NCBI RefSeq assembly: GCF_004115975.1
Contig: NZ_SDDZ01000007.1
Location: 62,001 to 126,000, forward strand
Direction of reading: 5' to 3'
DNA from: Gelidibacter gilvus
Lineage (GTDB): Bacteria; Bacteroidota; Bacteroidia; Flavobacteriales; Flavobacteriaceae
DNA: 64,000 nt
Of this stretch, positions 1 through 64,000 are shown in pieces. The notes under the pieces are model-generated. The model searched no databases. It was not told where the DNA came from and was given only the letters and a program-made list of their open reading frames with translations. The position numbers were made by a program, and so were the translations under genes. Within the stretch, counting starts at the first letter, position 1. The number at the start of each line of letters is the position of its first letter.

Positions 1-1541
1 TAATGTGCGCTGATATTTGAAATTGCAGGAGCTAATCGTGATTCTAAAATCCGGACTCTAAATTTATTTGAAGTCGTTTCAGGAAAACGCAAAATTCGCT
101 TATATCCAATATTTGTGGCGGAAACAATTTCTTTCCAAGCTCCGTCTAGCCAAGCATCCAATGCATGCTTTTCAACCCTTTCGCTGTGTGTGGCAATGGC
201 TTCTTGAAGGACCAATCGGTTGATGGTTACTGGTTTTTTTGTTTCAATAATGATTTCCTTCGGATCCTTATCCAATAATTCAAAAGTATCGATATTGGCA
301 TCCAAAACATTTTTAATTCCAGAAGCATCAGCAAATAAATTAGTGCCATAAGTCTCACGAATACGACGCCCAACCTCTTCTAAAACTTGTACATCTTCTG
401 ATGAAAACTTCCCGTCTCTATTTGGAGGAATATTTAATAAAAAAGTGGTGTTCCCTCCTACTGAACGCTCATAGATATCAAAAACATCGTCGGCACTGCG
501 TACCTTTTGCTTGTCATCATCTCTATAGAACCAGCCTTCACGAATTGACGTATTGATTTCTGCCTGCTGATAATGCAAATACTTGGCCTCATAAAGCTTT
601 TCCCTACTTCCGATATCCTCTCCTGTAATATCTGCAAAACTATTCATTTGCAGAGGGTTTCCTGAATAGGGAATAACATTCCATTCGGTATCCCTTGTGG
701 CGCCAGCTTCATTACCTCCCCATCGGATGTCTTGCTTTCCAAATACGACCGCTTCTGGAGCCAATGTCGAAATCAACTCTTTCCATGCGATGTAATTATA
801 CTCTTGACCGCCTTTACGTTTTGGGTGTGCGCCATCAAACCACACCTCGTGAATAGGTCCGTATTCGGTTAATAATTCGAAAAGTTGATTTAAAAAATAT
901 TCATTATAATCATCAACATTAAACGTGAAGGTCGTTTTATTCTTAAACGGACGGCCCTCAACAGGTGTTGGAATAACCCGGTCTGAATACTCACTTAAAT
1001 TGCCGTATAATCCTTCTTCGTTTTCAATTTGATAGAGATCTGCCGGAGATAAATACACCCCTAATTTTAACCCATATTTTTCACAAGATGCTGCTAAATC
1101 CTTTAAAATATCGCCATTACCATCTTCGAAACCAGTGGACATGATACCGTGTTTTGTATAGCGGCTTTGCCAAAGCACAAAACCCTCATGATGTTTCACG
1201 GTCAGGATCACCATCTTCATTTCAGCATCCTTCATCGCCTTACACCATTGGTCGGTGTCCAGATTTTGGAGATCGAAAATCTCAGGATTTTCAAAACCAT
1301 TTCCCCATTCCATTCTTGTAAAAGTATTGGGACCGAAATGGATAAACGCAATGAACTCGTTTTTTAAAGCTTCGTATTGGTTTTTCGTTGGCACAATGTG
1401 AGCTGCCTTGAATATTATAGAATCTTTCGTGTCATCTGAGTCTATTTCAACGGTTGAACTAACACTTACTTTGGTTTTGTTAGGATTAGAACATGATGCT
1501 ATTGTGAGCACCAAAAAGGTATAAAGAACTATTTTTCTCAT
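1..1541 (-). CDS. GH29 alpha-L-fucosidase lipoprotein (3' end outside window)
   Basis: Reading the minus strand from the ATG at 1541 gives at least 513 residues without a stop; the C-terminus lies beyond position 1. The protein begins with a short lipoprotein signal ending in the lipobox LTIASC, so it is probably anchored in an envelope membrane. It has the GH29 fucosidase pattern: FIHFGPNTF near the N-terminus, a VKHHEGF block, and HEVWFDGAHP, whose Asp matches the family nucleophile. The WFDGA form resembles the GH29-B group, which favours alpha-1,3/1,4-linked fucose; that subgroup call is inference. It lies 26 bases downstream of the GH95 gene and is probably co-transcribed with it. The product would be free L-fucose for the catabolic genes at 12432-20051. 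Confidence 0.88.
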   Translation of the reverse strand, partial: MRKIVLYTFLVLTIASCSNPNKTKVSVSSTVEIDSDDTKDSIIFKAAHIVPTKNQYEALKNEFIAFIHFGPNTFTRMEWGNGFENPEIFDLQNLDTDQWCKAMKDAEMKMVILTVKHHEGFVLWQSRYTKHGIMSTGFEDGNGDILKDLAASCEKYGLKLGVYLSPADLYQIENEEGLYGNLSEYSDRVIPTPVEGRPFKNKTTFTFNVDDYNEYFLNQLFELLTEYGPIHEVWFDGAHPKRKGGQEYNYIAWKELISTLAPEAVVFGKQDIRWGGNEAGATRDTEWNVIPYSGNPLQMNSFADITGEDIGSREKLYEAKYLHYQQAEINTSIREGWFYRDDDKQKVRSADDVFDIYERSVGGNTTFLLNIPPNRDGKFSSEDVQVLEEVGRRIRETYGTNLFADASGIKNVLDANIDTFELLDKDPKEIIIETKKPVTINRLVLQEAIATHSERVEKHALDAWLDGAWKEIVSATNIGYKRILRFPETTSNKFRVRILESRLAPAISNISAH

Positions 1542-1567
1542 GATTATCATCCTTATTTTTTATTACT

Positions 1568-3928
1568 TCAATGCTTATCTGAATACCTATAAACGCCATC
1601 CCCATTCAATTGAAATGATATCAGAGTATTATTGACTTTGATTTCACCAGATTGGTTTGGTTTTCCTTTAATCGTAGCTTCCTTAACAAGTGCATTTTCC
1701 CACTGTATATCCAATTCAAAACCACCTCGCGCTTTTAAGCCTTTCACTTCTCCAGTTGGCCAGGCATCGGGCAATGAAGGCAACAACTCAATAATTCCCG
1801 ACTGCGATTGAAGAAGCATTTCCACCATTCCGGAAGCGCCTCCCATATTGCCATCCAATTGAAAAGGTGGATGGGCACATAGCAAATTAGCATAAGTGCC
1901 ACCGGCAGTTGACATCTCAATGCTTGTATCGGCAACGGGTTTTAATAAGTTTTTTAGCATTTTATGCGAACGATTACCATCATTTAAACGTGCCCAAAAG
2001 TTCATCTTCCAGGCTCGTGACCAACCTGTACCGCTGTCGCCACGTGCATTCAATGTGACTCTTGCCGCTTCAGCCAATTCTGGGGTTTGAGCAGTGGAAA
2101 TTTGATTTCCAGGATGTAGTGCGAACAAGTGGGAAACATGGCGATGATCACTCTTTGGATCATCCACATCTTCGGTCCATTCCTGTAATTGTCCCCAAGA
2201 ACCAATCTTAGGTTTTAAAATAGCATCTCTGGTCACTTTTGCGGTGGTGGTGAATTCATCCTCAATCCCTAAAACGGCAGCCGCCTTTAGGCTATTGTTC
2301 AAAATATCCCAAGCAATTTGATGGTCCATGGACGCACCTTCTGATATTCCACCGTGTTCCGGCGAATATGAAGGGGTCGAAACCAAATTCCCATGGTCAT
2401 CCTTCGTCAAATAATCGATCCAAAAAAGAGCCGCTTCTTTCATTATGGGATAGGCTTTTTCTTTTAGATAGGTCTCATCTTGGGTGAAATCGTAGTGATC
2501 CCACAAATGTTGCGAAAACCAAGCCGCGCCTGTAGGAAAGAATCCCCAATCAACACCCCAACCCGGTGAAGTGTAACCAAAAGCATTGGTCATGGTATTG
2601 ACCATCCAGCCACGGGTATCAAAAAATTCTTTTGCTGCCAGTTTTCCTGGCTCTACTAAACTTTCTATATAATCTAAAAAAGGTTCATGACATTCCGAAA
2701 GATTGGTCAATTCCGCTGGCCAATAGATCATTTCCAAATTGATATTGCTATGGTAATCGGCAGCCCAAGGCGGATTGGTGGAATGGTTCCATTTGCCCTG
2801 TAAGTTCATAGACATGGTTTTTGGACGACTTGCAGAAATCATGAGGTAACGTGCATATTGGAAGTACAGACTTTCTAAGGCATTATCCTTAGATCCATTG
2901 GCGTAGGCAATTAAACGTTCGTTAGTAGGGATGTCGACTTTCGGACGTTCTCCTAAATTCAGACTCACACGATCAAACAAATTCGAGTAATCCGCGATAT
3001 GTTCTTTTTTTAGATTTTCAAAAGTAATGCTTTTCCATTTTTGCACTACTGCATTATTGGCGGCTTTATAATCATTGCCACTATAGGACGGATACTTAAG
3101 TGTATATCCTGTAGCAGAAGTATTTAAAATGACGACATCTTTTGCACCCTTTATATAAATGATGCCTTCCTTATAAGTTATTTTACCATCCGATAATTTC
3201 AAGGATATTTTTGTTTCAAAGGGCATTCCGTTATCGGATACTTTCCCATCAAAGCTGTAAATGCCATCATTAAAATTCTGAGAAACCATAACATGAGGCG
3301 TTTCAAATCGGATTTCATAATCGGTTTTTTTAGAACTTTCAAGACGATAGACCATAGTACTACTCGGATAATTGCCAAAATAGGTTCGTTTGTAGGTATC
3401 CTTACCAATATTATATTCTACCTTGCCCAAAGCCTTGCTGATGTCAAGACCGCGTTTATAATTGTTCACGTCTCCAGAATGTCCCACTTTTATGTAGAGA
3501 TCGCCCATGGTTTGTTGAGCACCATAATCGCCAAAATCTGCATTGTACTGTTTGCCCGTGTCAATAATTCCAGTAAATTGCGATTGGGCAATCTTATGTG
3601 CCTCTGCTTTTTTTCCTTCTTTCAGCAAAGCTCTGACCTTTGGTAAAGATTTATGGGCATCTTTCCGGATTCCAAAATTATAATCGGGATTTGAATCAGG
3701 ACCGCCAGACCAAAGGGTGCCTTCTGAAAACTGAATATGTTCTTCTTGAATCCCTCCAAAAAACATCGCGCCTACGTAACCATTCCCTATTGGTAAGGCC
3801 TGGGTCATCCACTCGGTAGCGGGTTGGTTATACCAAAGGTCTAAGGTGTTTTCTTCTTGGGCAAAAGTCACCAGCGACAAGAAAAGAATATAGGAACTGA
3901 CTGCTAAGTGTAATTTTGAATATTTCAT
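1568..3928 (-). CDS. GH95 alpha-L-fucosidase / alpha-L-galactosidase family, secreted
   Basis: A 786-residue protein with a cleavable signal peptide (MKYSKLHLAVSSY... ending near FAQEE). It has the full GH95 layout: an N-terminal beta domain opening with LWYNQPATEW and LPIGNGYVGAMFFGG, and a central (alpha/alpha)6 barrel. The barrel contains the Asn pair motif SNINLEMIYWPAE and YSPEHGG, whose Glu is expected to be the general acid; the usual C-terminal beta domain follows. The length is normal for the family. GH95 enzymes invert alpha-1,2-fucosides, and some act on alpha-L-galactosides, so the linkage is not decided by sequence. With the GH29 gene it forms the glycosidase half of a utilisation locus behind SusC/SusD. 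A terminator-like hairpin separates it from susD, and it has its own 412-base upstream region. Confidence 0.92.
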   Translation of the reverse strand: MKYSKLHLAVSSYILFLSLVTFAQEENTLDLWYNQPATEWMTQALPIGNGYVGAMFFGGIQEEHIQFSEGTLWSGGPDSNPDYNFGIRKDAHKSLPKVRALLKEGKKAEAHKIAQSQFTGIIDTGKQYNADFGDYGAQQTMGDLYIKVGHSGDVNNYKRGLDISKALGKVEYNIGKDTYKRTYFGNYPSSTMVYRLESSKKTDYEIRFETPHVMVSQNFNDGIYSFDGKVSDNGMPFETKISLKLSDGKITYKEGIIYIKGAKDVVILNTSATGYTLKYPSYSGNDYKAANNAVVQKWKSITFENLKKEHIADYSNLFDRVSLNLGERPKVDIPTNERLIAYANGSKDNALESLYFQYARYLMISASRPKTMSMNLQGKWNHSTNPPWAADYHSNINLEMIYWPAELTNLSECHEPFLDYIESLVEPGKLAAKEFFDTRGWMVNTMTNAFGYTSPGWGVDWGFFPTGAAWFSQHLWDHYDFTQDETYLKEKAYPIMKEAALFWIDYLTKDDHGNLVSTPSYSPEHGGISEGASMDHQIAWDILNNSLKAAAVLGIEDEFTTTAKVTRDAILKPKIGSWGQLQEWTEDVDDPKSDHRHVSHLFALHPGNQISTAQTPELAEAARVTLNARGDSGTGWSRAWKMNFWARLNDGNRSHKMLKNLLKPVADTSIEMSTAGGTYANLLCAHPPFQLDGNMGGASGMVEMLLQSQSGIIELLPSLPDAWPTGEVKGLKARGGFELDIQWENALVKEATIKGKPNQSGEIKVNNTLISFQLNGDGVYRYSDKH

Positions 3929-3985
3929 TTATGGTGTAAGTTTTCAGGTGTGTATCTTTTTAAGATAGTAAAAATCGTGGGGTTA

Positions 3986-3999
3986 ACCATGATTATATT
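3986..3999 (-). promoter_or_regulatory. Element shared with the susC upstream region
   Basis: ACCATGATTATATT, 58 bases upstream of the GH95 start, matches ACCATGATCATATT at 9658-9671 (96 bases upstream of susC) in 13 of 14 positions. Both are in front of genes of the same fucose uptake locus. In AT-rich DNA such a match can arise by chance, so this is only a candidate site. Confidence 0.25.
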
Positions 4000-4008
4000 A
4001 TATGACAT

Positions 4009-4030
4009 ACATTAAAATATCGTGTCCTAT
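4009..4030 (-). promoter_or_regulatory. Element shared with the fecR upstream region
   Basis: Read on the plus strand, ACATTAAAA followed by CGTGTCCTAT closely resembles 58993-59016 in front of fecR (ACATTAAAA, then CGCGTCCTAT, with a spacer two bases longer). In both cases the downstream gene is on the minus strand. It may be a sigma-factor or regulator site; the role is unknown. Confidence 0.3.
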
Positions 4031-4110
4031 ATAGATTTTAATTAATGCCGTACATAACTAACAAATCTAAATTATGAAATTTACAAAGTCCACTGTTTAT
4101 TATACCAAAA

Positions 4111-4127
4111 CTAATACTAATTTTGCA
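4111..4127 (-). promoter_or_regulatory. Candidate fucose regulator (AraC-type) box, copy 1
   Basis: The minus strand reads TGCAAAATTAGTATTAG. It differs at one base from 20188-20204, and its 15-base core also occurs at 21136-21150 next to the araC-type gene. All three lie in non-coding DNA of the fucose region. This copy is 183-199 bases upstream of the GH95 start. The plus strand of the same bases contains TAATTTTG, which resembles a -7 box, but no gene follows in that direction. Confidence 0.45.
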
Positions 4128-4270
4128 CTTCAGGCAGAAATGCAATCGTCTTATGAGATTTTAAGTTTTATTATTTCGTGAAAGACCTGGTAGGAAAAAA
4201 CTTAATAAAACTAACCTAACGTTGTTTTAAGCATAAACAAACCCGACTACTTCTTTAATGAAATGAAAAA

Positions 4271-4305
4271 ATATAGCCAATAACTTATAAAGTTATTGGC
4301 TATAT
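4271..4305 (-). terminator. Intrinsic terminator / attenuator behind susD
   Basis: A perfect 16-base-pair inverted repeat (arms 4271-4286 and 4290-4305, 3-base loop) is followed on the minus strand by TTTTTCATTT. It begins 35 bases after the susD stop codon. It would lower read-through from the highly expressed susCD transcript into the fucosidase genes. Confidence 0.8.
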
Positions 4306-4340
4306 GCAAGGGAAAATTAGGTGTTATTTAAATCCTCAAC

Positions 4341-6101
4341 CTAATATCCAGGATTTTGAGTTAAAGTAGGTTCTCCAGCGTTGTTTAAGCTTAAATCTAT
4401 TTGAGCTTGCGGAATAGGATAATATTCACTCTTTCCAGAAATGAATCGTCCTCCCCTTACATCGGTGGTCAACTCGCCTTGATATTGGAAGTATGCGTTT
4501 AAGGTTTTTTCAGCAATCCCCCAGCGCACTAAATCAAAAAATCGATGTCCTTCTAAAGCCAATTCAAGTTTGCGCTCAAAATAAATAGCTTCCAGAGCAC
4601 TTTCTTTTGAAGAAAATTCTGCGGAGGTATACAACCCAATCGTATAATTGGCTGCATTTTTAGAATTGTCAAAACCATCCATTGGATTGTTATCATCATT
4701 GTATTTTTTCAAGAAACCATCAGGGTTTGATGCTCTCTCTCTAACTCGATTGACATATTCCATAGCCAGACCTAAATTGCCATTTTGAGCTTCGGCTTCC
4801 GCAGCCATTAAAAGCACATCTGCAAAACGGATGATATGATCATTGAGTGCGGTACCAGGAGCCCACGAACTTTGATCGCTATAGAGATCTTGGGTCTCTT
4901 GCCAATAAATATTCTTTTTAGGTGCGTAAGGACCACCGTAAGACTGTTCTCTAATCCAAGTCACCCCAGGGTGGTTCCCCCAATCGTGAAAAGGTATGCC
5001 TCGGCGGCCCACAGTCCAATCCAATCTAGGGTCAACGGCGCCGGTAAAAGGCGTAAAGGGGGCATCAGCATTTACTCCCATGTCACTTTTGACTGGATCT
5101 AGATTATAATTGTCCAAATAGGGCAATCCATTTGGTTTGGTTTTGAATGAATTTACCAGATCTTGAGTTGGCTGGAAGAAACCACAACATCTAAAGGGAC
5201 TGTTATATGGAAAATTAAGCATTCCACCCTGATTTGAATTTGCAATGCTACTGGTACCATCATTGGCTACCATTTGCACATCAAAAACTGTCTCTGAATT
5301 ATTCTCGGTGGCAGCATCAAAGTTATCCCTAAATTTTGCTACAAGTTTATAAGGTTCGCCAGCAGAATTTGTCCCTGACCCTATAACTTCTGTAAATATG
5401 GACGAGGCCTCGGCATATTTATGTTGGTATAAGTATGCTTTCCCAAGATATGCACCTGCCGCCCATTTATTTGCTCGGCCAAAATCAGCTTGGCTACCTG
5501 GTAAGTTATCAAAGGCAAACTGAAAATCTGCCTCAATGTTTGGCCAGATATCAACATTATTTGGTTGTTTAGGATCTTCAGTGTTTTCATCAATCCAAGG
5601 CACCATATTAAACATCTTTTTCAATTCAAAATAATAATGTCCTCTTAAAAACTTAGCCTGTCCCTCAATATTATTTCTTTCTTGATCACTTAAATCCGTG
5701 ACATTTGGAAGAACCTTTAATACTTTGTTGGCACGGGATATCCCTTCATAAGCAGCAATCCATTTGGTATTATAAAACCCATTTGAAGGATTCGAAATGA
5801 ATTTCACAATTTGGTCAATGGCTGGTTGGTCACCGCCAAAACTGCCCTTGCTGGCCGTTCCGCCCGCAACTGCGCCGTAGATCCAATTACTTGATGCGGA
5901 TTCCCACGAGTTTCCGCCACCAAGTCCTTGCCCATCCAGAGCAGCGTAGGCGCCTATAAGTAGTTTTTCAACACCAGCTTTACTGGCCACAACATCTTCA
6001 CTTAAAGAGCCCAAAGCTGGTTGAAGTAAGAAGTCATCACTACAAGATCCCAAACTCAGTGAAATAATCGTCATTATCACTAATATTCTATATTTTTTCA
6101 T
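4341..6101 (-). CDS. SusD/RagB-family glycan-binding lipoprotein
   Basis: A 586-residue lipoprotein (signal with lipobox LSLGSC) with the RagB/SusD fold pattern: an N-terminal TPR-like helical region containing FLRGHYYFELKKMF, and the C-terminal block ALEAIYFERKLELALEGHRFFDLVRWG that is diagnostic of the family. It ends in LTQNPGY, a very common SusD ending. SusD proteins sit on the cell surface as a lid over the SusC barrel and capture oligosaccharide. The gene starts 17 bases after susC and is followed by a terminator hairpin. The ligand is inferred to be a fucose-containing glycan from the neighbouring GH95 and GH29 genes. Confidence 0.95.
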   Translation of the reverse strand: MKKYRILVIMTIISLSLGSCSDDFLLQPALGSLSEDVVASKAGVEKLLIGAYAALDGQGLGGGNSWESASSNWIYGAVAGGTASKGSFGGDQPAIDQIVKFISNPSNGFYNTKWIAAYEGISRANKVLKVLPNVTDLSDQERNNIEGQAKFLRGHYYFELKKMFNMVPWIDENTEDPKQPNNVDIWPNIEADFQFAFDNLPGSQADFGRANKWAAGAYLGKAYLYQHKYAEASSIFTEVIGSGTNSAGEPYKLVAKFRDNFDAATENNSETVFDVQMVANDGTSSIANSNQGGMLNFPYNSPFRCCGFFQPTQDLVNSFKTKPNGLPYLDNYNLDPVKSDMGVNADAPFTPFTGAVDPRLDWTVGRRGIPFHDWGNHPGVTWIREQSYGGPYAPKKNIYWQETQDLYSDQSSWAPGTALNDHIIRFADVLLMAAEAEAQNGNLGLAMEYVNRVRERASNPDGFLKKYNDDNNPMDGFDNSKNAANYTIGLYTSAEFSSKESALEAIYFERKLELALEGHRFFDLVRWGIAEKTLNAYFQYQGELTTDVRGGRFISGKSEYYPIPQAQIDLSLNNAGEPTLTQNPGY

Positions 6102-6118
6102 AATCCTTATTTTTATAA

Positions 6119-9100
6119 TTATAAGCTTGCGTTAAGTCCAATAATCAGTTGTTTCTGGTTTGGATATGCGCCTTCATCAATTCCGAAATTTACTGATCCC
6201 CCAGAAATTTCTGGATCAATTCCTGAATATGAGGTAAAGGTAAAAGCATTGGCCATTTGAACATACAACCTTAACCGTGTGATCTTGATGGCATCCAATA
6301 CCGATGCAGGCAAACTGTACCCCACTTGAATTTGTTTTGCTCTGAGATAAGAACCATCTTCAACAAAATAGGAGTTGGGAACATCTGCCAAACTAAAAGA
6401 ACCCACAGTTTGTTGAATTGGTGCGCTAGCGTTGGTATTTTGTGGCGTCCATGAATCATATAATGCGGTACGGCTCTTCGCTCCGTTAAAAGAGCTGTAA
6501 AAATCAGTGTACCATTTCACATTATTCCAAATATCATTGCCTTGCGAGCCATATAAGAACATACTGAAATCCCAATTCTTGTACTTCAATTCCAAATTGA
6601 TTCCATAGGTAAAATCAGGGTTGGGATCACCAATAAAGGTACGGTCATCGGAGGTAATCCTATTGTCGCCATTGATATCGGCATAACGAAAACGGCCTAC
6701 CGTAACATCCGATTGGTACCTTGTATTCTGGTCGCCCGTACTTGCTATGGCTTCCTGATTGGCTTGATCGATTTCTGCTTGCGAATTCCAAAAACCTTCT
6801 ACTTTATAACCAAAAAACTGACTTACGGAACCGCCTTTGGCGTTACGGATTATAGAACTACCATTAAACCGTCGTCCTTCCAGATCGAAATAATTTAAGC
6901 CCTCGGCAATTTGCACTATTTCATTGTTATAACTTGTAAAAGTAAGAGTGGTGTTAAACTGCAAATCCTTGGCCAATGTTAAATAGGTGGATACGTCAAT
7001 ATCAATTCCACTATTTGTCATTTTACCCACGTTAACATATGGTGCTCTAGCCGATCCGGCCGTAGCAGGTAAATTAGGATTGTATAAAAGATCATTCACG
7101 TCTTTTCGATAATAATCGGCAGTAATTTGAAGGCTATTATTAAAAAATGCGGCATCTATACCAAAGTTGGCATTGATATTCTTTTCCCATTTCGCATCGA
7201 CATTTCCAATACGCGCTTGCTGAAAACCTTCACTGGTAGAAGAATTACTTCCTGTAATAGCATAGAAGGAAGTTTGATTATTACCTCCAAATGTGGTGAA
7301 AGAGTTCGCGGGATCAACGTTAATTTGGTTTCCCATCACCCCATATCCAGCTCTTACCTTTAAATCATCTATCCAATTAGAGTTGAAAAAAGACTCATTG
7401 CTGATTACCCATCCCACACTTCCTGCTGGAAACCAACCGTATTGTTCATTGGCAAAGCGTGAAGAACCATCCCGTCTAATGGTAGCTCCAAGTAAATAAC
7501 GGTCGTTAAAATTATAATCAACCCGACCAAAAATAGACGAAAGAGCGTCCGCATATTTAAAACTATAATTGGTTTGGGTGCCTGAGCCGGTGTCTAAGGT
7601 TACATAATCCGGATCAAAAGAAAAATAGGACTGGGTTGAACCGCCAACTTCACGTCCTTTATTTTGATAGGCTTCAGTACCCAGCACCACAGTCAGATTA
7701 TGAATATCGGCAAAGGTGTTCTTATAAGTTACGGTATTGGTCCAAGTCCAATTAAAATTGGTCTGGGCGCCTTCAGTATAAGAATTTACGGAATTGTTTT
7801 CAGCGTTTTCATATTCTGGAAATGCGAAGGAATTAAAGGTATTTGAATAATATTGCCCTCCGAAGGTAGTCCGAACAGTGAAATTTTCCCCTAAATCAAT
7901 TTCAGCGAAAATATTTCCAAATAATTTATTTGATACGCCCCGGTTATTTTTTAACCGCTCTAAAATAGCTACAGGGTTTCTTGCGTTTCCAAGTCCTTGT
8001 CCAAAAGATCCGGCAAAATTGCCACGAATATCGCGCACCGGAATAATAGGTTGTTCCCTAAAGGCCATCCCTACGGCACTTCCCTCCGTCAGTGCTCCAA
8101 GTTGCGGATTTTCACGAATGGCAAAACTAAGATTTTCTCCAATCCTTATGTGATCGGTAATATTGAAAATCGTATTTAAACGCATTGTATAGCGTTTTAA
8201 ATAGGTGTTTTCCAACGTTCCCTTCTGATCAAAATAATTCAATGAAAATAATGCACTTCCTTTTTCACCCCCATTACTCACCGTTAAGTTGTGGCTGTTA
8301 ATGGGCGCTGTATTAAAAATTTCCTGAAACCAGTTGGTACCTGCCTTATTGGCTTCAACAATACGATAAAAACTATTGAGCTGTGCTGGATCGGTATAAT
8401 AGGGATCTACGTTGTATAGAGATTCATCCACCTCATTGACCCCCACTGGCGCAATATAATTTGGTAAAACTGGATTGGGACCGTTTCCATACTGGGGATG
8501 GTTAATTGGAGCATTAGGGTTGGTATTTCTAATGGCCATAAACGTCAAATCGGCCATTTCTTGGGAGGATAGGATCTCCCATGGATTTCCATGTTGGATC
8601 AATTGACTTCCTGAATAAGCATCGTAATTTACGGTAAGTTTACCCTTCCCTGTTTTGGTAGAAATTATAATCACACCGTTGGCGGCGCGCGAGCCATAAA
8701 TAGAGGCAGAGGCAGCATCCTTTAACACTTGCATAGAAGCAATATCGTTAGGGTTGATGTTTTCTATACTCTGGGTCGGAATCCCGTCCACTACATATAA
8801 AGGGGAATTATTCCCAAAAGTATTGGAACCCCTGATTTTGACTTGGGGAGCTTGGCCCGGCTGACCACCGCCGGTAATGCTCACACCAGAAACCCTGCCC
8901 TGCAATTGACTGGTGACTTCAGCAGTAGGTTGTTGTAACATTTCGTCCGTTTTCACTACGGAAACCGCTCCTGTTAAATCTTGTTTGCGTTGCGTTCCAT
9001 AACCTACCACAACGACTTCATCCAAATGGGCAGCATCCGTTTCCAAGACAATATCAATTTTACTTAAATTATTCACATTAATTTCTTTAGTGGCAAACCC

Positions 9101-9562
9101 AATATAACTCACTATTAAAATGGCATTCTTAGGAAGAGTGATAGAATAGTTTCCATTAAAATCAGTCATTGTACCATTGGTTGTGTTTTTCTCTAAAATA
9201 TTCGCTCCAGATACCGGCATTCCAGTATCCGCTTCAGTTATTGTACCTGTGACCGTAATGAGGTCCTGGGCGTTTTTAATCTCCGAAACTTCAAATTTTT
9301 TCGGAAGATTTCTGTCTGTTAAGTGATTTTCAAAAAGAACCTTAGTAAGGTTTGACGTCCAAGCAAGCGGTTTGCTTTTTTGAAAACTTTCTGAAGCATT
9401 TAAGGTTAGCGCCTTAATAGTCAGATCTTTTTCATCTTTGGTATGCACTGACGATGCATTCATGGCGTGAATTCCAAAAATTAAAAGAAAAAGGATTGGC
9501 AAGAAATGGGGCGTAAGGATTTTTGTATCATAAACTGGGATCGGATTCTTATATTTATTCAT
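6119..9562 (-). CDS. SusC/RagA-family TonB-dependent outer-membrane transporter
   Basis: An 1147-residue protein with a hydrophobic N-terminal segment, a carboxypeptidase-regulatory-like domain (VTGTITEADTGMPVSGANI, residues about 105-180), the SusC signature VVVVGYGTQRKQDLTGAV, a TonB plug with PLYVVDGIP and LKDAASASIYGSRAANGVI, and a long beta-barrel ending in a Phe-less but typical GLNASL terminus. Unlike the SusC at 54469, it has no STN domain; instead about 100 poorly conserved residues precede the regulatory-like domain. This argues against anti-sigma control, and no sigma/FecR pair lies nearby. It imports oligosaccharides that SusD captures. First gene of the susC-susD-GH95-GH29 locus. 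Confidence 0.95.
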   Translation of the reverse strand: MNKYKNPIPVYDTKILTPHFLPILFLLIFGIHAMNASSVHTKDEKDLTIKALTLNASESFQKSKPLAWTSNLTKVLFENHLTDRNLPKKFEVSEIKNAQDLITVTGTITEADTGMPVSGANILEKNTTNGTMTDFNGNYSITLPKNAILIVSYIGFATKEINVNNLSKIDIVLETDAAHLDEVVVVGYGTQRKQDLTGAVSVVKTDEMLQQPTAEVTSQLQGRVSGVSITGGGQPGQAPQVKIRGSNTFGNNSPLYVVDGIPTQSIENINPNDIASMQVLKDAASASIYGSRAANGVIIISTKTGKGKLTVNYDAYSGSQLIQHGNPWEILSSQEMADLTFMAIRNTNPNAPINHPQYGNGPNPVLPNYIAPVGVNEVDESLYNVDPYYTDPAQLNSFYRIVEANKAGTNWFQEIFNTAPINSHNLTVSNGGEKGSALFSLNYFDQKGTLENTYLKRYTMRLNTIFNITDHIRIGENLSFAIRENPQLGALTEGSAVGMAFREQPIIPVRDIRGNFAGSFGQGLGNARNPVAILERLKNNRGVSNKLFGNIFAEIDLGENFTVRTTFGGQYYSNTFNSFAFPEYENAENNSVNSYTEGAQTNFNWTWTNTVTYKNTFADIHNLTVVLGTEAYQNKGREVGGSTQSYFSFDPDYVTLDTGSGTQTNYSFKYADALSSIFGRVDYNFNDRYLLGATIRRDGSSRFANEQYGWFPAGSVGWVISNESFFNSNWIDDLKVRAGYGVMGNQINVDPANSFTTFGGNNQTSFYAITGSNSSTSEGFQQARIGNVDAKWEKNINANFGIDAAFFNNSLQITADYYRKDVNDLLYNPNLPATAGSARAPYVNVGKMTNSGIDIDVSTYLTLAKDLQFNTTLTFTSYNNEIVQIAEGLNYFDLEGRRFNGSSIIRNAKGGSVSQFFGYKVEGFWNSQAEIDQANQEAIASTGDQNTRYQSDVTVGRFRYADINGDNRITSDDRTFIGDPNPDFTYGINLELKYKNWDFSMFLYGSQGNDIWNNVKWYTDFYSSFNGAKSRTALYDSWTPQNTNASAPIQQTVGSFSLADVPNSYFVEDGSYLRAKQIQVGYSLPASVLDAIKITRLRLYVQMANAFTFTSYSGIDPEISGGSVNFGIDEGAYPNQKQLIIGLNASL

Positions 9563-10232
9563 AATTTTCGTTTTCTATGGTTATAGTTGCTGTACATAGT
9601 TAATGTAATGTCGAGAATAAAAAATGTGGTTCCATTTTATTTTAGTTTCGATTTTTGACCATGATCATATTTTTTTTAATTGTTAGTATTTTCTTTTCTT
9701 TCGTAGGTACTTCAGACCTGAGGGACACAATAGAATTTTTATAGTATTGAAGAATGTGCATATAAAAAGAATGAAGCACATGAGGTTTTCTCTCGTCTTA
9801 TAATTCATTGGAATTTTAATGAAACTTATTTGAAATAAGCGGATTGAATTACCATCATTAATTAACCTTATATTATGTTAAATTATCAAAATTTTAACTA
9901 ATATAAGTAAATTCCTGCTTTCCACGGCCACTTGATTGTTAAAAATCAATGTTGGAAGAATAAAAACTTTTACAATTACCGATTTATCGTAGATGAATTT
10001 TCTATTAATATCAGTCCCAATCATAAAGCTTGCCGAGCATAACCCATATGTATAATATGTTTTATTTAATAAATTAATTTAATTTTAAAAACGGTTTCGA
10101 TTTCATTTTAAGTTGATTTGGAAGGTTTTTATCATTAAAAAAGTGCCTTCTCTATATGCTCAATCGGGTCATTATAAATCTACTGCGCAATTAGGGTGAT
10201 TAAAGCGTGGTTAATTTCATTATATTTAATCT
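9563..10232. promoter_or_regulatory. Divergent intergenic region upstream of susC
   Basis: 670 bases between susC (minus) and the endonuclease-like gene (plus), with no plausible gene. The first 40 bases upstream of susC resemble the leader of the other susC (57763-57800): both contain ATAATTTT, a TGGTTA block and TTGCTG. The shared ACCATGATCATATT element is at 9658-9671. A hairpin-forming stretch, GAAGG...CCTTC around TTTTTATCATTAAAAA, lies at 10121-10150. No complete TTTG/TAnnTTTG promoter was found in either direction. Confidence 0.4.
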
Positions 10233-11195
10233 ATGAATTCCATACACGACATACCACCTTCTGATGTCCAGGACAATTTAAATGTGTTAAAAGCTGATTT
10301 AGACTCAAAAATCCCATCTAAAAAATTAGATAAGAATCTTTTGATTGCCACATGGAATATTCGAGCGTTTGGAAATTTAACGCGCAAATGGAATTCGGAT
10401 GATGACGATTCACCTAAACGTGATCTGCATTCCGTTTTATGCATTGCTGAAATCATTAGTCGTTTTGACGTGATTGCCCTTCAGGAAGTGAAGGATAATA
10501 TTAGAGCCCTCAGAGATACTTTAAAAGTATTGGGAAAGAACTGGTCTTTTATTCTGACGGATGTCAACAAAGGGAAAGTCGGCAATGGCGAACGTATGGC
10601 CTACTTATTTGATACAAGAAGAGTACATTTGTCAGGATTGGCGGGCGAATTGGTTGTGCCCGAAGAATGGGGCGAAAATATTGGAGAACACGCCTTGTCC
10701 AAACAATTTGTGAGATCTCCTTATGCGGTAAGCTTTAGATCCAACCAACACACTTTCATCTTAGTGACCCTACACATTCTATACGGCAAAAATCCGCAAA
10801 GTCGTATTGAAGAACTGAGAGGGATTGCTAAATGGCTCTATAGTTGGGCAGGAAGTCTCAATGCCTACCATCAAGATTTTATCGCCTTGGGTGATTTTAA
10901 TATAGATGCACGTGGTGATCTATTGGAAGAAACATTTCTTTCCGAAGCTCTGTACATTCCTCCCCAACTCCAAAATAAGGACGTGACTCGATCTATCTTT
11001 AATACTACAAAATTCTACGATCAGATTGCCTGGTTCAACAGCCAAGGCAAGGGACCAAAACTATCCATGGAATTTTTAAGCGGTGGCAATTATGACTTTG
11101 TTCCTTATGCCCTTGCAAACCGTCAATTAACCAAGCAAAGTCTGTCCTGGCTGATTTCCGACCACTATAAGTTGTGGGTGGAATTTAAAGTGTGA
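10233..11195 (+). CDS. Endonuclease/exonuclease/phosphatase (EEP) family protein
   Basis: A 320-residue protein without a signal peptide. The EEP (DNase I-like) motifs are in order: LLIATWNIRAFG, VIALQEVKDN (metal-binding Glu), ILVTLHILYG, FIALGDFNIDA (catalytic Asp-Asn) and WLISDHYKLW (catalytic His of the SDH motif). The family hydrolyses phosphodiesters in DNA, RNA, lipids or small molecules; the substrate cannot be read from sequence. It is transcribed away from susC and followed 125 bases later by a dehydrogenase gene on the same strand. No link to fucose use is evident, so it probably just separates the two fucose blocks. Confidence 0.85.
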   Translation: MNSIHDIPPSDVQDNLNVLKADLDSKIPSKKLDKNLLIATWNIRAFGNLTRKWNSDDDDSPKRDLHSVLCIAEIISRFDVIALQEVKDNIRALRDTLKVLGKNWSFILTDVNKGKVGNGERMAYLFDTRRVHLSGLAGELVVPEEWGENIGEHALSKQFVRSPYAVSFRSNQHTFILVTLHILYGKNPQSRIEELRGIAKWLYSWAGSLNAYHQDFIALGDFNIDARGDLLEETFLSEALYIPPQLQNKDVTRSIFNTTKFYDQIAWFNSQGKGPKLSMEFLSGGNYDFVPYALANRQLTKQSLSWLISDHYKLWVEFKV

Positions 11196-11320
11196 TTTCT
11201 CGTTTCAAAAATCCGTCCTTTATCGATTAAAAGGCTAACGTTTTAAACCACTCCTCTAAAAACAGGAGCAATATCTATGGAATATTGTCGAAATTTGTAA
11301 TTACACTAAAATGTATTGAT

Positions 11321-12265
11321 ATGGATACCACCGATAAAATAGTCATTATTTGCGACCATGAAGAGACCATCGAGGATTGGAGAAAAGCCATAACCCATCA
11401 CGCACCAAACATTATGGTAGAAGCTTATCCCAACGACACTGAAAGAGAAAAAACACAATTTGTCTTAGTATTCCATCCTCCTGAAAACACGTTTCGAAAA
11501 TTTCCGAATCTCAAAGTTATTGCCTCAATGGCTGCGGGGATCAATCATATTACCAAGCATAACAAAGTCCCTAAAAACATAAGCGTTACCAAAGTCAACG
11601 ACCCCATGCATCACGATGATATGGCAGATTTCGTTTTGGCTCTATCTTTAAGTTATTTGAGACGCTTGCCATTGTATTTTCATCAAAAAACTCAAGCCTT
11701 GTGGAAGACGCATGCCTACCAACGTCCTGAAGAAACCACAATTGGCATTATGGGAATTGGCGCCATCGGAAAGGCTGTTGGGAACCTGATGTTAAAAAAC
11801 GATTTTAAAGTAACGGGGTGGTCCCGATCGAAAAAAGATATTGATCAGATTAAAACCTTCCACGGAAAAGATCAAAGAAACGAGTTTCTGCAAACTGCTG
11901 ATATTTTAGTCTGCACCTTGCCACTTACTAAAGACACAGAAAGCATTTTAAACAGCGAGGTGTTTAATAAATTACCCAAAGGCGCCTATCTTATCAATAT
12001 TGGACGGGGCAAACAACTTGTGGAAGCCGATTTATTGGAAGCTATTGACAACGGTCAACTTGCTGGAGCAGCCTTAGACGTGTTTCATGAGGAACCCTTG
12101 CCCAAGCAGCATCCTTTTTGGAGCCACAAAAGCATCTTGATCACGCCACATACCGCTGGGAGTGTCAGTCCCGAATCGGCAGTCAAAAAAATAATAGCTA
12201 ATTATAAGGCCATGAAAAACGGTGAACAACTTGTAGATGTTGTTGATATTGGAAAAGGGTATTGA
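11321..12265 (+). CDS. D-isomer-specific 2-hydroxyacid dehydrogenase (GhrA-like)
   Basis: A 314-residue NAD(P)-dependent dehydrogenase. The Rossmann motif GIMGIGAIGKAVG lies near residue 140; the catalytic Arg (INIGRG), Glu (DVFHEEP) and His (TPHTAG) are present in the usual order. The general layout resembles glyoxylate/hydroxypyruvate reductase A. The ATG at 11321 was preferred to an upstream TTG at 11285, because the family core starts right after MDTTDKIVIICDH. Substrates would be small 2-keto acids such as glyoxylate or hydroxypyruvate. It lies beside the lactate-producing fucose operon, but on the opposite strand and convergent with it, so a shared role is only a possibility. Confidence 0.82.
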   Translation: MDTTDKIVIICDHEETIEDWRKAITHHAPNIMVEAYPNDTEREKTQFVLVFHPPENTFRKFPNLKVIASMAAGINHITKHNKVPKNISVTKVNDPMHHDDMADFVLALSLSYLRRLPLYFHQKTQALWKTHAYQRPEETTIGIMGIGAIGKAVGNLMLKNDFKVTGWSRSKKDIDQIKTFHGKDQRNEFLQTADILVCTLPLTKDTESILNSEVFNKLPKGAYLINIGRGKQLVEADLLEAIDNGQLAGAALDVFHEEPLPKQHPFWSHKSILITPHTAGSVSPESAVKKIIANYKAMKNGEQLVDVVDIGKGY

Positions 12266-12431
12266 TTTAAGCCCATATTTTTATTGAGATCGATTATCAC
12301 TTAGAATACCGAACAGTTTCTATAGTGGGAAGGACTTAAGATAAGTTAGTGCCAAAAAACAACAATAGTTATCGCTGACGTCGCCAACACCAGAATTTGA
12401 GAATCTCATAGTTTCAATCTAGCAACTTTAA

Positions 12432-13580
12432 TTACTTCACCAAAAATCGAGGTAAATCTTCTACTTTTTCACAACAGACCTGTTCCATGACTTGCTGGAA
12501 TTCTCTCTTCATGAGTGAAATGGTATGGTTGCCACCTTCTTTCCCTAAAGCACCAACGCCATACATAAAACTGCGGCCCATAAAGGTAAATTCGGCGCCA
12601 CTTGCCATGGCTCTTGCAATATCCGGTCCGCCACGTAAACCTGAGTCGACCATGATTTTTATTTGATTCTTGAATTTTTCAGCCAAATGGGTCATGGGTA
12701 CAATTGACGATTGCCCAGCGTCCAATTGACGGCCGCCGTGATTGGAAACGATTAAGCCATCGACACCAAGACCAATAGCTTTTTCTGCATCCTCTTCACT
12801 CACCACGCCCTTAATCACCAATTTACCTTTCCATTGCTCTCTTATCGAGGCAATCCGATCTGTATTTAAGCGACCAGAAAAAGTAACATCCATCAACTCT
12901 CCCAGCTTCGTCATATTCAAGTCTTTGGGCATATACGGCTCCATAGTTTTAAAAGCAGGTTTGCCATGGATTAAGGTTTGAAGGGCCCAATCAGGTTTGG
13001 TAAACACTTCAAGAATATTTTTTAAACTCATTTTAGGCGGCATCGCCAAACCGTTTCTGATGTCACGAGGGCGAAATCCAAAAGTAGGCACATCGGCTAA
13101 GATCACCAAAACATTAGTGCCGGCGTTGGCCGCTCTATCCAACAGATCCCTCTTGATTTTTTCATCCGCAGGATGGTATAACTGAAACCATGATTGCCCT
13201 TCGGTAATTTCCGCAATCCGTTCAATGCTGGAAGTGGTCACCGTACTGAGGATAAAAGGGATGTTATGCGCAAAAGCAGCTTTGGCCAAAATCTCTGGAG
13301 AATTAGGCCACATGAGACCCTGAAGTCCGACGGGTGCAATTCCAAAAGGCGCATCGTAGGTATGCCCAAACAGTTCGGTCCTGGTATCCGACCTATCAAA
13401 CTTTGATAAGTAGTGCGGCATTAATTCCACTTTCTGAAGATCGGTGCGATTTTTATCTAAATTGATATCTTCATTGCAACCGCCATCCAAATACTCAAAA
13501 GCAAACTTTGGCATTTTTAACATGGCTCGGTTTCTTAAATCGGTTACAGAAGGATATTTTGGGTTTATTGTTATTTCCAT
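12432..13580 (-). CDS. lldD: FMN-dependent alpha-hydroxy acid dehydrogenase, probable L-lactate dehydrogenase
   Basis: A 382-residue member of the LldD / glycolate oxidase family. It shows FEYLDGGCNEDINL near the N-terminus, PVGLQGLMWP in the flavin site, the catalytic His281 in VSNHGGRQLD, and the FMN phosphate-binding block MVDSGLRGGPDIARAM. The enzyme oxidises L-2-hydroxy acids, typically L-lactate to pyruvate. It is the last gene of the fucose operon, 4 bases after the mutarotase. The fucose route in this operon ends in pyruvate plus L-lactate, so this enzyme would convert the second product to pyruvate as well. The choice of L-lactate over another 2-hydroxy acid is inferred from that context. 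Confidence 0.88.
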   Translation of the reverse strand: MEITINPKYPSVTDLRNRAMLKMPKFAFEYLDGGCNEDINLDKNRTDLQKVELMPHYLSKFDRSDTRTELFGHTYDAPFGIAPVGLQGLMWPNSPEILAKAAFAHNIPFILSTVTTSSIERIAEITEGQSWFQLYHPADEKIKRDLLDRAANAGTNVLVILADVPTFGFRPRDIRNGLAMPPKMSLKNILEVFTKPDWALQTLIHGKPAFKTMEPYMPKDLNMTKLGELMDVTFSGRLNTDRIASIREQWKGKLVIKGVVSEEDAEKAIGLGVDGLIVSNHGGRQLDAGQSSIVPMTHLAEKFKNQIKIMVDSGLRGGPDIARAMASGAEFTFMGRSFMYGVGALGKEGGNHTISLMKREFQQVMEQVCCEKVEDLPRFLVK

Positions 13581-13584
13581 GCGA

Positions 13585-13926
13585 TTAAGCTTTTAATTGA
13601 TATATCTGATCCATCAACAACCACTTTTCTCCAACTTTTGCCGTTGGAAGTGCTTGTTGGTATTTCCACATGAGGGCTTCCCATTCATGAACTTTTAGGT
13701 TGTTGGCATCCATTTCATCCTTCTTTTCAAAAGAAAAGGCCTCGTTAACCTCCATGATCATAAACAGTCGATTTTCAACCAAATATATCTCTAGAGCCAA
13801 AATCCCACTATCCTTAATGCTTTTGACAATTTCTGGCCACACGTTTTCATGATGCTTTTTATAGGCCAGAATCAGTTCGGGGTCATTTATTAAATCGAGT
13901 GCAAAACAGTGTCTATGCGTTTTCAT
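13585..13926 (-). CDS. L-fucose/L-rhamnose mutarotase (RhaM family)
   Basis: A 113-residue protein of the RhaM-type mutarotase family (DUF718): HRHCFALDLINDP at the start, the HHENVWPEIVKSIKDSGI block and the terminal KWLLMDQIYQL. These enzymes speed up the change between alpha and beta anomers of deoxy sugars. Its start overlaps the end of the FucP gene by 14 bases and it precedes the lactate dehydrogenase gene by 4, so translational coupling within the fucose operon is likely. It would provide the anomer used by the L-fucose dehydrogenase encoded at 15244-16023. RhaM proteins are named for rhamnose; fucose is assigned from the operon. Confidence 0.85.
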   Translation of the reverse strand: MKTHRHCFALDLINDPELILAYKKHHENVWPEIVKSIKDSGILALEIYLVENRLFMIMEVNEAFSFEKKDEMDANNLKVHEWEALMWKYQQALPTAKVGEKWLLMDQIYQLKA

Positions 13927-15244
13927 TGGTCATGGTTTTATATCCGAAAAGTGCCACCACCGCCAAACAGATCAGTGGGAGGATAAACGAAAAATTAACT
14001 TCAGGAATGTAGCCAAGGATTTTCGCATCGGCAAAACCCGGACCGCCTATATCTAAAATACTGCCTTGCAATACCGGCAATAAAGCACCACCTACAATGG
14101 CCATCACCAATCCGGCAGAACCAATTTTAGCTTCATCCCCCATATTATTTAAAGCAATCCCATAAATGGTTGGGAACATAATACTCATAAAAAGCGATGT
14201 TGCTACCAAGCTATACAAACCTATATGTCCGCCCACAAAAACAGTAATTAGGGTGGTTATGACGCCTCCCACTCCAAAAACAAACAATAATCTTGAAGGA
14301 CCAATTCGCTTCATCGAGAGCGTACCAAGCCATCTTCCTGAAAGAAACAACAGCATCGCGCCAACATTATACCAAGTGGCCGTGAGTTGTTCATTGATTG
14401 GTAATGACGCATTCAAATTATCAACATATTGAAAAATAAAGGTCCAACACATAATCTGTGCGCCTACATAAAACATTTGCGCCACCACGCCTGTAACGTA
14501 GGTTTTATTTTTTATTAAGATTTTAAAGGTTTTTGAAAGCGAGAGTTTTGAATGCTCTTCCACTTTTGGAAATTTCACCATCATAATCGCTACCATGATG
14601 ATCAAAACCAAAACTCCCAAAGCAATATACGGCACACTGATCACACCCAAATCGTTTTCCCGAATGGCAGCCATTTCTGAACTGGATAAGGCTTGGTAAG
14701 CTTCCTCTGTAAAGTCAACCGAACGCAAGGCATCAATGATAAATACCTGTGCGATGATCATTCCCGTTAAAGAACCTATCGGATTAAATGCCTGTGCCAA
14801 ATTGAGGCGTTGGGTTGCGGTTTCTTTGGGCCCCAATGCTAAAATCAACGGATTTGAAGTGGTTTCTAAAAATGCCAAACCGCAGGTCATCACCCAAAGG
14901 GAAATTAAGAAGTAATTGAAAGTCTCAAACTTCGCAGCAGGAAAAAACAAAAATGCACCTATGGCATAAAGCGATAGGCCTACAAGAATTCCCGATTTAT
15001 AACTGTATTTTCTAATGAATAATGCTGCTGGCAAGGCCATAAAGAAGTAGCCAAAATAAAAAGCAAACTGCACCAACGACGCTTGCGTATTCGAAAGTTC
15101 TGGCATTACCTTTTTAAATGCCGAAACCATCGGATTTGTAAGATCGTTGGCAATTCCCCAAAGTGCAAAGAGGGAAGTAATCAATATAAATGGCAATAAG
15201 ATGTTTCTGGAAACGAGCGGTTGTTTTATGGCGTTTTTCATCAT
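13913..15244 (-). CDS. fucP: L-fucose:H+ symporter FucP (major facilitator superfamily)
   Basis: A 443-residue inner-membrane protein with about 12 hydrophobic segments. The N-terminal half has the FucP pattern: SLFALWGIANDLTNPMV, QFAFYFGYFFMALPAA, a CGLAFLETTSNPLILALGP block and NLAQAFNPIGSLTG. It imports L-fucose with protons. The ATG shares one base with the stop codon of the preceding dehydrogenase gene (TAATG), a sign of coupled translation, and its end overlaps the mutarotase gene. Free fucose made by GH95 and GH29 outside the inner membrane would enter through it. Confidence 0.95.
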   Translation of the reverse strand: MMKNAIKQPLVSRNILLPFILITSLFALWGIANDLTNPMVSAFKKVMPELSNTQASLVQFAFYFGYFFMALPAALFIRKYSYKSGILVGLSLYAIGAFLFFPAAKFETFNYFLISLWVMTCGLAFLETTSNPLILALGPKETATQRLNLAQAFNPIGSLTGMIIAQVFIIDALRSVDFTEEAYQALSSSEMAAIRENDLGVISVPYIALGVLVLIIMVAIMMVKFPKVEEHSKLSLSKTFKILIKNKTYVTGVVAQMFYVGAQIMCWTFIFQYVDNLNASLPINEQLTATWYNVGAMLLFLSGRWLGTLSMKRIGPSRLLFVFGVGGVITTLITVFVGGHIGLYSLVATSLFMSIMFPTIYGIALNNMGDEAKIGSAGLVMAIVGGALLPVLQGSILDIGGPGFADAKILGYIPEVNFSFILPLICLAVVALFGYKTMTNENA

Positions 15245-16023
15245 TATAAAGAGCGGTCTAAATGTGTGTAACCTCCATCTACAAACAAGAGCTGTCCGGT
15301 GGTATGGCTTGAGACTTCAGATAACAAAAACGCAACGGTATTTGCAATTTCGATGTCGGTCGTCATTCTGTTTCCTAAAGGGATATGTTTGGTAATACTT
15401 GCTAATTTTTCTTCCGGATTTGGGAAGGTATCCAACCATTTCTTATATAATGGTGTGTAACATTCGGCAACAATAACGGCATTTACACGAATATTGTAGG
15501 GCAGTAATTCCACCGCCCACTCTCGGGTCAATGCATTTCTTGCACCATTTGCAGCAGCATAACCTGAAGTGCCACCTTGACCGGTAACCGATGTTTTGGA
15601 TCCAATATTAACAATTGCGCCTTTACTCTTTTTGAGCTCGGGCAACGCGTGATGCGCCATGGCATAATAATGGGCGACATTGCGTTGAATGGACATTATA
15701 AAATCGTCATAATTCCCGTTTTCAAGACCTATATTGTCGTTAACGCCGGCGTTGTTTACCAAACCATCAATACGACCGAATTCCTTGATCACACTATCCA
15801 TTGCGTTTTTACAGGCGACTTGATCTGTTAATTCTGCCAACGCGTAAAATGCTTGTCCGCCATTGTCTTTTATAGTGTTCACAGCCTTTATAACATCCTG
15901 CTCATTTCGACCTATAATTACAGGAATGGCGCCCTCTTGGACCAATACTTTGCAAATGCCATTGCCAATACCTTTTGAGCCGCCAGTAACAACAATCACT
16001 TTATCTTTTAGTTTTAAATCCAT
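15244..16023 (-). CDS. Short-chain dehydrogenase, probable L-fucose dehydrogenase
   Basis: A 259-residue classical SDR: cofactor motif VTGGSKGIGNGI (residues about 13-24), NNAGV, active-site Ser in the VNIGSKTSV block, and a catalytic YAAAN position in SGYAAANGARNA. It ends in GQLLFVDGGYTHLDR. In the known route an SDR oxidises L-fucose to L-fucono-1,5-lactone with NAD(P). Its place directly between the lactonase (4 bases upstream) and fucP supports that step. The other SDR of the operon (17953) lies next to the dehydratase and is the better candidate for the later oxidation; the division of labour between the two is inferred. Confidence 0.82.
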   Translation of the reverse strand: MDLKLKDKVIVVTGGSKGIGNGICKVLVQEGAIPVIIGRNEQDVIKAVNTIKDNGGQAFYALAELTDQVACKNAMDSVIKEFGRIDGLVNNAGVNDNIGLENGNYDDFIMSIQRNVAHYYAMAHHALPELKKSKGAIVNIGSKTSVTGQGGTSGYAAANGARNALTREWAVELLPYNIRVNAVIVAECYTPLYKKWLDTFPNPEEKLASITKHIPLGNRMTTDIEIANTVAFLLSEVSSHTTGQLLFVDGGYTHLDRSL

Positions 16024-16027
16024 AAGT

Positions 16028-16858
16028 TTAATCTTCTAAATGGTACCAAGTTTTGGCATTCAAGCCCATAATTTGCTGTTGTTCGGTTTCTGAAAATTTC
16101 GAAATATAATCTTCAACAAGCGCGATTGTTTCGGCATAAGTTCCCGCCAATAAACTCACGGGCCAGTCGCTTCCAAAAAGTGTTCTTTTGGTTCCGAAGG
16201 CATTAAAAATCACATCAAGATACGGTTGCATGGTAGTGTTATCCCAATCCTTCCAATTTGCTTCTGTAGTTAATCCTGATACTTTACAGGCTACATTTTC
16301 AAAACCTGCCAGTGTTTCCATCTGACTTTTCCACGTCTTTATTTTCCCGTCTTTGATATAGGGCTTTGCGCCATGGTCCACTATAAATTTTTGCCTCGGA
16401 AATGCCTCTACCAATTTAATGGCGTCTTCCAATTGATGTGGAAAAATTAAGATGTCATAAGTGAGATTGTATTTTTCCAATGCTGAAATACCCCGTTGAA
16501 AATCCTTGCGAAGCATAAAGCCATCGGGTTCTGCTTGAACAATATGCCGAAGCCCTTTTAGCTTTTTGTATTTTGAAAAATAGTTTATCCGCGCTTCGAT
16601 AGTGTCACTACACAAATCCACCCAACCGACAACTCCTTTAATAAAATCATGTTGATCTGCTAATTCCAATAAGAATGTGGTTTCCTTTTCTGAAGTGTCC
16701 GCTTGAACGGCAATACAACCATCCAGTTGTTGCTGTTGCAATAAAGGCTGTAGGTCTTCGGGCAAGAAATCGCGTTGGATTACGGACATGTCATCCGTAA
16801 TCCAAGCATCTCTTTGCGGATCAAATCCCCAAAAATGTTGATGTGTATCTATCCGCAT
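16028..16858 (-). CDS. Amidohydrolase-family L-fucono-lactonase
   Basis: A 276-residue protein of the COG3618 amidohydrolase group. It starts with RIDTHQHFWGF, carrying the metal-binding HxH, has GLRHIVQAEPDGF in the middle, a FIVDHGAKP metal ligand block, and the terminal GSDWPVSLL Asp. Members of this group include L-fuconolactone and L-rhamnonolactone hydrolases. It would open the lactone produced by the neighbouring dehydrogenase to L-fuconate. The start codon directly abuts the stop of the fumarylacetoacetase-like gene, so the genes are tightly coupled. Confidence 0.88.
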   Translation of the reverse strand: MRIDTHQHFWGFDPQRDAWITDDMSVIQRDFLPEDLQPLLQQQQLDGCIAVQADTSEKETTFLLELADQHDFIKGVVGWVDLCSDTIEARINYFSKYKKLKGLRHIVQAEPDGFMLRKDFQRGISALEKYNLTYDILIFPHQLEDAIKLVEAFPRQKFIVDHGAKPYIKDGKIKTWKSQMETLAGFENVACKVSGLTTEANWKDWDNTTMQPYLDVIFNAFGTKRTLFGSDWPVSLLAGTYAETIALVEDYISKFSETEQQQIMGLNAKTWYHLED

Positions 16859-17710
16859 TTATTTGTAGGCTACTGCTGTTTGTTCTTGGACGCCTAAACC
16901 TTCAATTCCTAAACGCATGACGTCTCCTGGTTTTAAATAGCGTGGAGGTTGAAACCCTAATCCTACACCAAATGGCGTTCCCGTTGAAATTACATCGCCT
17001 GGCAATAAGGTCATAAACTGGCTGATATAGGACACACAATGTTGGATATTAAAAATAAAATCTGAAGTCGATGAATCTTGCAAACGTTCGCCATTGACAT
17101 CCAACCACAGATTGAGATTGTTGGCATCTTTTATTTCATCCTTTGTGGCCATAAACGGTCCCAAAGGCGCAAAAGTATCACAACCTTTTCCTTTACACCA
17201 TTGGCCTTCTCTCTCAATTTGAAAAGCGCGTTCAGACACGTCATTATGCAAGACATAACCTGCAATATGATCGTCAGCTTCTTCTACAGATATGTAAGAT
17301 GCTTTCTTACCAATAACAATGGCCAACTCCACTTCCCAATCGGTTTTTACACTGTTTTTCGGAATGATGACATTGTCATTTGGACCTACAATAGCGGTTG
17401 TCGATTTAAAAAACAATACCGGTTCTGAAGGTATTTTGGCATTTGTTTCTTCGGCATGTTTCGCATAATTTAATCCAACACAGACCAATTTTGAAGGTCT
17501 GCCAATTGGCGATCCCAATCGTACGGCATCATCAACGTTTGGACAATTGGATTGGTTCGTTTTCAACCAGTCTTCCAAACGCTCCAAACCATTGGTTTCA
17601 AAGAATTTTTCGTTAAAATCTTCGCCAAAAGCACTAACATCGATACGTTTGTCTTCTAGTTGAAGTCCTGGTTTTTCTTGGCCTTCCGACCCAAATCTTA
17701 TGAGTTTCAT
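16859..17710 (-). CDS. Fumarylacetoacetate hydrolase family: 2,4-diketo-3-deoxy-L-fuconate hydrolase
   Basis: A 283-residue FAH-fold protein. The metal-binding E-x-E appears in DWEVELAIVIGKKA, preceded by LVCVGLNYAKHAEE and followed by GKGCDTFAPLGPF and STGTPFGVGLG. In the non-phosphorylating fucose route this family hydrolyses 2,4-diketo-3-deoxy-L-fuconate to pyruvate and L-lactate, the last carbon-carbon cleavage. Its position inside a complete set of route genes makes that assignment strong. Between its start and the next gene upstream lie 242 bases with a dispersed repeat, the only large gap in the operon. Confidence 0.88.
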   Translation of the reverse strand: MKLIRFGSEGQEKPGLQLEDKRIDVSAFGEDFNEKFFETNGLERLEDWLKTNQSNCPNVDDAVRLGSPIGRPSKLVCVGLNYAKHAEETNAKIPSEPVLFFKSTTAIVGPNDNVIIPKNSVKTDWEVELAIVIGKKASYISVEEADDHIAGYVLHNDVSERAFQIEREGQWCKGKGCDTFAPLGPFMATKDEIKDANNLNLWLDVNGERLQDSSTSDFIFNIQHCVSYISQFMTLLPGDVISTGTPFGVGLGFQPPRYLKPGDVMRLGIEGLGVQEQTAVAYK

Positions 17711-17796
17711 TTTTGATGTATTATTATTATTACTATTATTTAATTTTTTATTATTATTTTTTATTGGGCAGAAGATCTAAAAGATTGTTTTTCCGA

Positions 17797-17949
17797 AGAA
17801 ACCCCTCCGCCTTCGGCACCTCCCCTTGGAATAAGGGGAGGAAACCATTTCACAATACCATTTAATATTTGTTTAAATTTAAATATTTACAAACGATATT
17901 TCATTTTCACTCCCGTCTGAGCTCCTTCCCTTCGGGAAGAGTAGGATGG
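17797..17949. repeat. Dispersed intergenic repeat with two hairpins
   Basis: Within the operon gap, two GC-richer blocks stand out from AT-rich flanks. The first holds CCTCCCCTT-GGAAT-AAGGGGAGG (17819-17841, perfect 9-base arms) after CCTCCGCCTTCGGCACC. The second holds CTTCCC-TTC-GGGAAG within CTCCCGTCTGAGCTCC and ends in TAGGATGGG. The middle is AT-rich. The two-ended layout looks like a small non-coding mobile repeat of the kind scattered between genes in flavobacteria; that comparison is from memory and other copies are not present in this window. Confidence 0.5.
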
Positions 17950-17952
17950 GAA

Positions 17953-18729
17953 TCAGCCATTCAATTTTATAAATCCGCCATCTATTGGAAAATCGGTTCC
18001 CGTAATAAACGACGCTTCATCACTACATAAATACAATGCCAAATGGGCAATCTCTTCAGGTTTGCCCATACGTCCGATGGGTTGTGTTTTTGAGAGGTTT
18101 TCAAACATTTCCGCTTGATTGTCGGGGTAATTTTTGGCTATAAATCCGTCAACGAAAGGCGTGTGCACACGTGCCGGCGAAATGCAATTGCATCGGATCC
18201 CTTCTGCAACATAATCTTTTGCCACCGAATAGGTCATGGTCAAAACCGCGCCTTTAGTCATGGAATAGGCAAATCGATCAGAAATTCCGACTGAAGAAGC
18301 AATGGACGCCATATTGACGATCACTCCTTTTTTCTGCTTTTTAAAATGTGGGATGGCCGCCTTCATACCGTTGTAAACACCTTTGATATTGACGTTGTAC
18401 AAGCGATCTAAGTCATCAGAATTTGTATTTTCAATATTTCCGACATGTGCAATTCCTGCATTGTTCACCAAAATATCGATGGCATTGTTTTTAGCAATAG
18501 CGCTAAAAATATCTTCCACTTGTTCTTGATTGGACACATCACATTGATAAAAATTTGCCGAACCCTTATCGCTTTCAATTTCCGATACCGTTGTATTGCC
18601 GTTTTCTACATTGAAATCTAAAATACAAACATGTGCACCTTGTTTTGCAAATGTAGTGGCAATGGCTTTTCCTATTCCGCTACCGCCACCTGTGATGATG
18701 GCTGTTTTTCCTTTTAAACTGAATACCAT
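17953..18729 (-). CDS. Short-chain dehydrogenase, probable 2-keto-3-deoxy-L-fuconate dehydrogenase
   Basis: A 258-residue classical SDR with the cofactor motif ITGGGSGIGKAI, an Asp that favours NAD (CILDFNVENG), NNAGIAHVGN, the active-site Ser in VNMASIASS, and YSMTKGAV with the catalytic Tyr and Lys. It ends in the usual TDFPIDGGFIKL block. It begins 2 bases after the fuconate dehydratase gene, so it is the best candidate for oxidation of 2-keto-3-deoxy-L-fuconate to the 2,4-diketo acid cleaved by the FAH-family enzyme. Confidence 0.84.
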   Translation of the reverse strand: MVFSLKGKTAIITGGGSGIGKAIATTFAKQGAHVCILDFNVENGNTTVSEIESDKGSANFYQCDVSNQEQVEDIFSAIAKNNAIDILVNNAGIAHVGNIENTNSDDLDRLYNVNIKGVYNGMKAAIPHFKKQKKGVIVNMASIASSVGISDRFAYSMTKGAVLTMTYSVAKDYVAEGIRCNCISPARVHTPFVDGFIAKNYPDNQAEMFENLSKTQPIGRMGKPEEIAHLALYLCSDEASFITGTDFPIDGGFIKLNG

Positions 18730-18731
18730 AA

Positions 18732-20051
18732 TTATGCTTTTTGTAATTTTTTAGTCCAAACTGCTCCGTTAGGAAAACTATAGGTTTCTAATGATTCTGG
18801 TTTCATGGTGATGCTATATCCCGGGAGTTGTGGTGGCATATAGGCGCCGTTTTTGATGACTACGGGATCAAAGAAATGCTCATGTAAATGATCTACATAT
18901 TCAATGATGCGGTCTTCCATAGTGGCACTGACACAAATATAATCGATCATGGATAAATGCTGCACATATTCGCACAAACCGACCCCGCCCGCATGCGGAC
19001 ACACAGGAACTTTATATTTTGCCGCCATCAACAAAATGGCCAAAATCTCATTGACGCCACCAACACGGCAGCTATCAATTTGGCAAATCTGCAAGGCATC
19101 GGCCATAATCAATTGCTTGAACATGACTCGGTTTTGGCAATGTTCTCCGGTGGCAACTTTTATTGGCGCTACCGCTCGGGCAATTTTGGCGTGACCTAAA
19201 ATATCGTCTGGACTGGTAGGCTCTTCAATCCAATACGGATTAAATTTCTTTAGCGAGGCCATGTTTTCTATCGCCTCATCCACATCCCATTTTTGATTGG
19301 CATCCATCATCAATTGCAGATCGTCTCCTATTTCTTCACGGATAATCTGTGCCCGGCGCATATCATCCTGCAAATCAGAACCCACTTTTATTTTCATGTG
19401 TTTAAACCCGTCCGCTTTTGCTTCCTGGCATAATCGGCGCATTTTATCATCACTATAACCCAACCAACCTGCAGAGGTCGTGTAGGCAGGATAGCCGTTC
19501 TTCAACAGCACGTCAATCCGTTCTTGCTTGGTGGCCTCGTTATTTTTAAGAAGTTCCAAAGCTTCCTCTGGGGTAATAGCGTCAGTGATATAGGTGAAAT
19601 CGACACATTTCACAAATTCTTCAGGGGTCATATCTGAAATTAATTTCCAGAGTGGCTTGCCTTCAACTTTCGCGTATAAATCCCAAACGGCATTTACGAT
19701 AGCGCCAGTGGCCAAATGGATGACTCCTTTTTCTGGACCCAACCAACGCAATTGACTGTCGCCAGTGATCATCTTCCAAAAATCGCCCATATTCTCAGTA
19801 AAAGACTCTAAAGTCTTTCCAATGATCAAATGGGAAAGCGATTCAATAGCCGCAACACACAATTCATTGCCACGACCAATCGTAAACGTTAAGCCGTGAC
19901 CTTCAAATTCTGGATGGTCGGTTTTTAAAATGACATAAGCTGCGGAATAATCCGGATCTGGATTCATGGCATCAGACCCATCCAAATCATCACTTGTGGG
20001 AAAACGAACGTCTTTGGTTAAGACTTCGGTTATGGTAATAGGTTTTTTCAT
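18732..20051 (-). CDS. L-fuconate dehydratase (enolase superfamily)
   Basis: A 439-residue member of the mandelate racemase subgroup. Every catalytic landmark of L-fuconate dehydratase is visible: K220 and K222 in HMKIKVG, metal ligands D250 (LMMDANQKW), E275/E276 (YWIEEPTSPDD) and E302 (ATGEHCQNR), and H352 in CPHAGGVGLCEYVQH. The first residues KPITITEVLTKDVRFPTS are also typical. It removes water from L-fuconate to give 2-keto-3-deoxy-L-fuconate. It is the first gene of the catabolic operon; the 163 bases before it contain a candidate regulator box. Confidence 0.95.
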   Translation of the reverse strand: MKKPITITEVLTKDVRFPTSDDLDGSDAMNPDPDYSAAYVILKTDHPEFEGHGLTFTIGRGNELCVAAIESLSHLIIGKTLESFTENMGDFWKMITGDSQLRWLGPEKGVIHLATGAIVNAVWDLYAKVEGKPLWKLISDMTPEEFVKCVDFTYITDAITPEEALELLKNNEATKQERIDVLLKNGYPAYTTSAGWLGYSDDKMRRLCQEAKADGFKHMKIKVGSDLQDDMRRAQIIREEIGDDLQLMMDANQKWDVDEAIENMASLKKFNPYWIEEPTSPDDILGHAKIARAVAPIKVATGEHCQNRVMFKQLIMADALQICQIDSCRVGGVNEILAILLMAAKYKVPVCPHAGGVGLCEYVQHLSMIDYICVSATMEDRIIEYVDHLHEHFFDPVVIKNGAYMPPQLPGYSITMKPESLETYSFPNGAVWTKKLQKA

Positions 20052-20187
20052 CTCTTAATACGTATTGTTTTAGGTGGTCGGTTGCAATTTTGTCCGATTT
20101 GAATCTATCCAATCGATTAGACCTTCTTGATAATCTTCCAAAGCTATACTATGAATCCCATTAAATCCACTAATAATTCCACCGCTA

Positions 20188-20204
20188 CTAATACTATTTT
20201 TGCA
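20188..20204 (-). promoter_or_regulatory. Candidate fucose regulator (AraC-type) box, copy 2
   Basis: The minus strand reads TGCAAAAATAGTATTAG, 137-153 bases upstream of the fuconate dehydratase start and just behind the araC-type gene. It is identical to the copy at 4111-4127 except for one base. It would place the catabolic operon and the GH95 gene under the same regulator. Confidence 0.5.
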
Positions 20205-20214
20205 TTAGAGGGAA

Positions 20215-21093
20215 CTATATGGCCTCTGTGGTATATTTACTATGCTTCTTTAAATAAGCGGATGGTGACATATTCTTGATCATTTTAAACTGACGGTTGA
20301 AATTTGAAAGATTATTAAATCCTGATTCATAAGCGATTGCTGCCACATTCAATTCGTTTTCAATAAGCAGTTTGCAGGCATAACCGATTCTAATTTCATT
20401 GACATATTTTGAAAATGTTTTCCGATGCACGCGTTTAAAAGAACGGCTGAATGCAGATGAATTCATATTCACAAGATCAGCGACCGAATTAAGATCAATA
20501 TCCTTGTTAAAATTATTAAAAATAAACGCAATAACTTTGTTTGACAGGTCTGATTTTTCCAATCTTAACGACGCTACGTAGCCAGAACTGGCCAGTAGAT
20601 TATAGTCATCATGAACAGCTAATTCATGGAGAATGCCAATAAACTGATGGGTTTTATTGAAATCCGTTTCATCATTTAGTTTTATAATGGCTTGGATTAA
20701 CGCATCTGGAACATTCCTAAATTGAATGCCTTGCTCTGCCTTTTTAAAAAGTGCGACAATAGGTTTTATTTCAGGTAATTGCAGAAACGTGTTTCCTAAA
20801 AAATCCTCCTTGAAGTGAATGGCGACAGCCTCAGCCGATAAACTTTTATCTTCCTGAAAATATTTTGGATCATTTAACCACATGTGTGGCAAATTTTTAC
20901 CAATAAGCACGACATCTTTGGACTGAAATTTTTTAATGCTATCTCCAATAAAACGCGTGCCCTTACTTTTAAGGACAATCACCAATTCTAATTCTGGATG
21001 GTAATGCCAAATTTTAAGAAAATTAGCATAGCTGTTTTTTCTCACAGAAATTGCTGAAGTGGTATGGCTCCGATCTAATAAATGTAATTTCAT
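20215..21093 (-). CDS. AraC-family transcriptional regulator, probable fucose operon activator
   Basis: A 292-residue regulator: an N-terminal cupin-like sensor domain (WHYHPELELVIVLKSKG, then LIGKNLPHMW) and a C-terminal double helix-turn-helix (about residues 190-285), with NMNSSAFSRSFKRV in the first and AIAYESGFNNLSNFNRQFK in the second. This architecture is typical of sugar-responsive AraC activators. It lies immediately upstream of the fucose operon on the same strand. A copy of the 15-base candidate box is 43-57 bases before its own start, which suggests autoregulation. The inducer (fucose or a route intermediate) is inferred. Confidence 0.9.
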   Translation of the reverse strand: MKLHLLDRSHTTSAISVRKNSYANFLKIWHYHPELELVIVLKSKGTRFIGDSIKKFQSKDVVLIGKNLPHMWLNDPKYFQEDKSLSAEAVAIHFKEDFLGNTFLQLPEIKPIVALFKKAEQGIQFRNVPDALIQAIIKLNDETDFNKTHQFIGILHELAVHDDYNLLASSGYVASLRLEKSDLSNKVIAFIFNNFNKDIDLNSVADLVNMNSSAFSRSFKRVHRKTFSKYVNEIRIGYACKLLIENELNVAAIAYESGFNNLSNFNRQFKMIKNMSPSAYLKKHSKYTTEAI

Positions 21094-21135
21094 CGCAATG
21101 AAAATAACACTTTTGAGCCAATGATTGGTGAAATG

Positions 21136-21150
21136 TGCAAAAAAAGTATT
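21136..21150 (+). promoter_or_regulatory. Candidate fucose regulator (AraC-type) box, copy 3
   Basis: TGCAAAAAAAGTATT on the plus strand, in the region shared by the araC-type gene (minus, 43 bases away) and the serine hydrolase gene (plus, 171 bases away). It matches the core of copies 1 and 2 except in the central A/T positions. Its orientation is opposite to the other two relative to the plus strand. Confidence 0.4.
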
Positions 21151-21320
21151 GATTAGACCGTATTCTATGAATTCTTAATCTTTTATTGATAACAGGTGAT
21201 CAGCGGGAAATCTTTTATATCCACAACAACCAAGTAGAAAGTCTAATACCACACCCCACTTTTAAATCTTCAAACTGAAAATAATTTATACCTTTAAAGT
21301 CTGTTTATTAAAAATCAATT

Positions 21321-22889
21321 ATGAAATCACTTATCTACAAAAGGCTGTTTCTTGCGGCGCTATTCCTTTCCGTCAATTTCTCTATAAATGCCCAAGCTTT
21401 GAGCGCCACACAGATTGACAGTTTGGTCCAAAAAACAATGGCCACTTTTGATGTTCCTGGCATAGCTGTAGCAGTTTTAAAGGATGGCAAAATTTATCAC
21501 AAAAACACCTATGGTGTCAGTTCATTAAAAACCAATGCCAAAGTAAACGACAACACTCTTTTTGGTGTGGCTTCAAACACCAAAGCGTTTACCACCGCAG
21601 CAATGGGGCAGCTTGTTGACCAAGGAAAACTGACGTGGGACACGAAAGTCATAGACATCATCCCCGAGTTTCAACTTTATGATGCTTACGTGACGCGTGA
21701 ATTCACCTTGCGCGATTTGGTCACCCATCGTAGTGGTTTAGGTTTGGGTGCTGGCGATTTGATGGTATTTCCTGCCTCAAACACAACCACCAAGGCTGAA
21801 ATGATCCACAATCTGAGATATTTAAAACCGGTGTCCTCCTTCCGAAGTAAATTTGATTATGACAACTTACTATATATTGTAGCAGGTGAAGCTGTCGCAC
21901 GAGTTTCAGGACAATCTTTTGACGATTATATCACAGAAAACTTCTTTAAACCTTTAAAAATGAACCGCTCGCTTCTTTCTCTTCCAGAAATTAAAGAAGA
22001 CGGTAACAGAATTGACGGCCACGCACCAGTGAATGGCAAACTTGGATTAACGGCCGATACCTTTACCCAAATATCCACACCTGCAGCTGGGATTTTTGCA
22101 TCAATCAATGATATGTCCACATGGGTTCAAGCATTATTGAACGGTGGGAAATATGGCGAGAAACTTCAAGACAGCCTTTTCAGCACTAAAACGCTTCATG
22201 AAATGTGGTCTCCACAAACCCTTATAAAAAGTGGGAAAGGACCATACAATACTCATTTTTCAGCCTATGGCTTGGGTTGGTTTTTGAGCGACGTGAACGG
22301 GTATTTCCAAGTGACCCATACAGGAGGATTAATTGGGATTGTGAGTCAGGTAACTCTTCTTCCAGAAATGGATCTGGGTATTATAGTCCTGACCAATCAG
22401 CAAAGTGGTGCGGCGTTCAGTGCGATCACCAATTCAATTAAAGATGGCTATTTTGGTATCAAAGGTAAAAACCGAATCAAAGAATATAACGAGCGCCGAT
22501 TGGCGGGCGAAAAAGAAGAAGACAGCATTGTTTCGGCATTGGAAAGCAGCATTGCGGCGCAGTTAAAAAGCAAAACCCCAAAACCTAATCCAGCAGATTA
22601 TATTGGAACATATGAAGACAACTGGTTTGGAAACGTTGCCATCACCAACCAAAACGGCAGTCTTCATTTTAAAGCTGAAAAATCGTCGGATTTAACGGGA
22701 ACGATGACCTTCTATAAAGGCACGACCTATGTGGTGCGATGGAATGACGCCTCGTTAAAAGCGGATGCCTTTGTCAATTTCAGTTTAGATACCGAAGGCA
22801 AAGCGCAAGGGTTTACCATGAGTCCAATTTCGCCATTAACCGATTTTAGTTATGATTTTCAGGATTTAGAGTTTAGAAGAGAAAAATAA
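21321..22889 (+). CDS. Secreted beta-lactamase-fold serine hydrolase (S12-like) with C-terminal DUF3471-type domain
   Basis: A 522-residue protein with a signal peptide ending near NAQALSA. The catalytic SxxK is in ASNTKAFTTA, followed by the YDN motif in KFDYDNLLYIVAGEA and HTGG in VTHTGGLIGIV: the three motifs of class C beta-lactamases, DD-peptidases and D-aminopeptidases. About 100 extra residues at the C-terminus (PADYIGTYEDNWFGNVAI onward) look like the lipocalin-like DUF3471 domain. It probably cleaves peptides or esters in the periplasm. It converges on an operon of peptide- and racemase-type genes, with a shared terminator hairpin between, so a role in the same peptide scavenging is possible. 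Confidence 0.85.
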   Translation: MKSLIYKRLFLAALFLSVNFSINAQALSATQIDSLVQKTMATFDVPGIAVAVLKDGKIYHKNTYGVSSLKTNAKVNDNTLFGVASNTKAFTTAAMGQLVDQGKLTWDTKVIDIIPEFQLYDAYVTREFTLRDLVTHRSGLGLGAGDLMVFPASNTTTKAEMIHNLRYLKPVSSFRSKFDYDNLLYIVAGEAVARVSGQSFDDYITENFFKPLKMNRSLLSLPEIKEDGNRIDGHAPVNGKLGLTADTFTQISTPAAGIFASINDMSTWVQALLNGGKYGEKLQDSLFSTKTLHEMWSPQTLIKSGKGPYNTHFSAYGLGWFLSDVNGYFQVTHTGGLIGIVSQVTLLPEMDLGIIVLTNQQSGAAFSAITNSIKDGYFGIKGKNRIKEYNERRLAGEKEEDSIVSALESSIAAQLKSKTPKPNPADYIGTYEDNWFGNVAITNQNGSLHFKAEKSSDLTGTMTFYKGTTYVVRWNDASLKADAFVNFSLDTEGKAQGFTMSPISPLTDFSYDFQDLEFRREK

Positions 22890-22962
22890 CTTAGTCGTAA
22901 TTTAGTTCCAACTTCCTGTACAGAGTGGATTTTCACGAAACACGGTTTCCTAACATACAAAA

Positions 22963-22998
22963 ATTGGTGAAATGGATTTTAAAATCTATTTCATCAAT
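22963..22998. terminator. Bidirectional terminator hairpin between convergent genes
   Basis: Two 18-base arms (22963-22980 and 22981-22998) pair along their whole length on the plus strand with two G-U pairs and no designed loop. CTTTTTAC follows three bases later. It lies between the serine hydrolase stop (22889) and the aminopeptidase stop (23029), where a terminator for both directions is expected. Confidence 0.65.
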
Positions 22999-23028
22999 TA
23001 CTTTTTACAAAGGTTTTAATGTTGGGGT

Positions 23029-24168
23029 TTAGTTATTGCGCGCCTTATATTTATCCAATATTTTTAAAGTTTCATCAATCGGAAGCGCTTTCATCTGTCT
23101 TCCTTTTTGACCTATAATGTCTTCAGCCATGAACATGGAATTATAGATGGCCTCTTCAGTAGCCTCGAAGACTGCCAAAAACAATGGCGACATAAAATCA
23201 TTTAAAACTTCAGTACTGGTTTTTTCAATAGCCTCAGGATCATGAGGAATTCGCGAGTCTTTATGTGTACTGAACGCAATGCTGTAATCGCCGCTTCCGT
23301 TGGAAGAGAATGAGCCTACCGCACCAAAAGCCAAGAACGAACGTCTTGCCAAACGTTGTAGATTTCTACTGGAAAGTGGTGCATCCGTGGCGATAATAAT
23401 CATACACGAGCCATCCACTTGATAAGGCACATCGTTGGCCATATAGTAGGTATTCAATTCTTTGCCTACGGGAGCTCCGTTTATTCTTAGGATCCCGCCA
23501 AAGTTTGTCTGAACCAAAACACCCACAGTATAACCTCCCTTATTTTTGGGAAGCACACGGGAAGAAGTTCCAATCCCCCCTTTAAAACCGAGGGTATTTG
23601 TACCGGTACCGGCACCCACATTCCCTTCAAGTACTTCTTGAGTCGAAGCTGTGTTGATGGCCTCGAAAACATCGGCAGCTTTCACATGACGACCTCTAAT
23701 ATCATTTAACCAACCATCATTGGTTTCACCAACAATAGGATTGACCGATCTAATACCCGAGTTTTCGGGAATGCTCAAGGTATAATCCACTAAGGCATTG
23801 GCCACCAAAAAGGCATTTAGGGTATTCGTCAAGGCTATCGGCGATTCAATATTTCCCAACTCCTCAATTTGTGTGGTGCCAATCGACTTCCCAAATCCGT
23901 TGCCAACAAAAATACCAGCAGGGACTTTCTCTTTAAATAAATTGCCTTGATGTGGCAGGATGACGGTGACTCCGGTTCGGATGGAATCGCCAATATTCAA
24001 GGTTTTTTGACCCACGGAAACACCAGCTACATCGGTAATGGCATTGTATTTACCAGGCGTTAAAATTCCAGGTTTCACGCCTAGTTCACGTGCTCTATTT
24101 CGTTCTTGTGCGCTATTCCGAAAGGGTAAACTCAGCAACAGCGCTACTATCAAAATTGATTTTGTCAT
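23029..24168 (-). CDS. DmpA/BapA-type P1 family aminopeptidase, secreted
   Basis: A 379-residue protein with a signal peptide (MTKSILIVALLLSLPF, cleaved near NSAQE). It begins with the family block RARELGVKPGILTPGKYNAI and has the self-cleavage site at G253-S254 in the VDGSCMIIIATDAPLSSRN block; the Ser becomes the N-terminal nucleophile after maturation. The tail GRQMKALPIDET is also typical. Relatives release N-terminal D-residues or beta-amino acids, bonds that ordinary peptidases do not cut. It is last in an operon with an Asp/Glu racemase 5 bases upstream, which fits D-amino-acid or isopeptide processing. Confidence 0.9.
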   Translation of the reverse strand: MTKSILIVALLLSLPFRNSAQERNRARELGVKPGILTPGKYNAITDVAGVSVGQKTLNIGDSIRTGVTVILPHQGNLFKEKVPAGIFVGNGFGKSIGTTQIEELGNIESPIALTNTLNAFLVANALVDYTLSIPENSGIRSVNPIVGETNDGWLNDIRGRHVKAADVFEAINTASTQEVLEGNVGAGTGTNTLGFKGGIGTSSRVLPKNKGGYTVGVLVQTNFGGILRINGAPVGKELNTYYMANDVPYQVDGSCMIIIATDAPLSSRNLQRLARRSFLAFGAVGSFSSNGSGDYSIAFSTHKDSRIPHDPEAIEKTSTEVLNDFMSPLFLAVFEATEEAIYNSMFMAEDIIGQKGRQMKALPIDETLKILDKYKARNN

Positions 24169-24173
24169 TTGTT

Positions 24174-24926
24174 TTATAAGGGTTTTAGTTTCTTTGGATC
24201 TATACTTTCAATGAGTTTTCTCGCCAAAACGTTGGTAGGATTGATGGCCACCATGCCGCTAACTTCTGCTGTGGTAATGACCAATGGAATTTCAGTGCAT
24301 CCTAAAATCACGGCTTCGGCACCATTATCTTTAAGGTAGATCATGGCTTGGTCTAGGTTTTCCTTAGCTGTGGAATGAAAAGGATTCGATTGTGATTTGA
24401 TACCGTATTCTGGGTGATAAATTGCGGGATGCACAAGTTCTTCCTGCATCTCTAATGTTGGCTTAACCGTTATAAACCCATGACTTTCCAAGGCACTCGA
24501 ATAAATTTTCTGTTTATAGGTCCCTGTGGTTGAAAGCACGCCTATTTTAGAAAACTGCGGGTAATGAACTTTGATAAAATCGATCGTTTCATTAATCATA
24601 TGAAGTAACTTTATCTGACTGTCATTCGCATTCAATTCTTTTAAAATCAAAGCGAATATTTCAGGGGAATGTGCGGTATTACAAGGTATTCCCACCACCG
24701 TTGCCCCCGATTTCTCCAAGTCCAAAATTATTTTAGCGATGGCATGTCCTGGGTTTTCGGTGATGTTCCCTATGAGATATTCTGTCCGATCCATAATTTT
24801 GGACGGTAAAGAAAACAGCAAGGTATCAAGATGATCCTGATCCTTTTTAGCCAAGGTGTTATCAAAAATATTTTTTAATAGGTCAATTCCTGCATAAGGT
24901 CCTACACCTCCAACAATTCCAATCAT
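24174..24926 (-). CDS. Aspartate/glutamate racemase family protein, cytoplasmic
   Basis: A 250-residue PLP-independent racemase. Both catalytic cysteines are present, C82 in GIPCNTAHSP and C210 in ILGCTEIPLV, and the start MIGIVGGVGPYAGIDL is typical of the aspartate racemase branch. There is no signal peptide, so it should act in the cytoplasm, unlike the glutamate-racemase-like lipoprotein of the same operon. It would convert D-Asp or D-Glu to the L-form (or the reverse). Its neighbours on both sides are secreted peptidases, so use of D-residues released from peptides is the simplest role. Confidence 0.88.
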   Translation of the reverse strand: MIGIVGGVGPYAGIDLLKNIFDNTLAKKDQDHLDTLLFSLPSKIMDRTEYLIGNITENPGHAIAKIILDLEKSGATVVGIPCNTAHSPEIFALILKELNANDSQIKLLHMINETIDFIKVHYPQFSKIGVLSTTGTYKQKIYSSALESHGFITVKPTLEMQEELVHPAIYHPEYGIKSQSNPFHSTAKENLDQAMIYLKDNGAEAVILGCTEIPLVITTAEVSGMVAINPTNVLARKLIESIDPKKLKPL

Positions 24927-24980
24927 AACTTTTAATTTAACTTATAAAGCGATACGCTCCTTCATCATTCAATATTTGAA

Positions 24981-26708
24981 CTAATCCAATCCCATTGCCC
25001 AATCGTCACCTCTTGGGTCTGCGGCACCTTCAAAAGAACCATCAGGTCTTACCAAAATAGCATCTACCCTGCCAATGGCACCACGCTCTTTTAAGACATG
25101 GCCCATGACTTCTAATTCCTTTTGTACAGTACTACTCACTGCTCCTTTCTCAATATAAATCATATCAGGTTGCCATTGGGAATGGACTCTTTTTTCTGAG
25201 ACTGCATCACTCATGGTCATCCCATGATCGATCACATTAAGGATAACCTGATAAACAGAAGTGATGATGGTGGAGCCTCCAGGCGTTCCAACTACCATAA
25301 ATAATTTACCATCTTTCTCAACGATTGTTGGGGTCATGGCACTTAACATACGTTTTTCCGGTTGAATGGAATTCGCCGCTCCTCCCAATAATCCATACAT
25401 ATTTGGTACTCCAGCTTTAACACTAAAGTCGTCCATCTCATTGTTCAATAAAAACCCCGCACCTTCTACGAAAACTTTTGATCCATAGGAATCGTTGATA
25501 GTCGTGGTCAATGAAATGGCATTTCCATGTTTATCAACGATGGAATAATGCGTCGTTTCTTCACTTTGGACACCATTTTGGAGTTCCATTGCCTGCACCT
25601 CATCACTGTTTGTTGCTTGTGTTGCACTAATTTGACCTACTCTTTTAGCAATATAAGCATCATCCAATAAGGCCTTCACAGGAACTTCCCAGAAATCAGA
25701 ATCGCCCAAATGAGTCGCTCTATCTGCATAAACGCGTCTCTCCATTTCTGTCATTAGGTGAATGGTTTTTGCCGATTTTGATCCATAGTCGGATAATGGA
25801 AAATGTTCAGACATTTTTAGAAGCTGTACTAAGGCAATCCCTCCGCTACTTGAAGGTGCCATGCTATAAACTTTATAGCCTCTAAAACTTCCTGTGATAG
25901 GATTGCGCCAGGCTGAGTCATAATTCTTTAAATCTTCTAAGGTAATAATACCATTCCCTGCCTTCATTTCAGCAACCAAAAGCTCGGCAGTTTTTCCTTC
26001 ATAAAATCCAGCTCTGCCGTTTTGTTTGATACGGGTTAATGTTTCAGCCAAATCTTTTTGAACCAATAAATCGCCCTCCTCCCATTTACTTTCCTTAATT
26101 AAAGTGACTGTTTCTGGATTTCGATTGTATTTTACAAAGTCTTTCTTATGATAATTATAGTTCCGAGCTTGTTGTGCTGAAATAAGAAATCCCTTTTCCG
26201 CCAATTGAATAGCTGGCTCAATCAATGTGGCAAGTGGCAAAGTACCAAACTTCTCATGGGCTTTTAACATGCCATCCACAGAACCGGGAACACCAGATGC
26301 TTTTTGACCATATAAGCTCTCTCCTTCTATGACATCTCCATTCTCATCCAAATACATATCTTCAAAAGCATTGCCCGGAGCTTTCTCTCTAAAATCCAAT
26401 GAGAACACCTCGCCGTCATGTTGTCTATACATCATAAAACCGCCACCACCAAGGTTACCGGCATTAGGATAGACCACAGCTAAGGCAAAATGCACGCCTA
26501 CCATAGCATCAACCGCATTTCCACCCTGCTTCAGGATTTCCATGCCAACTCTGGTAGCTTCAGGATGGGCAGCAACCACCATTCCGCTTTTAGCGATGGC
26601 CGTTTTCCCCGAAAGGGATGCTGTTACCGCATCGGTCTTTACTCCGCCGCAGGTTAAAAAAAGCACGGAAATAAATGTTAAACTCAATAATCTTAAACTA
26701 TGTTTCAT
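24981..26708 (-). CDS. ggt: Gamma-glutamyltranspeptidase, lipoprotein
   Basis: A 575-residue GGT precursor. The self-processing site and nucleophile T385 lie in SEETTHYSIVDKHGNA, and the glutamate-binding block PGGSTIITSVYQVI is present. The first 20 residues form a lipoprotein signal with lipobox LFLTC, so the enzyme is probably tethered in the envelope. GGT hydrolyses or transfers gamma-glutamyl groups from glutathione, gamma-glutamyl peptides and, in some species, poly-gamma-glutamate; D- and L-residues can both be accepted. It lies between the two racemase genes, with gaps of 54 and 53 bases, consistent with release of D/L-glutamate followed by racemisation. Confidence 0.94.
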   Translation of the reverse strand: MKHSLRLLSLTFISVLFLTCGGVKTDAVTASLSGKTAIAKSGMVVAAHPEATRVGMEILKQGGNAVDAMVGVHFALAVVYPNAGNLGGGGFMMYRQHDGEVFSLDFREKAPGNAFEDMYLDENGDVIEGESLYGQKASGVPGSVDGMLKAHEKFGTLPLATLIEPAIQLAEKGFLISAQQARNYNYHKKDFVKYNRNPETVTLIKESKWEEGDLLVQKDLAETLTRIKQNGRAGFYEGKTAELLVAEMKAGNGIITLEDLKNYDSAWRNPITGSFRGYKVYSMAPSSSGGIALVQLLKMSEHFPLSDYGSKSAKTIHLMTEMERRVYADRATHLGDSDFWEVPVKALLDDAYIAKRVGQISATQATNSDEVQAMELQNGVQSEETTHYSIVDKHGNAISLTTTINDSYGSKVFVEGAGFLLNNEMDDFSVKAGVPNMYGLLGGAANSIQPEKRMLSAMTPTIVEKDGKLFMVVGTPGGSTIITSVYQVILNVIDHGMTMSDAVSEKRVHSQWQPDMIYIEKGAVSSTVQKELEVMGHVLKERGAIGRVDAILVRPDGSFEGAADPRGDDWAMGLD

Positions 26709-26761
26709 GTTTTTACTTTTAAATTTTATACGAAAACTAACTCAGGTTATTTTTCTTTAAT

Positions 26762-28315
26762 TTATTTTATTTTTAAGGATTCTTCGAGATGTTGGGTTTT
26801 TGAATTGGAACGGTTAAATGCTTCAATCAGCTTGTAAGTTTCAGGAATTGAGGATTTAAATCGATCCAAGGTCTCTTCTGAGATATTACTTTTACTGAAT
26901 GGCACCATTTTAACATACTCCTGAATTTCGTTTTCGGTTCTTCCGTATTTATAATCGTATGGGAAACGGCCGTTGTCGTCGATCTTAACATTCGGATTTT
27001 CAGAATTTGGCACACTGATATAGAATTCACTAGTGTTCATATCCCCGGAAGGGTTAAAGAGATTTTTCTCTTTCATATACACATATAATTCTTCGGCAAC
27101 ATTGACAGCAGGATCCACAATGGCGATGTCTTTTACCATGAAGTCGCGATAAATATATTTGCCCTCTTTTTTGTAATTATAAAGCTCATCCAAAACGGCT
27201 TTGATTTCCGAGGTTAAGTATGGATAATGCGTACATCCTAAAACAATGGCTTTTAAAGGTTGTGGATTTTTGGCAGTCCTGATTTTTTCCAACAAACTGA
27301 CCACATGATAGCGCACATAGTTTTCAGAATCGTTGATTTGAAGGATCTGGCAATCGTCGGTGTCCTGATTATCACAAAGCATTTTGCCATGATCAAAATC
27401 GAAATTATAAATATCCATTAACGTCTTGTCAATGGAGAAATTAGGATCATTTAAGGAAGGCCCTCTGTAATCTTCACGAGGTTTTTTAGATTCTTTATTT
27501 ACGAAGTCGGGCTCTTCATCAACAGCTTCCGCAATTCCGTGGCCGCCTTGGTTAAAGATTTGAATATTTCCGGTATAACCCAATTCGTCCTTAACTCTTA
27601 AAAGTGTATTCTCATAGCCTTTAGACAGAATGGTCCCAACGGTTGCCATCACGGCAATAGAGCCACTTTCATCTTTCTTAAAAGTAGATAAGGTACCACG
27701 AGCCCCGGCGTCAATCACGCCAATTACCTTTAATTCTATTCCTGTTTTATCTATAAAACCTTTGATAAACTCGCTGCCATAAGCTGTGGCCGTGTTACAG
27801 GCAATCACAATCGATTTTACAGGTTGTTTATCCTGCTGATATTGGGCATCGCCCGCTTCTCTATAATACTTATTGGAAAGCAAGAACTGCATGTCCTTAA
27901 GAATGTGTTCGATAAGCAAATCGGTTTTGTCTTCGCTAGAATAGTTGCCATAGGGCATGTTGGCTTGATCGGCTAAGTAGATGAATTTTTCTGAAATAAA
28001 ATCAGGCACCGCATCGCCCCCTTTTTCTTTATTGTTATTATTGTGGCCGTCAAAATTGATCAAGGCATCCAATACGGTCAGCCCACCTGTCCCAGAATCA
28101 AAAACCCCTATTGGGAGGCTCCTGTCCATTTGAGGATAATTCTCAAAATTGACATAGTAAAACGAATCCTTATCCTCTAGGATAGTTGTTTCAATGGCAC
28201 GATCGGCTTGGGCAGTGGGTTTATTTTCTACGACCTCCTTTTTCCCTGAATCTTTACAGGACAACCCAATTAGGACCAACAAAGCCCACAAATACTGACG
28301 TTTAAAGTGTTTCAT
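26762..28315 (-). CDS. Glutamate-racemase-like (MurI-related) lipoprotein, enlarged
   Basis: A 517-residue protein with lipobox VLIGLSC (C20). The MurI hallmarks follow: D73 in IGVFDSGTGGLTVLDAL, C173 in VIACNTATAYGSE and C361 in IVLGCTHYPYL. Cytoplasmic MurI is about 265 residues; here extra segments lie between the two cysteines (residues about 255-340) and after residue 370. Both catalytic cysteines are kept, so activity is plausible, but a racemase on the outside of the inner membrane cannot serve peptidoglycan precursor synthesis. First gene of the operon with GGT, racemase and DmpA-type peptidase, so a role in handling externally released glutamate is likely. Confidence 0.85.
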   Translation of the reverse strand: MKHFKRQYLWALLVLIGLSCKDSGKKEVVENKPTAQADRAIETTILEDKDSFYYVNFENYPQMDRSLPIGVFDSGTGGLTVLDALINFDGHNNNNKEKGGDAVPDFISEKFIYLADQANMPYGNYSSEDKTDLLIEHILKDMQFLLSNKYYREAGDAQYQQDKQPVKSIVIACNTATAYGSEFIKGFIDKTGIELKVIGVIDAGARGTLSTFKKDESGSIAVMATVGTILSKGYENTLLRVKDELGYTGNIQIFNQGGHGIAEAVDEEPDFVNKESKKPREDYRGPSLNDPNFSIDKTLMDIYNFDFDHGKMLCDNQDTDDCQILQINDSENYVRYHVVSLLEKIRTAKNPQPLKAIVLGCTHYPYLTSEIKAVLDELYNYKKEGKYIYRDFMVKDIAIVDPAVNVAEELYVYMKEKNLFNPSGDMNTSEFYISVPNSENPNVKIDDNGRFPYDYKYGRTENEIQEYVKMVPFSKSNISEETLDRFKSSIPETYKLIEAFNRSNSKTQHLEESLKIK

Positions 28316-28670
28316 TTAGTTTCAATTTATTAGGTAATGATTCATTAAGCCTGACTCAGCCTTAATTATTTCTGTTTATTTAGCTCTCTATTGAACATAA
28401 GGTTATAAAATTAACAAGTGTTTCTATATATACCTATTGTAGCACAAAAATATTTAGTTATTTAACTGTTTAATTGAGAATTCGCCGTTGAGAAATTAAA
28501 TATCGCAACACTTCCCAAACACATGTGCGTTACGGATAAATTGTCTACTTATTTAGCTACTTTGGAAAGGAAGGCTTTGAGGAGAGATGTCGCAATCTGT
28601 TTATAGCCTATAAAAAAACCTGTAAATCATATCATTCACAGGTTCTAATAACTATTTCAAAAGGGAATAC
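28316..28670. other. Intergenic region with a terminator, no gene seen
   Basis: 355 bases upstream of the glutamate-racemase-like gene and downstream of the small gene at 28671. Apart from the terminator hairpin at 28617-28644, nothing was recognised; no frame shows a convincing start and conserved composition. The promoter of the peptide operon should lie close to 28316, but no clear minus-strand TAnnTTTG box is visible. Confidence 0.4.
28612..28644 (-). terminator. Intrinsic terminator of the amino-sugar operon
   Basis: On the minus strand AACCTGT (28644-28638) pairs with ACAGGTT (28623-28617) around a 14-base loop, followed by a run of T. It starts 27 bases after the stop of the small gene at 28671 and marks the end of the minus-strand transcription unit that comes from the nagB side. 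Confidence 0.7.
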
Positions 28671-29006
28671 TTAGTATTTTATCTGGCTAAGCCGATGATA
28701 GCTTTCAATATAATCAAGGAATGCGGAAAGGTTCTTTCGCATTTTCAAACCGAATATCCTGCACTTACTTTCAACAGTAATTTCAGAGGCAAATGTGTTC
28801 TCTTCTTTGGCTTTCTTTTCGATTTTCACATGTCCGTTAGGAAAATAAATCGTTAGGTAGGATCCGTTCTCTTGTTGAAAAAAGCAAAATTCCTTTCGTA
28901 ACCAATTGATGAATTGATCGTACTTATTAGAACATGGAAAGTCCATCTCCAAAAACCAATGGTGCTGGTTTATCTCCTTTAAATCTGTCTTGTCTGCCAT
29001 CTTCAA
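28671..29006 (-). CDS. Small protein of unknown function
   Basis: A 111-residue soluble protein without signal peptide or membrane segment, not recognised. It is rich in aromatic and charged residues (HHWFLEMDFPCSNKYDQFINW at the start, a C-terminal KMRKNLSAFLDYIESYH helix-like stretch) and has alternating strands in the middle (SYLTIYFPNGHVKIEKK). It follows the short LacI-type gene by 72 bases and precedes a terminator, so it is probably transcribed with the amino-sugar cluster. A conserved gene is supported by the operon position and clean termination; its role is unknown. Confidence 0.55.
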   Translation of the reverse strand: MKMADKTDLKEINQHHWFLEMDFPCSNKYDQFINWLRKEFCFFQQENGSYLTIYFPNGHVKIEKKAKEENTFASEITVESKCRIFGLKMRKNLSAFLDYIESYHRLSQIKY

Positions 29007-29078
29007 TATCCTTTTATACTTATGAAAAACACCATGACCGCTTCAGCTTTTTTACCTAAGCATCATCACTTGTCTTAT

Positions 29079-29666
29079 CTAAACAACATTCACGCGCATG
29101 CTGTCATTTACATTTATTTTTGAAAATAAAGAAGTGATCATTTTATTTCCAAAATGCTTATAATCTTGAGCTTTCAGGGTTAAATCCTCAACTCTTTTTA
29201 TAATAGTAGGAAAAAATTGATCTTTAGAATTTTGTTGTAGCTCCTCCAATGCGGTGGACGTACCAATGACAATGACACCGTCAATGCCGCCATTGCGTAA
29301 ACTTTTCAAACATTCAATTTCGCCATTTTCAAAATTCAAATATTGCTGCACCACCACACGGTAGCCTTGTTTATAGGCCTCCATTTGAATGGTGTTCAAC
29401 ATACTCCCATAGATCATCGAGTCAATTTGAGGCACGATAACCGCAATGGTATTGCTTTTTTGTGAGCGTAAGGCAATAGCTGAATTGTTAGGCACAAAGT
29501 CATAACTCTCTGCCAACTCTTTAATAATCTGTCTCGTTTTGATACTAATATCTTTTTTGTCACGCAATGCCTTAGATACTGTGGACACAGAATAGCCACT
29601 CATTTGCGACAAGGTTTTCATGGTTACTTCCATCATATTTCTTTTCTTATAATTAATCCATGCCAT
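29079..29666 (-). CDS. Short LacI-family regulator (DNA-binding domain plus part of the sensor domain)
   Basis: A 195-residue protein. The LacI helix-turn-helix and hinge are complete (TLSQMSGYSVSTVSKALRDK, then IIKELAESYDFVPNNSAIALR), followed by the first strand-helix units of the periplasmic-binding-protein-like domain (NTIAVIVPQIDSMIYGSMLN ... GGIDGVIVIGTSTA). Normal members are about 340 residues; this one stops after roughly the first lobe, with a clean stop and no continuing homologous frame downstream. Translation may start at MEVTMKTLSQ rather than 29666. It lies 46 bases behind nagB. It may bind DNA without the usual ligand response, or depend on a partner. Confidence 0.8.
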   Translation of the reverse strand: MAWINYKKRNMMEVTMKTLSQMSGYSVSTVSKALRDKKDISIKTRQIIKELAESYDFVPNNSAIALRSQKSNTIAVIVPQIDSMIYGSMLNTIQMEAYKQGYRVVVQQYLNFENGEIECLKSLRNGGIDGVIVIGTSTALEELQQNSKDQFFPTIIKRVEDLTLKAQDYKHFGNKMITSLFSKINVNDSMRVNVV

Positions 29667-29712
29667 GTTTTAGAAGGTGTCTACCGCAGCATGATGCGAT
29701 AATTTCTTCAGA

Positions 29713-31641
29713 CTAAAAATGCCATCTTACAAAAGCTTCCATTGCTGCATAGTGCGCTAAGCCCAGTTGGTCATAAAGTCCGGCAGTTTCTTTGTTTCTG
29801 TCTTCTGCACGTTGCCAAAACTCCCTTGCATCTGATCCTTGAAATACCACACCATCTTTTTGTGATTGGTGTTTAAATATGCCATGTCTTTTTTCCAATA
29901 CCTGGTCTGGACTCATTGGTACAGCCATTTCAATTTCGTCGATACCCCATTCTTGCCATGCGCCTCTGTAAAGCCACACCCAACAATCTTTCATAAATGG
30001 TTTTTCTTTCAATCTTCTAACGGCCTCAAATACGGCATCCAAACAAACTTTATGTGTTCCGTGCGGATCTGCTAAATCTCCTGCAGCATAAATTTGATGT
30101 GGTTTGATACTCTCAATAATATCCACGGTCATTTGGATATCTTCTTCTCCTAACGGATGTTTATCAATAGTTCCGGTTTCATAAAACGGCATTTCCATAA
30201 AATGAATATGATCATCGTTCAAACCAACAAAATGACTGGTGGCTCTTGCTTCTCCTTTTCTAATCAATCCTTTGATATAGCGTGCCTCCGGGATGTCAAT
30301 CTCACTTGGTTTTTTGTCCGTAAGTGATTTTACGACCTTTTTATAGATCTTTTCGGTGGCTTCACTTTTAATATCAAATTTGGCGTTGTAATCAATCACG
30401 AAATTCGCAAAACGCAAAGCCTCTTCATCCGCAACAGCAATGTTTCCTGAGGTTTGATAGGCTACGTGTACTTCGTGACCTTGCTCATGGAGCCTTTTAA
30501 AAGTTCCTCCCATACTGATAATGTCATCATCAGGATGCGGACTAAAAATCAAGACGCGTTTTTTACCTGGTTCTGCACGTTCCGGTCTATGGGAATCGTC
30601 AGCATTTGGCTTACCTCCTGGCCATCCTGTAATGGTATGTTGTAATTTGTTGAAAATCTTGATGTTGATGTCATAAGCCTGACCGAGTTCTGCCAAGAGA
30701 TCACTCATTCCATTCTCTATATAATCGGCATCGGTAAGCATTAAGATCGGTTTATTGAGATGCATGGCCAATCCTAAAACGGCTTTTCTGATGAGACGAT
30801 CTGTCCAGGTTACTTTTTCAACCAACCATGGCGCATTTATACGGGTGAGCTTTGATGCAGCTTCTTTATCCAGTACGAAAGTGACATTATTATGCTCTTG
30901 CAAAAAGGAAGCTGGTACCTGATTGGTGACCTGTCCTTCTGACGATATTTTGATAATGTTAGCTTTACTTTCACCCCAAGCCAAAAGGATGACTCGTTTA
31001 GCCTCCATAATTTTTTTAACGCCTAGAGTAATCGCTGTTCTAGGTGTATTGGACAAACCTGCAAAATCCTTACTGGCAGCAACTCTAGTAATATGATCTA
31101 AAGCCACTAACCGTGTTTTGGAGTTCTGTAAAGATCCTGATTCGTTAAATCCGATATGGCCATTACCACCAATCCCTAAAATTTGTAAATCTATGCCACC
31201 TAGTGCCTCAATTTTCTTTTCGTAGTCACTGCAATAACTGGCAATTTTATCTTTAGGAAGCGTTCCATCTGGGATATAGCAATTTTCAGGAAGAATGTCT
31301 ACTTGATCAAACAACATCTTCTTCATAAAACGCACATAACTATTCACAGCATCTGGTTCCATTGGATAATATTCGTCCAAGTTGAAGGTCACGACGTTTT
31401 TAAAACTCAAACCTTTTTCTTTGTGCAATCTCACCAATTCAGCGTACAAACCTTTTGGTGAGGACCCCGTTGCCAAGCCTAAAATACAGGGTTGTTTTTG
31501 AGATTGCTTTACCTTAATAAGATCTGCTATTTCCTTTGCAACGGCTTTAGAGGCTACTTGAGAATCCTCAAACATAACCGTATTGATGTTTTCGAATCTT
31601 TTTTCGAAATCTGTTGCTTTATCGATTGTGCTTTTTAACAT
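29713..31641 (-). CDS. nagB: Glucosamine-6-phosphate deaminase fused to an LmbE/PIG-L deacetylase domain
   Basis: A 642-residue two-domain protein. Residues about 20-290 are NagB: LGLATGSSPKGLY (phosphate binding), D89-E90 in FNLDEYYPM, and GIGGNGHIGFNE with H162. Residues about 360-640 are an LmbE/PIG-L domain with the zinc motif SPHPDDDIISMGG (residues 368-380) and a later DPHGTHK His. NagB converts glucosamine-6-phosphate to fructose-6-phosphate and ammonia; LmbE proteins remove N-acetyl groups from GlcNAc-type sugars. No separate nagA is visible in this window, so deacetylation and deamination in one polypeptide is an attractive inference. The oxidoreductase gene lies 12 bases upstream. 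Confidence 0.93.
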   Translation of the reverse strand: MLKSTIDKATDFEKRFENINTVMFEDSQVASKAVAKEIADLIKVKQSQKQPCILGLATGSSPKGLYAELVRLHKEKGLSFKNVVTFNLDEYYPMEPDAVNSYVRFMKKMLFDQVDILPENCYIPDGTLPKDKIASYCSDYEKKIEALGGIDLQILGIGGNGHIGFNESGSLQNSKTRLVALDHITRVAASKDFAGLSNTPRTAITLGVKKIMEAKRVILLAWGESKANIIKISSEGQVTNQVPASFLQEHNNVTFVLDKEAASKLTRINAPWLVEKVTWTDRLIRKAVLGLAMHLNKPILMLTDADYIENGMSDLLAELGQAYDINIKIFNKLQHTITGWPGGKPNADDSHRPERAEPGKKRVLIFSPHPDDDIISMGGTFKRLHEQGHEVHVAYQTSGNIAVADEEALRFANFVIDYNAKFDIKSEATEKIYKKVVKSLTDKKPSEIDIPEARYIKGLIRKGEARATSHFVGLNDDHIHFMEMPFYETGTIDKHPLGEEDIQMTVDIIESIKPHQIYAAGDLADPHGTHKVCLDAVFEAVRRLKEKPFMKDCWVWLYRGAWQEWGIDEIEMAVPMSPDQVLEKRHGIFKHQSQKDGVVFQGSDAREFWQRAEDRNKETAGLYDQLGLAHYAAMEAFVRWHF

Positions 31642-31653
31642 GTCCTAACTTAT

Positions 31654-32652
31654 TTAATTATTAATGACTTCAATTTTATTTTCTAATATCCGATCCATAA
31701 CCCATGCGGTGTGGGATGCGGTTTCTCCTGATGAGGGATGCACTGATGCTCCTGATAAATGCGCCTTTATATTCTGGACGTGGTACCATTGCACGTGCTC
31801 AGGATTGGCAATATCTAAACGTTCAGTTTTTTCATCACGTTCTAAAACTATCGGAACGTCTCCAAATACTGAAAAGCTAATATTTCCTTCATTTCCATAT
31901 ATTTTAACGACATCCTCTCGTTTCTCTGCTCCAAAATCCCAACTTCCAAATCCGGTAACACCCGAATCATGGACCCATTGCCCTTTAATCAGATCTTTGG
32001 CGGTATAAAGTCCTTGCCTATTTTCAGCCGTTCCTTTTGCAGATGTGATATTTCCTAACAGATGCACAAACAAATCCAATCCATGCGATGCCAAGTCGTC
32101 AAAATAGCCACCTGGAGCAATGGTAGCATCGGTGCGCCAATTATATGTTTTCGACTTGTCAATCTCATTGGCTGGTTTGGTAAAATGCCAATGTATGTGT
32201 CTAATAGTTCCAATTTTATTTTGATCAAGCCACTCCTTTACTTGTAAAAACCGTGGCAGTGATCGTCTGTAATAAGCCACAAACAATGGCAGATCTCTAT
32301 CTTCAAATGCCGCATTAATCCTTAAGCAGGCCTCATAACTTGGTGCCATGGGCTTTTCAATGCAACATATTTTACCAGATTCCGCAACTTTTAAAGCATA
32401 GTATTCGTGCGAATCTGGTGGCGTAGCGATATAAATGGCGTCAATTTCTGGGTGATTGATAAGCGCATCTGCATCATCATAAAAATGAGGCACTTGATGC
32501 CTTTTGGCGTAATCTTCTGCTTTCTTAAGATCTCGTCGCATCACTGCAAAAAGTTCAAAACCTTCTGTTTTTTGATACGCAGGCCCACTCTTCAGTTCGG
32601 TCACGCTTCCGCAACCAATCATTCCCCATTTATATGTTTTATTCGCTTTCAT
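31654..32652 (-). CDS. Gfo/Idh/MocA-family oxidoreductase
   Basis: A 332-residue protein with an N-terminal NAD(P)-binding Rossmann domain (KWGMIGCGSVTELKSGPAYQ), the family EKP motif in CCIEKPMAPSYEA (Lys expected in catalysis), and a C-terminal beta domain including DLASHGLDLFVHLLG. There is no signal peptide. The family oxidises or reduces sugars and sugar derivatives; the actual substrate cannot be read from sequence. It is encoded between the permease and the nagB-LmbE fusion with short gaps, so an amino sugar or its derivative is likely. Confidence 0.86.
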   Translation of the reverse strand: MKANKTYKWGMIGCGSVTELKSGPAYQKTEGFELFAVMRRDLKKAEDYAKRHQVPHFYDDADALINHPEIDAIYIATPPDSHEYYALKVAESGKICCIEKPMAPSYEACLRINAAFEDRDLPLFVAYYRRSLPRFLQVKEWLDQNKIGTIRHIHWHFTKPANEIDKSKTYNWRTDATIAPGGYFDDLASHGLDLFVHLLGNITSAKGTAENRQGLYTAKDLIKGQWVHDSGVTGFGSWDFGAEKREDVVKIYGNEGNISFSVFGDVPIVLERDEKTERLDIANPEHVQWYHVQNIKAHLSGASVHPSSGETASHTAWVMDRILENKIEVINN

Positions 32653-32685
32653 TTAAAACACGTCATCTGCCTAAATTGTATGTAT

Positions 32686-33996
32686 CTATTTTTTCCAACT
32701 TTTGATTTTGTGTCCCCAGACCGCAAAAAACAAAACGATAAAATAACACGGAATCAAAATCCAATAACTACTGGTTGATGCCGCTGATAATTCTGCAACA
32801 TCTGTAACACCATTAGCCATCATCTCATGTTTTCCGGAATCAACCATACGGCCATATAATGGCGGTATAATAGCGCCACCGGAAATTGCCATGATCAATA
32901 ATGCCGAGGCTGTTTTGGTATGTCTTCCTAAACCATCTAAAGTCAACGGCCAAATTGCTGGCCAAACCAAGGCGTTTGCAATTCCTAATGCTGCAACAAA
33001 TAAAACCGATGTAAATCCGGAGGTAGACAAAATACAGAGACTGAAAACAATCCCTAAGATGGCACTGATGATCAAGGCCGTTTTTTGTTTGATGTATTTC
33101 GGAATTAAAAACACGCCTAAAGCATAGGTTCCTACCATAGCCATCAAGGTGTAAGTTGTAAACCATTTCGCATCGTCAGCCGAAATTCCCAGTGAAATTC
33201 CATAGGCGATAATCGTATCTCCAGCAATCACTTCTGCACCAACATAAACAAACAGAGCTAGAACACCCAACCATAAATGTGGATATTGGAAGATGGTTTT
33301 GCTGGTCTTAACTCCGTCTACTACAACTTCTTCTTCCTCAGCTTCTACGTGTGGTAGATTTGCTTTTCTAATAAAAAATGCAAAGATGAACAAGACCGCA
33401 GCCATCACAATATAAGGTGTGTGCACACTGTCCGCCATGGTATCTAACAATACATTCTTCTCGTCGTCTGAAACAGTTTTTAATTTCTCATTTACCTCAT
33501 CGATTCCTGATAATAATAAGGCTCCAAAAATTACTGAGCCAAGAGCTCCGGCAACCTTGTTGGCAATGCCCATCATCGCCATACGTTTCGCACCACTTTC
33601 AATTGGTCCCAAAATAGTAATGTATGGATTAGCTGCAGTTTGACAGATGGTCATCCCGATACCTTGAATAAAAATGGCCAATAAAAACACCCAATAGGTT
33701 CGCGCATCAGCTGCTGGAATAAACACTAAAGCACCAACGGCCATAATTGCCAATCCTAAAGAGATCCCGTTGCGATACCCAATTTTATTAATAACATAGG
33801 ATGCCGGCAAGGCCATAACCACGAACGAAATATAAGAGGCTGTTGCCACCAAATAAGATTGCGCTTCAGTTAACTCGTTAAGCGTTCTCATGAAAGGAAT
33901 GAGCGCGCCATTAATCCAGGTTACAAATCCGAAAATAGCGAAGAGTCCTCCAATAATCAGAATTGGAACGAGATTGTTTTTTTGTGTAGTATTCAT
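32686..33996 (-). CDS. FucP-type sugar permease, probable N-acetylglucosamine transporter
   Basis: A 436-residue inner-membrane protein with about 12 hydrophobic segments and FucP-family features (FAIFGFVTWINGALIPFM at the start, ICQTAANPYITILGPIESG in the middle). It is clearly distinct from the FucP at 13913, lacking its first-helix pattern. Close family members in this phylum carry GlcNAc or glucose. The gene lies between the sugar kinase (99 bases upstream) and the oxidoreductase (33 bases downstream), so import of an N-acetylhexosamine is the best guess. Confidence 0.85.
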   Translation of the reverse strand: MNTTQKNNLVPILIIGGLFAIFGFVTWINGALIPFMRTLNELTEAQSYLVATASYISFVVMALPASYVINKIGYRNGISLGLAIMAVGALVFIPAADARTYWVFLLAIFIQGIGMTICQTAANPYITILGPIESGAKRMAMMGIANKVAGALGSVIFGALLLSGIDEVNEKLKTVSDDEKNVLLDTMADSVHTPYIVMAAVLFIFAFFIRKANLPHVEAEEEEVVVDGVKTSKTIFQYPHLWLGVLALFVYVGAEVIAGDTIIAYGISLGISADDAKWFTTYTLMAMVGTYALGVFLIPKYIKQKTALIISAILGIVFSLCILSTSGFTSVLFVAALGIANALVWPAIWPLTLDGLGRHTKTASALLIMAISGGAIIPPLYGRMVDSGKHEMMANGVTDVAELSAASTSSYWILIPCYFIVLFFAVWGHKIKSWKK

Positions 33997-34095
33997 AAAG
34001 ACAGGTTATCGGTTAGCGACTTATTAGTTATTGGTTAATTCGTTGTTATAACATGAATTGATTGATTTTATAATCTCAGTAATTGCCATTGCGTT

Positions 34096-35160
34096 TTAAA
34101 CGCCCAACTTTTCAGAGAGACTCTGCAATAGCTTAAATTGATTTTTTGCACGATCTAAATTATGATCGGCATATTTTGTTTTAAAATAGATATCACCATT
34201 CAGATAATCGGTCAAAAATCGCAATCCTATAATAAAAATCATCGTTTTGGCGCCTAACGGTAAATATTTTAATTCGATTGGCGTTAGGTATTTCCCCATT
34301 TTCTTTAAAAATCCTTTGGTATAGGCGTTGTAATAATCGACGTTAAATTCTACAAGATCCAAGTTGGCTTCATCTTCTGCAGCCGTATTACAAATGGTAC
34401 GGATGGCATCACCAAAATCATAATGTACAATTCCTGGCATTACAGTGTCTAAATCTATCAAACAAAGTCCCTTATCGCGCTTGTTGAACAACACATTGGA
34501 GATCTTGGTGTCGTTATGGGTGACACGTAATTTGATGTCTCCAGATTCTTTAAGATGCTGTAGAATATGCATTTCCTCTTTGGCATTCGCCACCAGTTCT
34601 ATCTGAGCTTTCGCTTTTTCAAGTCGTTCTGGCGCTGCCTTTCGTTTTGCTTCTTCAAATTCCCAATACCTGAAAGGCATATCGTGGAATTTAGGAATGA
34701 CTTCAGTTAATTTGGACGCGTCAAAATCGTTGGTCAAGGTCAAAAACTGGCCCAACAATCGACCGCCCTCATAGGCGATAGTTTCATTGGAGACACTTAA
34801 ATGAGTGACGCTTTTATCAATAAAATGCATGAGATTCCAGTAATTTCCTTCATCACCTCTATAAAAAGAATCCCCAGATTTTGTCATATAAAATCTCAGG
34901 ATGCGCCGGTTCTGTTTTTTTGGAGACAAATGACCAAGTTTATCCTTGATATGATTACTGATCAACATTTTATTTTCAATAAGTCCAGGGACGTCTTTAA
35001 ACACCCCATGATTGATTCGTTGCAAAACAAAATAAGGCTTCTCCTTAGTCTTGATCAAATAGGTATCATTGATATGGCCCGAAGCCAATTCTTTATAGGA
35101 ATCAAATTCAGCGTCGTGCTCAAACTGCCCAAAAATATATTTTAGTCTTTCTGCTATCAT
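34096..35160 (-). CDS. Aminoglycoside-phosphotransferase-fold sugar kinase (N-acetylhexosamine 1-kinase-like)
   Basis: A 354-residue kinase of the APH fold. The catalytic loop is VTHNDTKISNVLF (Asp base, Asn metal ligand) and the metal-binding Asp follows in LIDLDTVMPGIVHYDFGD, very like N-acetylhexosamine 1-kinase. Such enzymes phosphorylate the anomeric hydroxyl of GlcNAc, GalNAc or MurNAc (NahK, AmgK). A nucleotidyltransferase gene lies only 1 base upstream, so the pair could make a nucleotide sugar directly from a free sugar. A different sugar substrate cannot be excluded. Confidence 0.82.
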   Translation of the reverse strand: MIAERLKYIFGQFEHDAEFDSYKELASGHINDTYLIKTKEKPYFVLQRINHGVFKDVPGLIENKMLISNHIKDKLGHLSPKKQNRRILRFYMTKSGDSFYRGDEGNYWNLMHFIDKSVTHLSVSNETIAYEGGRLLGQFLTLTNDFDASKLTEVIPKFHDMPFRYWEFEEAKRKAAPERLEKAKAQIELVANAKEEMHILQHLKESGDIKLRVTHNDTKISNVLFNKRDKGLCLIDLDTVMPGIVHYDFGDAIRTICNTAAEDEANLDLVEFNVDYYNAYTKGFLKKMGKYLTPIELKYLPLGAKTMIFIIGLRFLTDYLNGDIYFKTKYADHNLDRAKNQFKLLQSLSEKLGV

Positions 35161-35161
35161 T

Positions 35162-36073
35162 TTACCATAGATTAGTTGGATACACGCCCTGTTCCTTTAA
35201 TTTCGCGATAGCAGCTTCAACTCTTTCCTTATCTTCTAAATAAGTCACTCCAAACCATTGCGCGTCAGATTTTAAAACCTTTACACTCGCTTTTTTTGAT
35301 CTCAGAATTTCATTGACCACGTAAGGAATAAAGAATTCTGCTTTAGGATTATTCTTGTTGACCTCTAAAAACGCGTCAAACAACTCTCCTCCAAACTCAA
35401 AGCATCTTGGTGTAAAACCCCAAAAGTTCATAGATACTATTGTATCGCCATCTATAGGAATGAATTTCCCATTGGCGTCCTTGCGCATAAGTTGCCCGTC
35501 AGTTTTTTCAATATGTGTGCGTTCTGTCACATCTTTCAAATAACCATGTTCATCCACTTCACATTCCCCTCTGGCCACATAACCATGATCTGAAACTGTA
35601 TTTTTAAGCAGATAAGCCATCATATTGAATTCATAGGAATCTTTATCGGTTTCCGATAAGGTCTTGGCCATGGTCATGAACGCTTCCCTTCCATAAAAAT
35701 CATCCGCATTAATGATGGCAAAATTTTCTTGCACAGCATCTTTCGCCATTAATAGAGCATGACCTGTACCCCAAGGTTTTGTTCGCTTAGGATCTCTATA
35801 TTTTTTTGGAACGCTATCAAATTCTTGAAACACATAATCCACCTCAGCTTTCCCTTGTAGTTTTTTGCTGAAGATCTCTTTAAACTCGGCCTCAAAACTC
35901 TTTCGAATAATAAAAACAAACTTGCCAAATCCTGCCTGAAGAGCATCATATAGCGAAAAATCGATGATGGTGTCACCTTCTGGGGTAAATGGGTCCATTT
36001 GCTTTAAACCGCCATATCTGCTCCCCATCCCTGCTGCTAAAATGACTAATGTCGGTTTATTTGTTACTACCAT
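35162..36073 (-). CDS. Sugar-phosphate nucleotidyltransferase
   Basis: A 303-residue protein of the NTP-transferase fold: VILAAGMGSRYGGLKQMDPF is the nucleotide-binding signature, with IINADDFYG as the metal-binding block and WGTGHALLMAKD. It would join a sugar 1-phosphate to a nucleotide. The next gene encodes an anomeric sugar kinase that could supply the 1-phosphate. The start is 25 bases downstream of an 18-base palindrome, a likely LacI-type operator, so it is the first gene of the regulated amino-sugar operon. Sugar and nucleotide specificity are not evident. Confidence 0.86.
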   Translation of the reverse strand: MVVTNKPTLVILAAGMGSRYGGLKQMDPFTPEGDTIIDFSLYDALQAGFGKFVFIIRKSFEAEFKEIFSKKLQGKAEVDYVFQEFDSVPKKYRDPKRTKPWGTGHALLMAKDAVQENFAIINADDFYGREAFMTMAKTLSETDKDSYEFNMMAYLLKNTVSDHGYVARGECEVDEHGYLKDVTERTHIEKTDGQLMRKDANGKFIPIDGDTIVSMNFWGFTPRCFEFGGELFDAFLEVNKNNPKAEFFIPYVVNEILRSKKASVKVLKSDAQWFGVTYLEDKERVEAAIAKLKEQGVYPTNLW

Positions 36074-36097
36074 GTGTTTTATTTTAATTCTTAAATC

Positions 36098-36115
36098 ACC
36101 TCAATCGATTGAGGT
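36098..36115. promoter_or_regulatory. 18-base palindromic operator, probable LacI-family site
   Basis: ACCTCAATCGATTGAGGT is a perfect palindrome with a central CG, the usual form of LacI-family operators. It lies between the divergent nucleotidyltransferase gene (25 bases away) and lacI-type gene (154 bases away). A half-site-like ACCGATTGA follows at about 36149-36157. Binding by the product of 36269-37309 is inferred from position. Confidence 0.65.
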
Positions 36116-36268
36116 TCGAATGGAAATTAATGTAATTTGGACCGAGACAACCGATTGAAATATGACAATCCTACTTTATAATTTTGAATTGCAACATAAT
36201 TTTTCATAAATTGTGCTCGAACACAGTAATGCGAATATACACATCTCTTGTGTACTATACAAATGTGA

Positions 36269-37309
36269 ATGATGAAAAAATACACCATAAAAGATATCGC
36301 TCAATTGGCGGGAGTTTCTAAAGGGACTATTGATCGCGTCATCCATAACCGCGGCAACGTGGCAAAGGATGTTGAGGACAAGGTCAAACAATTGCTTGCG
36401 GATATTGATTACCAACCCAACCTCATCGCTAGAAACTTAAAAAACAATCGGATCTATCAAATTGGGGCTTTACTACCCGATCCAAAAAAAGATGCGTATT
36501 GGGAGGTGTGTTCTGATGGTATTCAACAAGCCCTGTCCGAATTCAGCGCTTTTGATATTCGATTAAATACCTTTTTATTTGATCCCACCGATACGAAGTC
36601 GTTCATGGAACATCATGAACTTCTGTTAGATTCCGCTCCCGATATGATCTTAATGGTTCCTCTATTTTATAAAGAAGCCAAAACTGTCTTGGAACACTAT
36701 AAAGCGTTGAATATTCAGGTGTGCACCTTTAACAATCAGATTGATGCTTCAATAGCCAGTTTTATAGGTCAGGATTTGTACCAAAGCGGACGGGTGGCCG
36801 CCAAACTCATGCATAGTATTATAGACAAAGGCGATATGGCCATCATCCATATTGATGAAAAATATAAAAATGCAGTGCACATGCAGGAAAAGGAAAAAGG
36901 TTTCAAAAGTTATTTTGACGATCTTGATGGTTTTACCGATGATATTTTAAAGTGCAAGATTAGATATACTGAAACTGAAGATAAACTGCGCGACTTTTTG
37001 AAAGACCATCCTAATTTGACCGGTATTTTTGTGACCAATTCAAAAGCTTTTCACGTGGCACGATTACTGGAATCTGAAAACAAAGGCCATATCAAGTTGG
37101 TAGGCTATGACTTATTATCGGAGAACGTCCATTACTTAAAAGATGGGGTGATCGATTTCTTGATCCATCAAAATCCCAGGCAGCAAGCTTATTTGGGTTT
37201 AAAATTTTTAATCGAAAACTTAGTGTTTGAAAAAGATATTCCGGGCAAGCATCTTCTCCCAATAGACATTATTAATTCAGAAAATGTCACGCCTTTTTTG
37301 AGAGCTTAA
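36269..37309 (+). CDS. LacI-family transcriptional regulator
   Basis: A 346-residue full-length regulator. The N-terminal helix-turn-helix is YTIKDIAQLAGVSKGTIDR followed by a hinge helix (QPNLIARNLKNN), then a periplasmic-binding-protein-like sensor domain (YQIGALLPDPKKDAYWEVCS ... IKLVGYDLLSENVHYLKD). The GTIDRVIHNRG variant places it with regulators of the RbsR/CytR-like group that respond to sugars. It is divergent from the amino-sugar operon, with the palindrome at 36098-36115 between. Start could be the second Met, 3 bases later. Its last 23 bases overlap the convergent gene. Confidence 0.92.
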   Translation: MMKKYTIKDIAQLAGVSKGTIDRVIHNRGNVAKDVEDKVKQLLADIDYQPNLIARNLKNNRIYQIGALLPDPKKDAYWEVCSDGIQQALSEFSAFDIRLNTFLFDPTDTKSFMEHHELLLDSAPDMILMVPLFYKEAKTVLEHYKALNIQVCTFNNQIDASIASFIGQDLYQSGRVAAKLMHSIIDKGDMAIIHIDEKYKNAVHMQEKEKGFKSYFDDLDGFTDDILKCKIRYTETEDKLRDFLKDHPNLTGIFVTNSKAFHVARLLESENKGHIKLVGYDLLSENVHYLKDGVIDFLIHQNPRQQAYLGLKFLIENLVFEKDIPGKHLLPIDIINSENVTPFLRA

Positions 37310-37949
37310 AATTCTCGAGTTTTAGTTTCCCAAAAGCTGATGCCGTATGAAAGTCTGGAGTTTCCGTTTGCGGATCTACCCAGGTAATCCAAGTTGGCTC
37401 AAACTGACCATTTTGCTTTTGATTGTATTTTGCTCGAAAAATTCCCGCTTCAATATGACCGTCATTTTGGATGAGCTTGAATCTTTTTAAGGCCTCCATA
37501 GAAATCGATAGTTCCACACTGAAAGAAGAAGACGTCATGTCGGATTTTATGGAAATATCCTGCTTTGGCCAATCCCACAGATAATCAAACACTCTATTTG
37601 GGCGTGCTATAAAATCCTGCAGCCTTGCCAACGGATCTATTTCAAGACAGTAATAAGGATCTAAGTGTTTATCAGATCTTAGAAACAGCTCCACACGATC
37701 GGAATTGTCCACACTTTTCTTTGTATCGTCCGTACTATCAATGTGCAATGAACTGTCATTCACTTTATAGGATACAAATAAATTCGTGCCGTCGTGCAAG
37801 GCTCTAAACTCGATATCTTCTACATCTTCAAAATGCCATGGTGATGAAAAATCATTTAAAACCATTGCTTTCTCCCATAACGGATGATTCGCCTTGCCGT
37901 TGATTTCCATATGATTGACATCAATCACCTTAACTTTATATGTTTTCAT
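37287..37949 (-). CDS. Carbohydrate-binding family 9-like (DOMON-type) protein
   Basis: A 220-residue protein with the CBM9-like pattern: NHPLWEKAMVLNDFSSPWHF, the FRALHDGTNLFVSYKVND strand pair, and SDRVELFLRS followed by YYCLEIDPLARLQDF. There is no signal peptide, unlike the secreted CBM9 domains of xylanases, so it probably works in the cytoplasm or is a stand-alone relative of unknown role. It is transcribed toward the LacI-type gene and overlaps its end by 23 bases. Confidence 0.75.
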   Translation of the reverse strand: MKTYKVKVIDVNHMEINGKANHPLWEKAMVLNDFSSPWHFEDVEDIEFRALHDGTNLFVSYKVNDSSLHIDSTDDTKKSVDNSDRVELFLRSDKHLDPYYCLEIDPLARLQDFIARPNRVFDYLWDWPKQDISIKSDMTSSSFSVELSISMEALKRFKLIQNDGHIEAGIFRAKYNQKQNGQFEPTWITWVDPQTETPDFHTASAFGKLKLENFKLSKKA

Positions 37950-38382
37950 AATATTAAAATCCGAATAAACGTGATGCCCATAAACACAATTCGGGATTAT
38001 GAGAATACCAAGATTAAAGTTACAATTATTGTCACAAATAAATGCATAAAATCACTCCCAACCTATATAACTCCGATTTAATAAAGCGTTCAAGTGATGG
38101 CCAATATCTTTCATCACTAAAAAATTAAAATCATTTTTAGACCATTATTTCTCTATCCTGTCAACATTCAAATCAGCTATAACGGCATCATTTAATTGCT
38201 AGTCAACTTCTAAAAAACAGGTTACTTATCACTCCACAATCTGACCAATAAAAGATGAGATCATCCTAAGAATAGGGATGACAAATTGATATCAATAAAA
38301 ATATAATTCAATACATTTGCACCGAATTTTGGCACCTAGTTCATAAGTGTCAGGAATTTCAATTCTTTAGTATTTCAGAAGT
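37950..38382. other. Divergent intergenic region with a promoter for the UPF0316 gene
   Basis: 433 bases between the CBM9-like gene (minus) and the UPF0316 gene (plus). A promoter of the phylum-specific type is visible at 38286-38319. The rest is AT-rich without an evident gene, hairpin terminator or repeat. Confidence 0.45.
38286..38319 (+). promoter_or_regulatory. Bacteroidota-type promoter for the UPF0316 gene
   Basis: TACATTTG at 38312-38319 fits the TAnnTTTG -7 box. TTG at 38286-38288 is a possible -33 box with a 23-base spacer, at the long end of the accepted range. Transcription would start about 56 bases before the ATG at 38383. Confidence 0.5.
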
Positions 38383-38985
38383 ATGGAACAATTTTTTTAT
38401 GATAATTTCGGCGTCAGTGAGAACACGCTCAACTACGTGATTATTCCGTTATTAATATTTATCGCAAGGATTGGGGACGTCTCCATATCTACCATTCGAA
38501 TCCTGTTTGTGATGAGCGGCAAAAGGAATATTGCGCCATTCTTAGGGTTCTTTGAAGCGTTGATTTGGCTATTGGCCATCGGGCAGATCATTAGCAATAT
38601 AGATAACGCCTTATCCTATGTTGCCTATGCCAGCGGCTTTGCAGTGGGAACTTTTGTAGGCATGTACATTGAGGAAAAACTTGCCATTGGCCGGGTCGTT
38701 TTAAGATTGATCACCAAAGAACCAGTGCACGAACTGTTGACTTTTTTGAGCGATAATAATTATCGTTATTCCATTTTGGATGCTGAAGGGAAAACTGGAA
38801 AAGTCAACGTGGTATTCTTGGTTTTAAAAAGAGAAAACTTAAAGCATTTAACTGAAGCCATCAACAGATATCATCCAAGTGCATTCTATACTATAGAAGG
38901 CGTGAAAATGGTAAACGAAGTCAATCTCATTGATGATAGCCCGAGACAAATTGGCTTTTGGGGTTTACAACTAAAGAGGAAGTAA
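38383..38985 (+). CDS. UPF0316 membrane protein (DUF5698 plus DUF2179)
   Basis: A 200-residue protein. Three hydrophobic segments fill residues about 18-100 (VIIPLLIFIARIGDVS, then an APFLGFFEALIWLLAIG stretch and an ASGFAVGTFVGMYIEE segment), and the C-terminal DUF2179 domain follows (ITKEPVHELLTFLSDNNYRY ... YHPSAFYTIEGVK). DUF2179-type domains are thought to bind a small ligand; the function of the family is not established. It has its own promoter and stands alone between divergent and convergent neighbours. Confidence 0.85.
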   Translation: MEQFFYDNFGVSENTLNYVIIPLLIFIARIGDVSISTIRILFVMSGKRNIAPFLGFFEALIWLLAIGQIISNIDNALSYVAYASGFAVGTFVGMYIEEKLAIGRVVLRLITKEPVHELLTFLSDNNYRYSILDAEGKTGKVNVVFLVLKRENLKHLTEAINRYHPSAFYTIEGVKMVNEVNLIDDSPRQIGFWGLQLKRK

Positions 38986-39042
38986 TACAAGGATAAGAAC
39001 GCATCCGATTCGGTCTTCTTATTTAAAAAACTTGAGCGAAAA

Positions 39043-40617
39043 TCAGTTCGCAATACCAGATTTTTTCAGTTTTGTGAGCTTTTCCTTAAAATCAATGACG
39101 CGATAAGGAAATTTTGATGCGAGGTTTTCTTGTTCATTCGGGTCATTTTTCAGATGAAACAATTGTGGTTCCATTTGAAAACCGGTTTCAATGATAGGTC
39201 CCCATGGCACTAATTTTGGACCATCTATAGGCTCAATATATTTCCATTCGCCTTCAATATAAGATAAAGGGCCTCGAATACTTTCTTGTATCAGTGCGGT
39301 TCTTCCAATGGTATTTTCGCCTAAAAGAACATCTAAGGCATTTTGACTATCAATGACATCCTCATACACTTTATCCACACCCGCCAAAGCTGCGAACGTC
39401 CTTAAAAAATCTACCTGACTCACAAGAGCCCTAGAAACCGTTCCTTTTCTATTACCATCTGGCCAACGAATGATTAACGGTACTTTTGTGCCGCCATCGT
39501 AGGCGCTGTATTTACCACCACGCAAACCTCCCGTAGGTTTATGGTTCCCCAACAATTCTCTGGCTTGATCCTGGTATCCATCATCTATAACGGGACCATT
39601 ATCACTAGAGAAAATGATGATCGTGTTGTCCAATAAATTTTGTTCCTTAAGTGTATTGACAATTTCATTGACGGTCCAATCCAATTGCAAAATAACATCA
39701 CCTCTTGGTCCCATTCCACTTTTTCCTTGAAACATGGCGTTGGCCACTCTTGGTACGTGAATGTCGTGAGTGGAAAGAAATAAAAAGAAAGGTTGCTCTT
39801 TACTTGAATTGATAAATTTCTTGGATTTATCAACCAATTCCATAGGAATGGTCTCGTCATCCCACAAAGCGGCCTTTCCACCTTGCATAAATCCAATTCT
39901 GCTAATGCCATTAACGATGGTATGGTTATGGCCGTGAGAAGGTTTCATGGTTAACAACTCTGGATTTTCCTTGCCTGTAGGCCAATTTCCAATCTTTTCT
40001 TTATAACTCACTGAAATGGGATCATTAGGATCCAAGTTGACCACATGATGGTTTTCAACAAACACGCACGGAACTCTATCGCCAGTTGCAGGAATCAAAT
40101 ACGAATAATCAAAACCAATTTCCAAGGGTCCAGGACTGATTTTCCCATTCCAATCTGGTCCGTTTTCATCGCCCAAACCTAAATGCCATTTCCCAACAAC
40201 TCCCGTTTTATAACCAGCACTTTTTAAAACACCCGGTAAAGTAGTCCTTTTGGTATCTATTAAAAGGGATTCATCTCCTCTTGCCACCTCAGTTCCTTTT
40301 TTACGCCAGGCATAATCTCCTGTTAATAATGAATATCTTGATGGCGTACAGGTTGCGGCTGTGGCATAGGCATTGGTAAATAAGATGCCCTCATCAGCCA
40401 ATGCATCTATAGCGGGCGTAGAAACTTCTGTCGCGCCATAACTACTGAGGTCACCATAACCTAAATCGTCAGTGTAAATGAAAACTATATTGGGCTTTTG
40501 TTGATCCTTAATGGTAGGTGCTGCATCCGATTTATTTCCTTCGGATTTATCCTTACAACCAAAGATCATAAAAGCAAGACATATGAAAATTAAATAAGAC
40601 TGGTTTTTTAAGGTCAT
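39043..40617 (-). CDS. Sulfatase (S1 family, formylglycine type), lipoprotein
   Basis: A 524-residue protein with lipobox AFMIFGC. It has the sulfatase start NIVFIYTDDLGYGDLSSYG (metal Asp pair), the formylglycine signature CTPSRYSLLTG, where the Cys is converted by a maturase, and FSSDNGPVIDDGY near residue 330. The closest general type is arylsulfatase A/ N-acetylgalactosamine-6-sulfatase-like. Marine Bacteroidota use such enzymes to desulfate algal and animal glycans. It stands alone, but with the fucosidases and amino-sugar cluster in the same region a sulfated fucose- or hexosamine-containing glycan is a reasonable, unproven target. Confidence 0.9.
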   Translation of the reverse strand: MTLKNQSYLIFICLAFMIFGCKDKSEGNKSDAAPTIKDQQKPNIVFIYTDDLGYGDLSSYGATEVSTPAIDALADEGILFTNAYATAATCTPSRYSLLTGDYAWRKKGTEVARGDESLLIDTKRTTLPGVLKSAGYKTGVVGKWHLGLGDENGPDWNGKISPGPLEIGFDYSYLIPATGDRVPCVFVENHHVVNLDPNDPISVSYKEKIGNWPTGKENPELLTMKPSHGHNHTIVNGISRIGFMQGGKAALWDDETIPMELVDKSKKFINSSKEQPFFLFLSTHDIHVPRVANAMFQGKSGMGPRGDVILQLDWTVNEIVNTLKEQNLLDNTIIIFSSDNGPVIDDGYQDQARELLGNHKPTGGLRGGKYSAYDGGTKVPLIIRWPDGNRKGTVSRALVSQVDFLRTFAALAGVDKVYEDVIDSQNALDVLLGENTIGRTALIQESIRGPLSYIEGEWKYIEPIDGPKLVPWGPIIETGFQMEPQLFHLKNDPNEQENLASKFPYRVIDFKEKLTKLKKSGIAN

Positions 40618-40924
40618 AATTAATATTTAAAAGAGTTTTAAACCTTTCACTTGAAGATCTTGAGCTGGAAGAAGGTAAAATCGCAGTTCAAAAAATTCGT
40701 TGTTGTTGGTTTTAAAACACCAAGATATTAATTTTTCATGGGCTCAAACCTTATTGTATTTAGATTTCATAGACGTGGCTGGGAATCCATTTGAATCCTT
40801 ATCTAAAAATGAAGATGTTATAAATGAGATGGATTAAAAAAACTCAAGAGAAGCATTCATCTAAAGCATGGAATTGTCAAAATAAAAGAAACCTTTTTGA
40901 GGCTTTATTCAGAAGAATTGGAGA
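40618..40924. other. Intergenic region, possible gene remnant
   Basis: 307 bases between the patatin and sulfatase genes. A plus-strand frame without an ATG runs to TAA at 40835-40837 and reads like protein at its end (HQDINFSWAQTLLYLDFID, then NPFESLSKNED), which may be the tail of a decayed gene or chance. A weak hairpin followed on the minus strand by TTTTATTTT near 40880 could end sulfatase transcription. Confidence 0.25.
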
Positions 40925-41692
40925 TTATTTAAATTTATCCAAGTCATAATTCAGAAGCGCAGTTTTGGCCGCGTTATATCCAATTTCAACAATCGCATCG
41001 ATGTTTTTCTTATCAAAAGTTCCGAATGCGTTCAATTCAGAAGGAGCAATCATAAGGTCACATTCAGCAAATTTATGCTGATTTTCTAAAACCGATTTCA
41101 CCCTAAACACGCGTTCCACTACATTGTGGGAATGCTTCAAATCTTTTATGGTCAGCACATCAAATCCATCCACATAAACGCCAATAATCCGATCACATTT
41201 TTTCTTTAGAGGTTCCAAAGGAAAGTTGTTAAGCGCTCCCCCATCGATATAATAAGAACTTTTAATTTTTACCGGCGCAAATAAACCAGGAAAGGCAGCA
41301 GATGCCAAAACAGGTTTAATGAGTTCACCTTTTTCAAATATTTTAAGTTTTCCACTCAAGATATTGGTCGCCGTAATAAAGAGTTTCTTTTTTAAAAACG
41401 AAAAATCGTCATCTTTTAGATAGACTTTAAAATCCTCATGAAATTTTTCGGCATCAATAAATCCAGGTTTATTGATGGCATATTTTCTAATGTTCATGAG
41501 TTGCACTTCCTTAAAAAACGCCAAAATCTCTTCCCAACCATAGCCGTATGCATACAGTGAACCTACAATAGCTCCCGCACTTGAACCTGCAATATGAGTG
41601 GGATAAATTTGATGTTCTTCAAGCGCTCGGATGACGCCAATATGGGCGGCTCCTCGCATCCCGCCACCAGATAAAACTAAACCAATATTCAT
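40925..41692 (-). CDS. Patatin-like phospholipase
   Basis: A 255-residue cytoplasmic-looking patatin: the oxyanion motif LSGGGMRGAAHIG at the N-terminus, the nucleophile elbow GSSAGAIVGS, and the catalytic Asp in DGGALNNFPLEP. This Ser-Asp dyad hydrolyses acyl esters of phospholipids or other lipids. The form is the short bacterial RssA-like type without added domains. It is flanked by unrelated genes and no operon partner is obvious. Confidence 0.92.
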   Translation of the reverse strand: MNIGLVLSGGGMRGAAHIGVIRALEEHQIYPTHIAGSSAGAIVGSLYAYGYGWEEILAFFKEVQLMNIRKYAINKPGFIDAEKFHEDFKVYLKDDDFSFLKKKLFITATNILSGKLKIFEKGELIKPVLASAAFPGLFAPVKIKSSYYIDGGALNNFPLEPLKKKCDRIIGVYVDGFDVLTIKDLKHSHNVVERVFRVKSVLENQHKFAECDLMIAPSELNAFGTFDKKNIDAIVEIGYNAAKTALLNYDLDKFK

Positions 41693-41748
41693 AAGATCTC
41701 TTTAACTAGATGGATGGTTCTATTTTAAAAAACATGTGAAATGATTTT

Positions 41749-42648
41749 CTATCTACTGGGCTGATTTTTATCCAAAGTCAAAAGGTTAGCATTGGACTTC
41801 TTTAGAACCGATAGCAATTCTACAAGCGGAAGTTCGATAGAGTAAGAGCCTGTGTAAGAAGGGCACATGACGCAGTCATCAAAATAAAACTCAACTTGAT
41901 TATCATTGATCACAAAGTTGTTTTTACTTTCAAAAAAATCGGATGGCGATAATTCCCAACAGTCATAATACAGTTCAGAATTTTGAATTTTTTCAATAAT
42001 TTTATCATTCATAATCCTTAATAACTCGTCTTCAGAACCTGGATTAAAAAAGTCTTCATATGTCATAAAAACACCTTTATTCAAATCGAAATTGAAGCAG
42101 TCAAAAGAATAGCTGGGATGCATGGCGCCCGAATAAAAATCCTCCTTATAAAATAGGACACTTACCAATTGATCATTAACAATGTATATTTTGTAATCTA
42201 TAAATCGGTCCTCTCTAAAATTTATAGCTTCTATACTATCACATAACATTTTACTGGCTTCTATGTCTGAAACCGTCTGTTTGATATTCACATAGTAATC
42301 ATTGATAAATTCGTTGAAATTCCGGTTTGAAGCCTTTAGCGTTTCATCAAGTTGTGGATATTTGAAATTGATCGTGTAGTCCGGTTGCTGTATTTGATAG
42401 GTTTTGTCGATGATCAACTTCTGAAATTCTGATCTTTGGTCCCTTTTTTCAATTAATTCCTTCTGTTTAAATTCGATGGAAACGGACCTATTCAAAGAAT
42501 TGATACCTCCTTCTCCAATTTGAAGCGTATCTGTAGCAAGTGGCACAGTTTGTTCAGTGTCCTCAATATCAAGATTACTGTCCTCACGCTTATCATTTTT
42601 ACAACTTGCAAGCAAAAGAACCACTAAGATTAGGTTTAAATATTTCAT
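41749..42648 (-). CDS. Lipoprotein with DUF4163/DUF3298-type domain
   Basis: A 299-residue lipoprotein (lipobox VLLLASC). The second half matches the RsiV-like DUF3298 pattern: YKIYIVNDQLVSVLFYKEDF, GAMHPSYSFDCFNFDLNKG, EDFFNPGSEDELLRI, and a terminal strand set ending in YSIELPLVEL. The N-terminal third is low in conserved features. Proteins of this family sit in the envelope, and RsiV binds lysozyme, but most members have no known role. It lies between the patatin gene and the site-2 protease gene on the same strand. Confidence 0.75.
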   Translation of the reverse strand: MKYLNLILVVLLLASCKNDKREDSNLDIEDTEQTVPLATDTLQIGEGGINSLNRSVSIEFKQKELIEKRDQRSEFQKLIIDKTYQIQQPDYTINFKYPQLDETLKASNRNFNEFINDYYVNIKQTVSDIEASKMLCDSIEAINFREDRFIDYKIYIVNDQLVSVLFYKEDFYSGAMHPSYSFDCFNFDLNKGVFMTYEDFFNPGSEDELLRIMNDKIIEKIQNSELYYDCWELSPSDFFESKNNFVINDNQVEFYFDDCVMCPSYTGSYSIELPLVELLSVLKKSNANLLTLDKNQPSR

Positions 42649-42763
42649 GTACGCTTAATTAAAATTTGGTTTGGTTTCGTTTCATTCTGTAATCCCATAG
42701 ATTTTAAGAATAAATCATTAGCACTGCAATTTATACAATGCAACCATCATTCACCTAAAAATT

Positions 42764-43852
42764 TTAGTATTTCAATCGGTCTTCCATCAGTAAAAACTCG
42801 TGCAGATTGTCAAAATCAATAGCACCAACCAATTCGTTCTTCTCTGTAACAGGAAAAAAGGGATGCGTTTCCTCCTGCATGAGTCGATAAGCGACGGAAA
42901 GTTCTTCTTTGGTTTCCATGGTTTTAAAATTGGTAGTCATGACCTCTTGGACCAAAAGACTTCTTTTATTGGAGTTTTCAATAATGTCCTTATGATACAA
43001 AAGCCCTACAATTTTCTTATTTTTAACGACGACAAAATTAGTTTCAGATCCTCTTAGAATCACTCGGATCACATCTTCCATAGTCTCTTTAGGATCAAAA
43101 ACCGTGATGTTTTTTAACATAGCGTCCCTCACCAAATAGCCTTTGAGCAAATCGATTTGATGGACCACTTGGTTTTCGCTAAAACTCCCGATCAAAAGAA
43201 ATAAAGACAAGAACAATAAGATTGGGTTAAATAATAAGCCCGTCAGCAATAAGAAAATGGCAATAACATGACTTATTGTGGTGGCTATACGTGTTGCTGT
43301 AACACGACTGAACTTGAAATCCAATACTGCTCTCAAGATTCGGCCACCATCCAAAGGAAAAGCGGGTATCAAATTGAATACAGCCAAGGTTATATTCACA
43401 ATAAAAAGAAAGAAAAGAAAGTTTTTAAAAGAAAACTCATTGAGAAGGGTAAAATATTCCAAGAAATTATACCCGATATAATCGCTCACTGGGATTGCAA
43501 AAAAGAGGATGCCCGCTATAATGATATTTACCAAAGGACCAGCCAAGGTGATCAAAAGTTCTTCTTTAGGCGATTCGGTTGTTTTGTCCACAGTTGAAAT
43601 ACCTCCAACCGGCAAGAGCACCATCTTTGTTGTTTTAATGCCAAATTTCCGCGCTGCCAATAAATGGCCCATTTCGTGCAGCAGCACACAAATCATGACC
43701 GCAAGGACAAATTGAAGGTTAAATAAAACACGGTCAACAGAGGCGCCACTTAATACTTCACTTAAAACAATCCATACCGTCAGTAGGAAAAATGTCCAAT
43801 GAAGTTGAATTTCTGTTCCGTAGTATTTACCTAACTTTAAATTAGCACTCAT
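42764..43852 (-). CDS. Site-2 protease family zinc metalloprotease with CBS domains
   Basis: A 362-residue integral membrane protein. The zinc motif HEMGH is at residues 59-63 inside a membrane segment; the third ligand Asp lies in NLIPAFPLDGGRIL. Six or so hydrophobic segments fill the first 225 residues, and two CBS domains follow (RDAMLKNITVFDPKETMED and QEVMTTNFKTMETKEE). This is the SpoIVFB/M50B-CBS architecture, in which intramembrane cleavage may be tuned by nucleotide binding at the CBS pair. The substrate is unknown; membrane-bound regulators such as the FecR protein at 57886 are possible but unsupported. Confidence 0.92.
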   Translation of the reverse strand: MSANLKLGKYYGTEIQLHWTFFLLTVWIVLSEVLSGASVDRVLFNLQFVLAVMICVLLHEMGHLLAARKFGIKTTKMVLLPVGGISTVDKTTESPKEELLITLAGPLVNIIIAGILFFAIPVSDYIGYNFLEYFTLLNEFSFKNFLFFLFIVNITLAVFNLIPAFPLDGGRILRAVLDFKFSRVTATRIATTISHVIAIFLLLTGLLFNPILLFLSLFLLIGSFSENQVVHQIDLLKGYLVRDAMLKNITVFDPKETMEDVIRVILRGSETNFVVVKNKKIVGLLYHKDIIENSNKRSLLVQEVMTTNFKTMETKEELSVAYRLMQEETHPFFPVTEKNELVGAIDFDNLHEFLLMEDRLKY

Positions 43853-43914
43853 AATATGATTCCTTGATTTGTAAGCATTAATAAATTATCAAACTAATAA
43901 AAAAGGGATGCGGT

Positions 43915-44532
43915 TTATTCAACTTTTAAAATCGACCATTTCTTCTGTGCATTCATCACTGCAAACATGGTGTTAGAAAGTGCTTTGGAATAGATTGCTG
44001 GTGGTTTTCTTAGGCTTTCTGCCGATAGGGTAATATGCACAGGTTCTTGAGTCAAATAGGTGATGACTTCGCCATTTGGGTTGATGGCCACCTCAAAATA
44101 GTCGTAATTTACAACCGGTTTATTCAATGCGATATTCTGTGATAGCTCGTTTCTTCTTAGCACCAAAACAATGGCGGCATCATCTTTAAAGTTTGTCGCA
44201 TTCAAGTATTGGGGTTCAATTACCGTTTTTCCTGATCGGTCAATGTATCCATAATAATTAATGCCATCCTTTCTTTGAGTGATGAGCGATCTGCCATTAT
44301 GGAAGATAGGAAAACTGCCATCGGCTGTTTTGGTAATCACCAAATCATCCCTAAAATTGATGACAAAGTTGCCTTCAGAATTGACAAATCCCCATTGGCT
44401 TCCCTTTTTAACAGCCACCATCTCATCATTCATTGGCGATACAAAGTCGGCATCAACCATACTTTGGGAATAAAGAACGGATGTAAAAACTAGCATTAAA
44501 AAACTTAAAAAATGTGAACGTTTCATGATCAT
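43915..44532 (-). CDS. WG-repeat-containing secreted protein
   Basis: A 205-residue protein with a signal peptide (FLSFLMLVFTSVLYSQ). It shows WG-type repeats: KKGSQWGFVNSEGNFVINF and YYGYIDRSGKTVIEPQY. WG repeats build beta-structures of unknown function in many envelope proteins. It lies 62 bases upstream of the site-2 protease gene on the same strand and may be transcribed with it. Confidence 0.75.
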   Translation of the reverse strand: MIMKRSHFLSFLMLVFTSVLYSQSMVDADFVSPMNDEMVAVKKGSQWGFVNSEGNFVINFRDDLVITKTADGSFPIFHNGRSLITQRKDGINYYGYIDRSGKTVIEPQYLNATNFKDDAAIVLVLRRNELSQNIALNKPVVNYDYFEVAINPNGEVITYLTQEPVHITLSAESLRKPPAIYSKALSNTMFAVMNAQKKWSILKVE

Positions 44533-44831
44533 AACATTTATGGTTAGGTATAAAATTAACTAGAATAAAATCCTTATGAAATGATATCCATCAGTATAGT
44601 GGAAATATTGGTTTTGTTTTAAGGATTGGCAAAATATCAGTCTTATACTTTGATGACTATCTTGCCCACTTCATAATCTGATATTTATCATAGGTCTTCT
44701 CCCTTTTACTCATTAACTTTAACACATCAACCAATAGAAATGAGGAAACGCATTATAATTCCAGTAGGTTACTAACCTGTCTAATGCCTCATCTTTAAAA
44801 GTTTATTTAACGCATTATTCCTGTAAAAGCT

Positions 44832-45668
44832 ATGACTACTAATATTGATATCATTAAATCTTCTGGTGAAAAAGTAAAGTTTTCACTTAAAAAACTAAGT
44901 GCTTCACTGAGAAAATCGGGTGCAGACGAACAGACAATAAATGAAATCATTGAGAAAGTGAAAGAAGAATTATATAATGGCATTTCAACAAAGGAAATCT
45001 ATAATAGAGCCTTCGCATTATTGAAAAAGAAAGGGGGTTATCTGGCATCCAAATACAAACTTAAAAAAGCGATCTATGAGTTGGGTCCAACGGGCTATCC
45101 ATTTGAACGCTTTATAAGTGCCATTTTAAAATACTCAGGTTATGACACGCAAGTAGGTGAAATTATGCAAGGCGAATGTGTACGTCATGAAATAGATGTC
45201 GTCGCTGAAAAAAACGGAGAAACAACGCTTATTGAATGTAAATTTCATACCGAACAAGGTAGAAACTGCAACGTTAAAATCCCATTGTATATCGCTTCAA
45301 GATTTAAAGATGTCAAAGCGCACTGGGATTCAAAACAGCATGAAACAAAACTAGAGGCAGGCTGGGTGGTCACCAACACCCGATTTACTAAAGATGCGAT
45401 CCAATACGGGAATTGCATTGGTTTGTATCTTTTAAGTTGGGATTATCCAAAAGATAATGGGTTAAGAAATAGGATTGACAGATTAGGATTATATCCAATA
45501 ACAGTATCAACCTTATTGACCAATCGTGAAAAACAATTTTTATTAAGTAGAGATGTGGTGTTGTGCAGAGATTTGATAGACGATCTGTTTTTCTTGGATC
45601 ATCTTGGGATTTCTGAAACTCGCAAATCGAAAATTCAAAATGAGATTGCAATGTTATGTAAACACTAA
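44832..45668 (+). CDS. ATP-cone domain fused to a PD-(D/E)xK (Mrr-like) nuclease
   Basis: A 278-residue two-domain protein. Residues about 4-90 match the ATP-cone domain (DIIKSSGEKVKFSLKKLSAS), known from ribonucleotide reductases and NrdR as an ATP/dATP sensor. Residues about 88-180 are a restriction-endonuclease-like fold: PFERFISAILKYSGY, D122 in RHEIDVVAE, and E135-x-K137 in LIECKFH. The gene ends 4 bases before a beta-CASP ribonuclease gene, so the two are almost certainly co-transcribed. A nucleotide-sensing nuclease fits stress or defence, but the biological role is not known to me. Confidence 0.82.
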   Translation: MTTNIDIIKSSGEKVKFSLKKLSASLRKSGADEQTINEIIEKVKEELYNGISTKEIYNRAFALLKKKGGYLASKYKLKKAIYELGPTGYPFERFISAILKYSGYDTQVGEIMQGECVRHEIDVVAEKNGETTLIECKFHTEQGRNCNVKIPLYIASRFKDVKAHWDSKQHETKLEAGWVVTNTRFTKDAIQYGNCIGLYLLSWDYPKDNGLRNRIDRLGLYPITVSTLLTNREKQFLLSRDVVLCRDLIDDLFFLDHLGISETRKSKIQNEIAMLCKH

Positions 45669-45672
45669 AACT

Positions 45673-47046
45673 ATGGACAATCATGTAATTGTAACTTTTT
45701 TGGGCGCTTCCGGTGTTGTGACGGGTTCGAAATTTTTAATTGAAACCTCAGAAAAAAATATCCTGATAGATTGTGGGATGTTCCAAGGTCTAAAAGAGCT
45801 CCGTGAACTTAATTGGACGGATCTCCCAATAGATGTCAGCGCCATAGATGTCGTGCTGCTTACCCATGGCCATTTAGATCACGTTGGGTATTTGCCGCGC
45901 TTGGTAAAGCAGGGATATCAAGGGAAAATTATCGGAACCGGACCGACTTTGGCCATTGCGGAAATCATTTTGAAGGACAGTGCTAAAATTCATGAAGAGG
46001 AAGCCGCAAAAGCCAACGATGAAAAATACACAAAACACAGCCCTGCGCTACCTTTTTATACGGTTGCGGAGGCAGAGAGAACCATTCGTTTGTTTCAGGT
46101 TGAAATGGCCGATAAATGGATTGTTTTATCTGAGCATATCTCCTATCGTTTTCAATACAATGGCCACATTCTTGGGGCGACTTTTATAGAGTTGGACGTC
46201 AATTCCAAGCGTTTTGTGTTTTCTGGGGATATTGGCCGAAACGACGATTATTTATTGGAGGATCCTAAGCGTCCAGAATGGGCAGATTTCCTGTTTATTG
46301 AAAGTACTTATGGAAATAAACTCCATCCAGAAGAAGATGTTGAACAGGTGCTTACAGACATCATCATTGAAACCATTCACAAAAAAGGCAATCTGATCAT
46401 CCCTAGTTTTGCCGTAGAACGACTCCAAACACTGATGTATATTCTATGGAAATTATATCAGAAAAACAAAATCCCCAATATTCCCATTTTTGTAGATAGC
46501 CCAATGGGGAACAATGTTCTGAATGTGTTCAGGCAATTTCCAAAATGGCACAAACTATCGGATTCAGATTATAACGCGATGTGCAATCATGTAAATATCA
46601 TCCAATCTTACAAAGAAACCTGGGAAACGATTGACGACAAACGCTCTAAAATAGTTATTGCCGGTAGCGGCATGGTGACTGGTGGAAGAGTGCTCACCTA
46701 TTTGCAACAACTGATTGATAAATCTTCAACCACTGTGTTATTGGTCGGTTATCAGGCAGAAGGCACTCGAGGCAGACAACTGTTTGACGGGGCGCATGAA
46801 ATCAGATTCTCTGGTAAATACCATCCCGTAAAAGCCACCATTAAGCATATTGAGAGTTTATCCGCCCATGCCGATCAAGGTGAATTGCTTCATTGGATGG
46901 GTGCGATTAAAAATAATCCTGAAAAAGTATACCTCATCCATGGCGAACCCGCCGCTTTAGATGCATTTCGGGTAAAAATAACAAACACTTATAAATGGCA
47001 TGTGCATATCCCAAAACTCAATGAAGTAGAAACAATACGCATTTAA
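45673..47046 (+). CDS. Metallo-beta-lactamase / beta-CASP RNA-processing exonuclease (CPSF-like)
   Basis: A 457-residue protein starting at the ATG of MDNHVIVTFLGASGVVTG; a longer frame begins at 45604 but would overlap the nuclease gene. The metal-binding motif is LLTHGHLDHVGYLPRL, followed by a beta-CASP domain (FLFIESTYGNKLH, IPSFAVERLQTL, IAGSGMVTGGR) and the RNA-specificity C-terminus (SLSAHADQGELLHW). Such enzymes cut or degrade RNA. The gene starts 4 bases after the ATP-cone nuclease gene, and a shared terminator follows at 47105-47137. Confidence 0.92.
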   Translation: MDNHVIVTFLGASGVVTGSKFLIETSEKNILIDCGMFQGLKELRELNWTDLPIDVSAIDVVLLTHGHLDHVGYLPRLVKQGYQGKIIGTGPTLAIAEIILKDSAKIHEEEAAKANDEKYTKHSPALPFYTVAEAERTIRLFQVEMADKWIVLSEHISYRFQYNGHILGATFIELDVNSKRFVFSGDIGRNDDYLLEDPKRPEWADFLFIESTYGNKLHPEEDVEQVLTDIIIETIHKKGNLIIPSFAVERLQTLMYILWKLYQKNKIPNIPIFVDSPMGNNVLNVFRQFPKWHKLSDSDYNAMCNHVNIIQSYKETWETIDDKRSKIVIAGSGMVTGGRVLTYLQQLIDKSSTTVLLVGYQAEGTRGRQLFDGAHEIRFSGKYHPVKATIKHIESLSAHADQGELLHWMGAIKNNPEKVYLIHGEPAALDAFRVKITNTYKWHVHIPKLNEVETIRI

Positions 47047-47104
47047 AATTGGCATTGTTTCTAAGTTAGTATCGGATTTCAACACCGCATTTAACGTCAC
47101 AAAA

Positions 47105-47137
47105 AAAACCTTGCAGTGGTCACACATACAAGGTTTT
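47105..47137. terminator. Terminator between the beta-CASP gene and the cyanophycinase operon
   Basis: AAAACCTTG (47105-47113) pairs with CAAGGTTTT (47129-47137). On the minus strand an eight-T run follows, so it is a strong terminator for the operon that ends at 47158. On the plus strand four T follow, and it may also end the transcript of the nuclease pair. Confidence 0.8.
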
Positions 47138-47157
47138 ACTATTAAAAAAAGGGTTGG

Positions 47158-48423
47158 TTATTTTTTAATGAATTTAAAAGTTTGTTCGGATGTTTCTGAA
47201 TAAAGTTTTAAAATGTACAATCCAGAACTTAATGAAGACACATCAAGCATGTCATTGTTCAATTGTGATACCGAGAATTCTTTTCCTAAAACATTGTAAA
47301 TTTTAACCGATTTTACAGGGGTTTTTGATTTTAAGAATAACCTATCGGATGTTGGATTTGGGTAAACTTCAACATTAAGATTTTCAAATGTCGGAGTAGA
47401 TAATGTGCCACACATAGGATTCGTTCCAGCTACGGCAGCAAACACGCCCGCAGTAACCGACCAATTTTCCCAGGTGCCACCACTTCCTGTTTCCCAATCG
47501 GACAGGTCAAAATAATTGGTGCCTGCTCCTGTTCCCTGTACTTTATAGACTTTTATGGCTTCTCCTCCTCTGTTCCAGGTGAAAGGTTTGAATTTTTCAA
47601 TCGTCTCTGGTGTATTATTTGCAACACAATTCGATTGCAGGAAATAAGCAGATTCTGAACCATAAACAGCAGCTTTCCCATTAACATCTACAGTAATGGC
47701 AGTTCGTTCACTAGAAGCAATTCCAAAAGAACGTCTCTCATTATCTGCCGTATGACGTCCCATAAAAACACTCATTCGTCCCTCACGATCACGATTTGCG
47801 AAATGTGAATCGGTAATGACATCTTTCATGAACGGAATATCCAAAAAGTCATCATAGCCAATTGTGGCCCTTGCGTGATAAGGATTGCTCAAAGCTTCCG
47901 GACTGGTAATCGATCCATATTGGGCAGTGAAATAGGAACTTCCCAAAATTGCCATTCCAGCACTTGTACCGCCAATAACTCCTTTTTTGGTATTAATGAA
48001 GGTATTTAAGGCATCTTCCATGGCATTATCCTTAAAATATTTGACATAATCATATTGGTCTCCACCAGCAAACCAAATAGCTTCTGCATTGGCCACTTTT
48101 TCCAATATATAGGGATCAATGGCGGCTAGAGCATCTTCAATAACAAATGTTCGTACTGAGTTTATGGTTACTCCCAAATTCGTGTAAAAATAATTATTGT
48201 AACCGTCATCGCCAGTGGTTCTTAAAACCACCACATCCCCACCATCGGTTTGGCTCAAGAACCACTTTAAGGCATCATCTTGATCAGCTGCTCCACCCAT
48301 CAAGCAAATTCCTGCTTTATGATTGGTCGTGACATCTGTAGCATTTCCTGTAAGATATTCCGTATAATTCTGAGCAAAAAGCATTTGAATGCTCAGTAAA
48401 AATAAGAGTGTAATTTTCTTCAT
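47158..48423 (-). CDS. Cyanophycinase-family (S51) peptidase with T9SS sorting domain
   Basis: A 421-residue secreted protein: signal peptide (LFLLSIQMLFAQN), an S51-type catalytic domain (residues about 35-270), a linker region, and a type A T9SS C-terminal sorting domain (residues about 348-421, VEVYPNPTSDRLFL ... SLSSGLYILKLYS). The candidate triad is S154 (VIGGTSAGMAIL), H207 (TDSHFANRD) and E239 (GIASSERTAI), with a GGDQ loop at residues 120-123. The DSHF and SSER variants differ from the DQHF and DEAT of classical cyanophycinase. It would be exported to the surface or medium and cut beta-aspartyl polymer outside the cell. Last gene of the operon. Confidence 0.88.
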   Translation of the reverse strand: MKKITLLFLLSIQMLFAQNYTEYLTGNATDVTTNHKAGICLMGGAADQDDALKWFLSQTDGGDVVVLRTTGDDGYNNYFYTNLGVTINSVRTFVIEDALAAIDPYILEKVANAEAIWFAGGDQYDYVKYFKDNAMEDALNTFINTKKGVIGGTSAGMAILGSSYFTAQYGSITSPEALSNPYHARATIGYDDFLDIPFMKDVITDSHFANRDREGRMSVFMGRHTADNERRSFGIASSERTAITVDVNGKAAVYGSESAYFLQSNCVANNTPETIEKFKPFTWNRGGEAIKVYKVQGTGAGTNYFDLSDWETGSGGTWENWSVTAGVFAAVAGTNPMCGTLSTPTFENLNVEVYPNPTSDRLFLKSKTPVKSVKIYNVLGKEFSVSQLNNDMLDVSSLSSGLYILKLYSETSEQTFKFIKK

Positions 48424-48441
48424 AAGCCTTTAATTCTTGTT

Positions 48442-49752
48442 TTATTTCTGATTAATTAAACGATACATTAATACCGCAGTAATTTTTGCTTGGGTTGCCA
48501 CCGTTCGTAAATCGCCAGTTTCTTCAATCGTATGGTCGCCGCCACCGCCTGTTAAACCCAATCCATCAAGTGCCATATCCACATACCCTGAGGTAAAGGA
48601 GATATCAGCCGCTCCTGCATTTCTGGGATTAACTGCTTCTACTGCGCCAAAACCCAAGTCTTGACTTACCGTATCATAAACTTTCAAGAGTTTTGTATTG
48701 CCTTCGGTAAGCGCCAAAGGTGGATAGCCGTTATCATTAAAAATCAATTCTGCAGACGTGTTGGGATAATTGTTGGCAACAATTTGTTTCATGATGCCAT
48801 GCGCCTTTTCCAGTTGCTCTAGAGATGTTGCCCGAATATCGCCATGCACAATTGTCTGTTGTGCCACGACATTGTCTTTTCCGAAAGCAGTACCACCCGT
48901 GAGATCGTCATTAAGATTCAAATCGGTGCCACCAATGATAAACCCCGGATTAAAGGTCAAATCCTTTTCTTTGGATAACTGTAAATAAAATTCATTCAGA
49001 ATCCGTGAGGTTTCATAAATAGCACCAACGCCAATATCCTTAGTAAACACTTGTGATGAATGCGCTGGCACCCCTGTAACTTTCAATTGCCAATCTGAAG
49101 ATCCTCTACGGGCAACCACTATGGTTTTTGGGTTATTGTCTCCATTTTCAAAACCTAAAGCGATATCTGCACGTTTGGCGCCCTCTATCAAATCTTTCTT
49201 GGCCAATTCAATCGGTTCGCCGCTCAATTCTTCATCACCAGTCATGATTATTTCAATGGACATATCGTCTAAAACTCCAGCATCTTTAAGTGCTTTCATG
49301 GCTAATATGATAATGACATCACCACCTTTCATATCGGCAACACCAGGACCTTTCATGATATTCTCGTCTAACATGGTGTATTCCTGAAAAGGACTGTCCA
49401 ATTCAAAAACGGTATCCAAATGGCCGATCAATAAGAATTTCGGTCCTTTCTTACCTGTCCTTTTAGCGATTAAATGGCCGGCTCGTCCATAAGCTTCGCC
49501 ATTGGTCAATTCTGTTTGAAATCCGAGTTGATCCAATTCTGCCTTAAATAATTCGCCCACTTTTATCACCCCTGGAAAATTCATCGTTCCACTATTGATA
49601 TTGACCGATTTTTTGAGTAGATCAATGGCCGCCTCCGAATGCTGATCAACGGCTTTAATAATTCTCTTCTCCATTTTCCCTTTTTGTGCAAATGTCAAAC
49701 TGCTCAAGAACAGGGCTAAAAGCAGGATTGTTTTCTGTGATGTTTTCTTCAA
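48442..49752 (-). CDS. M20-family zinc carboxypeptidase/dipeptidase, secreted
   Basis: A 436-residue protein with a signal peptide (ILLLALFLSSLTFAQK). The two-zinc site is complete: H111-x-D113 (IGHLDTVFE), D140 (GPGVADMKGGD), E174-E175 (TGDEELSGE), E202 (GFENGD) and a late His in GGGGDHTIEE. The overall type is carboxypeptidase G2-like, an enzyme group that removes C-terminal Glu or splits dipeptides. It is encoded between the two cyanophycinase-family genes with 10- and 18-base gaps. In a cyanophycin route it would be the candidate for splitting beta-Asp-Arg dipeptides; that role is inference from position. Confidence 0.9.
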   Translation of the reverse strand: MKKTSQKTILLLALFLSSLTFAQKGKMEKRIIKAVDQHSEAAIDLLKKSVNINSGTMNFPGVIKVGELFKAELDQLGFQTELTNGEAYGRAGHLIAKRTGKKGPKFLLIGHLDTVFELDSPFQEYTMLDENIMKGPGVADMKGGDVIIILAMKALKDAGVLDDMSIEIIMTGDEELSGEPIELAKKDLIEGAKRADIALGFENGDNNPKTIVVARRGSSDWQLKVTGVPAHSSQVFTKDIGVGAIYETSRILNEFYLQLSKEKDLTFNPGFIIGGTDLNLNDDLTGGTAFGKDNVVAQQTIVHGDIRATSLEQLEKAHGIMKQIVANNYPNTSAELIFNDNGYPPLALTEGNTKLLKVYDTVSQDLGFGAVEAVNPRNAGAADISFTSGYVDMALDGLGLTGGGGDHTIEETGDLRTVATQAKITAVLMYRLINQK

Positions 49753-49762
49753 AATAATCGGT

Positions 49763-50620
49763 TTAATTTAATTGAAAATGTTCTCCTGGCAAATAGATAT
49801 TCAGCTGAATATCATGCGCTCCTAATTTATCGCCATGCACATTTTTTGAGCGCTTCGGATTTTTAAGTACAATGACCTGAGAATCCCCAATAATTTCAGC
49901 ATCCGTACCAATGACCAAAATTGCCGTGGCTTCATCAATACCAATCCCAAGCATCTCAGGATGCTCAATCACCGCGCTGATCAATCGGTTGTAACGACTG
50001 CGTTTTACAAAATGCTGATCGATGATCACATTGGCCAACATGCCCAATCCGGTTCCAATTTCGATATTATCTGCATCGATATTTCGGAAGGTTGATGCAT
50101 ATTCCGGATGTTTCAATTCGGCACCCGTAATCATCATCTTACTCATAACGGCTGCTCCTGCACTGGTGCCAGCAATTAAATTTCCATTATTATAGGCATG
50201 ATGAATGGCTTTTTCAATATCCGTTCCGGCAACAATATTCATAAATCGGTTTTGGTCGCCTCCAGAAATATAAATCATTTTGGCATTTCTGATGGAATCC
50301 ACTTTGGATTTTGTTAGCACCTCACCCTTCACGAAATCGAGTCCATAAATATTTTTAAGACCTTTCTCGATAAACTGTTTTCCCGAATAATAGATTGCTG
50401 AATCTGGTTCAGCACTTGACATTGGCAGAATAATACCATAACCCGATTGATCAATACCTGATTCTTTAATAATACGATCCAACATGGATGATGGTCTTGA
50501 ACCACCTCCTATAATCACGAGTTTTCCTTTGCTTGGAGCATCCTGTGCACTTATGGGAGTGATGCTGAACATACTCCCAATACATACACAAATTGCTACT
50601 AATCCTTTTAAATTCATCAT
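49763..50620 (-). CDS. Cyanophycinase (S51 family), periplasmic or secreted
   Basis: A 285-residue protein close to the classical cyanophycinase length after removal of the signal peptide (cleaved near ISAQDAPS). The catalytic set is canonical: S153 in IAGTSAGAAVMS, H203 in IIDQHFVKRSRYNR and E230 in GIGIDEATAILV, with GGDQ at residues 120-123. The H-to-E spacing of 27 equals that of characterised cyanobacterial cyanophycinase. The family releases beta-Asp-Arg dipeptides from cyanophycin. No sorting domain is present, so it probably acts in the periplasm after SusC import. The start shares one base with the stop of the preceding gene. Confidence 0.9.
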   Translation of the reverse strand: MMNLKGLVAICVCIGSMFSITPISAQDAPSKGKLVIIGGGSRPSSMLDRIIKESGIDQSGYGIILPMSSAEPDSAIYYSGKQFIEKGLKNIYGLDFVKGEVLTKSKVDSIRNAKMIYISGGDQNRFMNIVAGTDIEKAIHHAYNNGNLIAGTSAGAAVMSKMMITGAELKHPEYASTFRNIDADNIEIGTGLGMLANVIIDQHFVKRSRYNRLISAVIEHPEMLGIGIDEATAILVIGTDAEIIGDSQVIVLKNPKRSKNVHGDKLGAHDIQLNIYLPGEHFQLN

Positions 50621-51753
50621 TATTGACGTTTTCCAATGACGATACCATTGGTACCAACTGTTGTTTGATAATAGATTTCTGCGTCACTACCATCTAAGTT
50701 GGCTCTCATCATGGTATAGGCTCTCCGGTCTCCCCAATAAATTTTTTCTTCATTTGGGTCATAAGCCAATCCATAAACCACACGTGAAACGCCCACAGCA
50801 ATTGTAGAAACATCATTGCCATCTAAATTGGCCGACTTGATTCTAATATCTCCAGAAGCAACATATTCATCATAATAAATTCGATTTCCAACCACTATGA
50901 TACTAGCGCCTTCAACGCCCGGAAGAATCTCTTTTTCCCCAGTTCCATCTAAATTTTTAGACCAAACGCCACCATCATAATTAATCCAGTACAATTTTCT
51001 ATTTACCAAATCAATCGCCAATCCGTCAGGATCATTGGCTTGACCGGTTACGAAATCTTCTTTTTGGGAAAGATCTGTACTGCCCAAATCGGCACGTTGA
51101 ACACCTGAAGTTGTGTTCCAGTAAATTTTATTTTCCTGATAATCAAATGCCATCGCAATAGGTTTATCCAATCCGGTTCTGAACTCCTCAAAATTACTAC
51201 CATCTAAATCGGCTCTGAAAATTTTATTTGCAGCATAATCACTTATGTACAATTTATTATTTAAAGTATCCATAGCCATACTGTAAGAGGTTTCAGTTGC
51301 TAAGCCATTTATCTGTGTGAAAATTGGCGCTAGATTATTGATAAGTCCCTGATATACCTTGGTGCCATCCGTATAATAAATTGGCGTTCCGGTAGCATTA
51401 GGATCTTTGACCACAATGGTTTGTGAAGATTCCTTTATTTCTAAGGAACCAGAAGTGGTCACAACCAAATTTACAACATACACGCCAGCCTCATCATAAA
51501 CATAGATTGGATTGGCCTCAGAAGATGACTCCCCATTTCCAAAATTCCAATAGAAAGTAGCATTTCCTACCGTTCCTGGCACTATGGACGTATTGGTAAA
51601 CGTGACCGTTGCCGGGGCAAACTCATCATTACTTATGGCATAGGTAAATGAAGGCACCGTACTTGCTGGTGGCACCGGAAAACCATCATCAGAACAAGAC
51701 TGAAAACAGATACCGATACTCATTAAAAAGAATATAATAAACGAATTTTTCAT
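50620..51753 (-). CDS. Lipoprotein with PKD domain and YWTD beta-propeller (second copy)
   Basis: A 377-residue lipoprotein (SIGICFQSC lipobox). A PKD domain covers residues about 30-120 (ATFYWNFGNGESSSEANPI), and a propeller of YWTD/LDL-receptor-like repeats follows (KIYWNTTSGVQRADL, KLYWINYDGGVWSKNLDG, KIYWGDRRAYTMMRANLDG). Such propellers bind proteins or peptides. It is similar in design to the neighbour at 51760. In a SusCD operon these genes occupy the place of SusE/SusF-type surface binding proteins, so surface capture of the polymer is the likely role. Confidence 0.85.
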   Translation of the reverse strand: MKNSFIIFFLMSIGICFQSCSDDGFPVPPASTVPSFTYAISNDEFAPATVTFTNTSIVPGTVGNATFYWNFGNGESSSEANPIYVYDEAGVYVVNLVVTTSGSLEIKESSQTIVVKDPNATGTPIYYTDGTKVYQGLINNLAPIFTQINGLATETSYSMAMDTLNNKLYISDYAANKIFRADLDGSNFEEFRTGLDKPIAMAFDYQENKIYWNTTSGVQRADLGSTDLSQKEDFVTGQANDPDGLAIDLVNRKLYWINYDGGVWSKNLDGTGEKEILPGVEGASIIVVGNRIYYDEYVASGDIRIKSANLDGNDVSTIAVGVSRVVYGLAYDPNEEKIYWGDRRAYTMMRANLDGSDAEIYYQTTVGTNGIVIGKRQ

Positions 51754-51759
51754 AGTTTT

Positions 51760-53103
51760 TTATTTAATTAATGCGATACCTCTTACACTTCCCAAACCAG
51801 ATTTCAATACTTCTTTGTTGGATCCATCCAAATCAGAACGATAGATTTCTCCCGTATCACGTCCACCCCAGTACAATTTATTTGCTTCATTATCTATTTC
51901 AATTCCGTAAATACGGGTTGCTCTTTCAGCAATGGTTTCAACATTTGAACCGTCAAGATTTGCTCTTTTCAATGATCGTTTATCCTCAAAATAGATTTTA
52001 TCATTGACCATATCAACAGCCACGGAATAGCCATAAACTCCGGAAAGAATTTTAGTAGGATTTGATCCATCCAAATCCGCTATATAAAGATCTTCTACAT
52101 CAAGATCATAAGCATACAATTTTCCGTTTTTAAGGTCTAGCGCCAAGCCTGTCAAAGTGACGTCCGGGATGTTCAAAATCCCTATTTCGACATTTGATCC
52201 ATCTAAATCTGCTCTAGAGATATTACCTACTGAATCTGACCAATACACTTTATTACCAGCAACATCCAAGGCAACTGCATAAGGATCTTCAATGTTTTCA
52301 ACAATAACTTCTGCTTCAGTACCATCAGGATTCATTTTCCAAATGTTCCCAAATGGCGTGGTATAAAAGTCAGAGAAATAAATTTTATCATTGACCTCAT
52401 CGTAAGCCATTCCAACCCCAGATTTACCAACCAAATCGAACACATCAGTAATGGTCCCGGAACCGTCCAGGGTCAACTTTCTCATAAAGTCATCAGTATT
52501 GTCTAAATAATATAATTCTGCCGGTGCTTCTGGCGCCATGGCAATAATGACGTCTTTGGTAAATGTATTGGAACCTCCTACGCCATTGGCAGTAAGCGTT
52601 ACTTTAAATGTTCCTGCTGCCGCATACGTAAACGTTGGATTTTCTTCAGTAGAAGTTGAGTTATTAGCATCTCCAAAAGACCAACTGTAACTTGTAGCGC
52701 CTAAAGAGGCATTAGTGAATTGCACCGGAATTTTAGCACTCAAATTGTCTTCATCAGCTACCGTAAATCCGCTGGCTGGTGTAACCTTGATTTCCATGCT
52801 GGAAATAGTAGAGCCGCCTGCACCTGTTGATACCAAACTCACCAAAAACACATCGCTGGATTGGTATGACTTTTTAGGTGCTACTTGATTGGAGGTGGTT
52901 CCATCTCCAAAGCTCCATAAGTATGCCGTCGCATTTTGTGAGCTGTTGGTAAATTGAATGTCCTCACCTATTTTGACTTCTGTTGCACTCGCAGTAAACT
53001 CTGCTTGTGATTGTGGTGGCGTTGCATCATCATCATTTTGGCATGAAAATAATGCTAAAGAGAAGACGCTTATTAGTATGTAATTTAGAAATTTAGTTTG
53101 CAT
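51760..53103 (-). CDS. Lipoprotein with two PKD domains and YWTD beta-propeller (first copy)
   Basis: A 447-residue lipoprotein (LALFSC lipobox followed by acidic QNDDDAT, a surface-export-like signal). Two PKD domains (AYLWSFGDGTTSNQVAP and SYSWSFGDANNSTSTEENP) occupy residues about 30-190. The rest is a YWTD-type propeller (KIYFSDFYTTPFGNIWKM, KVYWSDSVGNISRADLDG, KLYWGGRDTGEIYRSDLDG). It follows susD by 32 bases and precedes its shorter relative by 6. The pair probably arose by duplication and forms part of the surface complex. Confidence 0.86.
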   Translation of the reverse strand: MQTKFLNYILISVFSLALFSCQNDDDATPPQSQAEFTASATEVKIGEDIQFTNSSQNATAYLWSFGDGTTSNQVAPKKSYQSSDVFLVSLVSTGAGGSTISSMEIKVTPASGFTVADEDNLSAKIPVQFTNASLGATSYSWSFGDANNSTSTEENPTFTYAAAGTFKVTLTANGVGGSNTFTKDVIIAMAPEAPAELYYLDNTDDFMRKLTLDGSGTITDVFDLVGKSGVGMAYDEVNDKIYFSDFYTTPFGNIWKMNPDGTEAEVIVENIEDPYAVALDVAGNKVYWSDSVGNISRADLDGSNVEIGILNIPDVTLTGLALDLKNGKLYAYDLDVEDLYIADLDGSNPTKILSGVYGYSVAVDMVNDKIYFEDKRSLKRANLDGSNVETIAERATRIYGIEIDNEANKLYWGGRDTGEIYRSDLDGSNKEVLKSGLGSVRGIALIK

Positions 53104-53135
53104 AAGATCTATTTTTTAAATATGATGATTAGTTT

Positions 53136-54464
53136 TTAGTAGCCAGGATTTTGTGTCATTCCTGGGTGTTTATTGGTTTGGATTTCATCAGATGGAATTG
53201 GAAACAAGGTTTGGTTAACATTGTTTACATTTGGCAAAACAGCAATTGCTCTTCCTGTTCTTACCAGATCAAACCATCTGTGGCCTTCAAAAGCAAATTC
53301 TATTCGTCTTTCCTTTTCAATGATTCTCTGTAATTGAGCTACAGAAGATTCTGAAGTGGGCAATAATTGTGCTCTCAATCTAATCTTGTTGATATCACTT
53401 TGGATCGCGGCTATATTCGGTGCCGTCTTGTTCGCTTCAGCTTCTGCCCTGATCAAATACACATCTGCCAATCTTAAGACGATGACATTATCGGCGCCAA
53501 GGCTTAAATCGTCATATTTAATGGCATAAGCACTTGTTCCTGCAAAAGCGATGCTTGCCGCATAGCGTGAATCTCCAGTTTCGTAAGCTGCAAGTAAATT
53601 TGCCGATGGTTCTACTTCCCTTCTTCCGTTTAGAGAGGTCGGGAAATTATATTCTGCAATCCTGTTGCGTTCGGTTTGCGAAAAATAGATCTCAAAAATG
53701 GATTCTGAAGATTGGTCTGCCGCAAAAACATCCGCATAATTACCCAATAAGGTATAACCGCCATTATCAATGACATCCGTAGCTAAGGTTACGGCTTGAG
53801 CGTAATCGCCTTTATACAAGAACACCCGTGCCAATAAGGCCTTTGCTGCGTATTTAGAAGTTCTTATTTTATTACCAGATGCTGATAGATTATCTGATGC
53901 AAACACTAAATCATTAATGATTTGGCTATACACTTGGTCTACCGGATCTCTTGGCGCATCTAAATTGCCCACTCCTACTGTTGGCATTACTTTAATAGGA
54001 ACGGCGCCAAAATAATTCAGTAAATTGAAATGGTTAAGCGCTCTAATAAAATAAAGTTCACCTAAAGCGGCATTCTTTTCGGCATCGGTCATATTCTCAA
54101 TACCTGGAACTTTAGCTATGACGTTGTTGGCAACGTTGATGCCACCGTACATAATATTCCACATCCCTCCAACGGATCCGTTTTCAGGAAGAATATTATT
54201 GTTGGCAATCTCTCTGTATTCACTGGCGGTTGCACCAATGGGATGGGATAAATTATCGGCGGCTAAATCAGGAAAAATCACATTTGATCTTCCATAATAA
54301 CTAAAAGCCTGAAAATAAGAATAGGCTCCTAAAATGCCTTTGTTAACATCCTCTTTATTTTTAAATGCTGTACTTGCTTCAATAGAGCTTTTTGGTTCCA
54401 CCTCCAAAACATCACAGGACCATACCGCTATCATAACAAAAATCAATAAAATACTCTTTTTCAT
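53136..54464 (-). CDS. SusD/RagB-family lipoprotein of the cyanophycinase operon
   Basis: A 442-residue SusD homologue with lipobox AVWSC. It has the N-terminal TPR-like segment (LGELYFIRALNHFNLLNYFG), the C-terminal family block RRIEFAFEGHRWFDLVRTG and the ending MTQNPGY. It is shorter than the fucose SusD (586), mostly through a compact binding region. As lid of the SusC at 54469 it should bind whatever this system imports; the enzymes that follow point to a peptide polymer rather than a glycan. Confidence 0.95.
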   Translation of the reverse strand: MKKSILLIFVMIAVWSCDVLEVEPKSSIEASTAFKNKEDVNKGILGAYSYFQAFSYYGRSNVIFPDLAADNLSHPIGATASEYREIANNNILPENGSVGGMWNIMYGGINVANNVIAKVPGIENMTDAEKNAALGELYFIRALNHFNLLNYFGAVPIKVMPTVGVGNLDAPRDPVDQVYSQIINDLVFASDNLSASGNKIRTSKYAAKALLARVFLYKGDYAQAVTLATDVIDNGGYTLLGNYADVFAADQSSESIFEIYFSQTERNRIAEYNFPTSLNGRREVEPSANLLAAYETGDSRYAASIAFAGTSAYAIKYDDLSLGADNVIVLRLADVYLIRAEAEANKTAPNIAAIQSDINKIRLRAQLLPTSESSVAQLQRIIEKERRIEFAFEGHRWFDLVRTGRAIAVLPNVNNVNQTLFPIPSDEIQTNKHPGMTQNPGY

Positions 54465-54468
54465 CTTT

Positions 54469-57400
54469 TTAAAGTTTTAAGTTAATTCCTAAGGTGAATG
54501 TTTGTGCTTGTGGATAGGTAAAGAAATCAGTTCCAATAACCGAATTGTCATCACCTCGATAATTAACCTCAGGATCCAAACCTGTATAATTTGTAAATGT
54601 GAATAGGTTTTGGGCGCTTAAATACACGCGGATAGAGCTAAAGAATGTTTTTCTCAACATGTCAGCGTCCAACGAATACCCTAAAGTGACATTTTTAAAC
54701 CTCAAATAAGAACCATCTTCAATAAACCTTGAAGACACCCTTTTGTTTTGTGCTGCTTTTACAGGATCTGTCGTAGCTCTCGGAATATCTGTAATATCTC
54801 CTGGCTGTTTCCATCTTCTTAAAATTGCGGTGGTTTGGTTATCGCCACCTTGAAGGGATTCCAAAAACAATCGGGATCCATTAAAAACATCATTGCCTTG
54901 TGAACCTTGTAAAAAGATGCTTAAGTCAAAGCCTTTGTAAGAAAAATTATTGGTCAATCCGTAAATAAAATCTGGATGCGGATTACCAACGATGGTTCTG
55001 TCTTCGGAAGTGATAACGCCATCAAAATTGGTATCGGCATAAACTATATCTCCTGTGGACGGGTCAACGCCCAGCGATTTATAACTGTAGAAAATTCCAA
55101 TAGGTTGACCTTCCATAATTCGGTTCCCACCTCTTCCAATATCATCAATGGGTTGTCCGTTATAAAGTTCCAATACTTTATTTCGGTTTCCAGAAATATT
55201 GAATTGTGTGTTCCAAGTGAAATCGCCAACAAAGTTTCGAGTCTCTAAAGTCAATTCGACGCCTTTATTCTCAACGCTTCCTACGTTTTCAGTAATTGAC
55301 GAAAAGCCGGAGGTTGGTGGCAAGGGTCTGCTCAACAATAAATCTTTGGTCTGCTTATTATAATAATCTCCGGTAAGCATTAAACGATCATTGAACAAGC
55401 CCAAGTTGAAACCGACGTTAAATTGCGCCGTACTTTCCCACTTTAAGTCTGGGTTGGGGATATTGCTTGGATAAATTCCTGACATACCGCCATAAACTGT
55501 CGTACTGTAGAGTTCAGAAAACAAGAACGGACTGATATCGTCATTCCCTGTTAGACCATAACTCACACGAAATTTCAAGTCGGAAAACGTATTTGAGTCT
55601 TTTATAAAATCTTCCTCAATAACACGCCACGCTACGGAAGCTGCAGGGAAAAATCCTGTTCTGTTGTTTTCTCCAAATTTGGTGGATGTATCAAATCGTC
55701 CAGTGAATGTTGCGATATACTTATCGTCAAAATTATAATTTAAACGTCCAAAATAGGAACGTAACCCAGATTCGGTAGCACCAGAACTCGCAGAAACAAT
55801 CGTCGCCGCAGAATTGAGATATTCTAAACTGTCATCGGCAAAATCCTGTCCTCTAATATAAGAGGAGGTTCTTTCATAACTTTCAAAACTGTAGCCCAAT
55901 AAAGCATCCAATTTATGTTTTCCTAAACTCTTATTATAGGATAAAAGGTTATTGGAAACGATGTTAGTCACGTTGCTATAGGTTTCAAACCCAAGCCCGT
56001 TGTATTTTGCACCTTGAACAGTTTTGGTCGATTCGTAAGAATGCTCTCTAAAGTTCATGAAATCCACACCCCATTTGGTGGAAAACTTAAGGTTATCAAT
56101 AATTTTCCAATCCAAATAAAAGTTAGAGTTGGTTCTATAAGAATAATTGACTGCAATAGCTTCATTTGCGATAGACAGTGCATTCGCATAAGGTCCCGAC
56201 TGATTATATGATCCATCTTCATTAAACACTGGAAAAATTGCCGGTGTTGAAATCCCATTCGGTAAAGGTCCGTGAAGCGTTTGATCACTTTCAACCCTGT
56301 TAGTCACAGCATAAGTCAATCCGATGCTGGTACCAATAGTTATTTTATCAGAAAGTTGATGGTCAATATTGGCACGTGCATTTAATCGGCGATAATCCGT
56401 GCCAATCAAGATTCCTTCTTGGTCGAATAATGTTCCACTGAGAAAAAACTTGGTCTTTTCTGAACCTCCAGTTGTAGAAACTTCGTAACTACTGATTGGA
56501 GCCGTTCTAAAAATAACATCTTGCCAATTGGTATCCACCGTGATATTGTCCATTTGTTCTTGTGTGAAAACCGTCGTTCCAGTCAGATCATTTCTATATT
56601 CCATCCACTGTCTGGAGTTCAACATATCCAATTTATTCCAAGCGCGTTGCATCCCAGAATACACGTTAACATTAACAACCGATTGTTGCGCTTTACCGCG
56701 TTTGGTCGTAATCAATACAATCCCGTTAGAAGCCCTAGCGCCATAAATTGCAGTTGCCGAGGCATCTTTCAAAATACTGATGGAAGCAATCTCACTAGGG
56801 TTTAAATCTGATAAGGCACTAGACCCTTGACCAGAATAACTTAACTGACCGTAATCTCCCATAGTTACAGGAATACCATCAATAATATAAAGCGGTTGGC
56901 TAGAACCACTAATGGAAGTTAATCCACGAATCCGCACAGACATTTCACCACCTGGCGTTCCTGAGTTTTGCATCACCTGAACGCCAGAAGACTGCCCTTG
57001 AAGAATACCATCAACCGTTGACACTGGCAAATCCTCAATTTGTTTTGAGCTGATTGAGGTAACGGCATCACTGATTAATGACTTGCGCTCGGTACCATAT
57101 CCAATGACGACAATTTCCTCTAAAGCCATACTATCCGAAACCATGGTCACATTCACCGTAGAAAGACCTACAATAGAGACTTCCTGAGTAACAAAACCCA
57201 AATAAGAAATGACAAGAGTCGTGGCATTTTCTGGAACGGACATTTCAAAATTCCCGTCAAAATCTGTAGTCACTCCCCTGTTGGTCCCTTTAATCTGGAC
57301 AGTAGCACCCAATAATGGCACTCCGGTGTCGTCAAAAACAGTTCCTTTTATTGGACGGTCTTGTTGGTTTTGGCCAGTTGATTGGATAACTTCTGCACTC

Positions 57401-57762
57401 ACATCCTTTTTAATGACCACCTGCCTAACGTCTATGTTGTAGCTCAGATCGGTGTTTTTTAAAGCAGCATCCAAAATAGTGGCAACAGTAGCATTTTTCA
57501 GCTTTAGGGATACTTTATGCTTTAAAACATCATCTTTATAGAAGAATAGAAATTCACTTTTATTTTGAATTTCTTTAAATAATTCTTCCAAGGAAACATT
57601 TTTTACGTTGATATCCATCTTGGTCTGCGCTTCTGAGAAATTCGCAAAAGCAGAACTCAAGCCAAGGGTCATTAGTAATAGGAAAACTCGCATCATATGT
57701 ACCAAATAGTATCTAAAAGATTTTATCCTTTTAAAAGAATAAAGGTTCTCATTTTTATTCAT
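54469..57762 (-). CDS. SusC-family TonB-dependent transporter with STN signalling domain
   Basis: A 1097-residue protein. After the signal peptide comes an STN domain (residues about 45-125, INVKNVSLEELFKEIQNKS), then a carboxypeptidase-regulatory-like domain (IKGTVFDDTGVPLLGATVQI), the signature VVIGYGTERKSLISDAV, the plug (PLYIIDGIPVTMGDYGQL, LKDASATAIYGARASNGIV) and the barrel. The STN domain contacts FecR-type anti-sigma factors, and such a pair is encoded directly upstream, so substrate binding would switch on its own operon. It heads the operon susC-susD-two lipoproteins-cyanophycinase-M20-cyanophycinase. An antisense RNA is predicted opposite its leader. Confidence 0.95.
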   Translation of the reverse strand: MNKNENLYSFKRIKSFRYYLVHMMRVFLLLMTLGLSSAFANFSEAQTKMDINVKNVSLEELFKEIQNKSEFLFFYKDDVLKHKVSLKLKNATVATILDAALKNTDLSYNIDVRQVVIKKDVSAEVIQSTGQNQQDRPIKGTVFDDTGVPLLGATVQIKGTNRGVTTDFDGNFEMSVPENATTLVISYLGFVTQEVSIVGLSTVNVTMVSDSMALEEIVVIGYGTERKSLISDAVTSISSKQIEDLPVSTVDGILQGQSSGVQVMQNSGTPGGEMSVRIRGLTSISGSSQPLYIIDGIPVTMGDYGQLSYSGQGSSALSDLNPSEIASISILKDASATAIYGARASNGIVLITTKRGKAQQSVVNVNVYSGMQRAWNKLDMLNSRQWMEYRNDLTGTTVFTQEQMDNITVDTNWQDVIFRTAPISSYEVSTTGGSEKTKFFLSGTLFDQEGILIGTDYRRLNARANIDHQLSDKITIGTSIGLTYAVTNRVESDQTLHGPLPNGISTPAIFPVFNEDGSYNQSGPYANALSIANEAIAVNYSYRTNSNFYLDWKIIDNLKFSTKWGVDFMNFREHSYESTKTVQGAKYNGLGFETYSNVTNIVSNNLLSYNKSLGKHKLDALLGYSFESYERTSSYIRGQDFADDSLEYLNSAATIVSASSGATESGLRSYFGRLNYNFDDKYIATFTGRFDTSTKFGENNRTGFFPAASVAWRVIEEDFIKDSNTFSDLKFRVSYGLTGNDDISPFLFSELYSTTVYGGMSGIYPSNIPNPDLKWESTAQFNVGFNLGLFNDRLMLTGDYYNKQTKDLLLSRPLPPTSGFSSITENVGSVENKGVELTLETRNFVGDFTWNTQFNISGNRNKVLELYNGQPIDDIGRGGNRIMEGQPIGIFYSYKSLGVDPSTGDIVYADTNFDGVITSEDRTIVGNPHPDFIYGLTNNFSYKGFDLSIFLQGSQGNDVFNGSRLFLESLQGGDNQTTAILRRWKQPGDITDIPRATTDPVKAAQNKRVSSRFIEDGSYLRFKNVTLGYSLDADMLRKTFFSSIRVYLSAQNLFTFTNYTGLDPEVNYRGDDNSVIGTDFFTYPQAQTFTLGINLKL

Positions 57763-57769
57763 AATTTTG
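57762..57769 (+). promoter_or_regulatory. -7 box of a predicted antisense RNA
   Basis: TAATTTTG fits TAnnTTTG on the plus strand, opposite the susC start. No clear TTTG -33 box lies 19-23 bases upstream, which weakens the call. Start of transcription would be near 57776. Confidence 0.35.
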
Positions 57770-57775
57770 TTTTAG

Positions 57776-57852
57776 TGGTTAATATTGCTGATTTACAGTG
57801 GTGTTGATTTTTTACGGCTAGAGGGTGTTGGCGCATCTTCTAGCTTTTTTTT
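57776..57852 (+). ncRNA. Predicted cis-antisense RNA against the susC leader
   Basis: On the plus strand a -7-like box (57762-57769) is followed about 50 bases later by a hairpin (arms 57817-57827 and 57834-57844; 11 pairs including two G-U, 6-base loop) and eight T (57845-57852). The predicted transcript is about 77 nt and antisense to the leader just upstream of the susC start codon. The G-U pairs form only in the plus-strand RNA, so the hairpin is best in this direction, and no plus-strand gene lies before it. Bacteroides has a known class of antisense RNAs of similar size at this position in sigma/FecR-controlled loci (DonS type). Confidence 0.45.
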
Positions 57853-57885
57853 AATGAAATTTTCTGTTTAATGGTGTTCTAGTTT

Positions 57886-58947
57886 TTAGTTAATGATTAG
57901 TTGATTGTCTTGAGTTAAATGATATTCAAATTCTGAAGATTCAGTAGATTTAATAGTTTGCATGACATGTTCAATAGTTTCCTTGACATCCAAATATCCT
58001 GAGAAGGTTTCGTTCGCCAAGTTGTCATTATTGATGATGATTTCTACATTATAATATCGTGAGATTTTTTTCATGATGGATTTTAGCGAGTCGTTTTTGA
58101 AGATAAAAATACCATCTCGCCATGAAAAATAAGGTTCAGTAGCGACTGATTGGGTTTTGACCGCTCTGTCATCCTTATCAAAAGTAGCCAAAGTTCCTGG
58201 AGTGATTTTGATGTGCTTTTGGGAATTGAAAAGCTTATTTTCTGTCACATTAATTTGAATACTTCCACTTTGTAACACGGTATAGATGGCCTGGTCGTCA
58301 TTGTAATTGCTCACATTAAAGATAGTTCCCAATACTTCAATTTCATGATGTTCAGATTTGACCATAAAAGGCTGCTTCTGACGGTGAGCCACTTCAAAAA
58401 TAGCTTCTCCTTGAAGATATACTTCTCTTTTATCTTCTGAAAACTGCGCTGGAAATATCAATTTCGAACCTGAGTTCAACCAAACTTTACTTCCATCTGA
58501 AAGTACGATTTCTGAACGTTTTCCGAACGGCACAATTAGGGTGTTAAAAACCGGTTGGTTTTTATGTGATGTTTTTTGGTTTATAGAATTCTCGTTCCCA
58601 ATCTGCACTTCCTCTCCAGTACTAGAATAACTGATGGCCGAATGGTCTTCAGTTATCTCAATATTTTGATCATCACTGAGTACAAGTTGTACTTTACCTG
58701 ATGATTCCAAGTCTTTTACTGTTTTGGCAAAGACTTCAATGGGTGAAGGATGAGATGTTGGCGCATTGAAAATTCCTATGGAAAGAAAAATTACAACGAC
58801 AGCTACGCTAACTCCAATTCCATATTTCAATAATCTCTTACGTTTTATGTAACCGTACACAGAATTTGAGATGCGCTGTTTTAATTGCGCCTTCTCCTCT
58901 TTTGAAAGATGTTTAAAATTTATATTTTTCTGAAAATTATTATCCAT
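57886..58947 (-). CDS. FecR-family anti-sigma factor
   Basis: A 353-residue single-pass inner-membrane protein: an N-terminal cytoplasmic part of about 40 residues, a membrane segment (GIGVSVAVVVIFLSIGIF), the FecR domain (VPFGKRSEIVLSDGSKVWLN, then GEAIFEVAH and EVLGTIFNVSNY) and a C-terminal DUF4974-type domain (KNDSLKSIMKKISRYYNVEI). It holds the ECF sigma factor until the STN domain of the SusC signals. The gene lies between the sigma gene and susC on the same strand. Confidence 0.95.
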   Translation of the reverse strand: MDNNFQKNINFKHLSKEEKAQLKQRISNSVYGYIKRKRLLKYGIGVSVAVVVIFLSIGIFNAPTSHPSPIEVFAKTVKDLESSGKVQLVLSDDQNIEITEDHSAISYSSTGEEVQIGNENSINQKTSHKNQPVFNTLIVPFGKRSEIVLSDGSKVWLNSGSKLIFPAQFSEDKREVYLQGEAIFEVAHRQKQPFMVKSEHHEIEVLGTIFNVSNYNDDQAIYTVLQSGSIQINVTENKLFNSQKHIKITPGTLATFDKDDRAVKTQSVATEPYFSWRDGIFIFKNDSLKSIMKKISRYYNVEIIINNDNLANETFSGYLDVKETIEHVMQTIKSTESSEFEYHLTQDNQLIIN

Positions 58948-58992
58948 GACACTATCTAAACAGATTATAAAACACAGTTTTTTTAATGCATA

Positions 58993-59016
58993 ACATTAAA
59001 ACATACCGCGTCCTAT
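58993..59016 (-). promoter_or_regulatory. Element shared with the GH95 upstream region
   Basis: Plus-strand reading ACATTAAAA, then CGCGTCCTAT, 46-69 bases before the fecR start. It is nearly the same as 4009-4030 upstream of the GH95 gene. It could be a promoter or operator for fecR, which is 105 bases away from the sigma gene and so may be transcribed separately. Confidence 0.3.
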
Positions 59017-59052
59017 TAGTATAAGTCAGATAGTCTTAGTTTATAGACACTT

Positions 59053-59646
59053 TTAATGAAAAAAGTTATAAAAGAATGATAAAAAGAAAATTCCCAAGCT
59101 ATAAAGCTGCTTTCTCAAGATTTTGATCGCCCTATAAATAATGGTTCTAGAAGTTGCAACGGAAACATTCATAATGGCAGCAACATCTTCATAAGAATGC
59201 TCATGGGTAAACCTCAAAGACAAAGCTTTTCTTTGTTTCTTACTCAATAAGGTGATGGCCTTTGCCAATTTGTAAGCGCGATCGTTTTCAAATTCCTCGG
59301 CGCAAATACGGTCTTCAATAGAATTTTCACTTTGTTTATGATCCTCCTCTTGGCTATAAGGAACAAACGAACGGCTTTTGTTTTCAACTTTAAGAATGTT
59401 GTTTTTTAAAGATCTGAAGAGATAAAAAGTTACATTATCTGTGGCGGCAAGAGTTTTTCTGTATTTGTAAAGATTCAAGAACAGATCATGAATGGCATCC
59501 ATTACTTGGCTTTTATCGGAAGAAAACTGCATGCCATATGCAAACAATTCATCCACATAAATATCATAAAGATCACCCATAGCGCGAACATCACCATCCT
59601 TTAGCTTTGTCCATAAGACCAGTGTTCTATTTTTATGTCGCTCCAA
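59053..59646 (-). CDS. ECF-type RNA polymerase sigma factor
   Basis: A 197-residue sigma factor. Region 2 is recognisable (GDLYDIYVDELFAYGMQF, AIHDLFLNLYKYRKTLAAT, VTFYLFRSLKNNIL) and region 4 has the helix-turn-helix HEHSYEDVAAIMNVSVATSR. This is the type paired with FecR and SusC in Bacteroidota. The C-terminus ends in an unusual hydrophobic, Phe-rich tail (LGIFFLSFFYNFFH) that could contact the membrane or FecR. It probably directs RNA polymerase to the susC promoter. Confidence 0.93.
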   Translation of the reverse strand: MERHKNRTLVLWTKLKDGDVRAMGDLYDIYVDELFAYGMQFSSDKSQVMDAIHDLFLNLYKYRKTLAATDNVTFYLFRSLKNNILKVENKSRSFVPYSQEEDHKQSENSIEDRICAEEFENDRAYKLAKAITLLSKKQRKALSLRFTHEHSYEDVAAIMNVSVATSRTIIYRAIKILRKQLYSLGIFFLSFFYNFFH

Positions 59647-59680
59647 CTTTACAATCTACTGAAAATGAATAGTCTCTAAC

Positions 59681-59688
59681 CAAAACTA
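59681..59688 (-). promoter_or_regulatory. Possible -7 box for the sigma factor gene
   Basis: The minus strand reads TAGTTTTG, fitting TAnnTTTG, 35 bases before the sigma ATG. The nearest -33-like TTG is only 14 bases further up, closer than usual, so the call is tentative. The remaining bases to 59922 hold nothing recognised. Confidence 0.35.
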
Positions 59689-59922
59689 ATGACTCTATGA
59701 ATCAACCTTTTAAACCTATTTTACATGCCAATTAACAAGAAATCAGATCAGGCCGTTTAAAGAGAAATAAACCATAGCCTCTTATCAGGCTAAAGTATCC
59801 ATTTTTATATAAAAAACACGAAGAATGGGAGTAAAAATCAAATGCATCATACTCAAGTTAAGTGCATTCAGCGGAAGGAAGTAATGGGGATAGCCAATTA
59901 TTTAATTAGAAAGACACCCAAA

Positions 59923-60318
59923 TTAATTTGCCATTTCAATGGCACGGTCTTCAAAAAGCCATTGGGTCATGCCGCCTTTAAGGTCGTAGACTTTAACAAA
60001 TCCGGCGTCTATCAGTTTCTCAGCACAATCCGAGCTCCGCTTTCCTGAACGGCAATATATGATAACGGGTTTGGTTTTATCCAACTTCAAGATGTCTTCA
60101 TCAAATGTTGGCGAATAGAAATCAATGTTTTGTGAGTTTTTAATATAACCGTCCTCTCTTTCCTTGGCCGTTCTCACATCAACCAATTGGACATCTTCCA
60201 ACTCCATTAAAGAAAGCATTTCTTCAGCCGTAACTAAAGTAATCTCACCTTCAGTTTTATCCTTACAACCGACTAGGACGGTAAAAGCAATAATAAAAAT
60301 CAACAAAAAACGGTTCAT
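59923..60318 (-). CDS. Rhodanese-like lipoprotein
   Basis: A 131-residue lipoprotein (start chosen at MNRFLLIFIIAFTVLVGC; a longer frame to 60384 would add a non-signal N-terminus and overlap the next gene). The single rhodanese domain has LVDVRTAKEREDGYI and the active-site loop IIYCRSGKRSS with the catalytic Cys. Rhodanese domains move sulfur or act as persulfide carriers. The neighbour upstream is a second rhodanese without a signal, so one may act in the envelope and one in the cytoplasm. Confidence 0.88.
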   Translation of the reverse strand: MNRFLLIFIIAFTVLVGCKDKTEGEITLVTAEEMLSLMELEDVQLVDVRTAKEREDGYIKNSQNIDFYSPTFDEDILKLDKTKPVIIYCRSGKRSSDCAEKLIDAGFVKVYDLKGGMTQWLFEDRAIEMAN

Positions 60319-60359
60319 AATATGTGTATTAGCTTTCTTATAAAGGAAAAAATCAAGTT

Positions 60360-60671
60360 TTATTGTGTGGACGGTCCTTTCCATTCACTAAAACCTCCAA
60401 TTAAGTTATAGGCTTTTTTAAATCCCAAAGAATTCATTACTGAACACGCTTGACCACTTCTTCCCCCAGATCTGCAGTACACATAATAGCTTTTTTCTGG
60501 ATCGAGTTTTTTGATTTCATCGATAAACTCTTGACCCTTATGAATGTCCAAATGAATGGCTTCAGGAATGTATCCTTCGTCAACTTCATCTTGAGTTCTT
60601 ACGTCCAATACAATTGCGTCCTTATCATTCTCCAATTGAGATGCCCATTCTTGTTGCGTTAAATCTGCCAT
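60360..60671 (-). CDS. Rhodanese-like domain protein, cytoplasmic
   Basis: A 103-residue single-domain rhodanese starting at MADLTQQEW; the upstream part of the open frame overlaps a terminator and is not coding-like. It has IVLDVRTQDEVDEGYIP and the active-site loop YVYCRSGGRSGQA. It is separated by 41 bases from the lipoprotein rhodanese and probably transcribed with it. Confidence 0.88.
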   Translation of the reverse strand: MADLTQQEWASQLENDKDAIVLDVRTQDEVDEGYIPEAIHLDIHKGQEFIDEIKKLDPEKSYYVYCRSGGRSGQACSVMNSLGFKKAYNLIGGFSEWKGPSTQ

Positions 60672-60726
60672 AGAAACTATATTTAAAAGAACAAAATTAA
60701 CATTTCTTTGTGATATAGACGAAAAA

Positions 60727-60751
60727 AATCCGAAGTGTAATACCTCGGATT
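60727..60751 (-). terminator. Terminator behind the thioredoxin-fold gene
   Basis: AATCCGA (60727-60733) pairs with TCGGATT (60745-60751); on the minus strand a T-run follows. It starts 25 bases after the stop at 60776 and separates that gene from the rhodanese pair. Confidence 0.7.
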
Positions 60752-60775
60752 CGTTTTTTAACATTTGACTCTTAT

Positions 60776-61381
60776 TTAGAGTTTGATAGAACACCCAATG
60801 GCTCTCGTTTGAGGTTCCTTAATTTGCTGCCCAGACAAGAGTGCGTCTACTGCATTTTCAACATATTTGGATTTAACGGCGCTTGCATCTTGATAATTAT
60901 CATCAATAGCACCAATATATTTTACTTGATTTCCTTTACTGGTTTTCTGCAACACATACACTTCAGGCGTTTTGGTAGCTCCATACTGTGGAGAAATCTT
61001 TTGACCTTCATCCATCAAATAAGGAAACGTGAAGCCTTTTGACTTAGCTCTTTGAATCATGGCTTCCATATTATCTTGAGGTTGGACGTCAGGGTTATTT
61101 GGCATAATGGCAATCACAGGATAACCTTTGCCTTTGTATTTTTTATCAAGAGCTACAATTCTGTCTTCGTAGGCCACAGAATACGGGCAGGTATTACAAG
61201 TGAAAATGACAATAAATCCTTTGGCATCTTTATAATCAGACAAGGAGACCGAAGTACCGTCACTACTTTTTAGTTTGAAATCTGTGGCAATATCACCAAT
61301 CTTATAGCCACTGCTCACGGTTGTAAAAGCAGAGAGCATAACAATAGCAATGACTGCGAAAATTCCTTTTATATGTTTCAT
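60776..61381 (-). CDS. Secreted thioredoxin-fold protein (AhpC/TSA-like)
   Basis: A 201-residue protein with a signal peptide (IFAVIAIVMLSAFTTVSS). The thioredoxin-fold core follows: DFKLKSSDGTSVSLSDYK, the CxxC site in FTCNTCPYSVAYEDRIV, and YPVIAIMPNNPDVQPQDN. The placement of CxxC and the long insert resemble the thiol-peroxidase-like periplasmic proteins common in Bacteroidota. Probably an envelope redox protein. It has its own terminator. Confidence 0.85.
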   Translation of the reverse strand: MKHIKGIFAVIAIVMLSAFTTVSSGYKIGDIATDFKLKSSDGTSVSLSDYKDAKGFIVIFTCNTCPYSVAYEDRIVALDKKYKGKGYPVIAIMPNNPDVQPQDNMEAMIQRAKSKGFTFPYLMDEGQKISPQYGATKTPEVYVLQKTSKGNQVKYIGAIDDNYQDASAVKSKYVENAVDALLSGQQIKEPQTRAIGCSIKL

Positions 61382-61455
61382 ATTATTTTGAGATTATTAT
61401 TCCGTTCTATTATTGTCAAAAACTGTTCCACTCTTTTAAAGACAAATTGCGATTT

Positions 61456-61983
61456 TTAATTTAGAAATTGCTTAATTTCTGTTTCTAATTCCTCATAAGT
61501 AAACGTCTTTTCATAAAACTGGCGTTTCTCTTTATTGAAAATTAGCGTTGCAGGAATGGCTCCAGACCAATCAGGATTAATTGCGGGGATCCAAGTATTA
61601 GAGTCGTTATCATCCAAAGCTACAACTTTCGATTTTAAATTATTCTTCTTAATAAATGGCTTCAAATGGGAATCATACTTTTTAGGAAAATCTAAACTCA
61701 CCAATATGACTTCTACGTTTTTGTCACTGTAAGCGGCGTTCAACTGCTCAAAATAAGGCAATTCCTTAATACAAGGCGCGCACCAAGTAGCCCAAAAATT
61801 GACGACATAGGTTTTATCAGTGTTCGTTTTTAGAAATGGTTTCAATCCTTCAAAATCATAGATTTCCAAGGGAACTGTAGAAAAGTCTTCATTATAATCA
61901 AGGTCTACCGCCTTCTCATTTTGACGACTTTCGTTTTTACAGGATGCTGTTAAGATCAGCAATAATAAACATACTATTCTCAT
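61456..61983 (-). CDS. TlpA-like thiol-disulfide lipoprotein
   Basis: A 175-residue lipoprotein (start chosen at MRIVCLLLLILTASC, which gives a proper lipobox). The thioredoxin-like domain holds WATWCAPCIKELPYFEQL with the CxxC pair and a cis-Pro region near GAIPATLIFNKEK. TlpA-type proteins reduce envelope proteins. It is divergent from the marR gene. Confidence 0.88.
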   Translation of the reverse strand: MRIVCLLLLILTASCKNESRQNEKAVDLDYNEDFSTVPLEIYDFEGLKPFLKTNTDKTYVVNFWATWCAPCIKELPYFEQLNAAYSDKNVEVILVSLDFPKKYDSHLKPFIKKNNLKSKVVALDDNDSNTWIPAINPDWSGAIPATLIFNKEKRQFYEKTFTYEELETEIKQFLN

Positions 61984-62070
61984 GGTATAAAAATAAAGCT
62001 CCATTTGAAGACCAATAAAACTTTAACAAAAAATTATAGCAAGATTAATCTTAGAAGTAAAAAACACCCC

Positions 62071-62098
62071 TAAATTTGTATATACAATTGTTGTATAT
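62071..62098 (+). promoter_or_regulatory. Promoter -7 box and overlapping MarR operator
   Basis: TAAATTTG (62071-62078) fits the -7 box. Immediately after lies an inverted repeat with 8-base arms ATATACAA (62080-62087) and TTGTATAT (62091-62098) around TTG; its right arm overlaps the marR ATG at 62097. A repressor bound here would block its own transcription, as is usual for MarR proteins. Confidence 0.6.
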
Positions 62099-62552
62099 GA
62101 AAGAATTAGAAGACATCTTATTGACCACCTCCCAAATACCATTGGCGAAGAAGACCGTTCTGAATATTTCTTATACGAGTAATATCATCAGGGACAGTAT
62201 TTCCAACATCCTTAAGCCTTTTGATATTTCCATTGAACAGTTTAACGTCCTTAGAATTTTACGAGGACAAAAAGGCAAGCCTACAAACCTTCAAGACATT
62301 CAAGGTAGAATGGTCAGCAAAATGAGCAACACCACGAGATTGGTAGATAAGCTCATCTTGAAAGGTTATGTAGAGCGTTTTATATGTGAAGAAAATCGAC
62401 GGAAAGTAGAAATCTTCATAACACCGAAAGGTTTGGAATTTTTAACGGAAATAGATCCTAAAGTAGAAGCAACGGAAACAGATATTACCTCTCCTTTATC
62501 GCAAGAAGAACTTAAAACTTTAAATAGTTTATTAACAAAACTCAGAGATTAA
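62097..62552 (+). CDS. MarR-family transcriptional regulator
   Basis: A 151-residue protein; the ATG at 62097 (MKELEDILL) is preferred to an upstream TTG. The winged helix-turn-helix is clear: FDISIEQFNVLRILRGQKG, LQDIQGRMVSKMSNTTRLV for the recognition region, and the wing with CEENRRKVEIFITPKG. An inverted repeat overlaps its start. The yceI-like gene follows after 34 bases on the same strand, so the pair is probably one autoregulated unit. Confidence 0.92.
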   Translation: MKELEDILLTTSQIPLAKKTVLNISYTSNIIRDSISNILKPFDISIEQFNVLRILRGQKGKPTNLQDIQGRMVSKMSNTTRLVDKLILKGYVERFICEENRRKVEIFITPKGLEFLTEIDPKVEATETDITSPLSQEELKTLNSLLTKLRD

Positions 62553-62586
62553 CCATTAATTAATTACACTTTTTAAATCAAATTTT

Positions 62587-63144
62587 ATGAATAGTACACT
62601 AATTTTAGCAATGGCTTTTGCAGCCAGTTCATTTATCACTACAATCGACAAGAAAGTTGATGTTGTCAACAGTAAAATCACCTGGAAAGGACATAAAGTA
62701 ACCGGAGAACATGATGGATACATTATACTTCAGAAAGGTGCTTTGAAATTTGACGACAAGAATCAGTTGACAGGTGGCTCTTTCGTGATGGATATGCCAA
62801 CCTTGACCGTAACTGATTTAGAAGGTGAATCGAAAGGCAAGCTTGAAGCACATTTAAAATCAGACGACTTTTTCAGTACAGACAAACATACTGCTGCTAC
62901 TTTTGTCATTACAAACGTGTCAGGGAAAGACGGAAAACATAAAGTAACTGGCGATTTGACCATTAAAGGCATCACCAATCCAAACACTTTTGACATGGTT
63001 GTTTCTGGAAACACTGCTACTGCCGACCTTAAAGTTGATCGTACCAAATATGATATAAAATTTAGATCGGCGAGTTTCTTTGACGGTCTAAAGGATAAAG
63101 CCATCTATGATAATTTTGATCTCAATGTAAATTTAAAGTTTTAA
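62587..63144 (+). CDS. YceI-family lipocalin-like secreted protein
   Basis: A 185-residue protein with a short signal peptide (LILAMAFAASSF). It shows the YceI pattern: NSKITWKGHKVTGEHDGYI, GGSFVMDMPTLTV, HLKSDDFFSTDKHTAATFVI and VTGDLTIKGITNP. The fold is a lipocalin-like barrel that binds isoprenoids or amphiphiles in known members. Paired with marR. A strong terminator follows at 63176-63219. Confidence 0.92.
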   Translation: MNSTLILAMAFAASSFITTIDKKVDVVNSKITWKGHKVTGEHDGYIILQKGALKFDDKNQLTGGSFVMDMPTLTVTDLEGESKGKLEAHLKSDDFFSTDKHTAATFVITNVSGKDGKHKVTGDLTIKGITNPNTFDMVVSGNTATADLKVDRTKYDIKFRSASFFDGLKDKAIYDNFDLNVNLKF

Positions 63145-63175
63145 GCTTAAATTTATTAAGAGTTTCATTTTAGTC

Positions 63176-63219
63176 AAAAAGAATCCTGCTTCGGAAGTTT
63201 CGTTTGCAGGATTCTTTTT
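63176..63219 (+). terminator. Intrinsic terminator of the marR-yceI unit
   Basis: AAAAAGAATCCTGC (63176-63189) pairs with GCAGGATTCTTTTT (63206-63219), followed by more T. It begins 32 bases after the yceI-like stop. Confidence 0.88.
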
Positions 63220-63238
63220 TTATTTTCTTCCCAAATTA

Positions 63239-63269
63239 TTTGTAAACTTAATTTTGATTTCTATATTTG
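63239..63269 (+). promoter_or_regulatory. Promoter of the tryptophan operon
   Basis: TTTG (63239-63242), a 19-base spacer and TATATTTG (63262-63269) match the Bacteroidota consensus exactly. It lies 14 bases upstream of the leader peptide ATG. Confidence 0.75.
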
Positions 63270-63282
63270 GCAAAACAAAAAT

Positions 63283-63339
63283 ATGTACACAACTTTAAAT
63301 CATACTTGGTGGTGGAACTTTTCGAAACAAACTTCGTGA
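63283..63339 (+). CDS. trpL: trp operon leader peptide (three consecutive Trp codons)
   Basis: An 18-residue frame, MYTTLNHTWWWNFSKQTS, with three TGG codons in a row at 63307-63315 and a TGA stop at 63337. It lies between a consensus promoter and a strong terminator hairpin, ahead of trpE. In transcription attenuation, ribosome stalling at the Trp codons when charged tRNA-Trp is scarce lets RNA polymerase pass the terminator. The alternative antiterminator pairing is not obvious by eye, but the peptide composition is hard to explain otherwise. Confidence 0.85.
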   Translation: MYTTLNHTWWWNFSKQTS

Positions 63340-63370
63340 GGTAATGCTATAGTATATTTAAATCTAATAT

Positions 63371-63404
63371 AAAAAAGGCTTGTCATTCACGACAAGCCTT
63401 TTTT
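63371..63404 (+). terminator. trp attenuator terminator
   Basis: AAAAAAGGCTTGTC (63371-63384) and GACAAGCCTTTTTT (63391-63404) form a perfect 14-base stem with a 6-base loop and a T-run. It is 31 bases behind the stop codon of the leader peptide, as expected for an attenuator. Confidence 0.88.
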
Positions 63405-63429
63405 ATTTGCCATTGGTCATTTCCGCGAA

Positions 63430-63784
63430 GGCGGAAATCCAAAGAATAAAGTAAGACTGTTACGCTATGTTTCAAGAAAAGAACTTTTTTGTATATATCA
63501 TGATTAATAAAAACAACTCTGTAATTTATGTGGGTTTTTCAGGTCAAGTCTATGAACGGGTTCAACAACATAAGAAGAAATATAGCAAAGGATTTGCCAA
63601 CAAATACAATCTAAACAAACTTGTTTATTATGAAAAATTCGAATATCCAAACGAGGCCATTAAAAGAGAAAAACAAATCAAAAAGTGGAATCGTGAATGG
63701 AAAATTAACCTAATAAATGATTTTAATCCTAGTTGGGACGATTTATCACATTTTTTACAACCATAAAACATAAAGATTTCCGCC
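63430..63784 (+). mobile_element. GIY-YIG gene bounded by 10-base inverted repeats
   Basis: GGCGGAAATC at 63430-63439 and its exact reverse complement GATTTCCGCC at 63775-63784 flank the GIY-YIG gene, 27 bases before its start and 8 bases after its stop. The left end is itself half of a hairpin (ATTTCCGC-GAAG-GCGGAAAT, 63419-63438). These GC-rich ends differ from the AT-rich surroundings. The layout suggests a small mobile unit that entered between the trp attenuator and trpE. No target-site duplication could be identified. Confidence 0.5.
63467..63766 (+). CDS. Small GIY-YIG endonuclease-domain protein
   Basis: A 99-residue single-domain protein. The GIY-YIG motif takes the form FVYIM ... 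VIYVGFSG, followed by the conserved Arg region YERVQQHKKKYSKGF, KLVYYEKFEYPNEAIKREKQ with the catalytic Glu, and KKWNREWKINLI. This is the YhbQ/UPF0213-like form without added DNA-binding domains. Such genes are common in Bacteroidota, often in several copies per genome. Here it lies inside the trp operon leader region, downstream of the attenuator, so its expression should rise when tryptophan is short. Confidence 0.9.
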   Translation: MFQEKNFFVYIMINKNNSVIYVGFSGQVYERVQQHKKKYSKGFANKYNLNKLVYYEKFEYPNEAIKREKQIKKWNREWKINLINDFNPSWDDLSHFLQP

Positions 63785-63836
63785 GAAGTTCAGCCTGAGC
63801 AATAGCCGAAACGCGTAAATAAATTCAGACATTCAA

Positions 63837-64000
63837 ATGAAGACCTACAGCCTACACACCCATCATAAAAAAATTCTCGCAGATACCATCACACCGGTGA
63901 GTATTTATTTGAAAATAAGGGATAAGTTCCCCAACAGTATTCTTTTGGAGAGTAGTGATTACCGCGCCAATGACAATAGTTTTTCCTATATCTGTTGCAA
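63837..64000 (+). CDS. trpE: Anthranilate synthase component I, N-terminal part (continues beyond window)
   Basis: The ATG at 63837 opens 54 codons up to the window end without a stop. The translation (KKILADTITPVSIYLKIRD, then FPNSILLESSDYRANDNSFS) is the characteristic TrpE N-terminus: the LLESSD block is part of the tryptophan feedback site. TrpE makes anthranilate from chorismate. The leader peptide and attenuator upstream support the assignment. Confidence 0.9.
   Translation, partial: MKTYSLHTHHKKILADTITPVSIYLKIRDKFPNSILLESSDYRANDNSFSYICC

Follow-up and report, generated by a model that had tools for sequence, protein, structure and literature searches.

A predicted cyanophycin-scavenging SusCD locus of Gelidibacter gilvus, with an exported M20 peptidase in the dipeptidase slot

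The window, i.e. the whole stretch of DNA that was analysed, covers 64,000 nucleotides of a Gelidibacter gilvus contig (NZ_SDDZ01000007.1). Nine open reading frames, all on the minus strand, lie at positions 47105-59646, where the earlier note had placed them. Domain calls on the nine proteins were made with Pfam and NCBIfam profiles, and the following features were retained:

59053..59646, minus strand: ECF sigma factor, TTG start (TIGR02937 65.4 bits, above the cut-off of 42.9; sigma-70 region 4)
57886..58947, minus strand: FecR anti-sigma factor (PF04773, PF16344)
54469..57762, minus strand: SusC, TonB-dependent transporter with STN domain (TIGR04056 943.8 bits, for a cut-off of 368; STN 39.4)
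53136..54464, minus strand: SusD lipoprotein (SusD domains; lipobox visible in the sequence)
51760..53103, minus strand: PROP2, lipoprotein combining a YWTD-type propeller with two PKD domains (Pfam, AF2 model, Foldseek)
50620..51753, minus strand: PROP1, lipoprotein carrying a single PKD domain plus a propeller-like region, DUF5050 (Pfam)
49763..50620, minus strand: S51A, predicted exported cyanophycinase (TIGR02069, nearest solved chain, residues)
48442..49752, minus strand: exported M20 peptidase, TTG start (M20 and dimerisation domains)
47158..48423, minus strand: S51T9, the other S51 hydrolase, tagged with a T9SS type A sorting domain (Pfam/NCBIfam, residues)
47105..47137, minus strand: terminator-like stem-loop, then a U-run (folding of a 121-nt stretch)

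These reading frames and profiles confirm the gene order given in the earlier note, namely SusC with its STN domain, SusD, two PKD/propeller lipoproteins, an S51 gene, the M20 gene and the S51 gene with a T9SS domain, with a sigma/FecR pair in front. They also bear out its remark on polysaccharide enzymes, since no glycoside hydrolase, lyase or sulfatase family is above cut-off within the nine proteins. From susC to the S51T9 gene, intergenic gaps are 4, 32, 6, -1, 10 and 18 nt, and the SusCD transporter and the peptidase genes adjoin in one cluster (gaps of at most 32 nt). Gaps are wider upstream, with 123 nt between fecR and susC, and 105 nt between the sigma factor gene and fecR. On TIGR02985 the sigma factor scores 85.6 bits, below the cut-off of 126.4. 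Past S51T9, the 33-nt stem-loop (47137-47105) and its U-run are present; the 121-nt stretch folds only modestly better than its shuffles (z -1.57, 17 of 200 folding equally well), and the stem-loop is not among the listings of a simple scan. PROP2 is probably a surface binder; its AF2 model (pLDDT 89, pTM 0.62) has the LRP2 and LRP6 propellers as best Foldseek matches.

S51A scores 163.7 bits on TIGR02069, above the curated cyanophycinase cut-off of 126.6, and the solved chain nearest to it is a cyanophycinase. With residue roles taken from excerpts of PMC3235067, all nine catalytic and pocket residues are found in S51A: the Ser153/His203/Glu230 triad, correctly read in the earlier note, as well as Gln123, Asp201, Gln202, Arg207, Arg209 and Arg212. 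S51T9 keeps eight of the nine, Gln173 being replaced by Ser, and its TIGR02069 score (69.4) is below the same cut-off. Among the 54 rows nearest S51T9, the class varies, with the Arg178 residue kept in 33 and the Glu201 residue in 32. S51A is uncommon, occurring in 2 of the 149 genomes of the family sample, its own genome counted. The window's genome has a fourth S51 protein (L001).

Of 121 usable loci with S51A homologues, 62 have SusC and SusD nearby (in the fetched flanks, 16 of 44 loci from the unnamed survey and 46 of 77 named ones), whereas the control loci have neither (20 cphA loci, 19 of them with a CphB-type S51, and 20 M20 loci); these counts are uncorrected for phylogeny, and control stretches were 14-16 kb long, S51A loci mostly about 20 kb. 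Neighbours in the relatives, each scored on one representative, were IadA (TIGR01975, 488.9 for a cut-off of 331), an ornithine aminotransferase (639.7 for 378), a beta-aspartyl peptidase (Asparaginase_2, PF01112, 331) and YfcC (402, below the cut-off of 500). RocD occurs in 12 of 126 loci, compared with one match of 31% identity in the 40 control loci; other arginine-catabolic neighbours in the 126 are CtlX (2), ADI-like proteins (2) and arginase (1). The cyanophycin or beta-aspartyl substrate proposed in the earlier note is well supported by the S51 residues and by the neighbours IaaA, IadA, YfcC and RocD, its reading as a whole being partly supported. The same residues and recurring neighbours disfavour a generic peptide or glycan utilization locus. 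The closest solved relatives of SusC are 8aa4 and 9sje, each entitled "SusC homolog" (E 9e-170), ahead of the peptide transporter RagA (2e-109), so that SusC kinship gives no pointer to peptides and is uninformative as a substrate clue.

Is the S51 gene conserved with this SusCD when viewed from SusD? For the one close relative found in the SusD search, in genome G368 (70% identity), it is, as the earlier note would have it. In 12 further genomes, whose best SusD is at 32-39% identity, 5 of these best matches are S51-linked and 7 are unlinked. On the SusD tree, S51 linkage requires 5 label changes, compared with 19.8 in shuffles, and none of 500 shuffles was as low, near-copies contributing to this clustering. 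A single origin of S51-linked SusCD is not supported, given the 5 changes and the linkage of only 5 in 12 best matches, and recruitment of SusCD on more than one occasion is probable.

Among the 62 SusCD loci, 37 have a dipeptidase candidate within 8 kb, which is IaaA in 17, IadA in 8 and M20 in 12, and in none of the 37 are two types found together within that distance. Another 17 of the 62, including the Salinivirgaceae MAG L233, lack both YfcC and any recognised dipeptidase within 8 kb. Together with 11 relatives, the window makes up the M20 sub-type, with an exported M20 in the dipeptidase slot and no YfcC in the locus. Gelidibacter algens ACAM 536 and Winogradskyella thalassocola carry loci of this type (L191 and L200). 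The order FecR-SusC-SusD-PROP2-PROP1-S51A-M20 is found in all 11 relatives, M20 immediately following S51A there as in the window. A second S51 gene (426-430 aa) lies past M20 in 10 of the 11; the T9SS tail was checked in the window's copy. The earlier note had not singled out this peptidase, which occupies the slot of IaaA or IadA in many relatives. Over all 121 S51A loci, with secretion judged by a crude signal test, YfcC is missing within 8 kb of 17 of 18 secreted dipeptidase candidates, while 41 of the 55 non-secreted candidates have it. A strict rule linking cytosolic dipeptidases to YfcC does not hold, given the 14 of 55 non-secreted candidates that lack YfcC within 8 kb. The window's genome has no YfcC homologue at E <= 1e-10.

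The M20 protein has the M20 fold, the dimerisation domain and the conserved metal and catalytic residues. Positions H111, D140, E174, E175, E202 and H407 are invariant in the sequence rows compared, and we take their roles to be those of carboxypeptidase G2 (CPG2). By sequence and fold, CPG2 is the nearest solved structure (24-25% identity, Foldseek), and PahZ2 (7ljh), a poly(aspartic acid) hydrolase, ranks eighth in Foldseek at 18% identity. The substrates of CPG2 and PahZ2 are known, as their entry titles reflect; the beta-Asp-Arg role of the window's M20 is predicted, from its position in the locus. Fourteen M20s of S51 loci group in a single clade (support 88/87; 100/98 for 13 of them), and one more S51-linked M20, L157, is placed outside it.

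Cyanophycin, a nitrogen-storage polymer of cyanobacteria, is a poly-Asp chain with beta-linked Arg. We think it very likely that the locus serves to scavenge extracellular cyanophycin, by the following proposed route. S51T9, exported by the type 9 secretion system (the window's genome encodes its SprA), would cleave the insoluble polymer outside the cell. SusD and the two PKD/propeller lipoproteins would bind the polymer or its fragments, which SusC, energised by TonB, would import. In the periplasm, S51A would complete the conversion of fragments into beta-Asp-Arg, and the exported M20 would split the latter into Asp and Arg, to be taken up by ordinary amino-acid carriers. With periplasmic splitting and such carriers, YfcC, as a putative dipeptide carrier, would be unnecessary. 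An ornithine aminotransferase is encoded in the genome as well. Binding of substrate may turn the operon on through the STN domain of SusC, FecR and the ECF sigma factor.

Another substrate, i.e. beta-aspartyl or aspartate-rich material such as isoaspartyl-damaged proteins, polyaspartate or other peptides, with cyanophycin minor at most, appears unlikely. IaaA and IadA do accept various beta-aspartyl dipeptides (PMC10206079), and the M20 model resembles PahZ2, but the cyanophycinase pocket of S51A is intact and some relatives carry arginine-catabolic genes. We regard as very improbable a chance arrival of the S51 and M20 genes in a generic peptide locus of the SusCD kind: such genomes hold many SusCD pairs (as many as 50 SusD matches in a single genome), so that some chance adjacency is expected, yet the control loci have no SusC or SusD, gene order is fixed in the 11 relatives, and S51-linked SusDs cluster on the tree, in part through near-copies.

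A further question within the cyanophycin reading is what the M20 does. That it is a general carboxypeptidase or dipeptidase acting on alpha-peptides, beta-Asp-Arg being split by an exported or cytosolic IaaA, has close to an even chance. Besides its kinship with CPG2, homologues at 43-60% identity occur in other genomes (44 matches), 19 of the 20 fetched having no S51 gene in 15-16 kb. Moreover, the window's genome has three Asparaginase_2 genes outside the locus, one of which encodes an exported lipoprotein IaaA (L311:7378-8559), so that M20 is not strictly required for dipeptide cleavage. Against this stand the single clade of S51-linked M20s, L157 excepted, and their constant place after S51A. 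Two residues also separate the clade from 19 unlinked rows: R377 (14/14 versus 2/19, present in L157 too) and S388 (14/14 versus 0/19, Ala in L157). Furthermore, G368, with the same locus, has a lone Asparaginase_2, near cphA and with no apparent signal peptide. We propose tentatively, and at somewhat less than an even chance, that the clade of exported M20s serves Bacteroidota as a dipeptidase dedicated to beta-Asp-Arg, and that periplasmic splitting allows these loci to do without a dipeptide carrier in the inner membrane. If so, M20 would be a further solution beside IaaA, IadA and the M14-type enzymes described in PMC10206079, and scavenging would have two designs, in which the dipeptide is either imported and then split, or split before import.

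For cphA1 genomes, PMC10206079 states that Firmicutes and Bacteroidota have isoaspartyl dipeptidase(s) still to be discovered. As IaaA lies near cphA in both M20-sub-type genomes checked (the window's and G368), the M20 clade does not directly fill that gap; for beta-Asp-Arg cleavage in the scavenging route, it provides a new and concrete candidate. Which heterotrophs reclaim cyanophycin, and how, matters to nitrogen recycling in blooms and mats, and SusC-SusD next to an exported S51 cyanophycinase, as in the 62 loci above, is a signature usable for surveys, with sub-types defined by the dipeptidase.

A SusCD-type cyanophycin locus is not in itself novel, and the novelty suggested by the earlier note is not supported. 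PMC10206079 cites a Bacteroidetes "cyanophycin utilization locus" in strain L21-Spi-D4 (Salinivirga; Ben Hania 2017, doi 10.1111/1462-2920.13639) and names a Flammeovirga pacifica WPAGA1 cluster as cyanophycin-scavenging, and PMC3400609 reports a TonB receptor in the vicinity of a cyanophycinase gene. The idea of the locus is thus already in print, and what is new is the sub-type with an exported M20 instead of IaaA or IadA, and no YfcC. As cited in PMC10206079, the L21-Spi-D4 locus resembles the window's in combining cyanophycinase genes with a transporter for scavenging, and differs in including iadA, where the window has the exported M20. The window's locus has a cyanophycinase gene (S51A) and a clustered transporter, and none of its nine genes is iadA or iaaA; it is therefore classed as a variant, not as a canonical cyanophycin utilization locus. 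The transporter of the L21-Spi-D4 locus is reportedly homologous to those of polysaccharide utilization loci. S51T9, whose export is predicted, has a counterpart in the extracellular cyanophycinase CphE of Pseudomonas, also a secreted S51 enzyme, in which, from the excerpts of PMC3235067, Gln173 is replaced by Thr, a hydroxyl residue like the Ser of S51T9; the T9SS tail distinguishes S51T9 from CphE. The Flammeovirga cluster was recovered in our survey (L267) as S51-SusC-SusD-PROP-S51-IaaA-YfcC-S51-RocD, and relies on IaaA and YfcC where the window has an exported M20.

The ORF list and family scans bear out all nine genes of the locus in the earlier note; they lie on the minus strand, and the intergenic gaps from susC through the second S51 gene are 4, 32, 6, -1, 10 and 18 nt. 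Stem-loops are found at:

47137-47105: stem-loop with U-run, 3' of the second S51 gene
57816-57845, plus strand: 13-pair stem-loop with T-run in the fecR-susC gap, antisense to the operon

The former had been called a strong terminator: the stem-loop and its U-run exist, but the 121-nt stretch is just modestly stabler than shuffles (z -1.57), and a simple terminator scan of the window does not report it. PROP2 is a lipoprotein with two PKD domains and a YWTD-type propeller by family scan, and its AF2 model (pLDDT 89) has LRP2/LRP6 as Foldseek matches for the predicted structure.

The exported S51A scored 163.7 bits with TIGR02069, over the cut-off of 126.6, and cyanophycinases are the solved chains nearest to it. 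According to excerpts of PMC3235067, Gln101, Asp172, Gln173, Arg178, Arg180 and Arg183 are critical in cyanophycinase beside the catalytic Ser132, and secreted CphE has Thr in place of Gln173. In our alignment, all six are kept in S51A together with the Ser/His/Glu triad, S153/H203/E230 as previously noted, the nine residues being:

Q123, S153, D201, Q202, H203, R207, R209, R212, E230

The 125 S51 rows nearest to S51A show hardly any variation at these positions. S51T9, the second S51 protein, is below the TIGR02069 cut-off (69.4 versus 126.6) and keeps eight of the nine in the alignment, with Ser at the Gln173 place, where CphE has Thr. The positions are variable in the 54 rows nearest to S51T9 (Arg178 in 33, Glu in 32, Asp instead of Glu in 20).

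Matches to S51A at E <= 1e-30 were found in 46/395 genomes of the phylum sample and 2/149 of the family sample, G000, the genome of the window, being counted in both. Neighbourhoods were taken for the 46 (L044-L089) and for 80 named loci, the best 80 of 574 confirmed relatives; leaving out 2 and 3 loci without a called S51A-class ORF, 44 and 77 were usable (121 in total). SusC and SusD both occurred in the fetched flank of 16/44 phylum-sample and 46/77 named loci (from the best 80 of 574), and an unbroken same-strand run from S51A to SusC or SusD, gaps up to 400 nt being allowed, in 10/44 and 44/77 (same best 80). The query alignment A1 has 14 SusCD-linked sequences among its 16 members, so the named set leans to SusCD loci. 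Neither gene was found in 20 loci of cphA, the cyanophycin synthetase gene (19 with a CphB-type S51), or in 20 M20-homologue loci, these control stretches of 14-16 kb being somewhat shorter than the S51A ones, mostly about 20 kb; for 16/44 versus 0/20 cphA loci, Fisher P is 0.0013 without phylogenetic correction. Many of L064-L089, from other Bacteroidota, have a second design, with a PepT-like M20, an exported S51A, YfcC, an RpiR-type regulator and a TonB receptor whose match to SusC covers just a short part (receptor in 18/44 usable phylum-sample loci). Four loci (L226, L227, L236, L244) have a sigma-like gene between IadA and S51A, and the SusD of L198, a MAG, is divided between two ORFs, the second having an ambiguous residue close to its start, possibly through an assembly fault.

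One representative per neighbour group was named by NCBIfam, the remaining members being assigned with HMMs built from the surveyed loci.

Representatives of neighbour groups, NCBIfam bits and cut-off
IadA: 488.9, cut-off 331
Beta-aspartyl peptidase: 299.5, under 567 (Pfam PF01112, 331)
YfcC, "putative basic amino acid antiporter": 402, under 500
Ornithine aminotransferase: 639.7, over 378
CtlX: 447, over 334
Arginase: 216, under 227.6

Homologues of RocD, the ornithine aminotransferase, occur in 12/126 S51A loci (80 being the best of 574 relatives), versus one 31%-identity match in 40 control loci. A pathway from beta-Asp-Arg to Asp, Arg and ornithine would require such a set of neighbours.

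In the SusD tree (65 S51-linked and 22 unlinked rows), linked SusDs are clustered without forming one clade (5 label changes versus 19.8 in shuffles, 0/500 as low), and no unlinked row falls within the smallest well-supported sets that contain the window SusD (2, 7 and 11 rows). A search from this SusD found a linked match (70%) in G368, a relative with the same locus type; of the best matches in 12 other genomes (32-39%), five are the S51-linked copy and seven a different one. Conservation of S51 genes with this SusCD, on which the earlier note made its reading depend, therefore holds for G368 but not for the best match in those seven. Label changes and mixed best matches make it probable that SusCD pairs were recruited for the presumed cyanophycin task more than once. 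The SusD of L229, titled a Halorubrum MAG, is identical to that of Bacteroidales L231, probably through a mis-binned contig.

The proposed survey of the SusCD-S51-M20 arrangement shows that it recurs: among the loci fetched, the order FecR-SusC-SusD-PROP2-PROP1-S51A-M20 is the same in 11/11 relatives of the sub-type (Gelidibacter algens, Arcticiflavibacter, Subsaximicrobium, two Aequorivita, three Winogradskyella, two Flavobacteriaceae MAGs and G368), 10 of which also encode another S51 protein (426-430 aa). In this sub-type, the M20 gene stands in place of an isoaspartyl dipeptidase. A dipeptidase candidate lies within 8 kb in 37/62 SusCD loci (46 from the best 80 of 574), namely IaaA in 17, IadA in 8 and M20 in 12; two kinds never occur together within 8 kb in these 37, drawn partly from the same best 80, and 17/62, likewise including that set, have neither a candidate nor YfcC. 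In the 121 loci (77 from the best 80 of 574), with secretion called crudely from N-terminal hydrophobicity and borderline L071 and L208 entered as non-secreted, YfcC, a candidate dipeptide/amino-acid carrier, is absent within 8 kb for 17/18 secreted candidates and present for 41/55 non-secreted ones (Fisher P 2e-7, uncorrected for kinship, the secreted candidates coming from two or three lineages). In the one exception, L076, the start seems to have been mis-called. No homologue of YfcC was found in G000 at E <= 1e-10, and G368 has one distant copy (35%) away from the locus.

M20 is closest to carboxypeptidase G2 (CPG2), and the poly(aspartic acid) hydrolase PahZ2 ranks eighth in Foldseek for its predicted structure. 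H111, D140, E174, E175, E202 and H407, which we take, after CPG2, to be metal and catalytic residues, are identical in 33/33 rows. A branch with support 88/87 sets 14 S51-linked M20s apart, and 13 of these are grouped at 100/98. Position 377, whose Arg aligns with that of the CPG2 motif EERTGGGTD, is Arg in 14/14 linked and 2/19 unlinked rows, and position 388 is Ser in 14/14 and Ala in 19/19, a contrast biased by linked named rows coming from the S51 search and the others from the M20 search. L157 holds a separate further S51-linked M20, with Arg and Ala at these positions and an S51 under the cyanophycinase cut-off (64.7). M20 carnosinases hydrolyse beta-alanyl dipeptides, from which beta-aspartyl dipeptides differ chemically by one additional carboxylate. 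Counting against M20 as the beta-Asp-Arg dipeptidase, only 1/20 fetched M20 homologues, out of 44 matches in other genomes, is near an S51, and an exported lipoprotein IaaA elsewhere in G000 means that a second enzyme could do the dipeptide step. This IaaA (L311:7378-8559) is encoded outside the SusCD locus, beside the gene of a very large putative lipoprotein (1863 aa).

G000 encodes a cyanophycin synthetase (1244.8 bits, cut-off 850), SprA (T9SS) and an ornithine aminotransferase. One cluster (L090, G000:C24:812600-832500) groups cphA1, IaaA and a CphB-type S51 that lacks a signal peptide, so the scavenging locus is separate from an internal store. G000 thus stores cyanophycin and probably scavenges it as well. 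An IaaA-like gene, short or longer, is found in 15/20 fetched Bacteroidota cphA loci, and IadA in 1/20. The short form (280-281 aa) lies near cphB/cphA in L173, L175, L176 and L178-L183; that of L180 scored 263 bits with PF01112 and just 121 with the curated IaaA model.

Isoaspartyl dipeptidases of Firmicutes and Bacteroidota cphA1 genomes are called undiscovered in excerpts of PMC10206079, and the short IaaA-like protein is a candidate for the Bacteroidota one. Because IaaA is near cphA in both sub-type genomes checked (G000, G368), M20 does not directly close that gap. No report of the M20 sub-type was found in a literature search that covered few subscription papers. The excerpts of PMC10206079 also cite a "cyanophycin utilization locus" of a Bacteroidetes strain (Ben Hania 2017); those of PMC6243061 describe T9SS-tagged and plain S51 proteins, Salinivirga-like and in a different context, in a Balneolaeota strain, and those of PMC3400609 place a TonB receptor close to a Citromicrobium cyanophycinase gene. 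Judged by these excerpts, the window locus is a variant of a kind already known.
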